Shown here one piece after another: positions 1 to 40,849 of a DNA stretch of 40,849 nucleotides. The stretch spans positions 1 through 40,849 of the forward strand of contig JASGLT010000018.1 in NCBI GenBank assembly GCA_030156945.1, in the 5' to 3' direction. The notes below the pieces were generated by a model that was given only the letters and a program-made list of their open reading frames with translations, did not search any database and was not told the DNA's origin. Within the stretch, counting starts at the first letter, position 1. Each line of letters opens with the position of its first letter. A program made the position numbers and the translations under genes. Source of the DNA: Thermococcaceae archaeon. Lineage in GTDB: Archaea; Methanobacteriota_B; Thermococci; Thermococcales; Thermococcaceae.

Positions 1-1006
1 CTTCCCCGAGGAGGGGAAGTTCAACGAGGATGCCTTCAACCGCTATAGGGAGATCATTGAACTCCTGCTTGAGAAGGGAGTTACTCCAAACGTTACCCTG
101 CACCACTTCACCTCCCCGCGCTGGTTCATGGAGAAGGGGGGCTTCCTGAAGGAGGAGAACCTCAAGTACTGGGAGGAGTACGTGGATAAAGCCGCGGAGC
201 TCCTCAAGGGCGTGAAACTCGTGGCTACCTTCAACGAACCGATGGAGATGATAATAGAGGGCTATCTGACAGGCAACTGGCCGCCGTTCCTGCGGAACGC
301 TGAAAAGGCCTTTACCGCTGAGGCGAACATCCTGAACGCTCACAGGATTGCCTACGAGGTTTTGAGCGGCGAGTTCAAAGTAGGAGTCGTGAAAAGCTCC
401 CCGCTGATAAGACCGATATCGCCCGAGTTCAGGGAGGTTGCAGGGGAAGTGGACAACCTCCAGAACTGGTACTTTCTGAATGCAATCTTCTCCGGCGAGC
501 TTGTGACGCCTTTCGGTACCGTGAGGACGGGAGAAAGCGATGCAGACTTCATAGGAGTGAACTACTACACCCTCCACCTCATCGGGGACGTTAGCCCGGT
601 CGAAGGCCTCTACCGCTACGAGTTCGGCGGGTACGGGAGGACGCAGATGGGCTGGAAAATCTACCCGGAGGGAATTTACGAGGTCCTGAAAAGGGCCTCA
701 GGATACGGAAGGCCGCTCTACGTCACGGAAAACGGAATAGCAACGCTGAACGATAGCGAGAGAGTGGACTTCATAGCAAGACACCTGCACCAGGTGTGGA
801 GGGCGATTGAGGACGGAGTGAATGTAAGGGGCTACTTCTACTGGTCGCTCATGGACAATTACGAGTGGGACAAGGGCTTCGAGCCCAGGTTTGGGCTGAT
901 AGAGGTGGACTTCGAGACATTAGAGAGAAGACCGAGGAAGAGTGCTTACTTCTACGGGGAGATAGCGAGGGAGAAGAAAGTTGAGCTGGCCCTCCCAGGA
1001 AAATAA
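1..1006 (+). CDS. GH1 family beta-glycosidase (5' truncated by window edge)
   Basis: Family 1 glycoside hydrolase that cleaves beta-linked glucosides or mannosides by a retaining mechanism. The open frame runs from base 2, so the N-terminus lies outside the window; 334 residues are visible. The general acid/base glutamate sits in ATFNEPM (visible residue 79) and the nucleophile in YVTENG (visible residue 243). The sequence strongly resembles the short (about 423 aa) membrane-associated beta-glucosidase type of Pyrococcus horikoshii, rather than the longer CelB type, so roughly 75-85 residues are missing. It converges with the TPR gene, with only 7 bases between the stop codons. Family is certain; substrate is inferred. 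Confidence 0.93.
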   Translation, partial: FPEEGKFNEDAFNRYREIIELLLEKGVTPNVTLHHFTSPRWFMEKGGFLKEENLKYWEEYVDKAAELLKGVKLVATFNEPMEMIIEGYLTGNWPPFLRNAEKAFTAEANILNAHRIAYEVLSGEFKVGVVKSSPLIRPISPEFREVAGEVDNLQNWYFLNAIFSGELVTPFGTVRTGESDADFIGVNYYTLHLIGDVSPVEGLYRYEFGGYGRTQMGWKIYPEGIYEVLKRASGYGRPLYVTENGIATLNDSERVDFIARHLHQVWRAIEDGVNVRGYFYWSLMDNYEWDKGFEPRFGLIEVDFETLERRPRKSAYFYGEIAREKKVELALPGK

Positions 1007-1013
1007 GGAAAGT

Positions 1014-1973
1014 TCAGAGCTCGGCCTCACCGAGCAGTTCAAGGAGGTCGAGCAACCTGGGGTCTTTTACCTTTTCAATGGCTTCTTTCGCTTCTTCAAG
1101 CTCTATTTCGCCGTCTTTGTAGAGTGCTATCGCCTTAACTGCCCTAAAGAAGTCGGAAAGTTCCGGAAGGGCCTCTGCAAACATGTCAGCGTTCAGGTAA
1201 ACCATTTCGAACTCATCGTCGAGGAAGAGCTGCCAGAACACGTCAATGAGGGCATCGAAGGCCACATCGAAGTACTCGGTATTCCTGGCCTCCAGGAGGG
1301 CGTATAGGCATTCCTGCAGGGCAGCATCGTAGTTCTCCTCTTCCTCAAAAATCTCCTCAAATGACAGGTGAATTTCGGCGAGTAGTTTGTGTTTCCCCTC
1401 CGCCTTCGGAATAACCCCGGCGAGGATTGCCTTTGCTTTGTACTGGTCTCCCATCTCAAAGGTCAGGTACCCTATGTAGACCTCAACGTGCAGGACATCC
1501 TCCTCCCTTCCGAGCTCTTCATATATTTCCTTGGCCTTGTTCATGAGCTCAATGGCCTTTTCGTACTCCTGAAGCTCCTCGTGGATGAGAGCCATGTTGT
1601 AGTATATGAGGGCGATGTTCTCCTTGTTGCCCTTCTCGGTCTCCTCCTCCAAGAGACCGCGGTACATTGCCAGGCTCTTCTCAAGCTCCCCGAGGAGATA
1701 GTAGAGGTCTGCCAAGTGGAACTTAACCTCAAACGTATCAAGCTCCTCCGCGAGCTTCTCGAACTCGCTTATTTTGTCCACTTCCAGGAGCTCGTGCGCA
1801 TAGTACACAACGAGCTTGTAAAGCTCGAAATCCTTGCACTCCAGCGCAAGTTTTTCGGCCTTCTCAAGGGCTTCAGCGAGTTCCTCATCACTCAGCTCAT
1901 CCACCTTGTAGTAGAGCAGGCGTGCAAGTTTCTTGCAGTCCCTTTCCTCTATAGCCTTGAGTATTTCCTCCAT
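1014..1973 (-). CDS. tetratricopeptide repeat protein
   Basis: A 319-residue, very acidic, all-helical protein with at least four TPR-like helix pairs in its middle and C-terminal parts; examples are the stretches around NIALIYYNMALIHEELQEYE and VLHVEVYIGYLTFEMGDQYK. TPRs are scaffolds for protein-protein contacts. No catalytic domain, signal peptide or membrane segment is visible, so it is probably a cytoplasmic adaptor; its partners cannot be told. A TATA-like element (CGTTAAATAG, about 2009-2018) and GGGGTG upstream of ATG 1973 support this start. It is divergently oriented to rnz and looks monocistronic. Confidence 0.85.
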   Translation of the reverse strand: MEEILKAIEERDCKKLARLLYYKVDELSDEELAEALEKAEKLALECKDFELYKLVVYYAHELLEVDKISEFEKLAEELDTFEVKFHLADLYYLLGELEKSLAMYRGLLEEETEKGNKENIALIYYNMALIHEELQEYEKAIELMNKAKEIYEELGREEDVLHVEVYIGYLTFEMGDQYKAKAILAGVIPKAEGKHKLLAEIHLSFEEIFEEEENYDAALQECLYALLEARNTEYFDVAFDALIDVFWQLFLDDEFEMVYLNADMFAEALPELSDFFRAVKAIALYKDGEIELEEAKEAIEKVKDPRLLDLLELLGEAEL

Positions 1974-2106
1974 CGCCTTAACACCCCAACAGAATAAGGC
2001 CGAGAAACTATTTAACGCTTTGGTTCAAAATGAATGAAGAGGGCTAACGCCTCCTCAGGATAAGAATCAGCGGTGGAGTTTTAAGGCGTTTGGGAGAGTT
2101 TGTAAC

Positions 2107-3051
2107 ATGCTCGAAGTCTTCTTCCTCGGCACCGGGGGCATAATGCCAACGCGAGAAAGGAACGTCCCAGCCATAGCTCTCCGCTACAAGGGCGAGATAA
2201 TCCTCTTCGATGCGGGAGAGGGCACGATAAGGCAGATGAACACTGCAAAGCTCAGCCCGATGAAGGTTGACAAAATTTTCGTCACCCACTTCCACGGCGA
2301 CCACTACCTTGGAATTCCGGCTTTAATCCAGACGATGAACCTCTGGGACAGGGAAAAGCCGCTCCACATCTACGGGCCGAAGTACACCTTCGAATTCGTT
2401 CAAAACCTTCTGAACAGCGGCTTCTTCAGGCCGGGCTTTGAGGTTCACGTCCACGAGCTTGGGGAGACGAGGCTGAAGTTCGGAGACTACGAGATATGGA
2501 GCTTCAAGGTCGAGCACGGAGTTCCAGCTTTGGGGTACGTATTCAAGGAGAAGGATAAGAGGGGAAAGTTTCTGAAGGAAAAGCTCGAAGAGTACGGGCT
2601 TCAAGAGGGACCAATCCTCGGAAAGCTTGAGAGGGAAGGTAAAATCGAGTGGAACGGCCAGATAATCCGTCTTGAAGACGTTACAGGACCGAGGAGAAAG
2701 GGCATAAAGATCGTCTACACCGGCGACACAGAGCCGTGTGATAGGGTGAGGCTTTTCGCTGAAAAAGCCGACATGCTGATCCATGAGGCGACTTATTTGA
2801 ACTCGGATGACAGAGGAGAAAGCTACCACTCAACAGTTGAAGAAGCATGCGACACAGCCCGGAGGGCAAAGGTGAAGCTTCTGGCGCTCTTCCACAGGGC
2901 CTTCCGCTACAGCTACGATGAGTACGCGAGAGAAGCCTCCAGAATATGCGAGAGCCTGGGAATGAACTTCCTAATCCCGAGGGATTTCGACGTCATAACA
3001 TTCAAATCCGGCTCCTGGGAGCTCAGAAACATCATGGAGGAGAGAGGATGA
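2107..3051 (+). CDS. rnz: ribonuclease Z (tRNA 3' endonuclease)
   Basis: Metallo-beta-lactamase-fold endonuclease that removes 3' trailers from precursor tRNAs. The 314-residue protein has the metal motif HFHGDH at residues 61-66, His137 in VEHGVPALGYVF, Asp207 in YTGDT, and further ligands near IHEAT (His226) and LFHRAF (His263). The stretch around residues 160-185 is where the substrate-gripping flexible arm lies in this family. A TATA-like GTTTTAAGG at 2078-2086 puts transcription start almost at ATG 2107, and no Shine-Dalgarno sequence is seen, so the mRNA is probably leaderless. The stop overlaps the next gene's start (ATGA). Confidence 0.95.
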   Translation: MLEVFFLGTGGIMPTRERNVPAIALRYKGEIILFDAGEGTIRQMNTAKLSPMKVDKIFVTHFHGDHYLGIPALIQTMNLWDREKPLHIYGPKYTFEFVQNLLNSGFFRPGFEVHVHELGETRLKFGDYEIWSFKVEHGVPALGYVFKEKDKRGKFLKEKLEEYGLQEGPILGKLEREGKIEWNGQIIRLEDVTGPRRKGIKIVYTGDTEPCDRVRLFAEKADMLIHEATYLNSDDRGESYHSTVEEACDTARRAKVKLLALFHRAFRYSYDEYAREASRICESLGMNFLIPRDFDVITFKSGSWELRNIMEERG

Positions 3052-3713
3052 GTTACCTGCGCTACGTTAAGGTCATAGGGACAATGCACGTCTCCCCCAA
3101 GAGCCGGGATGATGTTATCAGCACCATACTAAACGAGAGGCCCCACGCTGTAGCAGTTGAGCTCGACAGGGCGCGCTTCCTCGCCATGGAATATGGGAAG
3201 GAGATGAGCTTTGAGGAGGCCCTGCGCCTAGGGAGGAGGGGGGTGATAAACTACGCGCTGGCAAAGGTCGAGGAGAAGCTCGGGGAAGAGTTCGGTATGA
3301 AACCGGGAGAGGAGATGAAAGCCGCTATAAGTGCGGCCCAGGCCCTTGGCGTTCCTCTCTATCTCATCGACGAGGACATAAACCTCATTCTATTGAAGAT
3401 AGCTGCCGCTCCTGTAAGGGAAAAGCTCCTGATGGCCCTTGAGGCCCTTGCCGTATTTTTACCCCTGAAACCAGGCGAGGAAATGCCAGACCCCATGAGC
3501 GAGTACCGGACGATGATGCTTCAGTTCAAAAGGAGGTACCCCTACCTCTACCACGTTCTCGTGGAGGAGAGGAACGAGGTGATGGCACGCAACTTAATCC
3601 AAATCGTCAGAGGGCTTAAACAGAGGGGAATCAAGAGGCCAAAGGTCATTGCCGTCGTTGGGCTCGGCCACAAGCCAGGAATAGAACGGATTCTCGATAG
3701 AATCAGGGAGTGA
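3048..3713 (+). CDS. TraB/PrgY-GumN family protein
   Basis: A 221-residue TraB-domain protein. The N-terminal GTMHVS motif (residues 11-16) and the C-terminal GLGHKPGIERIL segment are family hallmarks; bacterial members include PrgY (pheromone shutdown) and TIKI-like metalloproteases. The frame is open further upstream, but ATG 3048 is chosen because it overlaps the rnz stop by 4 bases (ATGA) and has GGAGAGAGG just before it. No clear membrane segment is present, unlike longer archaeal TraB proteins. The archaeal role is unknown; co-transcription with RNase Z is likely but says little about function. Confidence 0.85.
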   Translation: MSYLRYVKVIGTMHVSPKSRDDVISTILNERPHAVAVELDRARFLAMEYGKEMSFEEALRLGRRGVINYALAKVEEKLGEEFGMKPGEEMKAAISAAQALGVPLYLIDEDINLILLKIAAAPVREKLLMALEALAVFLPLKPGEEMPDPMSEYRTMMLQFKRRYPYLYHVLVEERNEVMARNLIQIVRGLKQRGIKRPKVIAVVGLGHKPGIERILDRIRE

Positions 3714-3763
3714 AGTTACGTTAGGTTTATATTTGGAAACTCATAGACTCAGTGGGGATTACC

Positions 3764-3943
3764 ATGAAGGAAAGGCTCGAGAAGATGCTTAACGTGGAAA
3801 TACTGGAGATTGAAGAGACAGAGGATAAGGTTACCGTATACGTGCCCGCCGATAAGGTTAGAATCGCGGTTGGGAGTGGCGGGGCGGCTGTTAAGGCTGC
3901 GGAGCTCGTTATTGGGAAGAAGATTGAAGTAAAGGCCAAGTGA
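3764..3943 (+). CDS. small KH-domain (NusA-like) RNA-binding protein
   Basis: A 59-residue basic protein whose second half (from VTVYVPADKVRIAVGSGG) looks like a KH fold with a G-x-G-G loop followed by an amphipathic helix and GKKIEV strand, as in NusA KH domains. It probably binds single-stranded RNA; the target is unknown. A TATA box (TTTATATTT, 3726-3734) predicts a start near 3757, so the upstream in-frame GTG at 3752 is excluded and ATG 3764 chosen. It is apparently monocistronic, just after the TraB gene. Confidence 0.75.
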   Translation: MKERLEKMLNVEILEIEETEDKVTVYVPADKVRIAVGSGGAAVKAAELVIGKKIEVKAK

Positions 3944-4019
3944 AGTAATTTCAGCTCCTAAAAACTCCCCAAGACCAAATTTTGCACCCCTACCTCATCC
4001 CCTTTCTTCTCACAATGCA

Positions 4020-4057
4020 TAACACCAAAAGTGATACAAAAACCAAAAAGTTAAATA
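4020..4057 (+). promoter_or_regulatory. pgiA promoter with imperfect Thermococcales glycolytic motif
   Basis: TAACAC-CAAAA-GTGATA at 4020-4036 matches the glycolytic motif TATCAC-N5-GTGATA at 11 of 12 defined positions. A TATA box (TTAAATA, 4051-4057) follows 14 bases later. The motif is the known operator of the sugar regulator Tgr/TrmBL1. Lying upstream of TATA, it would suit activation, by analogy with described gluconeogenic promoters. Confidence 0.7.
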
Positions 4058-4091
4058 GCCCTTCACCAATTTTCTGAGGGTGATGGTGATG

Positions 4092-4658
4092 ATGTACAAA
4101 AAGCCCCTTGGAGTGAATATAGACCTCGAGACCGGAGTAATCCCAGGAGCTAAGAAGCTCGTGAGGAGGCTCGACAGCCTAAAAGGATACTTCCTGGATG
4201 AAAGGGCGTACAACGAGCTCCTCAAGGAGAACCCAGTTGTCTACGAGGTTTACGCCGTCGAGCAGGAGGAAAATGAGGGCGACCTCAACTTCGCAACCAC
4301 AGTCCTCTACCCGGGCAAAGTCGGTAAGGAGTTCTTCTTCACGAAGGGCCACTTCCACTCTAAGCCCGACAGGGCCGAGATATACTACGGCATAAAGGGC
4401 AGGGGAGGAATGCTCCTCCAGACACCGGAGGGCGAGGCTGAGTGGATTCCGATGGGGCCTGGAACGGTGGTCTACGTTCCACCCTACTGGGCGCACAGAA
4501 CCGTCAACACCGGTGACGAGCCTTTCATCTTCCTCGCGATATATCCGGCAGATGCAGGGCACGACTACGGCACTATAGCGGAGAAGGGCTTTTCAAAGAT
4601 AGTCATCGAGGAGAACGGCGAAGTTAAGGTCGTTGACAACCCGCGCTGGAAGGATTGA
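4092..4658 (+). CDS. pgiA: glucose-6-phosphate isomerase, archaeal cupin type
   Basis: Metal-dependent cupin isomerase interconverting glucose 6-phosphate and fructose 6-phosphate in the modified Embden-Meyerhof pathway and gluconeogenesis. It is unrelated to the bacterial/eukaryotic enzyme. The 188-residue protein has metal ligands His87 and His89 (GHFHS), Glu96 and His135 (WAHRTV), and aligns along its length with my recollection of the P. furiosus enzyme. Several in-frame GTG/ATG codons precede ATG 4092. This ATG is preferred because GAGGGTGAT lies 7 bases upstream and the protein then begins MYKKP, as in relatives. Its product feeds the mannosylglycerate operon downstream. Confidence 0.96.
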   Translation: MYKKPLGVNIDLETGVIPGAKKLVRRLDSLKGYFLDERAYNELLKENPVVYEVYAVEQEENEGDLNFATTVLYPGKVGKEFFFTKGHFHSKPDRAEIYYGIKGRGGMLLQTPEGEAEWIPMGPGTVVYVPPYWAHRTVNTGDEPFIFLAIYPADAGHDYGTIAEKGFSKIVIEENGEVKVVDNPRWKD

Positions 4659-4685
4659 ATCGCCCAACCACAACCCTTTTAATTC

Positions 4686-6080
<1,395 letters not shown>

Positions 6081-6103
6081 TCAAAAACTTTTTATCCCTC
6101 TTT

Positions 6104-6114
6104 GCTTAAATTTT
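6104..6114 (+). promoter_or_regulatory. promoter of the mannosylglycerate operon
   Basis: TATA-like GCTTAAATTTT lies about 50 bases before the TTG start of mpgS and predicts transcription start near 6136. No glycolytic motif is seen here, so this operon is probably regulated differently from pgiA and glkA, perhaps by salt or heat. Confidence 0.6.
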
Positions 6115-6161
6115 TTTGGTGTTTCGTTTTAATCACCGAATAACACTCGGAGGTGGTTCTA

Positions 6162-7343
6162 TTGCTTTTGGAGGCTCCAGTTTATAAGGAACTCCTCGGA
6201 GCTGTTGAGATATACGAGGTTCAGAAGGTTATAAAGCTCGACAGCGAGACGAGAGATATAGGAAGCTTCACGGTGATAAACGTTCCAAGGGAGGACATCT
6301 ACAAAACCCTCGAGGAGATGGCCATAGTCGTCCCAATGAAGGACGAAAAGCTTCAGCTACTCGACGGGGTTCTAAAGGCCATCCCTCACCAGTGCCCCAT
6401 CATCGTAGTCTCGAACAGCAAGAGGGAGGGCCCAAACCTCTTCAAACAGGAGATAGACCTGATAAAGCACTTCTACAACCTCACCCACTCGAGGATGATC
6501 GTGGTCCACCAGAAGGACCCCGGACTGGGTAAGGCCTTCGAGGAAACCGGATACACTGCAATCCTCGATGAAAACGGGACCGTGAGAGACGGAAAGGGCG
6601 AGGGGATGATAACGGGGATCCTCCTTGCAAAAGCCCTGGGCGCCAAGTACGTTGGCTTCGTTGATGCCGACAACTACATTCCTGGAGCTGTTAACGAGTA
6701 CGTGAAGGACTACGCAGCGGGCTTCCTCATGAGTGAGAGCGAATACACGATGGTAAGGCTTAGCTGGAGGCACAAGCCCAAGGTTACCACGAGGGGGCTG
6801 TACTTCAGGAAGTGGGGCAGGGTAAGCGAGATAACCAACAGGTACATGAACTCCCTTTTCGGCGTCGCAACGAACTTCGAGACGAGCATAATTGCCACGG
6901 GTAACGCTGGAGAACACGCCATGACACTCAAACTGGCAGAGATAATGCCCTTCTCAACCGGCTACTCCATAGAACCCTACGAGCTCGTCTACCTCTTCGA
7001 GACGTTCGGGGAGTGGGGCAGCGACAGGCACAGTGAAGTCTACGACCAGGGAATAGAGATATTCCAGATAGAGACCCTGAATCCCCACCTCCACGAGGAC
7101 AAGGGGCAGGAGCACGTCAAGCAGATGATACTGAGCTCCCTTGGGACAATATTCCACTCAAAGCTCGCCACGGAGACGATCAGGAAGAACATCCTCGAGG
7201 AGCTCAGGATACACGGTTTGCTCAAAGAGGGAGAAGAGCCACCCAGACCGCTCGTGATGCCGCCAATAGAGGACGTTGACGTTAAGAAGTGGATGGAAGT
7301 TCTTGAGGAGGAATCCGACACGCTCCTTAAGTTTGAGGTGTAA
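6162..7343 (+). CDS. mpgS: mannosyl-3-phosphoglycerate synthase
   Basis: Glycosyltransferase joining GDP-mannose and 3-phosphoglycerate to mannosyl-3-phosphoglycerate, the committed step to the compatible solute mannosylglycerate. The protein has 393 residues, like the P. horikoshii enzyme. The metal/nucleotide motif DADN is at residues 168-171, preceded by KGEGM and followed by [16 protein letters not shown] at 6153 lies inside the GGAGGTG ribosome binding site. The TTG at 6162, 6 bases after it, gives the conserved start MLLEAPV and is preferred. First gene of a four-gene operon; mpgP follows after 2 bases. Confidence 0.95.
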
Positions 7344-7345
7344 CG

Positions 7346-8086
7346 ATGAGACCCAAAAAGATCATCTTCCTCGACCTCGACAAGACCCTCATCGGCGACG
7401 ACTACTCCCCAGAGCCGGCAATGGAGGTCATAAAATCCCTACTCAGAGCTGGCTTTGAGGTAGTCCTGAACTCTTCAAAGACCTTCAGCGAGCAGGAGTA
7501 CTACAGAAGGGCATGGGGTCTCAAAGGGCCCTTTATAGTCGAGAACGGTAGCGGCGTATTCATCCCTGAGGGCTACTTTCCCTTCAGAGTCGATGGGAGG
7601 AGAATTGCCGGGTACCAGGTGATCGAACTCGGAGAACGGTACGAGAGAATAAAGAAGGCCCTCGAGGACATAGCCGAGGAATACGGCCTGAAATACTATG
7701 GAAACTCCACCCTTGAGGAGGTCATGGCGTTCACCGGCCTCCCGAAGGAGCTTGCTAAGCTCGCCATGGACAGGATGTACAGCGAGACCATCTTCAGGTG
7801 GGAGAGGGAGGGATTCCACGAAAAGCTCCTGGGGAAAGGTCTCAGGGTTTCGCGGGGGAGCAGGTTCGTTAACGTCACCGGAGACACCGACAAGGGGAAG
7901 GCGGCAAAGCTGCTCCTCGACCTCTACTCGAAGCTTTACCCCGTTGAGAGCTACGCCGTTGGGGATGGCGAGAACGACTTTCCCCTCTTTGAAGTCGTTG
8001 GGCATGCCTTTATCGTGGGAGGCCTTACTCACCCGAAGGCAAAACGTATAAGGGGCATTGAGGAAGTTCTGGAGGTGATAGAATGA
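7346..8086 (+). CDS. mpgP: mannosyl-3-phosphoglycerate phosphatase
   Basis: HAD-superfamily phosphatase that removes phosphate from mannosyl-3-phosphoglycerate to give mannosylglycerate. The 246-residue protein has the HAD nucleophile motif DLDKT (Asp10 nucleophile, Asp12 acid/base), a cap domain, and the C-terminal metal motif GDGENDFP. It starts 2 bases after the mpgS stop, and its own TGA stop overlaps the manC ATG (ATGA), so translation is probably coupled. Function follows from sequence and from the operon, which matches the order described in P. horikoshii. Confidence 0.95.
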   Translation: MRPKKIIFLDLDKTLIGDDYSPEPAMEVIKSLLRAGFEVVLNSSKTFSEQEYYRRAWGLKGPFIVENGSGVFIPEGYFPFRVDGRRIAGYQVIELGERYERIKKALEDIAEEYGLKYYGNSTLEEVMAFTGLPKELAKLAMDRMYSETIFRWEREGFHEKLLGKGLRVSRGSRFVNVTGDTDKGKAAKLLLDLYSKLYPVESYAVGDGENDFPLFEVVGHAFIVGGLTHPKAKRIRGIEEVLEVIE

Positions 8087-9480
8087 AAACTGTACTCCTC
8101 GCCGGTGGGAAGGGGACGAGGCTCTGGCCGCTGAGCAGGGAGCTGATGCCAAAGCAGTTTGTACGCTTCCTAGACGATGAGAGCCTCTTTCAGAAAACCG
8201 TCGAGAGAGCGCTGCTCTTCTCAAAGCCGAACGAGATCTTCGTGGTTACGAACAGGGAGTACCGCTTCAGGGTTCTCGACGACCTCAGGGAGGCTGGAGT
8301 GGAAATTCCCGAGGACAACATCCTTCTTGAGCCCGTAGGGAAGAACACCCTTCCAGCGATAGTCTGGGCGGCTCTTAAGATCGAGGAGAAGTTTGGTCCC
8401 TCTATCGTAGCCGTACTCCCAAGCGACCACCTGATAGAGACCGGAGAAGCCTACGAGACGGCCTTTAAGAACGCCGAGAGGCTGGCTGAGAGATTCCTCG
8501 TTACGTTCGGCATAAAGCCAACCAGACCCCACACCGGCTACGGCTACATAAAACCCGGCGAGAGGATTGAGGAGGACGGAAGGCTTCTCGGCTACAGGGT
8601 TGACGAGTTCAAGGAAAAGCCAGTCCTCGAAACTGCAAAAAGGTACGTGGAAAGCGGCTACTACTGGAACAGCGGCATGTTCGCGTTCTCAACGTCGCTC
8701 TTCCTTGAGGAAGTGGAAAAACACGCACCTGAGATTCTGGAGGCCTTTGAGTCCAGCTCAAGCATTGAAGAGGCCTACGAGAAAGCCCCCGAGATAAGCA
8801 TAGACTACGGAGTTATGGAGAAAACGGATAAGGCAGCCGTCGTTCCGCTCAACGTTAAGTGGAGCGACCTCGGTAGCTTCGACGCAATCTACGAAGTCCT
8901 TGAAAAGGACGACGACGGGAACGCGATAAGGATCCGCGGGAAGAACGGCTACCACATAGGGGTTAACTCGAAAAACAACCTGATAATGACCGAGAGGCTG
9001 ACAGCCACTGTGGGCGTAAGCGATCTCGTAATAGTGGACACCGGCGATGCCCTCCTAGTTGCCCACAGGGGCGAAACCCAGAAGGTCAAGGAGGTCTACA
9101 AGGCCCTCAAGGAGATGAACGACGAGAGGGCTATCGTGCATAGAACCGCCTACAGGCCCTGGGGAAGCTACACAGTCCTTGAGGAGGGCGACCGCTACAA
9201 GACAAAGCGCCTCACAGTCCTGCCAGGCAAGAGGCTCAGCGTTCAGATGCACTACCACAGGAGCGAGCACTGGGTCGTGGTCAGGGGGACTGCCAGGGTT
9301 CTCGTCGGGGACAAGGAGCTCCTTCTCAGACCTGGCGAGAGCACGTTCATCCCGGCCGGAGTTAAACACCGCCTTGAGAACCCCGGAAAGGTCGTCCTGG
9401 AGGTTATTGAGACCCAGATAGGCGAATACCTCGGGGAAGACGACATAGTCAGGTTCCAAGACGATTTCGGGAGGGGTTGA
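8083..9480 (+). CDS. manC: mannose-1-phosphate guanylyltransferase / mannose-6-phosphate isomerase
   Basis: Bifunctional enzyme of 465 residues. The N-terminal nucleotidyltransferase domain makes GDP-mannose from mannose 1-phosphate and GTP; its signature GGKGTRLWPLSRE-MPKQF is at residues 8-26. The C-terminal type II cupin isomerase domain converts fructose 6-phosphate to mannose 6-phosphate; its metal-binding segment MHYHRSEHW is at residues 389-397 and is followed by FIPAGVKHR. It thus opens the pathway and also supplies the sugar donor for mpgS. Overlaps mpgP by 4 bases and is followed 1 base later by manB. Confidence 0.95.
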   Translation: MKTVLLAGGKGTRLWPLSRELMPKQFVRFLDDESLFQKTVERALLFSKPNEIFVVTNREYRFRVLDDLREAGVEIPEDNILLEPVGKNTLPAIVWAALKIEEKFGPSIVAVLPSDHLIETGEAYETAFKNAERLAERFLVTFGIKPTRPHTGYGYIKPGERIEEDGRLLGYRVDEFKEKPVLETAKRYVESGYYWNSGMFAFSTSLFLEEVEKHAPEILEAFESSSSIEEAYEKAPEISIDYGVMEKTDKAAVVPLNVKWSDLGSFDAIYEVLEKDDDGNAIRIRGKNGYHIGVNSKNNLIMTERLTATVGVSDLVIVDTGDALLVAHRGETQKVKEVYKALKEMNDERAIVHRTAYRPWGSYTVLEEGDRYKTKRLTVLPGKRLSVQMHYHRSEHWVVVRGTARVLVGDKELLLRPGESTFIPAGVKHRLENPGKVVLEVIETQIGEYLGEDDIVRFQDDFGRG

Positions 9481-9481
9481 A

Positions 9482-10852
9482 ATGGGAAGGCTCTTCGGAA
9501 CCTTCGGCGTTAGAGGAATAGCGAACGAAAAGATAACGCCCGAGTTCGCCCTTAAAATCGGCATGGCCTTTGGAACGCTTCTCAAGAGGGAAGGTAAGGA
9601 GAGGCCGCTCGTCGTTGTTGGCAGGGACACGAGGGTGAGCGGTGAGATGCTAAAAAATGCCCTCATCAGCGGACTTTTGAGTACCGGTTGCGACGTCATA
9701 GACGTTGGGATAGCCCCAACCCCTGCAATCCAGTGGGCCACCAATCACTTCAAGGCCGACGGTGGAGCCGTCATAACTGCCTCCCACAACCCGCCGGAGT
9801 ACAACGGTATAAAGCTCCTCGAACCGAACGGCATGGGGCTGAAGAAGGAGAGGGAAGCGATCGTTGAGGAGCTGTTCTTCAAGGAGGACTTCCACAGGGC
9901 TAAGTGGGACGAGATAGGCGAGCTGAGGAAGGAGGAGATAATTAAGCCCTACATCGAGGCTATAAAGAGCAGAGTCGACGTTGAGGCAATAAGGAAGAGG
10001 AGGCCCTTCGTCGTGGTCGATACTTCCAACGGTGCCGGCAGTTTGACTCTACCCTATCTCCTCAGGGAGCTCGGCTGTAAGGTGGTTTCGGTAAACGCTC
10101 ACCCCGACGGCCACTTCCCTGCCAGGAACCCCGAACCTAATGAGGAGAACCTCAAGGGCTTTATGGAGATCGTGAGGACCCTCGGAGCGGACTTTGGCGT
10201 TGCCCAGGATGGGGACGCTGACAGGGCGGTTTTCATCGATGAAAACGGCCGCTTCATCCAGGGCGATAAGACCTTTGCACTCGTTGCCGATGCAGTCCTT
10301 AGGGAGAACGGCGGCGGGCTTCTCGTCACTACAATAGCGACCTCCAACCTCCTAGATGACATAGCGAAGAGGAACAATGCGAGGGTCATGAGAACGAAGG
10401 TAGGTGATTTAATCGTTGCCAGGGCGCTCCTCGAAAACAATGGCACCATAGGTGGGGAAGAGAACGGCGGCGTTATCTTCCCTGACTTCGTTCTCGGCAG
10501 GGACGGGGCAATGACAACGGCGAAGATAGTTGAGATATTCGCCAAGAGCGGGAAAAAGTTCAGCGAGCTGATTGACGAGCTTCCAAAGTACTACCAGTTC
10601 AAGACGAAGAGGCACGTTGAAGGCGACAGGAAGGCTATAGTTGCCAAAGTTGCAGAGCTTGCAGAGAATAAGGGCTACAAGATAGACACCACAGACGGGA
10701 CTAAGATACTCTTCGATGACTGCTGGGTTCTCGTGAGGGCGAGCGGAACAGAGCCGATAATCAGAATCTTCAGCGAGGCCAAGAGCGAGGAGAAAGCTAA
10801 GGAGTACCTTGAGCTTGGGATTAAGTTGCTTGAGGAAGCGCTTAGGGGCTGA
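9482..10852 (+). CDS. manB: phosphomannomutase/phosphoglucomutase
   Basis: Alpha-D-phosphohexomutase of 456 residues interconverting mannose 6-phosphate and mannose 1-phosphate, and probably the glucose phosphates. The phosphoserine loop TASHNPPEYNG has Ser101, the magnesium loop is DGDADR, the sugar-specificity loop GEENGG, and the C-terminal phosphate-binding loop RASGTEPIIR. It is the last gene of the mannosylglycerate operon and provides mannose 1-phosphate for ManC. ATG 9482 follows the manC stop by one base, with GGGAGGGG overlapping that stop as ribosome binding site. Confidence 0.94.
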   Translation: MGRLFGTFGVRGIANEKITPEFALKIGMAFGTLLKREGKERPLVVVGRDTRVSGEMLKNALISGLLSTGCDVIDVGIAPTPAIQWATNHFKADGGAVITASHNPPEYNGIKLLEPNGMGLKKEREAIVEELFFKEDFHRAKWDEIGELRKEEIIKPYIEAIKSRVDVEAIRKRRPFVVVDTSNGAGSLTLPYLLRELGCKVVSVNAHPDGHFPARNPEPNEENLKGFMEIVRTLGADFGVAQDGDADRAVFIDENGRFIQGDKTFALVADAVLRENGGGLLVTTIATSNLLDDIAKRNNARVMRTKVGDLIVARALLENNGTIGGEENGGVIFPDFVLGRDGAMTTAKIVEIFAKSGKKFSELIDELPKYYQFKTKRHVEGDRKAIVAKVAELAENKGYKIDTTDGTKILFDDCWVLVRASGTEPIIRIFSEAKSEEKAKEYLELGIKLLEEALRG

Positions 10853-10908
10853 TGCTCTCATCTCCCATATTTTTCCTCCCGCCAGCAAAAAAGAAAATTG
10901 GGAGTATT

Positions 10909-12258
10909 TTAGCCGCTCTTTATATAGAATCCCATCGGAATTTCCGCTGAGCATGAGCTGAACCATCCAGTCTTGAACTTGTATTTCTGGGAGCTTTTGG
11001 AAGTATAAAGGGTTATTGTGGGTCCGTAATTTTGGACTCCGCCATCTATGGAGATGCTTCCTGCATTCTCGTACTGGAGTGAAGCTGTGAGTCCCGCGAC
11101 GGGAGCCGGGGCTCCGAAAGCAACGGCAATGGCTCCAACAGGAATTCCTATCCCGAACTTGACACCACAGCTTCCACTGGTGCCTTGGAAAAGGTATTTT
11201 AGAGTTATTCCCTTGTTCTCCTCAAGTGGATATAATATGCCCTCCTTGGTAAATTTGAAGAATGTCCAGTCGAAACCGGGACTTCCAATAGATGCACCGC
11301 CATCTATTATGTATCCATGAACTCCTTTACTAGCTTTCACATCGTAGATGCCGACGTCTATCCTCTCCCTACCGGTTTCACTGCAGCCGTAAGACCCCAT
11401 TCCTCCAGCACATATGTACTCCTTTTCGTGTCTGTAGTAGGGTTTGGCCCAGATGTAGACATAACCCATCCTTCCCTTGGGAACGTCTACAGCCCTGTAA
11501 AAGTAGTATGAGCCCTCAACAGGAACCCACCTCTTTCCGTATATATCCACTGAAGATGATAGCACATTTACTGGATCGCCACTTCTGAACTTTTTCTCAA
11601 GGTCAATCCCGTAGGCGATGGTCGCTGAGAACTCCGTCTTGTACGATGCTTCCAGAGACACGGATCCCTGGAGCTCTCCCTTTCCGTCCCTGTTGTCAAT
11701 GATGAGGATGGGCACCTTTACGTATTCTTCTGCCTCCCAGGAGTCATCTGCAGTTCCCCATACATAGTGATAACCTCCTTCGCGAGCAGGTTTTGGGAGG
11801 GGCTCCTTCTCCAGTAGCGCAACTGCAACCCGTTTGGTAGCTCCCCTTAGCTCTTCTGCTGAGATAAAGTCCGAGCCGATCCCCCTGTAGAGCTGGCCTT
11901 TTTCCCTGTCTATCACCCATACCGAGACCCTGATTCCGTAGCGCCTCTCCTCACTTATCCTCGGCAGGAACTTCCGGATGTCCTCAACTTTTAAGACACT
12001 CCTCGTCGTGTCGAACTTCCACAGCCCAGAGCGCTTGACCCGGTAGTGGCCGAGGGTCTTAATGCCGGAGGGCGTGGCAACGTCAATCTGAACCTGGATT
12101 TCGTAGTCTCCTGAAAAGCCCCTCAGCATCTTTCCGTTCTCGTCAGTCAATACTACTCTAATTCCTCCGTTGGGTGACATCCATTCCGCCGATACGCCCG
12201 TTCCTATCAGAAGTGCTATCAACATTAGTATGCTGAGCATTTTTAAAGTCCTTCTCAT
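10909..12258 (-). CDS. secreted protein of unknown function
   Basis: A 449-residue protein I do not recognise. The N-terminus is a clear signal peptide: basic start, hydrophobic core LSILMLIALLIGTG, probable cleavage after VSA. The mature part is rich in beta-strand-like, aromatic and Ser/Gly segments, with four cysteines (ICAGG, YGCSE, GSCGV, SSCSA) that could form two disulfides outside the cell. Near residues 370-400 there is a Gly/Ala-rich hydrophobic stretch (GIGIPVGAIAVAFGAPAP) unusual for a soluble domain; it may bind membrane. No C-terminal anchor is seen. GGTGA before ATG 12258 and TATA-like sequence upstream suggest a single-gene unit. It converges with manB. Confidence 0.75.
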   Translation of the reverse strand: MRRTLKMLSILMLIALLIGTGVSAEWMSPNGGIRVVLTDENGKMLRGFSGDYEIQVQIDVATPSGIKTLGHYRVKRSGLWKFDTTRSVLKVEDIRKFLPRISEERRYGIRVSVWVIDREKGQLYRGIGSDFISAEELRGATKRVAVALLEKEPLPKPAREGGYHYVWGTADDSWEAEEYVKVPILIIDNRDGKGELQGSVSLEASYKTEFSATIAYGIDLEKKFRSGDPVNVLSSSVDIYGKRWVPVEGSYYFYRAVDVPKGRMGYVYIWAKPYYRHEKEYICAGGMGSYGCSETGRERIDVGIYDVKASKGVHGYIIDGGASIGSPGFDWTFFKFTKEGILYPLEENKGITLKYLFQGTSGSCGVKFGIGIPVGAIAVAFGAPAPVAGLTASLQYENAGSISIDGGVQNYGPTITLYTSKSSQKYKFKTGWFSSCSAEIPMGFYIKSG

Positions 12259-12349
12259 TAAGGGTCACCAAAATAACTAAATTTAAGAGTATTTTTAAAG
12301 TTTCTGGCTATTAATGAGGATAAGAAAGGGGTTGATTCACAGCAAAATG

Positions 12350-13153
12350 TCAATCCAAGTTGGAGATCTTCCACATTTTCAGCAGCTCCACCCCTTCTTC
12401 CACGCTCCGCGGGACTTTCAGGCCGAGCCTCAGGAAAAGCTCCACGAGCGGCGGCACGTCGAGGTTGTGCTCCCTCAGAAGTCCAGGGTTTCCGAGCACT
12501 TCTTCAGGAGAACCAACTGTCACGATTTTACCTTCGTCCATCAGCGCTATCCTGTCGCAGAGGAAGAGGTATTCTGCCTCGTGGCTTGCGAGAATAACGG
12601 TCTTCCCCTCCCGCTTCAGCCCAAGTATAATCCCCCTGACTGCCTTCTTACCCCTGAAGTCCAGGTTCGCGAAGGGCTCGTCAAAGACCACAACCTCAGG
12701 GTCCATTGCTAAAACCGTCGCTATAGCTATCCTCTTCTTTTCGCCGAAGCTCAGAGCTTTAGTCTCCCTGTCAATGTAGTCGAGCATCCCAACTTTCGCG
12801 AGGGCCCATTCAACACGCTTTCTGAGCTCTTCACCCCTCAGGCCGAGGTTGTATGGGCCGAAGGCAACGTCCTCGAAAACCGTTGGAGAGAAGAGCTGGT
12901 CGTTTGGGTCCTGGAAGACGAGTCCAACGGTCTTCCTTGCTTCCCTGGGCTTTTCAGCAGGGTTGATCCCGTTTACGATTACATCACCTTTCCTCGGCTT
13001 CAGCAGTCCGTTGAGGTGCAGGAGGAGGGTGCTCTTCCCCGCCCCGTTCGGCCCAAGGAGGCCAAAGGCTTCACCTTTCTTGATCCTCAGGTTCACGCCC
13101 CTCAGGACTTCTCTACCGCCGTATGAGAAGTGAAGGTCTCTGATCTCAATCAC
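12350..13153 (-). CDS. cbiO: energy-coupling factor ABC transporter ATP-binding protein (CbiO/NikO)
   Basis: ATPase of a group I energy-coupling-factor transporter for cobalt or nickel. It has 267 residues, with Walker A GPNGAGKST (34-42), a Q-loop near residue 81, signature LSFGEKK (134-140), Walker B VVVFDEP (154-160) and an H-loop in ILASHEAEY. It starts with GTG and overlaps the CbiQ stop by 4 bases (GTGA), so it is the last gene of the cbiM-N-Q-O operon. Nickel is the likelier substrate, because Thermococcales rely on NiFe hydrogenases; this is inferred, not visible in the ATPase. Confidence 0.93.
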   Translation of the reverse strand: MIEIRDLHFSYGGREVLRGVNLRIKKGEAFGLLGPNGAGKSTLLLHLNGLLKPRKGDVIVNGINPAEKPREARKTVGLVFQDPNDQLFSPTVFEDVAFGPYNLGLRGEELRKRVEWALAKVGMLDYIDRETKALSFGEKKRIAIATVLAMDPEVVVFDEPFANLDFRGKKAVRGIILGLKREGKTVILASHEAEYLFLCDRIALMDEGKIVTVGSPEEVLGNPGLLREHNLDVPPLVELFLRLGLKVPRSVEEGVELLKMWKISNLD

Positions 13154-13818
13154 AGTATCAGCCCCCCTGCGGCGAGTACCATCAGGACGGCCGTCCCAGG
13201 AGTTGGCTTCGGTTCCTCAAGAACTGGAAACTCCCCAAAGCCCCTCGCCAGCATCGCCCCGTAAACCCTTCCGCTCCTCAGGTAGGCCCTCACAAAGACC
13301 TCACCAAAGAGAGAAGCGAGCTTCCTGTAGTAATCCACTTTTCCCACTCCGAAAGTCCTGGAATCAAGGGCCCGCTTCATCCTGATGGTTTCCTCGGCGA
13401 AGAGGTCGAGGTAGCGGTAGGTGAAAGCGAGTGTGAGGATGAGAATCCTTGGAATCCTCAGGGCTTCCATTTCAGCCAGAATCCTCGTAAAACCCACCGA
13501 TTCAAAGACGACCAGAGTTGTGCCAGCCGAGAGGAAGGCCTTCCCCAGAAGAAGGAAGAACGAGTTCAGACCCTCTCTCGTCACGTCTCCGAATGGAGTG
13601 CTGAAAATTGCCTCGCCGGGGTTGAAAAGCGCGAGGAGGAAAAGAAATCCCTCAAAACCGAGGAGGAATGTGAGCTTTTTGAGGGTGCTTTTTCCCGGAC
13701 GGAATGCTACAATGACCGCCGTGAAAAGCAGGAAGAAGTAAACTAACTCGCTCAGGCTCTTCCTTGTCACGACTCCAAAAGCGTAGAGAAAAATAAAGGG
13801 AAGGTACACCTCAGACAC
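13150..13818 (-). CDS. cbiQ: energy-coupling factor transporter transmembrane protein (CbiQ/NikQ)
   Basis: Membrane scaffold subunit that couples the CbiO ATPase to the metal-binding CbiM. The 222-residue protein has several hydrophobic segments (N-terminal third and near residues 75-110) and the cytoplasmic coupling-helix motif AMLARGF near residue 190, typical of the family. A last hydrophobic segment ends the protein. It overlaps the preceding small subunit gene by 8 bases and cbiO by 4. Confidence 0.9.
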   Translation of the reverse strand: MSEVYLPFIFLYAFGVVTRKSLSELVYFFLLFTAVIVAFRPGKSTLKKLTFLLGFEGFLFLLALFNPGEAIFSTPFGDVTREGLNSFFLLLGKAFLSAGTTLVVFESVGFTRILAEMEALRIPRILILTLAFTYRYLDLFAEETIRMKRALDSRTFGVGKVDYYRKLASLFGEVFVRAYLRSGRVYGAMLARGFGEFPVLEEPKPTPGTAVLMVLAAGGLIL

Positions 13819-14059
13819 CCTTCAGGGCTCTGCTGAGTATGTAGGCTACTCCAAAGGTTAGCCCTATTCCGAGGAGTCCCATTGCTAAGCTCTGCCCCCA
13901 AGTTTCGCCGTAGTCAAGCGGAGCTTCATAAACCGGCTTCTCTTCGAGTCCGACCTTCTCCATCGTAGCCTCAAGGCCGTCCGGGTTGCTCGATGCAAGT
14001 GGGAGGACGATGGCCAGAACGACGGTTATTATCAAAAGACCCTTTATCACGGCCTTCAT
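13811..14059 (-). CDS. PDGLE-domain metal transporter accessory subunit (CbiN/NikN-like)
   Basis: An 82-residue membrane protein with two hydrophobic segments (about residues 4-24 and 56-76) joined by an external loop. The loop carries the NPDGLE motif right after the first segment, which defines the PDGLE subunit found beside CbiM/NikM. It probably helps load metal onto CbiM, as CbiN does. It overlaps cbiM by 4 bases (ATGA) and cbiQ by 8, so the four proteins are almost certainly made together. Confidence 0.88.
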   Translation of the reverse strand: MKAVIKGLLIITVVLAIVLPLASSNPDGLEATMEKVGLEEKPVYEAPLDYGETWGQSLAMGLLGIGLTFGVAYILSRALKGV

Positions 14060-14670
14060 GCCGGCACCCCCTCTATCTCGGGAAGCCTCGCCTTAATGGC
14101 ATAGACTATCAGAACCGTTAGAACGGCCTCACCAATCCCGATGAGGGCGTGGTAGCCGACCATCAGGGAGAGAACCTTCATGAAGGGAAGGCTGTGGCTG
14201 AGCCCTATCTCAATGGAGGCCAGAGCCGCACCGAGCACAACGGAGAGCCAGGCGGCAATGCCCATCGCAAAGCCCTCGTTTATGTTCTTGAGCCCCCTGT
14301 AAACCCAATAGCCGATGAAGGCGCCGATAAGCCCCGTGTTGAGGATGTTGGCACCTATGGCCGTTATCCCGCCGTCGCCGAAGAGGAGCGTCTGGATGAG
14401 GAGGACTGAAGTCATAACAATCACTGCCGCGTAGGGGCCGAGTAGAACCGCCGCCAGCGTTGCACCGAGCAGATGCCCGCTGACTCCACCGATTATCGGG
14501 AAGTTAACCATCTGCGCCGCGAATATTCCCGCCGCGAAGAGTCCGAGAAGTGGGATTTTCTCTTCTGGCATTTCCTTCAGCTTCCTTGCAGAGTAAGCAA
14601 CAGCCAGTACCGTTATTGCGTACGTAACCACTATTACGGGCGTGCTTAACAGTCCGTCAGGAATGTGCAA
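14056..14670 (-). CDS. cbiM: cobalt/nickel substrate-specific transporter subunit (CbiM/NikM)
   Basis: Metal-capturing membrane subunit of the transporter. In this family the extreme N-terminus (Met-His-Ile plus later histidines) binds the metal, so the start matters. A GTG at 14679 lies inside the AAGGAGGTG ribosome binding site. The TTG at 14670, 6 bases beyond it, gives the conserved N-terminus MHIPDGLL with His at position 2. The protein then has 204 residues, about six hydrophobic segments, and the conserved GVSGHLLGA motif. First gene of the operon. Confidence 0.92.
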   Translation of the reverse strand: MHIPDGLLSTPVIVVTYAITVLAVAYSARKLKEMPEEKIPLLGLFAAGIFAAQMVNFPIIGGVSGHLLGATLAAVLLGPYAAVIVMTSVLLIQTLLFGDGGITAIGANILNTGLIGAFIGYWVYRGLKNINEGFAMGIAAWLSVVLGAALASIEIGLSHSLPFMKVLSLMVGYHALIGIGEAVLTVLIVYAIKARLPEIEGVPA

Positions 14671-14705
14671 CTTGGGCACCTCCTTCTTTCAATCATGGCA
14701 CCATT

Positions 14706-14743
14706 AGTTAGAACTGTAGCACCAAATAAAAGCGTTTTTAAAA
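14706..14743 (-). promoter_or_regulatory. cbiMNQO promoter with possible operator
   Basis: The minus strand has a TATA box (TTTTAAAAA, 14735-14743), predicting transcription start near 14712. A short palindrome AGTTAGAACT (14706-14715) covers that point, and GCACCA is repeated on both sides. A metal-responsive repressor could bind here, but the site does not match a NikR consensus I know. Confidence 0.4.
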
Positions 14744-14817
14744 CCGCGTATTACCAACCAAAGGTTTGAAACATGTTTGTGAAAATAGCATGGGAGAAGT
14801 ATAAAGAAAAATCGAGT

Positions 14818-15621
14818 TCAAAGGTAGCCCCTGTCCTCCTCTTCCTGGGTCGACTGGGGCATGCCCTGCTCCAGCATTGCCCTCTGCATTTCCTGAACCT
14901 TCTGGAGGATTTCTTCAGTCTCCCTGGCCCGCTCATCCAGGGCGCTCATGTCAACGCTTATGCCGAGGATTTTTGTAACCGCGCTCAGCACGGATTTAGC
15001 GGCTTTGGCATCCACTATGTAGCCGAGGCTCTCCCCGAGAAGGCTTATCCCGTACATGGAACGGAGCTTGCCGAGGCCGAGCAGCAGACCAGCAGCCCCG
15101 ACTATAGCCCCTCCTTCGTCCTCCCTCCACAGGATCTCAACCGAACATCCCTCAAGCTTCTTCTTGTAGTACTCGACGAGCTCTTCATGAGTTACCGCCG
15201 CCAGAACCCTCGGTTCGCCTTGGAGCTCAGGCACCTGGTAGCCGCCCATGGTGATTATCTCCCTGACGCCGAGCTCCTGAACAAAGTCCAGCATTTTTCC
15301 CACGACCTCGTAGTGACCGGGGCTGTCGGTTGGGGCAACCTGCTGGTCGCCTGTAATTATTATGAGATCCCTACCCTCTTCCTCAGGGTTTATCCAGTAG
15401 TAGAACTCGTTTTTCATCAGCTCGACGATAGAGCCCTTCTTGATGAGGACCTGGTGCATGAAGTGGGGGGAATATAGCTCCGCGAACTTGACCGCGTTCA
15501 GTTCCTGAATGAGGTGGTCAGCGGCAAGCTTCCCGACTAGGCCTATGCCAGGAAGCCCCTCTATGAACACAGGGTCCCGAAGTTCGGGCCTTTCGAGAAC
15601 GTAAATCATAGACTCCTTCAC
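14818..15621 (-). CDS. PAC2-family proteasome assembly chaperone-like protein
   Basis: A 267-residue PAC2-family (DUF75) protein, related to the eukaryotic proteasome assembly chaperone PAC2. The conserved N-terminal segment DPVFIEGLPGIGLVGKLAADHL is present, as are the ITGDQQ and GGYQVPE motifs. The last 45 residues form a charged, probably coiled-coil helix ending in a short acidic tail. Start is GTG 15621, two bases after the nop10 stop with GGGAGGGAT upstream; ATG 15609 is an alternative. The aIF2-alpha-nop10-PAC2 order is typical of Thermococcales. T-rich minus-strand sequence after the stop (14801-14811) may terminate transcription. Confidence 0.85.
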   Translation of the reverse strand: MKESMIYVLERPELRDPVFIEGLPGIGLVGKLAADHLIQELNAVKFAELYSPHFMHQVLIKKGSIVELMKNEFYYWINPEEEGRDLIIITGDQQVAPTDSPGHYEVVGKMLDFVQELGVREIITMGGYQVPELQGEPRVLAAVTHEELVEYYKKKLEGCSVEILWREDEGGAIVGAAGLLLGLGKLRSMYGISLLGESLGYIVDAKAAKSVLSAVTKILGISVDMSALDERARETEEILQKVQEMQRAMLEQGMPQSTQEEEDRGYL

Positions 15622-15623
15622 AA

Positions 15624-15803
15624 CTATCCCTCCCTAACAATACCAAGCTGCTTCTTCTTTAAAATCCTCCTGTACTTCCCGTAAGGATCCTCCGGGGAAA
15701 ACCTTGGAGGATGGGCTGTTTTGGTCTCGGAACCGCATAGGGGGCATATCTCCTTCAGCGTGTATCTTCCACAGGAGGGGCATTTTCTTATGCGGAACCT
15801 CAT
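15624..15803 (-). CDS. nop10: H/ACA ribonucleoprotein subunit Nop10
   Basis: A 59-residue core protein of H/ACA RNA-guided pseudouridine synthase. It bridges Cbf5 and L7Ae in the complex. The N-terminal zinc ribbon has CPSC (Cys8, Cys11) and CPLC (Cys20, Cys23). The C-terminal half HPPRFSPEDPYGKYRRILKK is the conserved segment that wraps on Cbf5. Its ATG overlaps the aIF2-alpha stop (ATGA) and it ends with TAG, followed by TTGTGA, a second stop in the same frame. Its partner Cbf5 is encoded 6 kb away in this window. Confidence 0.96.
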   Translation of the reverse strand: MRFRIRKCPSCGRYTLKEICPLCGSETKTAHPPRFSPEDPYGKYRRILKKKQLGIVREG

Positions 15804-16627
15804 TGCCCTCTCCTCTTGACTTTCTTGATTCTCTTTTCCTTTCTTATAAGGGTGGCCTCTCCACCGGCTTCCTTTATAACCCTCATAATCTCATCGGCGA
15901 TGTCCTCAAGAACCTCTTCCGCCTTGTAGTAGTCCGGGGCAGTGATATCGATCCTGTACCTTGGAGCACCCTGATAGGAGAACTTGACCTCTATGTCCTT
16001 CTCCTCGTTTGCCCTGTCCCTGGCCTTTATGAGCGCCTCCTTGATTATCTCGATGCCGTTGGGCTTGGGAACTGTTATCTCGAACTCCGCATCTATGGTA
16101 ACCGTCGGAATCTCGACGTAGGCTTCTATGATGGGCTTTAGAGCCTCAATCCACTCGTCGCTGATAAGTCCCTTCAGAACGTCCATCCCATTCTGGGCGG
16201 CATCCTCAAAGGCAGCGTAAACCTCGCCGTACTCCTCCTCAAGCGGAACCCAGACCTCCCTCCAAGCAGTATCGAAGTCCTTTCCGAGCTTCTCTGCCGC
16301 CATCTTGAGCAGGTTTTCAGCCTTCTGCTCCCTCTTGTACTACTGGAGCTTTGCCTTCCTCTGCTGCTGGTTCACCCTCTTGAGGCTCAGGTCTATGTGC
16401 CCCTTGCTCGGGTCAACTCGAATAACCTTCGCTACAATCTTCTGCCCTTCCTTGAGGTAGTCCCTTATGTTCTTGACCCACGTTGGAGCAACCTCGCTTA
16501 TGTGCATGAAGCCCTCCTTCCCGGGATACTCGTCAAGCTTCAGAAAAGCACCGTAAGGGTGAATGTTCTTAACCGTGGCAACCACGAACTCGCCTTCTTC
16601 AGGATACTCTTTAGCCTTCCTCGGCAT
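15800..16627 (-). pseudogene. eif2a: translation initiation factor aIF2 subunit alpha, interrupted by an in-frame TAG
   Basis: aIF2-alpha helps the aIF2 trimer carry initiator Met-tRNA to the ribosome. Ignoring one stop, the frame encodes 275 residues, the usual family length. Residues 1-85 form the S1-type barrel (VKNIHPYGAFLKLDEY, GFMHISEV); 96-170 are the helical domain 2; the rest is domain 3, which binds aIF2-gamma. Codon 96 (16340-16342) is TAG where relatives have Glu (GAG): the text reads KLQ-stop-YKREQKAENLLK with no frame change. The next in-frame ATG (16303) has no ribosome binding site. ATG 16627 has GAGGTGG upstream. It may be a sequencing error, a real nonsense mutation giving a split gene, or read-through. 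Confidence 0.9.
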
Positions 16628-16674
16628 TTCAACCACCTCAAACTTTTTCTGCCTTTTGAACTTACGAAAAGATG

Positions 16675-16683
16675 CTTTTAAAG
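16675..16683 (-). promoter_or_regulatory. promoter of the aIF2-alpha-nop10-PAC2 unit
   Basis: Minus-strand TATA-like CTTTAAAAG predicts transcription start near 16652, about 25 bases before ATG 16627. The unit is therefore probably transcribed separately from L44e-S27e upstream. Confidence 0.6.
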
Positions 16684-16722
16684 TTTAGCAGGAAAGAACC
16701 AAAATTAAAAGAACAGAACAAA

Positions 16723-16920
16723 TCACTCGAGAACCTCAAGGACCTTTGCCTTGAGGATGCCCTTACCACCGGTGGGTTCAACGAGGGTTGCCCCGCACAC
16801 GAGGCAGCGAACTGTGGTCGCAGGGTTGCTGAAGACTATCTGCTCGTTGCCGCAGTCGATGCACTTTACGCGGAGGAACCTGCTCCTCGGCATCGGAATG
16901 AGGTTCTTCGGGAGGGCCAT
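16723..16920 (-). CDS. rps27e: 30S ribosomal protein S27e
   Basis: Archaeal/eukaryotic small-subunit protein of 65 residues with a four-cysteine zinc ribbon: CIDC near residue 20 and CLVC near residue 39. The frame is open upstream, but ATG 16920 gives the conserved start MALPKNLIP and has GAGGTGTGAAC just before it. It starts 2 bases after the L44e stop, with which it forms the usual L44e-S27e pair. T-rich minus-strand sequence follows its stop. Confidence 0.97.
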
Positions 16921-16922
16921 GT

Positions 16923-17207
16923 TCACACCTCCACCAGCTCGAACTTCTTCACACGGAAGCCCTGTCCCCTGGTGTGGGCCTTTCCGCAAACGGTGCAGCG
17001 GAACCTAAGGTCGAGCTTCTTAACTGGCTTCTCCCTTCCAGCCGGGTTCGGCCTCGGGAAACCTGTGTAGCCCTTGAGCTTTCTCCTGAACCTTCTCTGA
17101 CCTGCACTAAGCTCACTCCTCGGCCTCTTCTTAACCCTCTCTACCTTGTGGATCGTGTGTTTCCTGCAAAACGGACAGTAAGTCCTTATCTGCTTCGGGT
17201 ACTTCAT
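16923..17207 (-). CDS. rpl44e: 50S ribosomal protein L44e
   Basis: Large-subunit protein found in archaea and eukaryotes; it sits near the E site. The 94-residue, very basic protein has zinc-binding CPFC (residues 11-14) and CTVC (about 71-74). It starts [14 protein letters not shown] as in Pyrococcus. The ATG follows directly after a hairpin that presents the ribosome binding site in its loop. It heads a two-gene unit with S27e. Confidence 0.97.
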
Positions 17208-17227
17208 CCTCTCACCTCCGAGAGAGG
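17208..17227 (-). promoter_or_regulatory. hairpin around the L44e ribosome binding site
   Basis: On the mRNA strand CCTCTC and GAGAGG form a perfect 6-bp stem around an 8-base loop TCGGAGGT that holds the Shine-Dalgarno GGAGG; ATG follows at once. An alternative pairing, CCTC with GAGG, would instead hide the Shine-Dalgarno. This could control translation of L44e-S27e; the regulatory role is inferred. Confidence 0.45.
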
Positions 17228-17305
17228 CCCGGTGGGCTCCTATTTACCTTCGGACACCCCCGAGCCATGAGGCATGAACGCCTGCAGGGTTCGGTATGCA
17301 GGATG

Positions 17306-17316
17306 CTTTAAAAAAG
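17306..17316 (-). promoter_or_regulatory. promoter of L44e-S27e
   Basis: Minus-strand TATA-like CTTTTTTAAAG predicts transcription start near 17284, giving a GC-rich leader of about 75 bases with several short inverted repeats. It is back to back with the plus-strand promoter at 17335. Confidence 0.6.
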
Positions 17317-17334
17317 TTTCTTGAGTGCGAAAGG

Positions 17335-17343
17335 TTTAAATAC
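17335..17343 (+). promoter_or_regulatory. promoter of the helical protein gene at 17379
   Basis: Plus-strand TATA box TTTAAATAC predicts transcription start near 17363. This excludes nothing upstream of that point as coding and fits ATG 17379 preceded by GGGGGGTGGGAG. Confidence 0.65.
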
Positions 17344-17378
17344 TAAATGTTACTAAAATTTTCCGGGGGGTGGGAGCC

Positions 17379-17987
17379 ATGAGAATGGCGGAGGCGATAA
17401 CATCCCTGAAGAACGTCGAGAAGAGGGCCGAAAAAGAGTACCAGAACCTGCTAAAGGCCCTAAACTCCCCGGAATATGCGGATCTCAGAGTGCTCTTAAT
17501 GAGAATGGCCCTGGACACCATGCTCCACAGGAGAATAGTCGAGGCAATAGAAAAAGCCTACAAGGATTCCATTAAGCTGATCGAGAAGTTTGGATACGGA
17601 GAAGTCCCCGAGATACCCGAGGACGCGCCCAGACTCCAGGTTTCAAGCGATTTAGTCCTAATCCCCGGAATGCCAGCGTTGCCGGTGGGGCACTATGGCT
17701 TCCTCGGTGGCAGAATTCCCCCAGAGGACGTTCTAAAAGAGATCATCGATGTTATAAACAGGAAAGTTGTGCTGCCCCCAGAGAAAATAAAGGAGGTGGA
17801 GAGCATTCTGAAGAAGATTCAGGAGCTCTCAAAAGAGATGGCAGAACACTACAGGGAGCTTGAAAAGAGGGCAGTCCATCCAATAATCCAGTCTATAGCT
17901 GAGGCCGCCCTCAAGAATGAGGAGCAACACAGAATCGTGGTCGAAGAGCTCTTAGAGGAGTACTCAAAAAAGCCGTCAAAGAGCTAA
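17379..17987 (+). CDS. all-helical protein, possibly ferritin-like
   Basis: A 202-residue protein I cannot assign with certainty. It seems to form four long helices, in two pairs split by a Pro/Gly-rich middle (residues 75-120). Helix 2 has ALDTMLHRRIVEAIEKAY and helix 4 has NEEQHRIVVEELLEEY. Both put a His after acidic residues, and the second has the ExxH pattern of ferritin/rubrerythrin-like di-iron carriers. Helices 1 and 3 also carry suitable glutamates. A metal-binding ferritin-like fold is plausible but unproven. The in-frame GTG at 17370 lies within the ribosome binding site, so ATG 17379 is preferred. Its end overlaps the convergent lysO gene by 12 bases. Confidence 0.7.
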   Translation: MRMAEAITSLKNVEKRAEKEYQNLLKALNSPEYADLRVLLMRMALDTMLHRRIVEAIEKAYKDSIKLIEKFGYGEVPEIPEDAPRLQVSSDLVLIPGMPALPVGHYGFLGGRIPPEDVLKEIIDVINRKVVLPPEKIKEVESILKKIQELSKEMAEHYRELEKRAVHPIIQSIAEAALKNEEQHRIVVEELLEEYSKKPSKS

Positions 17988-18557
17988 AATGATTGGGACT
18001 ATAAACGGCACTATGGCAGTCAGGATAAAGCCGTGAACAAATGCCACAAGTCCCGCTTCCCTGCCTCCAAATTTTGTTATTACCGGAAGAGTCGTGTCCA
18101 TTGTCGTTGCACCCCCCATAACCACCGCCTTTTCCTTCGGAACCCAACGTATCACAATGGGATAAAGGATTATCGTCAGTATTTCCCTCATGAGATTGCC
18201 CAGAAAGCCTATGGCACCGTAGACGGCTGAATACTTGGCTATAAGAGGACCCGTTATCGAGTACCATCCACAACCTGCCCCTATTGCAAGGCCCCATTTG
18301 AGATCAGTCCCAAGGATTACTGCACCTATGGTTCCCCCGACTATGGAACCCACCAGGGTCTCCAGAGGCAGAACCAGAGATTTTTTCCCAAGTCTTTTGA
18401 TTTCTTTCGAGTTTATGCTCATCCCCAGGTCAACCCCGATGAGGAGTATGAGAACGTCGAGCATGATTTCATAGGTGTTGCCGAAGTCGGGATGAAGAAA
18501 ATAACCCACCAAAACACCGGCAATAAGGGAGATGAGAACGAAATACAGGATTCTCAT
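17976..18557 (-). CDS. LysO-family lysine exporter, large C-terminal half
   Basis: A 193-residue membrane protein (DUF340/LysO family) with about six hydrophobic segments and the family motifs GVDLGMS near residue 42, GAGCGWYSITG near 93, and GGATTMDTTLPVITKFGG near 148. In E. coli LysO (YbjE) one polypeptide of about 300 residues exports lysine and thialysine; here the N-terminal part is a separate gene just upstream, overlapping by 4 bases (ATGA). The two products presumably assemble. The substrate is inferred from the family. Confidence 0.85.
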   Translation of the reverse strand: MRILYFVLISLIAGVLVGYFLHPDFGNTYEIMLDVLILLIGVDLGMSINSKEIKRLGKKSLVLPLETLVGSIVGGTIGAVILGTDLKWGLAIGAGCGWYSITGPLIAKYSAVYGAIGFLGNLMREILTIILYPIVIRWVPKEKAVVMGGATTMDTTLPVITKFGGREAGLVAFVHGFILTAIVPFIVPIILAL

Positions 18558-18793
18558 TTACTCACCCCCAGCGCGACCACCATGCTCCCCAGAACTGTCA
18601 AAACTGCAAACAGGAGTGAGGAGCCAAGAAGCCACAGCGCGTCAACCTTAACCTCCCCCGTCTTCACGCCCAGGAAAAATATCATAAGGACTAAAGCCGC
18701 GTTTGTTGGCACTTCTAGGCTAACCCTTTTACCTTTCCTTCTGAGCAGATAGCCTATTCCCAGGCCCAGCAAAAGGAAGACGAAAATGTTCAT
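18554..18793 (-). CDS. LysO-family transporter, small N-terminal half
   Basis: A 79-residue membrane protein with about three hydrophobic segments; residues 30-48 (ALVLMIFFLGVKTGEVKVD) match the N-terminal part of LysO. Its TGA stop overlaps the ATG of the large half. TATA-like TTTTATTAA at about 18815-18824 puts transcription start at the ATG, and there is no ribosome binding site, so the mRNA is probably leaderless. Confidence 0.8.
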   Translation of the reverse strand: MNIFVFLLLGLGIGYLLRRKGKRVSLEVPTNAALVLMIFFLGVKTGEVKVDALWLLGSSLLFAVLTVLGSMVVALGVSK

Positions 18794-18828
18794 GTTAGGG
18801 GGAACGTGAGCAGGTTAATAAAATTATC

Positions 18829-18891
18829 GGGCTCGGAGGGTGTTCACTTCATCATATCTGGGGTCAGAATGCTTGCTACTCGTCATCGCCC
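18829..18891 (-). ncRNA. candidate box C/D-type small RNA
   Basis: Read on the minus strand from 18891, the sequence has a C-like box GCGATGA, 15 bases, a perfect D' box CTGA, 8 bases, a perfect C' box ATGATGA, exactly 12 bases, then a D-like box CCGA. GGGC at the 5' end can pair with GCCC at the 3' end. Archaeal C/D RNAs guide 2'-O-methylation through the bases upstream of D and D', usually 12 nt. A TATA box 20-30 bases upstream predicts transcription start exactly here, and AT-rich sequence follows. The C and D boxes each depart from consensus by one base. Targets are unknown. Confidence 0.5.
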
Positions 18892-18910
18892 ATTAAAGTT
18901 TGCCGGAATA

Positions 18911-18920
18911 CTTTTAAAGT
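18911..18920 (-). promoter_or_regulatory. promoter of the candidate C/D small RNA
   Basis: Minus-strand TATA-like ACTTTAAAAG predicts transcription start near 18889-18891, the 5' end of the C/D-like RNA. No protein start codon lies within 90 bases downstream, which favours an RNA gene over a long leader of lysO. Confidence 0.5.
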
Positions 18921-19015
18921 TGAGGGCTTTGCACCTGAAACACCTTCGATACTATCATCAATACTCTGTGCCAAGGTTTTTATGATGAACGTCTGAATGA
19001 TAAGTGGTGATCCGT

Positions 19016-20215
19016 ATGATCAAACCTTCTGAAAGGGCCATGGGTGTTGAGTACGCCATAAGGGATGTCGTCCTCCCGGCGAGGGAACTTGAGAAGAAGG
19101 GTATTGAAGTAATCAGGCTCAACATAGGCGACCCTGGGAAGTACGACTTCCAGCCGCCGGAGCATATGCAGGAAGCCTACTGCAGGGCGATAAAGGAAGG
19201 GCACAACTACTACGGACCGAGTGAAGGTCTCCCCGAGATGAGGGAGGCCGTCGTCCAGCGCGAGAAGAGGAAGAACGGCGTGGACATCACCCCCGATGAC
19301 GTCCGCGTCACAACTGCAGTCACCGAGGCACTTCAGCTTCTCTTTGGCGCGCTTCTCGACCCTGGAGACAACATCCTTGTTCCAAGCCCGAGCTATCCCC
19401 CTTACACCGGCCTCGTCAAGTTCTACGGCGGAATACCCAACGAGTACGAGACAGTAGAGGAGAACGGCTGGCAGCCGGACATTGACGACATGAGGAAGCG
19501 CATAAACGAGAGGACTAAGGCGATAGCCGTTATCAACCCCAACAACCCCACGGGAGCGCTCTACGAGAAGAAGACAATAAAAGAAATACTTGATCTGGCG
19601 GGTGAATACGACCTTCCAGTCATCAGCGACGAGATTTATGACCTCATGACCTACGAGGGGGAGCACGTTTCTCCGGGCTCGCTAACCAAGGACGTTCCCG
19701 TTATAGTAATGAACGGCCTCTCCAAGGTCTACTTTGCAACCGGCTGGCGCCTGGGCTACTTCTACTACGTTGATGCTGAAAACAAGCTCGCTGAGGTCAG
19801 GGAGGCCGTTGATAAGCTAATGCGCATAAGACTCTGTCCCAGCACCCCGGCCCAGTTCGCGGCCATAGCAGGTCTAACGGGCCCCATGGACTATCTGGAA
19901 GAGTACATGAAGAAGCTCAGGGAGAGGAGGGACTACATCTACAAGCGCCTGACGGAGATACCTGGAGTGAGCACCCAGAAGCCGCAGGGAGCCTTCTATA
20001 TCTTCCCGAGGATAGAGGAGCGCTCCAAGTGGAAGAGCGACAAGGAGTTCGTCCTTGATGTGCTCCACGAGGCCCATGTTTTGTTCGTCCACGGTTCGGG
20101 CTTCGGAAGAGCTGGTAACTGGCACTTCCGCATAGTCTTCCTGCCGCCGGTTGAGATACTGGAGAAGGCAATGAACAGGTTCGAAGAGTTCATGATAAAG
20201 AGGCTGGCGGAGTGA
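19016..20215 (+). CDS. aat: alanine aminotransferase
   Basis: PLP-dependent class I aminotransferase of 399 residues, closely similar to the P. furiosus alanine aminotransferase. That enzyme makes alanine from pyruvate and glutamate as an electron sink during fermentation. The cofactor lysine is Lys237 in NGLSKVYFATGWR; Asp205 (ISDEIYD) and Asn177 (NPNNPTG) are the other cofactor contacts. A GTG at 19004 is the Shine-Dalgarno region (GTGGTGAT); ATG 19016 is used. TATA-like GGTTTTTATG at 18975-18984 puts transcription start near 19005, just before this ATG. Confidence 0.94.
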   Translation: MIKPSERAMGVEYAIRDVVLPARELEKKGIEVIRLNIGDPGKYDFQPPEHMQEAYCRAIKEGHNYYGPSEGLPEMREAVVQREKRKNGVDITPDDVRVTTAVTEALQLLFGALLDPGDNILVPSPSYPPYTGLVKFYGGIPNEYETVEENGWQPDIDDMRKRINERTKAIAVINPNNPTGALYEKKTIKEILDLAGEYDLPVISDEIYDLMTYEGEHVSPGSLTKDVPVIVMNGLSKVYFATGWRLGYFYYVDAENKLAEVREAVDKLMRIRLCPSTPAQFAAIAGLTGPMDYLEEYMKKLRERRDYIYKRLTEIPGVSTQKPQGAFYIFPRIEERSKWKSDKEFVLDVLHEAHVLFVHGSGFGRAGNWHFRIVFLPPVEILEKAMNRFEEFMIKRLAE

Positions 20216-20231
20216 GTTCTCCCTTTCCTTT

Positions 20232-20435
20232 TCATCCGCCAGAGACGACGGGGATTACCTCGACGTAAGCACCGTCCTCTACCTTTTCTTCCTCCAGGGC
20301 AACCCTTCCGTTTACCCTCGCTATGGCGCTCTCGGTGTTGAAGCCCACAGCCCTGAGCACTTCGGCAACAGTAAGGCCCTTCCGCCACTCCATCTCCTTT
20401 TCTATTCCCCTTCCGAGGACTTTGACCCTTATCAT
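20232..20435 (-). CDS. small archaeal modifier / MoaD-ThiS-like ubiquitin-fold protein
   Basis: A 67-residue beta-grasp protein ending in Gly-Gly (VVSGG), as in MoaD, ThiS and archaeal SAMP proteins. The C-terminal glycine would be activated by an E1-like enzyme for sulfur transfer (molybdopterin/tungstopterin or tRNA thiolation) or for attachment to proteins. The internal IARVNGRVALEEEKVEDGAYVEV matches the family. ATG 20435 is used because a TATA box (TTTTATAAAT, about 20467-20476) covers the more upstream in-frame ATG. GGGTGAGA precedes it. Single gene, convergent with aat. Confidence 0.88.
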   Translation of the reverse strand: MIRVKVLGRGIEKEMEWRKGLTVAEVLRAVGFNTESAIARVNGRVALEEEKVEDGAYVEVIPVVSGG

Positions 20436-20464
20436 GGTTCTCACCCTGAAGAGGGTAATGAAGG

Positions 20465-21076
20465 TCATTTATAAAACCATCTCGTCTCGCAGACTCCAAA
20501 ACCCCCAGAATTCCAACCCCACAAAAGCAACTCCCAAAAAACAACCGCACCTAATGTCGCAACAAGGAGGAGGACAAGGAGACCAAGCTTTTTGTGCTTC
20601 GGGAATAGGTAGGCCTCAACGGCACCAAAGGCTGCACTCTGAGCGGACAGAAGGAGAAGGTTTTTGAGGAGCTGATCGTTTCTACCCAGCCTCAAAAGTT
20701 CATCGACCATCTCAAGGGAAGAGCTCTCCACCGTATGCCCCAGAAAGTAGACACCAACCAGCAAACCGACACCGAACAGGGAAGCCTTTATAATCCACAG
20801 GCCGAGGTCCTTGGCTGAGGGTGGCGTCCATCTACCCCTATAGCTAGCAGAGGGCACTGTCGACTCCTCTCCAGAGGCGAGGAAGTATAAATCCAGGGGA
20901 ATGGCTACTATCCACTGCACCATGAAAAGGAAGAGGGGGATAAATGAAAAAACTAACAGAAATATCACGGCCACGGAGATTACCGCCCCCACAACGTCCT
21001 CAGTCCAAAGGAGCGCCATATCAATGAACCACCAGACTATTAAGTGGTGGCCAATTATCTCCTGCACGTCCTTCAC
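20465..21076 (-). CDS. membrane protein of unknown function
   Basis: A 203-residue protein not recognised, with about five hydrophobic segments. These are around residues 25-65 (AVISVAVIFLLVFSFIPLFLFMV, then VAIPLDLYFL), 92-112 (ASLFGVGLLVGVYFLG), 140-155 and 165-190 (LGLLVLLLVATLGAVVFWELLL). The start is uncertain: GTG 21076 overlaps the TGA that would end the small membrane gene if its internal TAG were read through (GTGA), and the ribosome binding site is weak. It probably belongs to the cbf5 transcript. Confidence 0.6.
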   Translation of the reverse strand: MKDVQEIIGHHLIVWWFIDMALLWTEDVVGAVISVAVIFLLVFSFIPLFLFMVQWIVAIPLDLYFLASGEESTVPSASYRGRWTPPSAKDLGLWIIKASLFGVGLLVGVYFLGHTVESSSLEMVDELLRLGRNDQLLKNLLLLSAQSAAFGAVEAYLFPKHKKLGLLVLLLVATLGAVVFWELLLWGWNSGGFGVCETRWFYK

Positions 21077-21150
21077 GAACCTGTCCCTACCCAGTTCTCC
21101 TCGAGGATTACTTGGAGCCGCTTAACGTCTTCCCTCCGATAGCCGTGCTT

Positions 21151-21339
21151 CTAAAGATAGCGGCCGATGAAAAAGAGGGCAGAAACTCCGAAGAGCGGGA
21201 GAAGTGCAAACATCGTCACGAGCAGTCCAGCGTCTATGGTCCCCCCGCTGCGGGCTCCCAAAAAGAGAAGGGCAATGAATATGGAAATCATGCCAACAAC
21301 GGTCTCCATTATCAGCTTGAGGCCCTTCCTCCCCTCCAT
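21151..21339 (-). CDS. small membrane protein, probably cut short by a TAG codon
   Basis: A 62-residue protein with two or three hydrophobic segments (IFIALLFLG; LLVTMFALLPLFGVSALFFIG). ATG 21339 has GGGGTG 6 bases upstream and follows the cbf5 stop. The frame ends at TAG (21151-21153), but the same frame continues for 25 more codons of coding-like sequence (KHGYRREDVKRLQVILEENW and five more residues). It then stops at a TGA (21073-21075) that overlaps the next gene's GTG. The original product was probably 88 residues with a charged cytoplasmic tail. No function is known. Confidence 0.5.
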   Translation of the reverse strand: MEGRKGLKLIMETVVGMISIFIALLFLGARSGGTIDAGLLVTMFALLPLFGVSALFFIGRYL

Positions 21340-21371
21340 GAAAAACACCCCAAAGAAGGGAGAAAGAGAAA

Positions 21372-22385
21372 TCACTCTTTATCCTTCCACAGCTTCGGAT
21401 ACCAGTCCCTCGGCATGAAGACCTTGTCCACATCGACCGCTATGCCTTTGCTCTTCTGAAGCATCTCGCCGGTCGTCATCATGGCTTTGCCTATTGCAAC
21501 AAGCTCGTCCTTGAGGGTCATTATTGCGACGAGGTCGCCCTTCTTTATGCCCTCGTGGAGCTTGACTATGCCGGGAACTGCCAAATCAGCGCCGTGAGTA
21601 ACTGCAGCGACTGCAGAGTCCCTTATCCAGACCTTGGGCAGATGTTCTACTGCCTTCTCCATCGGCTGGATTGCCTTCCTGAAGTACTCCTCTATCCCGT
21701 CCTCCTTCCAGAAGTGGTAGTAATCCACAAGGTCATGGAGGGTCACGAGGGTCTCATCCTCCTTGAAGGGACCACTTCTGGTTCTTCTAAGCTCAGCCAT
21801 GTGGGCGCCGACCCCGAGGGCAAGACCAATGTGGTGGATGAGCGAGCGGATGTAGGTTCCGGCCTCAACTCCAACCCTGAAGAGAACGTCCCTGCCCTCT
21901 ACCTCCAGCACGTCTATGTAGTAGACCTTCCTCGTCCTAAGCCTCCTCTTTACCGCACTCCTCAGCGGTGGCCTCTGGATTATCTCCCCCTGGAACTCTC
22001 TCATAACGGCGAGTATCTTGTCCTCAGGAACGTCGCCGTGGAGGTGCATCAAAGCCACGTACTCCTTTCCAGCCGGCAGGAGGGCCTGCACGACCCTCGT
22101 TGCTCTCTCCAGGGCAACTGGAAGAACCCCACTGACCTTCGGATCGAGCGTTCCGCCGTGTCCGGCCTTGTTAAGGTTGAGAATTTTCTTCACCCAGGCG
22201 ACGACCTCGTGGCTTGTCGGTCCTGGAGGCTTGTCGAGGTTTATTATGCCAAACTGGATGTGCATCTCGATCGGTCTCTTCTCAGGTGGAAAGCCCCACT
22301 TCGGGTTAGTCTCGGCTTTCTCGTCCTTAACAACCACTTCCCTCTCCATGTCAGCGGGAAGTCTGCGCACTTCGTCCCTTACCAT
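21372..22385 (-). CDS. cbf5: H/ACA pseudouridine synthase Cbf5
   Basis: Catalytic subunit of the archaeal H/ACA ribonucleoprotein, which makes pseudouridine in rRNA, and tRNA U55 when acting alone. The 337-residue protein is nearly identical in layout to P. furiosus Cbf5. An N-terminal extension (1-40) is followed by the TruB domain with catalytic Asp81 in GGTLDPKVSG, and by a C-terminal PUA domain (about 250-325, starting near WIRDSAVAAVTHGADLAVPG). ATG 22385 is chosen because the in-frame GTG at 22394 is part of the AGGTGAT ribosome binding site. It normally follows L14e directly; here an SDR gene and hicBA remnants lie between. Confidence 0.97.
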   Translation of the reverse strand: MVRDEVRRLPADMEREVVVKDEKAETNPKWGFPPEKRPIEMHIQFGIINLDKPPGPTSHEVVAWVKKILNLNKAGHGGTLDPKVSGVLPVALERATRVVQALLPAGKEYVALMHLHGDVPEDKILAVMREFQGEIIQRPPLRSAVKRRLRTRKVYYIDVLEVEGRDVLFRVGVEAGTYIRSLIHHIGLALGVGAHMAELRRTRSGPFKEDETLVTLHDLVDYYHFWKEDGIEEYFRKAIQPMEKAVEHLPKVWIRDSAVAAVTHGADLAVPGIVKLHEGIKKGDLVAIMTLKDELVAIGKAMMTTGEMLQKSKGIAVDVDKVFMPRDWYPKLWKDKE

Positions 22386-22394
22386 GAGTATCAC

Positions 22395-22565
22395 CTACTG
22401 ATCTTTAAGTGTCTCAACAAATTCATCCTTTGAAATTCCGGCAAGATTAAACACTCCAAACAGAGTTCCGGGCTTCAGCTCCTTGTTAAGCGGAACCACG
22501 GTACCAATTTTTCTCCCCAACACTTTAACTACTTCTTCACCCGGGAGCCTTGGCAATCTCGACAT
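22395..22565 (-). pseudogene. HicA-like toxin remnant with internal deletion
   Basis: A 56-residue frame beginning MSRLPRLPGEEVVKVLG and continuing GTVVPLNKELKPGTL, then GISKDEF, all matching HicA mRNA-interferase ends. The middle of HicA (the strand with Gly-Ser-His, carrying the catalytic histidine, usually about 25 residues) is absent, so it cannot be an active toxin. The ATG overlaps the hicB remnant by 29 bases, and its TAG stop abuts the ribosome binding site of cbf5. I infer a decayed toxin-antitoxin module. Confidence 0.65.
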
Positions 22566-22757
22566 TGAAATCGCCCACGAACTTTATCTTCCCAAGCTCC
22601 TCTTTGAGCTCGGGGAATTCTTCCAGATAGAGCTCCACTGCCTCTCTGATGTTCTCGAGGGCCTCCTCTATTGTCTCACCTTGAGTAGTTACTCCCGTGA
22701 CACTTCCCTGATGACATAAACCCCCTCTTCCTCCCAGATAACGGCATGAAGGTTCAT
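22537..22757 (-). pseudogene. HicB-like antitoxin remnant with frameshift
   Basis: ATG 22757 begins MNLHAVIWEEEGVYVIREV and runs into a TAA at 22689-22691. Shifting frame at GAAGTG/TCACGGG (near 22700) restores VTGVTTQGETIEEALENIREA and on to KIKFVGDFNVEIAKAPG, stopping at TGA 22537-22539. This is the HicB N-terminal domain pattern (TQGETxEEAL). A single lost base explains the break. The C-terminal DNA-binding domain of longer HicB proteins is lacking, as in other short archaeal members. A good promoter and GGTGGGGAGC ribosome binding site remain upstream. Confidence 0.65.
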
Positions 22758-22787
22758 GCTCCCCACCGTTTTCTCTACTGTAGCCCT

Positions 22788-22799
22788 CTTTATAAATCC
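22788..22799 (-). promoter_or_regulatory. promoter of the hicBA remnant and cbf5
   Basis: Minus-strand TATA GGATTTATAAAG, directly after the SDR stop, predicts transcription start near 22768, about 11 bases before the hicB ATG. It is the nearest good promoter upstream of cbf5. Confidence 0.6.
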
Positions 22800-22801
22800 A
22801 C

Positions 22802-23512
22802 CTAATAACTGAAGCGGTACGTGAGGACGGGCCAGTTGGGAAGGTACTTGATTAGCTTCAGGTAGCCTGGCACAAAGACCTCACGCTTGTTCTTTTTAAT
22901 GCCGTTAAGCACCGCATCGGCTACCCGCTCAGGTTCGATTGACCCCTTGGGAATCTTGCCCTTCCAGAACTCGCTCTTCACCTGCTTGGGATAGACCCTA
23001 ATCGTGACTATTCCCAGCTCCTCCAGCTCCTTCTCCAGGTTTACCGTGAGGTAGTGCAGTGCACCTTTGGTGGCACAGTATGAGGGAATCTCAGGGACAT
23101 TGACAAAGGCAACACCGCTTATTACAAAGACGACCTTTGAGCCCTTCCTGAGAAACGGGAGGAGCTCCTTCGTAAGCCAGATGGGAGCAAATACGTTCAC
23201 CCTGAATATTTTCTCAAGCTCTTCACTGGAATGCTCCAGGAGGGGCTTTCTGATGGCGTAGCCAGCGTTGTTTATGAGCAGGTCAAGCTTTGTTATTCCC
23301 ATACCAGCTAAAGTCTCTCTGATTTTGGCCGGAGCTCCTGCGTCGGAAAGGTCGGCAACTATGTAATCAAAGCTTTTCAAGGCCTGAGATAGCTCCCTGA
23401 GCTTATCCTCTCTCCTCGCAACGCCAATTACGTGGTAGCCCTGCTCAACAAGCCTCTTTGACAGTGCCCTCCCAATGCCTCCAGTGGCGCCAGTAACCAG
23501 AGCAGTCTTCAT
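22802..23512 (-). CDS. short-chain dehydrogenase/reductase
   Basis: Classical SDR of 236 residues. The NAD(P)-binding motif TGATGGIG is at residues 7-14; Arg33-Arg34 after the second strand favour NADP. The NNAG motif is at 81-84, and the catalytic triad is Ser132, Tyr145 and Lys149. The substrate cannot be told. It has its own TATA box (ATTTTATAG, 23548-23556) and GGTGAG before ATG 23512. It sits between L14e and cbf5, which are usually adjacent in Thermococcales, so it looks like an insertion into the ribosomal cluster together with hicBA. Confidence 0.92.
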   Translation of the reverse strand: MKTALVTGATGGIGRALSKRLVEQGYHVIGVARREDKLRELSQALKSFDYIVADLSDAGAPAKIRETLAGMGITKLDLLINNAGYAIRKPLLEHSSEELEKIFRVNVFAPIWLTKELLPFLRKGSKVVFVISGVAFVNVPEIPSYCATKGALHYLTVNLEKELEELGIVTIRVYPKQVKSEFWKGKIPKGSIEPERVADAVLNGIKKNKREVFVPGYLKLIKYLPNWPVLTYRFSY

Positions 23513-23604
23513 GGATTCTCACCAAAGTTTATGTCCAAAAAGAGGGCTATAAAATCTTGGGATACAAAAGACAGAACAAAGGACCAGAACCGAGAATTAG
23601 AATT

Positions 23605-23625
23605 GTGAGGGGAAAGCCCCCTCAC
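23605..23625 (-). terminator. hairpin at the end of the L14e gene
   Basis: GTGAGGGG and CCCCTCAC form a perfect 8-bp stem with a 5-base loop, overlapping the L14e stop codon. Only moderately T-rich sequence (AATTCTAATTCT) follows on the minus strand. It may mark the 3' end of the ribosomal transcript before the inserted SDR gene. Confidence 0.35.
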
Positions 23626-23873
23626 TCGAGGCTGATTCCAGCCTGCTCGAGGGCAGCCTTGATCTCTTCGTCGGAAGCGCCGCGCTGGATGTTGACCTTC
23701 TCCGGAAGGGGCTCGAGGTGCTTGACGTTCATCCTCCTGCGCTTGACCTTGTTGAGGCCAGCGCCGGTAACGAGGACGAAGTTCCTGTCGATTATGTCGG
23801 CAACGACGACCTTCTGCCCAGCCCTCCTTCCGGCAATAACTACGGCAATTCTTCCAACCTCAATAGCTGGCAT
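23622..23873 (-). CDS. rpl14e: 50S ribosomal protein L14e
   Basis: Archaeal/eukaryotic large-subunit protein of 83 residues with a KOW-type N-terminus ([19 protein letters not shown]). It lacks the long C-terminal extension of eukaryotic L14. The ATG follows directly on the cmk stop (TGA-ATG), and GGGAGGTGGGAT inside the end of cmk is the ribosome binding site. It is normally the gene just before cbf5. Confidence 0.95.
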
Positions 23874-24455
23874 TCATCCCACCTCCCTTTCTTTTTCTTC
23901 CTCCCCCGCGTCACCGACGGGGGAAAGGTGGTCGATGGCGGCCTTCACAATCGCGAAGACGCCATCGGGGCCCCAGTGGGCCGTGTTTATTATCAGGTCG
24001 TAAATCGATTTGTCCTCGATGTCGATTCCGTAGAGGTTTAAATACCTTTTTCTGTTCTGCTTCTCCCTCTCCGCTATTTGCACGAAGGCCTCCTCAACGG
24101 AGATGCCCTCCCTCCGGGCAACCCTCTTGGCTCGCTCCATTATCGGAGCGTCGAGCCAGATTTTCAGGTCAGCGTTCTTGACCATCCAGCCGGCGAGCCG
24201 GCCCTCAATAACGACATTGCACTCATTGGCTGCCTCAACCTGTCTCCTGTCAACCTCTCTGTCTATCTCGGGATGAAGCTCCGCATACTCTTGAAACTCC
24301 TCGAGAGTCATCCCCATTTCCTTGGCCATCTGCCGGAATATCAGCCCTGCATAGACGTGCTTGAATCCGTAGTGCTTTGCGAGGTTCCTGCAGAGGGTCG
24401 TTGTGCCTGAGCCTGCCAGGCCGCTGACGGTTATAACGAGGCAGCCCTTTGGCAT
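23874..24455 (-). CDS. cmk: cytidylate kinase
   Basis: Phosphorylates CMP/dCMP with ATP. It has 193 residues with a P-loop GLAGSGTTT (12-20), the GRLAGW segment near residue 85 that contacts CMP, and a lid region around RVARREG. It is the short archaeal form. It lies between L34e (10-base gap) and L14e (no gap) in the extended spc cluster. Confidence 0.95.
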   Translation of the reverse strand: MPKGCLVITVSGLAGSGTTTLCRNLAKHYGFKHVYAGLIFRQMAKEMGMTLEEFQEYAELHPEIDREVDRRQVEAANECNVVIEGRLAGWMVKNADLKIWLDAPIMERAKRVARREGISVEEAFVQIAEREKQNRKRYLNLYGIDIEDKSIYDLIINTAHWGPDGVFAIVKAAIDHLSPVGDAGEEEKEREVG

Positions 24456-24465
24456 GGGAACACCT

Positions 24466-24738
24466 TCAGAGGGCCATACCAGCCCTGACCTGGGCCTTCA
24501 TGACCTTCCTCATGCAGCTCGGGCAGAGGTTCGGGTAGGGCCTCTCAGGCCTCTTTTTGGTCTTCGGGAGCTTCCTGAGCTCGCTCGGCCTGCCCCTCGG
24601 GACTCCGTTGAGCGGCCTGCCGCACATGGCACAGTGGGCTATCTTCGGCTTCCTTCTCTCGAAGTGGATGACGGTTCTCCCGCCCGGAGTTCTGACGTAC
24701 TTCCTTCTCCATGACCTTGACCTGTACATCGGTTTCAT
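24466..24738 (-). CDS. rpl34e: 50S ribosomal protein L34e
   Basis: A 90-residue, very basic protein with a zinc ribbon: CAMC (residues 36-39) and CPSC (about 72-75). It starts [14 protein letters not shown] as in Pyrococcus, with GGGGTGAGAGC before the ATG. It has its own TATA box upstream, so L34e-cmk-L14e may form a sub-unit of the cluster. Confidence 0.97.
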
Positions 24739-24770
24739 GCTCTCACCCCGGAACCCTTTTCAGTAGAGCG

Positions 24771-24780
24771 TTTTTAAATT
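24771..24780 (-). promoter_or_regulatory. internal promoter before L34e
   Basis: Minus-strand TATA-like AATTTAAAAA overlaps the stop of the DUF106 gene and predicts transcription start near 24749, about 10 bases before ATG 24738. Confidence 0.55.
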
Positions 24781-25304
24781 TATCCCATGTCGAGGAACTT
24801 CCTAAGTATCATGCCGATTACGTAGCTCGTAAGCACGTACCAGCCCAGATACCCAAGTTCACTTGGTGGGAGGGCCGAGTGCTGCCACCTGTGGAAAAGG
24901 TCAAAGACTATGAAGTCAAAGGGAGCTTTGGCTATGCCGACTTCAACGTACCAGCGCCTTAGCCATCCGAAGAATATCCAGAAGATGGGAAGCGTGAGAA
25001 TCATGGGGATCATCGTCTGCCTCATCATCTCACTCTGCATCTTCATGAGCTCCATCTGCTTCTGTTGAACCTTCTTCAGTTTCTTTTCGTCGCCACTCTT
25101 CTGAGCCTCTCTCATTTCCTTCTGAAGCTCCCTCGCGAGCTTCTGCATGTGCCTCTGCTTTTCAATGTCGGTGAAGAAGTAGTAGATAAGCGTGTAAGTT
25201 CCACCGATTATGACACCCGCTACTGTAATCACCCACAGGGGGTGGTAGCCGGTTATGAACGGACCAAACAGGTTGTCAAGGAACTGGTATATCCCCTCAA
25301 TCAT
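24780..25304 (-). CDS. DUF106/EMC3-TMCO1-family (YidC-like) membrane insertase
   Basis: Archaeal YidC-like protein of 174 residues, of the Oxa1 superfamily that helps insert membrane proteins. Membrane segments are at about residues 22-44, 98-115 and 152-168. Between the first two is a long charged, Gln/Met-rich coiled coil (47-95) on the cytoplasmic side, typical of this family. ATG 25304 is chosen because GGTGGGAGAGT precedes it and the protein then starts with the first membrane region. It overlaps adk by 8 bases and lies close to secY, its functional partner. Confidence 0.9.
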
Positions 25305-25887
25305 ACTCTCCCACCGCCATATCAAGTATCTCAACAAGCTCGCTAACGGCCTCCTTAAGGCCCTTATCTTCATGATTCTCAATTATTTTTATGAGAGCGT
25401 TTGAGTGCATTGCGTAGCTGATTGCCGCGGCGCGGTTGAGGTCCTGGTGCCTCTCTATCTGCTCCTCCGTTTCCACGTCCCTATCCCTCTTGAGGTCGCG
25501 GAGGCGCCTCCCCAGTATTTCACTCGGCGTGGCTTCGATTATCACGATGAAGTTGGGGTTTATGATTTCAATGACCTCCTTCGGAAAGCCGAGAAGGTAG
25601 CCAACCGGGGTTCGTATTGTGGCATGGGTGTCTATCAGCACCGGCTCCTTCCTCGCTATCTCCACTATCTTCTCCGCAGCTTTGAGCTGAAGGCCCTTCT
25701 GAACCTCCGGGCTGAGCTTTCTCATCTCGTCCCTGTGCTTCACGAGTCCGCTCTTAACAGCCTCCTCAAACATTATGTCCCCGAAGTTTATTAGCCTGAA
25801 TTTGGCCCTCGTCTGCTTTAGGGCAAGCTTTGTGATCGTACTCTTACCAACGCCTGGAATTCCTGTTATGATGACCACAAACGGCAT
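25297..25887 (-). CDS. adkA: adenylate kinase, archaeal type
   Basis: Converts AMP + ATP to 2 ADP. It is of the archaeal (AdkA) type, with 196 residues and P-loop GIPGVGKST (9-17). The AMP-binding region includes [11 protein letters not shown], and the lid is short ([11 protein letters not shown]). ADP matters especially here because Thermococcales glycolytic kinases use it. The start ATG 25887 (MPFVVIITG) has GGGTGAG upstream; the frame is open further. A TATA box lies between secY and adk. Confidence 0.94.
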
Positions 25888-25926
25888 CCTACTCACCCGG
25901 GGAGGCTCTGGGTAAAGTAGCAAAGC

Positions 25927-25938
25927 GAGTTTAAAAGG
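25927..25938 (-). promoter_or_regulatory. promoter of adkA-DUF106
   Basis: Minus-strand CCTTTTAAACTC is TATA-like and predicts transcription start near 25906. The T-rich stretch right after the secY stop (CTTTTAATTTT) may terminate the upstream ribosomal transcript. Confidence 0.5.
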
Positions 25939-25960
25939 TTTTTTAAAATTAAAAGAAGGC

Positions 25961-27409
25961 TCACTTGGAGAAGAACCTCCTAAGGGCCGGGAACATCTCG
26001 GTAGCCTGTTCTCTGGCTATCTCCTCGTAGAACCTGTAGAGTATGCCCACCGTAAGGAGGATTCCCGTTCCAGTTCCAAGGGCACCAAGGAAGTCGGCCA
26101 GTATTGCCACCACGGCCAGGGTAAATGAGCCCCAGAAGGTCACGTAGGGGATGTACCTCTGCAGCACCCTTTCGAGTATCCTCGGGTCCCTCCTGAAGCC
26201 AGGTATCTGCAATCCTGCCCTCTGAAGCTGCCTCGCTATGCTCTTGGCATCGAGGCCGGTTAGCTCAACCCAGAGGAACCCAAAGACAAGCGCCCAGAAT
26301 ATAGTCATGACCGCGTATACAAAGGCTCTCGTAGGATCGTTTATTACGCTGAATATGTCCCCCGGTGGGTAGACGTACCTGACGAAGCCTCCAACAGGGT
26401 TCCCGTTTGAGTCAAAGACCCCGAGCCATGTTATTCCCCTGCTGGCCAGCAGACGGGCCCAAAGCTGGATGTTGGAGTAGAGGGCAAATGTAAGGATAAT
26501 GGGTATGTTGCTGACGTACATGAACCTTATCGGGTACCTGCCGCGGACGGTAACACGGCCGTAGCTGAGGGGTATCTCAACGCGCATGCTCTCGAGGTAG
26601 ACCACCACGAGGAAGACCACTATTGTTGCGAGTACGTCAACGATATCGGGCATAGTTCCCCTGTAAAGAGCCCCCGTGAGGTCTCCGTTCAGTAGGTGCT
26701 GTATGAAGGCAGGGATGGCACCTATTATGGCGGGTTTGCCCGTAACCGGGTCAATATACTGGCTCGTTGTGAGCGGGTTGAAGGCTCCTGTTATGACGGT
26801 CTGGGAAACTCCAGCCGCTATGAAGAGACTTATACCGCTCCCTATTCCCCATTTGCTCACCATTTCATCCAGGAGTATCAGTATCGTTGATGCAAAGCCG
26901 AGCTGAAGCACTATGAGGGCTGCCATACCAATCCCAAGGTATGCGCCTCCGCTCGGGAGTGTGATGGTCTGGAAGGGGCTCAAAGTCGTGTCGACCCTCC
27001 CAAAGGCACCTGCCCATACGTATATTGCCGACTCGAAGAAGCTCATGAATACTGCAAAGAGCTTTTGTGACGCCTGATAAAACCTCCTGTCATCGGGATT
27101 CGAGAGATCAAGATGGACTATCTCCGAACCCACAAGGAGCTGCATTATAATGCTCGCAGTGACTATGGGCCCTATACCGAGGGTGAGAAGGGAACCGCTC
27201 CTACCGGCGAGCACGAAACGAAGCGTCGCAAAGTAATCCTGAACCTCCTTAGGGATTCCATAAATCGGGATTTCAGCCAGAATAAAGTACAGCAACAGGG
27301 CGATACCCGTCCACATGAACTTTTCCTTGAGGGGTACGTGCCTCTTGGGCCTCTCGACCTCCGGGAAGTACCTCTCGATGGCATAGATGATATCCCTCAC
27401 CTTCCCCAT
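25961..27409 (-). CDS. secY: preprotein translocase subunit SecY
   Basis: Channel-forming subunit of the SecYE-beta translocon; exports proteins and inserts membrane proteins with ribosomes or SRP. It has 482 residues and about ten membrane segments. The plug/TM2a region is near residues 50-85 ([22 protein letters not shown]), the cytoplasmic loop around [23 protein letters not shown] near residue 400, and a short basic C-terminus follows. ATG 27409 is preferred because the GTG nine bases upstream is part of GGGTG, its ribosome binding site. Follows L15 as in all archaeal spc clusters. Confidence 0.97.
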
Positions 27410-27443
27410 GAGCAGCACCCACCAGAGTTTAAATTAAAGGAAT

Positions 27444-27890
27444 TCAGGCGAGGAGAACCTCGCCACCTGCAGCTTTGATCTTCTCCTCTGCCTTTGGAGT
27501 AACGTAGTAGGCCTTGATAACCAATGGCCTGCTGAGACTGCCAGTTCCAAGAACCTTGTCCACTCCGAGCTGGGTGGTGTCGACTACTATCTTGCCCTCC
27601 TCCTCATAGGCAACGCCCATGTCGAGGAAGAGCTGGAGGTTCTCGTCGATGTCGCTGAGGTTTATGGTCTGCGGAACGTACTGGACTGCCTTGGGCCTGT
27701 GGAAGCCCCTCTTACCGAGCCTGTCCGGGGCGTACTTGATGGTCCAGGTCCACTTCTGGTCCTTCCTCTTACCTGTTCCTGCCATACCTTTACCGCCCTT
27801 GCTTCCTCCTCCCCTGTGCTTCTTCTTGCAGCCCCATCCGTGAGTGTGACTTCCGCGGAGCTTCCTAACCTTCTTCCTCCTCCTAATCAT
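27444..27890 (-). CDS. rpl15: 50S ribosomal protein L15
   Basis: Universal large-subunit assembly protein (uL15) of 148 residues. It has the Gly/Lys-rich RNA-binding N-terminus ([21 protein letters not shown]), an archaeal middle ([21 protein letters not shown]) and a globular C-terminus ending in GGEVLL. It lies 11 bases after L30. Thirty-four AT-rich bases separate it from secY. Confidence 0.97.
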
Positions 27891-27901
27891 CTCTCGCCAC
27901 C

Positions 27902-28369
27902 TCAGAGCATTCTCTCAATGAGCTCGTTTATCTTCTCGCCGCGGTAACCGAGTGCTCCGCCCTCCTTAAAGGAGCGCTTCTTGCTTCCCTTCAGTCCTCC
28001 CCTCGGCGGGTGGAGCCTGAAGACCGGCTTGATGTTCGGCAAGTCCTTGAGCTTCATCTCGCCGTTGACGACCTTCTCGGCGAACTCCTCTATGGTCATC
28101 CCGAGCTTCTCCTGGACGTAATCGTCGGTTATCGGCCTGTTTCCTATGAGCCTGCCCCTCTTCCTGAGGAGCTTGACGAGGGTCTCCTTGTCGATCTCGC
28201 CCCAGGTTATGTAGTCCTTGACCTTCTGGATCATCCCGCGGTAGCTGGGGGTGTCATCAACGAGTACGAGGTGGTTGATCCTGTGGAGGCGGAGCATGGC
28301 GAGGGTGTCTCTAACTTCCCCCCTCGCCCTAATTCCGCTCCTAAGCCTGATGAGCGCTAACTTAGCCAT
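27902..28369 (-). CDS. rpl30: 50S ribosomal protein L30
   Basis: uL30 of the archaeal long form, 155 residues. The conserved N-terminal core is [19 protein letters not shown] followed by [16 protein letters not shown]-terminal extension ([12 protein letters not shown] and onward), absent from bacteria, contacts rRNA. ATG 28369 has GAGGTGAGAGAAA upstream. It lies 11 bases after S5. Confidence 0.97.
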
Positions 28370-28380
28370 TTTCTCTCACC

Positions 28381-29088
28381 TCACTCCACCTGGAAGGTCG
28401 TTGGCATTTCCCTACCAACGATTATTCCGTAGCGTTCCACGTCCTCCGGCCTGGTTGCAACGCGGTTGGTGTTGTACAGGGCGTTGAAGACTGCCTTTGC
28501 GAAGTTGACGGTCGTCCTCGTCTCACCGAGGGTCTGGGACCAGACGTCGTGGACACCGGCAAGTGTAAGTATCTTCTTGCCCACGTCACCGATAACGAGT
28601 CCAAGACCACGCGGTCCGGGCATGAGCTTTACCTTAACGCTTCCCTCTTTGCCCTCGACGGCGAAGGGTATTGAGTGCGGCCTCCTGCACCTGCACTCCC
28701 AGCTTCCACAGCCGCGCTTGATCTCGATGATGTTCATCTTGGCGTAGTCGATGGCCTTCCTGATGGCGATTCCAACCTCCCTTCCGTGGCCGATCCCAAG
28801 GCCTACGTAGCCGTCCCTGTTGCCAACGGCCGCGAGAACCCTGAACCTGATCCTCCTGCCGCTGTCGGTCATTCTCACCGTGAGGGCTATGTCGAGTACC
28901 TCCTGGTTCTCCCTGAGGTTGACCTCTGGAAGGAGGACGTCAACTATCTGGGGCTCCTTTATCTGGTAACCCTTCCTGAATATCTCGTGAATGTCAGTGA
29001 TCTGGCCCTCCTTGACGAGTCTTCCGAGCTTGGTCTTGGGCTCCCACTCCTCAAGAACACGCTGGGCTATCTCTCTCGGGTCGCTCAT
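28381..29088 (-). CDS. rps5: 30S ribosomal protein S5
   Basis: uS5, at the mRNA entry and decoding-accuracy region of the small subunit. It has 235 residues: an N-terminal archaeal extension, the double-stranded-RNA-binding-like S5 domain with [18 protein letters not shown], then a Cys-rich loop [16 protein letters not shown] typical of archaeal S5, and the C-terminal domain. Its ATG overlaps the L18 stop by 4 bases (ATGA). Confidence 0.97.
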
Positions 29089-29690
29089 TCTCTCGCCCCC
29101 TCAAACTTCTCGATTATCTTAGCCTTAACCTCTTCAAAGTGCTCGGGAAGCTTCTCGGGCTCAAGGCCCTTAACGAGGTAGCCTCCAAACTGCTTCCTGT
29201 AGAGGCTCTCGTCCTCCTCCTTGAGGGACTTGGCGTAGTTGGCGATGTGCTCGCCGTTTATCCTGTAGTCCTCTGGATAGATTTCCTCACTGTGTGGAAC
29301 GTTTAAACCAGCGTCAACTGCACCCTTGAGTACTGCGAAGACGCTTGAGCCCCTGGTCGGCGGGTGGAGACCTATGTCGAGGATGGCCTCCTCCACCCCA
29401 GCCTGCTTGGCCTTGTAGCCGATGAGGAGTCCGAGCAGGTAAGCTGAGGGGGTGTTTCCTCCGTGGCCCTTCCAGCCGAAGTCCCTCATAAGCTCCCTCG
29501 TGTGTGCTGAAACTATCGTCCTGTCTCCCTTCGGGTCGTAAACCACGATCTGAGCAATGTGGTGGTTGAGGGTCTTCCTTACCACGAGCCTCGGCTTGCC
29601 CGACTTCAGAAGGGCAAGCCTCTTGTGATAGTTAGTCTTACCCTCTCTCCTCCTCCTGAACGGAACCCTATATCTCGGTCCGTGTGCCAT
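29085..29690 (-). CDS. rpl18: 50S ribosomal protein L18
   Basis: uL18, which binds 5S rRNA with L5 in the central protuberance. It has 201 residues with the archaeal-eukaryotic C-terminal extension. [28 protein letters not shown] and [14 protein letters not shown] are clear family segments. The GTG nine bases upstream is part of GAGGTGA, so ATG 29690 (MAHGPRYRV) is the start. Translationally coupled to S5. Confidence 0.97.
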
Positions 29691-29700
29691 CTCTCTCACC

Positions 29701-30147
29701 TCACTCCTTCAAGATACCGTGCTCCTGCATGAACATGTAGAGCTGCCTCTTGTTCTTGAACTGGCCGCCCTTGGCACGGATGTAGAGCCTCCTGTAGGTG
29801 TGCTCGTCGAGCTTGCCCTCGGCCTTGAGCTTCCTGAGCTCCTTCCTCAGGGCCCTTATGGTCATCATCCAGCGCTCCTTTTTGCCCATTCTGGCGGTCT
29901 TCTTGCCCTTCTTGCTTCCGGGGCCCCTGTGGCGGCCCTTCTTCCTGGCCTCCTGGAAGGCCCTGGCTCTGGCTCTGCTCTGGCCCTTTATCGGCTTCTT
30001 CTTGATGACGCCGTCGTGGATGAGCCTCTTTATGTCCTCGCGGGTGATAGCAGCAGCCACGTCGTCAATCCTCTCGGGGTCGATCCACACCCTGTTCTCG
30101 CCACACTTCAACAGGTCAGCAGCAATCCTCTTCTGCATCTTGAGCAT
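29701..30147 (-). CDS. rpl19e: 50S ribosomal protein L19e
   Basis: Archaeal/eukaryotic large-subunit protein of 148 residues, nearly all helical and strongly basic. It starts [21 protein letters not shown], with a conserved linker [19 protein letters not shown] 30147 follows GAGGTGAGGTAG. It lies 10 bases after L32e and 10 before L18. Confidence 0.97.
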
Positions 30148-30157
30148 CTACCTCACC

Positions 30158-30538
30158 TCACGGGTTCAGTACTTTAATCCCAAGCTCCCTTGCCCTTGCG
30201 AGTAGCATCTCTCTCTTCCTGGCACCGACGGTTCCCGCTATCCTGGCTGCCTGCCTGCTCGGGTCTATGGCCTCAAGCTCCTTGACGTTGTGGACGAGGA
30301 CTTCCTCGTAGCCGCTCGGGTGGAGACCGCGAACGGCCTTAGGTGAGCTCCAGCCTATGCTGGGTGAGCGCGGCTTGCCCTTCTTCTTGAGCCTCATCTT
30401 GCTGTCGATGCCCTTGGGCCTCCTCCACTTCGGGTCGTTCTTGAACTTGGGATACCTCCACCACTCCTGGCGGAGGAACCTCGGCTTCTTCCTCTTGATC
30501 CTGGCCCTTATCCTAAGGAGTCTCGCTTTCTCATCCAT
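30158..30538 (-). CDS. rpl32e: 50S ribosomal protein L32e
   Basis: Archaeal/eukaryotic large-subunit protein of 126 residues. Family segments are [12 protein letters not shown] near residue 21, [19 protein letters not shown] near 38 and [18 protein letters not shown] at the end. Lacks any extension. Part of the L6-L32e-L19e run, with about 10-base gaps on both sides. Confidence 0.97.
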
Positions 30539-30548
30539 TTCTCACACC

Positions 30549-31103
30549 TCAGAACTTTATAGGCTTACCAGCCTTCTCAACGATGTAAATTCCATCCTGG
30601 AAGACACGCCTATCCCACTTGGTTATTCTCGTCGCCTGCTCGATGTTGGCAGCGGTCTGACCTACAGCTTCTCTGTCAATACCCTCGACGATTATCTCCT
30701 GACCCATTACCTTGACGTTAACTCCCGGAAGTATCTTGGCCCTCCTCGGATTCTTCTCACCGAGGAAGTTCTCGATGACCACTTCATCACCCTGAACCTT
30801 GACGGTTATCGGGAAGTGGCTGTATACAACCTTCAGCTTGTAGGTGAAGCCTTCTGTAACACCCCTCACCATGTTGTTTATGTGAGCCCGGAATGTTCTC
30901 GCTATAGCCACGTCCCTCTTCCTCGGGAACTCCTTGTATACCACGACCTTACCGTCTTCCGTGAATATCTGAACGCCGGGGTACTTGAACTCTCTCTGAA
31001 GCTCGCCCTTGGGACCCTTGACCTTGACGGTGTTGCCCTCAACCGTGACTTCAACACCCTCTGGAATCTCAACCTCTTCCCTTATCCACGCGTCTATCGG
31101 CAT
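30549..31103 (-). CDS. rpl6: 50S ribosomal protein L6
   Basis: uL6, near the factor-binding site of the large subunit, 184 residues in two similar domains. The first includes [21 protein letters not shown]; the second includes [19 protein letters not shown]. The archaeal loop [14 protein letters not shown] is present. ATG 31103 has AGGTGAAGCGAG upstream. Confidence 0.97.
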
Positions 31104-31117
31104 CTCGCTTCACCTCG

Positions 31118-31510
31118 CTAATACACGTAAGCTATCAGTCTGCCGCCGATTCCCTTCTCTATGGCCTCCTTGTGCGTCATGACTCCCTGGGAGGTGGAGA
31201 CTATGAGTATTCCAAACTCGAACGCCGGTAGAAACCTCTTCTCCCAGTTCTCGTACTCCCTCGCCTTAACAGGGAAGCGGGGTTTAATGGCTCCTGCCTT
31301 GTTTATTTTTCCTATCAGCTGAACCCTGTATATCCCTGCCCTGCCGTCGTCGATGAATTCGAACTCTCCTATGTAGCCGTTCTCCTGCATTATCCTGAGC
31401 ACCTCTCCTATCAGCTTGGAGGCCGGCTTTATGTAAACCTCCTTCTTACCAACCCTCTCGCTGTTGGTTATGTGTGAAAGTGCGTTTGCAAGGGGGTCAA
31501 GCAACGTCAT
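31118..31510 (-). CDS. rps8: 30S ribosomal protein S8
   Basis: uS8, a primary 16S rRNA-binding protein and, in many organisms, a feedback regulator of the spc operon. It has 130 residues. It starts [18 protein letters not shown], and the conserved end [24 protein letters not shown] contains the rRNA-binding Ser-x-Gly motif. It follows S14 with an 11-base gap. No S8-box-like leader could be confirmed by eye. Confidence 0.97.
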
Positions 31511-31521
31511 CCCTTCTCACC

Positions 31522-31692
31522 TCACTCATACTTCTTAAAGCCAAGCTTTGGAGCTACCTCGCGGAAGCAGTGCCTGCAGAGCATCAGACCGTGTATCCTG
31601 ACTATCGGGCCATACTGGCCGCAGCGCACGCAGCTTCTCGCACCCTTACCAAACTTCCTCGGCTTCCTCTTGTTGTAATCGGCCTTCGCCAT
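31522..31692 (-). CDS. rps14: 30S ribosomal protein S14 (zinc-binding type)
   Basis: uS14 of the short zinc-binding form, 56 residues, easily missed because of its size. It starts [20 protein letters not shown]; two zinc-binding pairs, CVRC (residues 21-24) and CRHC (about 39-42), lie in the second half, followed by [14 protein letters not shown]. Its ATG comes one base after the L5 stop, with GGAGGGATTGTGAG upstream inside the end of L5. Gap of 11 bases to S8. Confidence 0.97.
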
Positions 31693-31693
31693 C

Positions 31694-32245
31694 TCACAAT
31701 CCCTCCACCTTAGCCTTGAGCTCTTCCATAGCGAAGACTATACCCTCTTCCTTCGTCAGCTTGTGCCTGGTCGGGATCTTTCTCCTCTGCCTCTTTCTCC
31801 TAGCGACCCTGAAACCCGGCCTTTCAAGCGTCACGCATACGTCCATCCCGAAGATTCCTATCTCCGGGTCGTACTCGACGCCAGGGATGTTTATGTGCTC
31901 ATCGATGCCAAAGCAGAAGTTCCCGTGCTCGTCGAAGTTGCCAACGCTGAGCTTCCTGTCAACGGCCTCAAGCAGCCTGTCCAGCATTTTGTAAGCCTTC
32001 TCGCCCCGGAGGGTGACTTTCACTGCTATCGGCTCCCCCCTCCGGATTCCGAAATCCCTGTTGGTCTGCTTTGCCCTTCTCCTTATCGGCTTCTGGCCGA
32101 CGAGGTTTTCAAGCATGGTCTCGGCCTTGGTAAGTCTCTCACCGCTCTCACCAACTCCAATGTTTATGGTCACCTTCGCGATCCTGGGCTTCCTCATCGG
32201 GTGAGCTTCCCAGTCCGCCAAGATGGCCTCCCTGTTTATCTGCAT
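31694..32245 (-). CDS. rpl5: 50S ribosomal protein L5
   Basis: uL5, which binds 5S rRNA and contacts P-site tRNA at the top of the large subunit. It has 183 residues; conserved segments include [39 protein letters not shown], and [11 protein letters not shown]. The C-terminal tail is an archaeal form. ATG 32245 has GAGGTGAGATGAG upstream. It lies 11 bases after S4e. Confidence 0.97.
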
Positions 32246-32256
32246 CTCATCTCACC

Positions 32257-32988
32257 TCACGGAAGGGAAATCTTCGGCTCATCCTTTCCAATCACAAAGG
32301 CGTACTCCTTCAGGGTGTCGAAGAGCTCCCCGTTCTCGTCCTCAATGGTGATGACGTCAGGCCATCCCATCGGGAACTTCCTGATCTCAACGACCTTACC
32401 CTTTCTCGCGACGTTCTTACCCTGGGTAACGAAGACGTAGGCGCCGACATCAAAGGGCAGTACCTCGACAACCTCCCTCTCAGGAACCTTCATGAGGACT
32501 GTGTAGGCTGTTCTGAAGGAGTCCTTCTCGGCAAAGCTCACGAGGTGGTTGCTGCCATCGTGGAGGTTGAGCTGAACCTTGGCTCCCTTGACCATCCTCT
32601 TGTTGTTGATGCGGAAAGGCTTAATCTTCGCCTCCTCCTCGCTTATCGGGTGGAGTATAAGCTTGCCTATCCTGTTCGGAAGAACCCTGTAGTGCTCCCC
32701 AGTTTCTGGGATCGAGACCACGTCCATTATTCCAACGGGGAACTTGTAGTCCTTCCTCACGCGCCCGTCGACGAGAACTTTGCCCTCGTTTAGTATCTTC
32801 CTGGCTTCCCTGGCGGTCTTGGCGTAGCCAAGGTAGTCCCTGACTATGTATATGAGCGGTATTGACGTTTTCAGGCTGTGCGGTCCCGGCCTCGGCCTGA
32901 CTGCCCACTTGTAAGCCTTCCTATGAATGTACCAGGAAGTAGGAGCTGCAAGTCTCTTAAGATGCCTCTTTGCTCCCTTTCTCGCCAT
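32257..32988 (-). CDS. rps4e: 30S ribosomal protein S4e
   Basis: Archaeal/eukaryotic small-subunit protein of 243 residues. It has a basic N-terminus ([16 protein letters not shown]), an S4-type RNA-binding domain around [22 protein letters not shown], a central domain, and a KOW motif near residue 178 ([17 protein letters not shown]). Its ATG overlaps the L24 stop by one base (TAATG). Confidence 0.97.
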
Positions 32989-33353
32989 TAAACAGCCCTC
33001 CTCTCAATTATTTTCTTTCTCCTCTCATCGTCGAGGTTGAGTTCAACTATCATCACGTTGGACGGGTGGAGCGGGTAGAAGACCTCTGTACCGTCGGTCT
33101 TTTTGTGAGTAACACCCTCAACGTGAATCCTGTACCTCTTGAGGTCAACTTCCATGACCTTGCCCTCAACGCCCTTGAAGTCTCCACGGAGCACCTTAAC
33201 CTTGTCTCCCACTCTTATTGGAAGGTTCCTAACGCCGTACTTCTGCCTGAGCTCCCTGCTCAGGGTCGCACTCATTATCTTGCCCCTCAGGTGAAGCGGG
33301 GCATTATAGAGGAACTTCCTCTGCTTTCTCGGCTGTTTAGCATCCAACTTCAT
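32988..33353 (-). CDS. rpl24: 50S ribosomal protein L24
   Basis: uL24, an early-assembly large-subunit protein, 121 residues. A basic archaeal N-terminus ([21 protein letters not shown]) is followed by a KOW motif ([20 protein letters not shown]) near residue 50. The GTG nine bases upstream is in GAGGTGAGAGG, the ribosome binding site, so ATG 33353 is the start. Overlaps S4e by one base. Confidence 0.97.
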
Positions 33354-33363
33354 GCCTCTCACC

Positions 33364-33789
33364 TCACAGCACTATGCTCGCAATACTGCCGAGCCTAACC
33401 CACCTTTCAGCGGCTTCCCTCGCTATGGCACCCCTGATCTCGGTCCCCCTCGGGACACCCTCTGGGGTAACTATGGCTGCAGCATTATCCTCGAACTTAA
33501 CGCGCATGCCGTCGAGCCTCCTGTACTCCTTCCTCTGCCTGACGACAACAGCCCTGACAACCTGGTGCCTCATATCGGGCCTTCCCTTCTTGACCGTCGC
33601 TATGACCATGTCGCCAACTCCAGCCGAAGCGAGCCTCCTTCTTGTGCCCTTGTAGCCGACGACACCTATGATCTGGATGACCTTGGCACCGCTGTTGTCT
33701 GCAACCTTCAGGTACGCCCCCACGGGGAGGGCACGTGTGGGCCTAACGGGACTAATACCCCTGGTAGCACCTGCACCTTTCTTCGCCAT
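33364..33789 (-). CDS. rpl14: 50S ribosomal protein L14
   Basis: uL14, at the subunit interface, 141 residues. The core starts [21 protein letters not shown]; the C-terminal helix is [22 protein letters not shown]. It has the archaeal N-terminal extension. Its ATG follows S17 by 5 bases, with GAGGGGTGATCTAA upstream. Confidence 0.97.
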
Positions 33790-33794
33790 TTAGA

Positions 33795-34130
33795 TCACCC
33801 CTCGCCAGCCTTCTTGGTGACCGCCACAACAACCCAGCTCTTGGTCTTGCTGAGGGGCCTCGTCTCAGCTATGAGAACCCTGTCCCCGACCTTGGCATTG
33901 ATGCACTCCGGGTTGTGGGCATGGATTTTGCTCCTTCTCAATTCATATCTCTCGTACTTCTTGAGGTACCTGTAGTGCTGTCTCTCAACGACCACGGTCT
34001 TCTTGCCCTTGTCGCTAACCACTACTCCCTCGAAGTACCTGCCGTGTATCTTCAGGTTCCCGTGCCAGGGGCAGCGGGGATCGTTACACTTCTCAGCGGG
34101 AGGCTGAACCTTCAACCCAATCTCTCTCAT
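33795..34130 (-). CDS. rps17: 30S ribosomal protein S17
   Basis: uS17, a primary 16S rRNA-binding protein with an OB-fold, 111 residues. The archaeal [10 protein letters not shown] segment (residues 15-24) precedes the conserved [20 protein letters not shown] and the [12 protein letters not shown] end. The frame is open 72 bases further up, but ATG 34130 ([15 protein letters not shown]) matches relatives and has GAGGTGGAG upstream. It overlaps the RNase P gene by 4 bases (ATGA). Confidence 0.96.
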
Positions 34131-34504
34131 TTTCTCCACCTCTTCTTCAACCTCATCTCGGGCCTTCCAATCAATTCCTTTCCGTTGATCCGGACCATGC
34201 AATCGGGAGTCTCTACCTCAAAGACGGCAACGTCTTTGGGAACGACCCAGACCTTTTCCCCCACGATCACGAGGGTGTTTCTCGTCTCATCAACCACGTA
34301 CCCCTCGATGCCAACCAGCTCTGGATGAGATGCCCTTATAATTTTTGCTTTCAGGCCTATCAGCTCGTGCCAGACGATGTTTTTTCCCGTTACTCGACCT
34401 CTATGAGCTCCTCTGAAAATCCAAGTTCTGCCAGCAATTTTTTGACCCGGTCTCTGTGGTCTCCCTGGAGCTCTATTCTTCCTTTTTTCGCCGTTCCGCC
34501 GCAT
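34127..34504 (-). CDS. rnp1: RNase P protein component 1 (Rpp29/Pop4)
   Basis: Archaeal Rpp29 homologue; with Rpp21 it aids the catalytic RNA of RNase P, which cuts 5' leaders from tRNA precursors. It has 125 residues. The Sm-like core starts at [15 protein letters not shown] (about residue 42) and ends with [13 protein letters not shown]. The first 38 residues are a basic, Arg-rich tail ([20 protein letters not shown]) encoded in the sequence that also encodes the end of SUI1, in another frame; the overlap is 115 nt. No other usable start exists between ATG 34504 and the core, and relatives begin similarly. Confidence 0.93.
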
Positions 34505-34686
34505 GCCAGCTTCGCCTTCAGTTTTTTTGCAATTTCCTCAAGGTCGAACTCCTTTTCGTCTATACCCTCTATGATGGTCTTGAGCTTGCCGTAGCGGGCC
34601 CTTTCCACGTAAACCCTTATCCTCTGCTGCTCCTTCAGTACCTCCTTAAAGAGCATCTCATCCAGAGGGTTAACAATCCTCGGCAC
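34390..34686 (-). CDS. sui1: translation initiation factor SUI1/eIF1 homologue
   Basis: Archaeal aIF1, which guards start-codon selection on the 30S subunit. It has 98 residues; the eIF1 fold is visible with [44 protein letters not shown] (basic loop and conserved GDH) and the C-terminal helix. It starts 6 bases after the L29 stop. The codons for its last 38 residues overlap the start of rnp1. Confidence 0.95.
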
Positions 34687-34692
34687 CTAACC

Positions 34693-34893
34693 TCACCTTT
34701 TCTCCCTAAGCTTCTCCTTCTTTATGGTAAGCAGGCGCGCGATATCGCGCCTGATGTTCCGGATGACCATGGGGTTCTCAACAGAGGCCCCCATGGTGAG
34801 CACGCCACGCTCCTTGGCAAGCTCCAGGCGGAGCTGCCTGAGCTTCTCATCTATCTCCTCAATGCTCATCTCCCTAATCTCACTGGGCTTCAT
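34693..34893 (-). CDS. rpl29: 50S ribosomal protein L29
   Basis: uL29, at the peptide exit tunnel, 66 residues in two helices. It starts [18 protein letters not shown], and the second helix carries [18 protein letters not shown]. Its start overlaps the end of S3 by 14 bases. It is followed by SUI1 after 6 bases. Confidence 0.96.
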
Positions 34894-35509
34894 TGGCGCT
34901 CACCTCTTCCTCGACTACTTCCTTAACCTCGATCTCGTCCGGAAGCTTTGCGTCGGGCGGCATTATCGAGACCTTTACCCCTATCACACCGAGCTTGAGC
35001 TGGGCCTGGGCATAACCCCTGCTGACGAGTGTTTCAGCGGGGTTTCCAACCTTGGCCAAGTAGCCCTGGTAAAAGCGAACGCTTTTCGCTCTTTCGCCGG
35101 TGAGCTTGCCGCTGAGTCTTATCTCAACACCCCTCGCACCGTTGTTCATTATGGCCCTTATGGCCGAGTAGGCAGCCCTCCTGAAGTGGATGCCCCTCTC
35201 AAGGGCCTGAGCGAGCCTTACAGCCTGGACCTTGGCGTTGAGGTAGGGGTTCTTGATCTCCTCGACTTCAATCTGCGGGTTCTCGAGGTTGAACTTTCTC
35301 TCAAGCGTCCTCGTGAGCTCCCTTATCTTCCTGCCGCCCCTGCCTATGACGTAACCGGGGTTTGCGGCGAATATGACAACCTTGGTGCCCAGAGGAGTCT
35401 TTTTGATGTCGATACCCCCGTAACCGGCCCTCCTGAGCTCCTTCTCAAGGAACTCGTCGATGAGCATCTCCTTAACGCCTTCCCTGATGAAGTACCTCTC
35501 GATCGCCAA
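34880..35509 (-). CDS. rps3: 30S ribosomal protein S3
   Basis: uS3, at the mRNA entry site, 209 residues. It has a type II KH domain with [15 protein letters not shown] near residue 55, then the C-terminal domain with [17 protein letters not shown], and an acidic tail. GTG 35518 lies inside GGAGGTGA. The TTG at 35509, 5 bases beyond it, gives the N-terminus [14 protein letters not shown] as in P. furiosus and is preferred. The ribosome binding site overlaps the L22 stop. Confidence 0.95.
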
Positions 35510-35514
35510 AAGTC

Positions 35515-35985
35515 TCACCTCCTAATCTCCTCGACGACTATCTCTATGTGAGTGGTCTGCTGGTTGAAGGGTGTGGCCCTCCCAAAGGCCCTCGGTATGT
35601 AACCCCTGAGGACGGGCCCCCTGTGTGCCGCCGCGTGGATAATCCTCAGGCTGTCGGTATCGAGGCCCTTCTGCTCGGCGTTATTCTTTGCGTTCAGGAG
35701 TATCTTCTTGACAGCCTTTGCAACTTTGACCGGGTATCTCCCAGGACCGAAGCCCTTTCCAGGCTTGTGACCCTGGGAGTCGTGGAACCTCCTGAGTGGA
35801 ACCGGCCTCCTCTTGGCTATAACGTCGTCGAGGTACTTGAGAGCGTCGTTGAGCATCATGCCCCTTATCTCCCTGAGAAGCTCAATGCTGTGCTTAGGTG
35901 AAATCCTGAGGTCCCTTCCGCTTGCCCTAGCCATTCTCTCGGGGTCAAAATTTTGGAATGAGTAGGAAAACCTGCTCCTGCTCAT
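35515..35985 (-). CDS. rpl22: 50S ribosomal protein L22
   Basis: uL22, lining the peptide exit tunnel, 156 residues. It has the archaeal start [20 protein letters not shown], the central [19 protein letters not shown], and the tunnel hairpin region [20 protein letters not shown]. It lies 10 bases after S19. ATG 35985 has GAGGTGGTTTAG upstream. Confidence 0.97.
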
Positions 35986-35995
35986 CTAAACCACC

Positions 35996-36397
35996 TCACT
36001 TGACCGCAACGAACATCGATGACCTCGTAGCACCGACACCCGGTGAGCCGTGCTGGACGACCTTCCTCGTCATGGCGAACTCGCCGAGGTAGTGTCCTAT
36101 CATCTCTTCCCTGATCTGAACCGGGACGAACTCCTTGCCGTTGTGAACGTGGATTGTCATGCCCACCATCTCTGGGAGTATGACCATATCCCTGCTGTGG
36201 GTTCTTATCGGCTTCTTGTACTTGCCCTTCTTGGCCAGCCTTATCTTCCTGAGGAGCTTCTTCTGCTCGGGTGAAAGACCGCGCTTAAGGCTTCTCCTCT
36301 GTCTGCTCGGGAGCAGCTTGGCAAATTCCTCGAGTGACATGTTGAGCAGTTCCTCAAGGGTGTGACCCCTATACCTAAACTCCTTCTTTCTCGCCAT
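35996..36397 (-). CDS. rps19: 30S ribosomal protein S19
   Basis: uS19, in the head of the small subunit near the A/P-site tRNAs, 133 residues. It starts [18 protein letters not shown]. The universal core is [15 protein letters not shown] and [14 protein letters not shown]. An archaeal-eukaryotic N-terminal part contains [24 protein letters not shown] 36397 is chosen over an in-frame ATG nine bases up, which lies in the ribosome binding region next to the L2 stop. Confidence 0.96.
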
Positions 36398-36402
36398 ACC
36401 CA

Positions 36403-37122
36403 TCACTTCCTCCTACCAGTTCTTCTCGCAGCTATGTGACCGACCTTTCTTCCGGGCGGAGCGCGTCTTGAAACGGTAGAGGGCCTTCCAATGTGGTGCT
36501 CCTTACCACCATGCGGGTGGTTGACGGCGTTCATCTTGACACCCCTCGGCTTCGGCCAGAACCTGTTGCGGGCCTTCATTATGTAGTAGGCCTTACCGGC
36601 CTTTACTATCGGCTTCTCAAGCCTTCCACCGCCTGCAACGACACCGATTGTGGCCCTGCACTCCGGTTTGAACTGCTTGAGCTCACCGCTCGGAAGCTGG
36701 ACTATAACCTTGTCCTTCTCCCTGCTGACTACGAGGGCGTAGGCACCTCCAGCCCTGACGTACTTTCCGCCGTCACCGGGGACACCCTCTATGTTGTAGA
36801 CGTAGCTTCCCTCGGGAATGAGGGCAAGCGGGAGCGTGTTACCAACCTTCAACGGGGCGTTCGGACCCACTGCAACCTCCTCGCCTACGAGGAGACCTTC
36901 TGGAGCTATTATCAACTTCTCCATGCCGTCTTTGAACTTAACCCTGGCAACCGGAGCGGTTCTTCCGGGGTCGTGGAGTATCTCGACAACCTTGCCGACG
37001 AGCGTCCTCTCCTTGGTAAGGTTGAGCGGAACGTACTTAACCGCACCCCTGTACCTGTGCGACGGGGCCCTAAAGGTCGTGGTCCCTTTACCTCTCCTCT
37101 GCTGAATCAAACTCTTTCCCAT
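36403..37122 (-). CDS. rpl2: 50S ribosomal protein L2
   Basis: uL2, a core protein close to the peptidyl-transferase centre, 239 residues. It starts [20 protein letters not shown], has the SH3-like domain around [19 protein letters not shown], and the universal [16 protein letters not shown] motif whose His is important for subunit joining. The open frame extends 45 bases up, but this ATG matches the P. furiosus length and has GGGGTGAGTGAG upstream. Confidence 0.97.
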
Positions 37123-37135
37123 CTCACTCACCCCT

Positions 37136-37396
37136 TCAGAACAATCCCATCCTTGCGGCAACCTCACTCGCGTTGTATTCGGGCTTGAGCTTTACGTAAG
37201 CCTTCTTCTCTCCCCTCATGGTTATCAACGTGTTGACCTTTTCGACCTTTACGTTGAACATTTCTTCCACGGCCCTCTTGATGTCAGCCTTTGTGGCCCT
37301 CTTGTCGACGATGAACGTCAGCTTGTTTTCCCTCTCAATCAAGGATACGGCCTTTTCGGTAACGAGCGGCCTTACGATAACCTTGTACGGATCCAT
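37136..37396 (-). CDS. rpl23: 50S ribosomal protein L23
   Basis: uL23, at the tunnel exit where SRP and SecY dock, 86 residues. Conserved [22 protein letters not shown] and [19 protein letters not shown] are visible. The short archaeal form without long extensions. It lies 6 bases after the L4 stop and 13 before L2. Confidence 0.97.
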
Positions 37397-37402
37397 CTCT
37401 CA

Positions 37403-38170
37403 TCACCCGTAAATCTCCCTAAGCCTCTCTATGGCACCCTTGGTCCAGATCGTGAGCCTTCCAGGATGTGTACCCGGTGCGAGAAGCTCAACGCCGAGGT
37501 TGTCAACGGTTACAACGTCAACGCCCGGGTGGTTCCTCGCTCCCTGGACGATGCCCTCGTTCTTGGCAACGACGATGAGCGGGCCCTTGGCCTTCTTGTA
37601 CCTCCTTCCGCGCATCTTGCCCTTTCCTGCCCTGATCTTGGTGTTCTTCTTGGCCCTCTCGATGTCGTCCCAGACGCCGAGCTTTTTGAATATCTCCCTG
37701 GTCTGGGCGGTCTTGAAGACCTTCTGCAGGTCGTCGGTAACGACGAGCGGGATCTGCGGGATGTTGTCAACCACGTGGCCCCTCGCCCTGACGAGGTCGT
37801 AGTTCGCTGTTGCAGCTATGGCGCTCATTATGGCGAGCCTTCTCTCCTTCTTGTTGATGTCCTCCCAGATTATCTTCTCGACCTTGGGCGGGTGGGTTCT
37901 CCTACCGCCAACGGCGAATGGAACGAATGCAGCAAACCTCGGTGAGGTCTTTATCCTTTCAACTCTCGCCATTCCGTGGCCCTTTCCTATGTTCTCGGTA
38001 ACCCTTCTCTTACCGGCCTGCGGATCCCTACCCTGCGGCTGAATCCTGTGGGTCCAGGAAGCGATGACAGCCCTCCTTATGAGGTCCGGTCTGAAGGGAG
38101 TGCTGAAAACCTTGGGAAGCTCGATCTCTTCAACGGGCTCGCCTTCGAGATTGAAAACCTTGACCTTCAT
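37403..38170 (-). CDS. rpl4: 50S ribosomal protein L4
   Basis: uL4, which reaches into the exit tunnel with a long loop, 255 residues. The loop region is [20 protein letters not shown] and [14 protein letters not shown]. The globular end has [21 protein letters not shown]. In bacteria L4 also represses its own operon; this is not shown for archaea. It lies 10 bases after L3. Confidence 0.97.
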
Positions 38171-38180
38171 CTATCTCACC

Positions 38181-39221
38181 TCACTGCTTGGACTCCCTAC
38201 TGACGTAGGTTATCTGCGGCCTCTCAACCGGCGGCTTCTTCTTCGGCGGCCTTATAGCCGGCCTGACTCTTATTATCCTCTTGAATGAACCTGGAATCGT
38301 ACCCTCGATCATCAGGAAGTCGCTCCTAACGATGCCGTAGTGCGGGAAGCCGCCCTTCGGGGTGATCTCGATCTCGTTTCCGTCGAGAACAAGCTTGCCG
38401 TTCTCACCTATGGCGATGAGCCTCTTGTTGAACTCGGTCCTGTGGTGGAAGCCCATCTGACCGGCCTGCGGAACCGTCCACATGACCCTCGTCGGGTGCC
38501 ACGGACCGAGGTTACCGATGTGCCTGCCCTTGCCAGCCCTCTGGGCCTTGTGGAACTGGACCTTGACGCCCCACCTCTTGACCGGGCCCTGGGTTCCCTT
38601 GCCCTTGGTGACCGCTATGACGTCAAGGAGCTCGCCCTCGTGGAGAACCTCTCCGGCGCGGAGCTCCTTGCCTATCTTCTCCTTGGCGTAGTCGAACTTG
38701 GCCTTGACGTCGTCGCCACCGATGGCGTACTCCATAACTTCCGGCTTCTTCTTGAGGCCGATGAGCCAGGGCTGGGTGTGGACGAGAAGCCTGACCTCGG
38801 CTACCTCCCCATCGTTGACGAGGTCCTCAAGCTCGCCGAGCTTCGCCTGGAAAGCATCTTCGTTGTAGTCCTTCGGCAGGGTCTTTATCCTCCTGGCCAC
38901 GTTCTTGTGGAGCTCGTGGAACCAGACCTCTGTGGCTGTTTCAAGGCCGAGGTAGCCCTGCTTGTAGGCCCTTATGCCGTAAACGAAGAGCGGCGGGACT
39001 TCTACTATCGTTACCGGCACGAATATCTCCTTGCCCTTGGTGAGCCCTGGGCTGTCGTCGATCATGAGGATGTGGGTCATACCAGCCTTGTAGCCGGCGA
39101 AACCAAGCATCCTGACTTCACTGTCCTGTGGCCACTTTCTGATTCTGGGAACTATGCTCTTGGCCCTTTTCCTTGGGCTAAATGCGAGTGAACCTCTCCT
39201 TGGCCTGTGTACTTTTCCCAT
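38181..39221 (-). CDS. rpl3: 50S ribosomal protein L3
   Basis: uL3, whose extension reaches the peptidyl-transferase centre, 346 residues, the archaeal-eukaryotic long form. It starts [21 protein letters not shown]. Conserved [11 protein letters not shown] lies near residue 40, [17 protein letters not shown] near 207, and [16 protein letters not shown] near 270. Its start follows the methyltransferase stop by one base. Confidence 0.97.
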
Positions 39222-39222
39222 C

Positions 39223-39993
39223 TCAATCCCTCCTAATGAGATTAAATATCGCGAGTGTAGCGAGGAGCGCTTCCTCGGTGCGGACCGTTTTAGTCCGCTG
39301 ATTTGGAATTGTGTTGAGGATTAGATCGAACTCAAACTCCTCCTCGCCGAGGAGTTCCATCACGCCTTTTCTCGGTGAACCGAACACGAACCCCACTTCC
39401 CCCTCCAAGGAGGGGATTTCAACTTCTCTTATATCGCGACCCATCCTCGAGGTCGCGATGACCAGATCAAGCCCGGCCTTTTTAAGTGTTTTTGCCAGAG
39501 ATTTTTTGGTCAGATGAACCCTGTATCCCCAGTATTCCTCCGGTTTTGTCGGGACGACCCTTAACGGCCTTAATGAGACGATTTTGAACGTTGCGCGCCC
39601 TTCGACGTTCCCTTCAACGACCGCCAGCTCGTCGAGGCCGATGTCCGCGTAAATCCTTCTCCCCTTCCTGAAGGCGAAGCCCTCGCGGATTTCGCCGATC
39701 CTTGGCCTTCCCTTGAGCTTGTGGTGCGGGGTTCTCAGCGGCGGTATTACTCCCACGTACTTGAGCTCGGGCATCAGCGGGAACAGCCTCTTCCTGAGGT
39801 ACTGGGGGGTCTCAGCATACTCGAGCACTGTCTTGATGAACTTTCCGTCCCTGCCGCCAGCTTTGTAAATCCAGATGTGCTCGACGCCAAAGATCGAGCA
39901 GGCCCTGGCTACCTGTCCGACCTTGTACGTTCTGATCTTTGGATCGTCGGTCTCTTCGAGGAGCGAATCGGGAATAAAGACGTGCCAGGCCAT
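39223..39993 (-). CDS. SPOUT-class RNA methyltransferase (DUF171/C9orf114-like)
   Basis: A 256-residue putative RNA methyltransferase of the SPOUT superfamily, standing at the head of the S10 cluster as in other Thermococcales. The N-terminal part has [15 protein letters not shown]; the C-terminal knot region has [12 protein letters not shown] and [17 protein letters not shown], where the cofactor is bound, then [19 protein letters not shown]. The human relative acts on rRNA; the archaeal target is not known to me. The frame is open to 40077, but the TATA box at 40049-40060 lies within that stretch, so ATG 39993 ([14 protein letters not shown]) is the likely start. Confidence 0.85.
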
Positions 39994-40048
39994 TTTTCCG
40001 TCATCCTTTGATGTGGTAGCTCCAATGCTGAACTGGGGTCTATGGAGA

Positions 40049-40060
40049 CTATTTAAAAGG
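40049..40060 (-). promoter_or_regulatory. promoter of the S10/spc ribosomal cluster
   Basis: Minus-strand CCTTTTAAATAG is a good TATA box; transcription would start near 40028. This is the main promoter visible for the methyltransferase-L3 run, which continues without a gap over 50 bases down to secY. Confidence 0.65.
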
Positions 40061-40115
40061 CTTTCGAACCCTTCCACCCTCTTTTGGGTTTGGAGGTATG
40101 CAACTTTTTTGCAAA

Positions 40116-40139
40116 CAAACTTCGCCTACGCGAAGTTTG
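40116..40139. repeat. perfect 10-bp inverted repeat (hairpin 1)
   Basis: CAAACTTCGC and GCGAAGTTTG flank a 4-base loop CTAC. It lies about 60 bases upstream of the S10-cluster TATA box. It could be a terminator or protein site, or part of a dispersed intergenic repeat. Confidence 0.8.
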
Positions 40140-40392
40140 ATCAAAAGCGGTACACTGTTCAACAGGAAATAGATTTATGGTTGTGCACTTTAAAAACAGC
40201 GATTTGGAAACGGTTTTACACGAAAATCACGAGTTTTATAGTTTTTCAGCCCCAAAGTGCGTTCTTCGGACGCCAAAATAATGTCGAAACATTCTAAACA
40301 GGTCTATTCAAGAAGCAAACCCTCAGTTATAGCCATAATTAAAGGGATACACGAGGCACTCCGCACTTTTTAGCAGTAAAAAACTTTTTGAT

Positions 40393-40416
40393 GAAACTTT
40401 TTCCCAGAAAAGTTTC
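40393..40416. repeat. perfect 9-bp inverted repeat (hairpin 2)
   Basis: GAAACTTTT and AAAAGTTTC flank the 6-base loop TCCCAG. First of three hairpins in a row (40393-40466). Its arms share AAACTT/AAGTTT with hairpin 1. Confidence 0.8.
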
Positions 40417-40422
40417 TTTGGT

Positions 40423-40446
40423 CAACCTTTGTGCAAGCAAGGGTTG
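40423..40446. repeat. 9-bp inverted repeat with one G-T pair (hairpin 3)
   Basis: CAACCTTTG and CAAGGGTTG flank the 6-base loop TGCAAG; one position pairs only as a wobble in RNA. It begins 6 bases after hairpin 2. Confidence 0.75.
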
Positions 40447-40447
40447 C

Positions 40448-40466
40448 TGGGGGACTAACGCCCCCA
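40448..40466. repeat. perfect 6-bp GC-rich inverted repeat (hairpin 4)
   Basis: TGGGGG and CCCCCA flank ACTAACG. It follows hairpin 3 with one base between, closing the three-hairpin array. Confidence 0.7.
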
Positions 40467-40757
40467 CCAGTAACGTTTAAGCGAATCTTCAATTCACGGG
40501 GCGATAATCATTGCGTTCGAACAAGACTTCCAATTCAAGCCAGTTTCTGACACCCTTAAATTATGAAAATGGCACCATCCCACTTCTCAATGGCCCTGAA
40601 AAGGACTATACCCTGAACCCAAATACATCGCAGCTCCCTGTTTGATCGAAGGAATTCCTCAAGCATGGGCCCTATCCAAGTTCTCGGACCAAGGTACAAA
40701 TTATAAATCCACTAATCCATTTTATAAAATTTTACTGATATTGCTAAAGAGATACTG

Positions 40758-40849
40758 TCAGGATAACTGGGGTATCACCTCCTGAAGCCATTCAGTCACA
40801 TCACCAGGCGGTCCACCAAACCGAGAATGAATTCTAACAAAATTATACC
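40758..40849 (-). CDS. 3' end of an unidentified reading frame, possibly a transposase
   Basis: An open frame enters from the window edge and ends at TGA 40758-40760 after 29 visible codons: YNFVRIHSRFGGPPGD, then VTEWLQEVIPQLS. The YNxVRxHSxxGGxP pattern resembles the end of DDE transposases (YN-RPHS-LGG-TP). With so few residues this is a guess, and the frame could belong to another family. The 5' part lies outside the window. Confidence 0.35.
   Translation of the reverse strand, partial: YNFVRIHSRFGGPPGDVTEWLQEVIPQLS

Follow-up and report, generated by a model that had tools for sequence, protein, structure and literature searches.

A conserved C/D box guide RNA of Thermococcaceae with predicted targets at U2552 and position 2491 of 23S rRNA

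The locus described here lies in a 40,849-base window (the whole stretch of Thermococcaceae DNA that was analyzed), between an alanine aminotransferase gene on the plus strand (positions 19016 to 20212; NCBIfam equivalog) and the lysine exporter gene lysO, which runs downwards from position 18793 on the minus strand and is recognized by the Pfam Lys_export profile. The window's lysO is split into two overlapping minus-strand genes (17976 to 18557 and 18554 to 18793), the 193-aa gene matching Lys_export strongly (198.9 bits) and the 79-aa gene weakly (19.3 bits, under the cutoff). Between the aminotransferase gene and lysO, 35 nt from the latter and on the same strand, is a C/D box guide small RNA (sRNA) of 63 nt (18829 to 18891, minus strand), which scores 79 bits with our covariance model R1. 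Read 5' to 3' on the minus strand, the element comprises a TATA box, TTTAAAA (18912 to 18918), then 20 nt, and then GGGC-G-ATGACGA-GTAGCAAGCATT-CTGA-CCCCAGAT-ATGATGA-AGTGAACACCCT-CCGA-GCCC (18891 to 18829). These segments are, in order, the 5' half of a terminal stem (GGGC, 18888 to 18891), the C box (ATGACGA, 18880 to 18886), the 12-nt D' guide GTAGCAAGCATT (18868 to 18879), the D' box (CTGA, 18864 to 18867), a variable D'-C' loop of 8 nt, CCCCAGAT (18856 to 18863), the C' box (ATGATGA, 18849 to 18855), the 12-nt D guide AGTGAACACCCT (18837 to 18848), the D box (CCGA, 18833 to 18836), and the 3' half of the stem (GCCC, 18829 to 18832), which pairs with GGGC. A first-pass annotation had proposed a C/D-like small RNA over positions 18829 to 18920; all four boxes, their order, the 12-nt C'-D spacing, and the GGGC/GCCC pairing are indeed present on the minus strand, and the RNA proper occupies 18891 to 18829, the remainder of that interval up to 18920 being promoter.

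The same annotation had correctly read the CTGA, ATGATGA, and CCGA boxes but had taken GCGATGA, shifted by 3 nt, as the C box. We assign this box to the overlapping ATGACGA instead, because that register alone provides a D' guide of 12 nt, so that both guides have exactly this length, and a 3-nt GAU bulge; the alignment to the Rfam sR3 model has this register too. As read from the sequence, the terminal k-turn then consists of the GGGC/GCCC stem, the GAU bulge, tandem G.A pairs (G.A followed by A.G), and a G-C pair between base 6 of the C box and base 1 of the D box. With this correction of the C box, the site is confirmed as encoding an archaeal C/D box sRNA. Both the C box ATGACGA and the D box CCGA are one base off the consensus (RUGAUGA and CUGA, respectively), and like variants are found across the 84 homologous loci that we compared. 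Of the four pairs of the terminal stem, the outer one alone varies, changing from G-C to A-U in 7 of 32 aligned rows. The folding energy of the RNA is the same as that of shuffled sequences (z = -0.01), k-turns being outside what such an energy test models.

Sequence searches revealed that this RNA is a near-constant feature of the Thermococcaceae. The covariance model R1, like the stem-pair counts above, is based on 32 of 66 distinct sequences that were picked for diversity, and it retrieved the sRNA at full length from 89 of the 94 family genomes, always with 71 bits or more; no other match in the search exceeded 33 bits. All 74 family genomes with a completeness of 90% or more and a contamination of 5% or less carry the sRNA, versus none of the 10 such genomes outside the family, and the five family genomes that yielded no full-length match (G003, G036, G052, G082, and G085) are incomplete (61 to 82% completeness), G082 having a fragment of the sRNA at a contig end. 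A phylum-wide search recovered one weak match outside the family (G097:C217:10033-10091, 28.1 bits); the genome that carries it belongs to the same class but to a different family, and the match is perhaps another C/D sRNA. We took 84 of the 89 full-length loci with their flanks for further analysis, and these all enter the promoter, lysO, loop, and k-turn counts given below, while the box and guide counts use 83 loci, L008 being outside the position filter. The D' box CTGA is invariant in all 83, the C' box conforms to RTGATGA in 82, and the D box is CCGA in 63, CTGA in 18, and CAGA in 2. Both guides are 12 nt long throughout (83/83), with positions 2 to 11 of the D guide and positions 4 to 11 of the D' guide invariant in every parsed locus. 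The D'-C' loop, on the other hand, varies from 3 to 11 nt (3 nt in 34 loci, 8 to 11 nt in 48, and 5 and 6 nt once each). Fixed guide cores combined with a variable loop are typical of guide RNAs rather than coding sequences. The letters GCTCAC are common to many of the 10-nt loops.

The promoter element is conserved along with the RNA. A TTTAAAA element matched at 6 or more of its 7 positions is found no more than 45 nt upstream in 79 of the 84 loci, versus 5 of 168 control windows, and the spacer between it and the stem is 19 to 23 nt long in 77 of those 79 loci. Transcription in Thermococcus kodakarensis is described as beginning about 23 bp downstream of TATA boxes (PMC4247193), and the 5' end of the sRNA is therefore expected at or near the stem. 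The claim that the RNA has a promoter of its own is thus borne out by its conservation.

One of the relatives, G024, can be identified as the published T. kodakarensis genome because its rRNA and sRNA coordinates agree with those in print: its 16S and 23S genes fall inside the rRNA junctions given in PMC9014305, and its R1 match (G024:C1:963853-963915) corresponds to sR31, alias Tko-sR31, for which Table 1 of that paper gives a circular junction from 963853 to 963919. Judging from sequence, the window sRNA is the orthologue of this RNA. The two share 90% identity over query positions 33 to 111 when the window DNA is used as the query (E value of 1.1e-25); all four boxes and the D' guide are the same, as are positions 1 to 11 of the D guide. 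They differ in the base with which the D guide begins (C in T. kodakarensis, A in the window), in the base that precedes the C box (A and G, respectively), in the sequence of the D'-C' loop, and in the 3' end, which is printed 4 nt longer. The ends that we assign to the sRNA coincide with the terminal stem and match the circular junction printed for T. kodakarensis to within the 5 nt given for it. For sR31, PMC9014305 reports 562,648 aligned reads in the wild type, a drop in circular reads from 4,655 to 34 upon knockout of the ligase, and a dependence of in vitro ligation on terminal pairing. Transcription and circularization are thus in print for the T. kodakarensis counterpart. The same Table 1 lists a start site for Tko-sR31 at 963842, credited to Jager et al. 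2014, which precedes the mature end (963853) by 11 nt and is 13 nt from the TATA center, a distance too short for the usual archaeal promoter; the mature end itself lies 24 nt from the TATA center. Either a longer precursor is transcribed from 963842, or transcription begins directly at the mature end. In the main texts of the literature that we searched, no printed target for Tko-sR31 was seen.

Since the genome's own assembly yielded no match to 16S or 23S rRNA, rRNA targets were sought in relatives. We found two sequences complementary to the guides in the 23S (LSU) rRNA, identical and 61 nt apart in all 24 LSU copies from 23 genomes. The relative G002 has two 23S copies at different places (L130 and L141), the other genomes with a match having one; an LSU search of the relative G093 yielded no match. 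Pairing of the D guide with LSU positions 2644 to 2655 of T. kodakarensis (target GGGGTGTTCACC) comprises an uninterrupted run of 10 Watson-Crick pairs and one G-U pair, and the nucleotide placed by the N+5 rule is a U (U2648 of that LSU locus) that aligns with U2552 of Escherichia coli rrlB, in the A-loop. The D' guide forms 9 Watson-Crick pairs with LSU positions 2583 to 2594 (target GAGGCTTGCTAC), upstream of the D target, and its N+5 nucleotide is a C (C2587) that aligns with E. coli position 2491. We take the D target to be in helix 92 (the A-loop) and the D' target in helix 89. A null model that permits G-U pairs proved too lax, as 80% of random 12-mers reach 8 pairs under it, and we used Watson-Crick pairs only: of 4,000 random genomic 12-mers, 1.4% reach 10 such pairs anywhere in SSU and LSU rRNA, and 0.2% reach 9 at a distance of no more than 100 nt from the D target. 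The first-pass suggestion that the complements of the guides be sought in rRNA and tRNA was thereby rewarded for the rRNA but not for the genome's own tRNAs, which we set aside as targets because the best runs, with G-U allowed, were 7 for the D' guide and 6 for the D guide among the 30 of 42 tRNA loci scanned.

On the basis of this complementarity, the A-loop U2552 is very likely the target of the D guide, and position 2491 the probable target of the D' guide. The former has precedents: according to PMC2584109, Gaspin et al. (2000) predicted that sR25 of Pyrococcus abyssi directs methylation to U2669, the equivalent of E. coli U2552, and Dennis et al. 2015 (PMC4644070) give A-loop U2552 as a predicted target for five out of seven other archaea. 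As the window RNA and sR25 share their predicted target nucleotide, we take them to be probable orthologues. Taken together, these observations make it highly probable, in our view, that the locus encodes a dual-guide archaeal C/D box sRNA that is expressed from its own TATA promoter and addresses both 23S sites. The RNA would be transcribed from this promoter, and L7Ae, Nop5, and fibrillarin would assemble on its C/D and C'/D' motifs; the D guide would then pair with the A-loop and place U2552 for 2'-O-methylation, and the D' guide would pair 61 nt upstream and direct the same modification to position 2491.

The position of the element just upstream of lysO allows it to be read differently, as a cis-acting leader in which a k-turn bound by L7Ae controls the lysine exporter gene, rather than as a free guide RNA. 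Archaeal leader k-turns bound by L7Ae have been described (PMC5539422), and some of the snoRNAs predicted in T. kodakarensis lie within 5' untranslated regions (PMC4247193). However, lysO is downstream of the sRNA in only 41 of the 84 loci and was not found in the other 43, while the sRNA is intact in all of them. Moreover, a TATA-like element, TTTTATTAA (18815 to 18823, minus strand), is located between the sRNA and lysO, with its center about 26 nt upstream of the lysO start codon (ATG at 18793); it is probably a separate lysO promoter outside the sRNA, and elements resembling it are visible in the relatives that have lysO. Because lysO was not found downstream in about half of the loci and has this TATA-like element of its own, we conclude that the sRNA is not a lysO leader. 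The conserved guide cores, for which a leader k-turn would have no need, and the accumulation of the T. kodakarensis counterpart as a separate circularized RNA (PMC9014305) argue in the same direction. With no constant linkage to lysO, a leader or riboswitch is largely refuted, and we consider it very improbable. The first-pass annotation had looked to the boxes upstream of lysO in sibling genomes as a mark of conservation and to a long lysO leader covering the region as the opposing outcome; what the relatives keep is the sRNA, not its association with lysO, and such a leader is disfavored. Smaller still, to the point of being negligible, is the probability that the boxes came together by chance in an intergenic region, an idea refuted by the presence of the RNA in nearly all family genomes; the pattern RTGANGA-N12-CTGA-N8-RTGATGA-N12-CNGA, moreover, has a single occurrence in the window and does not turn up in any of 100 dinucleotide shuffles.

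If the guide RNA itself is accepted, it might yet be that the D guide alone works on 23S rRNA, with the main target of the D' guide being a 16S site or none at all. Position 3 of the D' guide is mismatched to the 23S (A opposite G) in 77 of the 84 loci, being paired in seven loci of genus g3 (which we take to be Pyrococcus), and 7% of random 12-mers attain a 9-base Watson-Crick run when such a run is taken in isolation. In the 16S, positions 572 to 583 of T. kodakarensis (GGGGCTTGCTGG) can form 8 pairs with the D' guide, including one G-U, which makes that site a possible second target. Yet the pairing with the 23S is the longer in every comparison, with 9 versus 7 Watson-Crick pairs for the guide of the window and 10 versus 8 for the g3-type guide, and the invariant T at position 11 of the guide pairs with an A in the 23S but only wobbles with a G in the 16S. 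The 61-nt distance between the two 23S sites is also in keeping with the nearby targets that dual guides usually have, according to a review (PMC7994747). We therefore regard a D' guide working mainly elsewhere as unlikely, if clearly less so than a lysO leader, and prefer the reading in which both guides address the 23S.

Three routes to Um2552 are described in PMC12123411, and the agents named there and in PMC2584109 include RlmE/FtsJ (COG0293), RlmR (COG0566), Spb1, and yeast snR52. RlmE/FtsJ, RlmR, and Spb1 are stand-alone enzymes, whereas snR52 is a guide RNA like that of the window. A fibrillarin gene is present in the genome under study (337 bits). Searches of nine Thermococcaceae genomes with the FtsJ profile returned weak matches only, the best at 38.4 bits, and the 2 of the 54 listed matches that were identified, including the best, are both RsmB-like m5C methyltransferases. 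Going by these two, an RlmE-type enzyme for U2552 is not apparent in the Thermococcaceae, where Um2552 seems to depend on an RNA guide instead. The modified A-loop nucleotide lies where aminoacyl-tRNA docks. Our results amount to a family-wide confirmation of a likely guide RNA for Um2552, which is among the most conserved of ribosomal marks.

The RNA had been called unannotated, and this stands only with respect to Rfam, which at gathering thresholds has no match in the window; the T. kodakarensis counterpart is known under the names given above, and the sRNA is an unlabeled member of a known family, ordinary and well conserved. With relaxed thresholds, the only Rfam matches on the sRNA were SNORD60 and box-driven matches to sR families. 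Among these, sR3 (RF01133) has the same C/D box layout, but both of its guides differ from those of the window RNA, and the match rests on the boxes, with 27.2 bits versus a gathering score of 41. We rejected an identity with sR3, a different guide family, on account of the subthreshold score and the different guides. Despite these different guides, sR3 scores at or above gathering on 6 of the 18 homologous loci given (L090, L110, L111, L118, L119, and L120), and automatic annotation would consequently mislabel those six as sR3. The 84 sequences with their promoter could form an Rfam family, given that the window copy escapes Rfam at gathering thresholds and that some of its relatives are called sR3.

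A departure from the usual archaeal pattern is seen in the terminal k-turn, at the pair that follows the tandem G.A pairs (base 5 of the C box and base 2 of the D box). Archaeal C/D k-turns are reported to prefer U.U strongly here (PMC5689011), and snoReport requires at least one U at this pair (PMC7994747), a rule that C.C RNAs would fail. The window RNA has C.C in place of the usual U.U, as does the expressed T. kodakarensis copy. Across the 84 loci, this pair is C.C in 51, A.C in 11, C.U in 11, U.U in 6, G.C in 2, A.A in 2, and G.U in 1. Within the genus of the window, C.C is found in 42 of 58 loci, and any U is kept in only 1 of 58. All six U.U terminal k-turns belong to g3, the homologues of which have the same D guide core as the window RNA but differ from it in this pair (U.U in 6 of 7 loci) and in having C at D' guide position 3 (7/7). 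In the internal C'/D' motif, U.U is kept in 83 of the 84 loci, the window RNA among them. A C at position 3b is reported to permit k-turn folding in metal ions alone (PMC4382518). By this rule, the C.C k-turn could conceivably fold before L7Ae binds, which would change the order of assembly, and it may favor end-to-end circularization; whether the genus as a whole has shifted its guide-particle assembly in this way is a speculative proposition, to which we assign a low probability.

The genome contains further candidates for such RNAs. The half pattern CTGA-N3..12-RTGATGA-N12-CNGA has 13 matches in it, including the sRNA described here, and none in a reversed-pattern control. Read directly, the terminal pair in these 13 is U.U in five, C.C in four, C.U in two, G.U in one, and A.U in one. 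With C.C in 4 of the 13, the loss of U.U is therefore not peculiar to this RNA, and we treated the U.U pair as a usual, not a defining, feature of an archaeal C/D box sRNA. The other twelve candidates are L142 and L144 to L154, and all 13 have, by eye, a C-box-like motif upstream.
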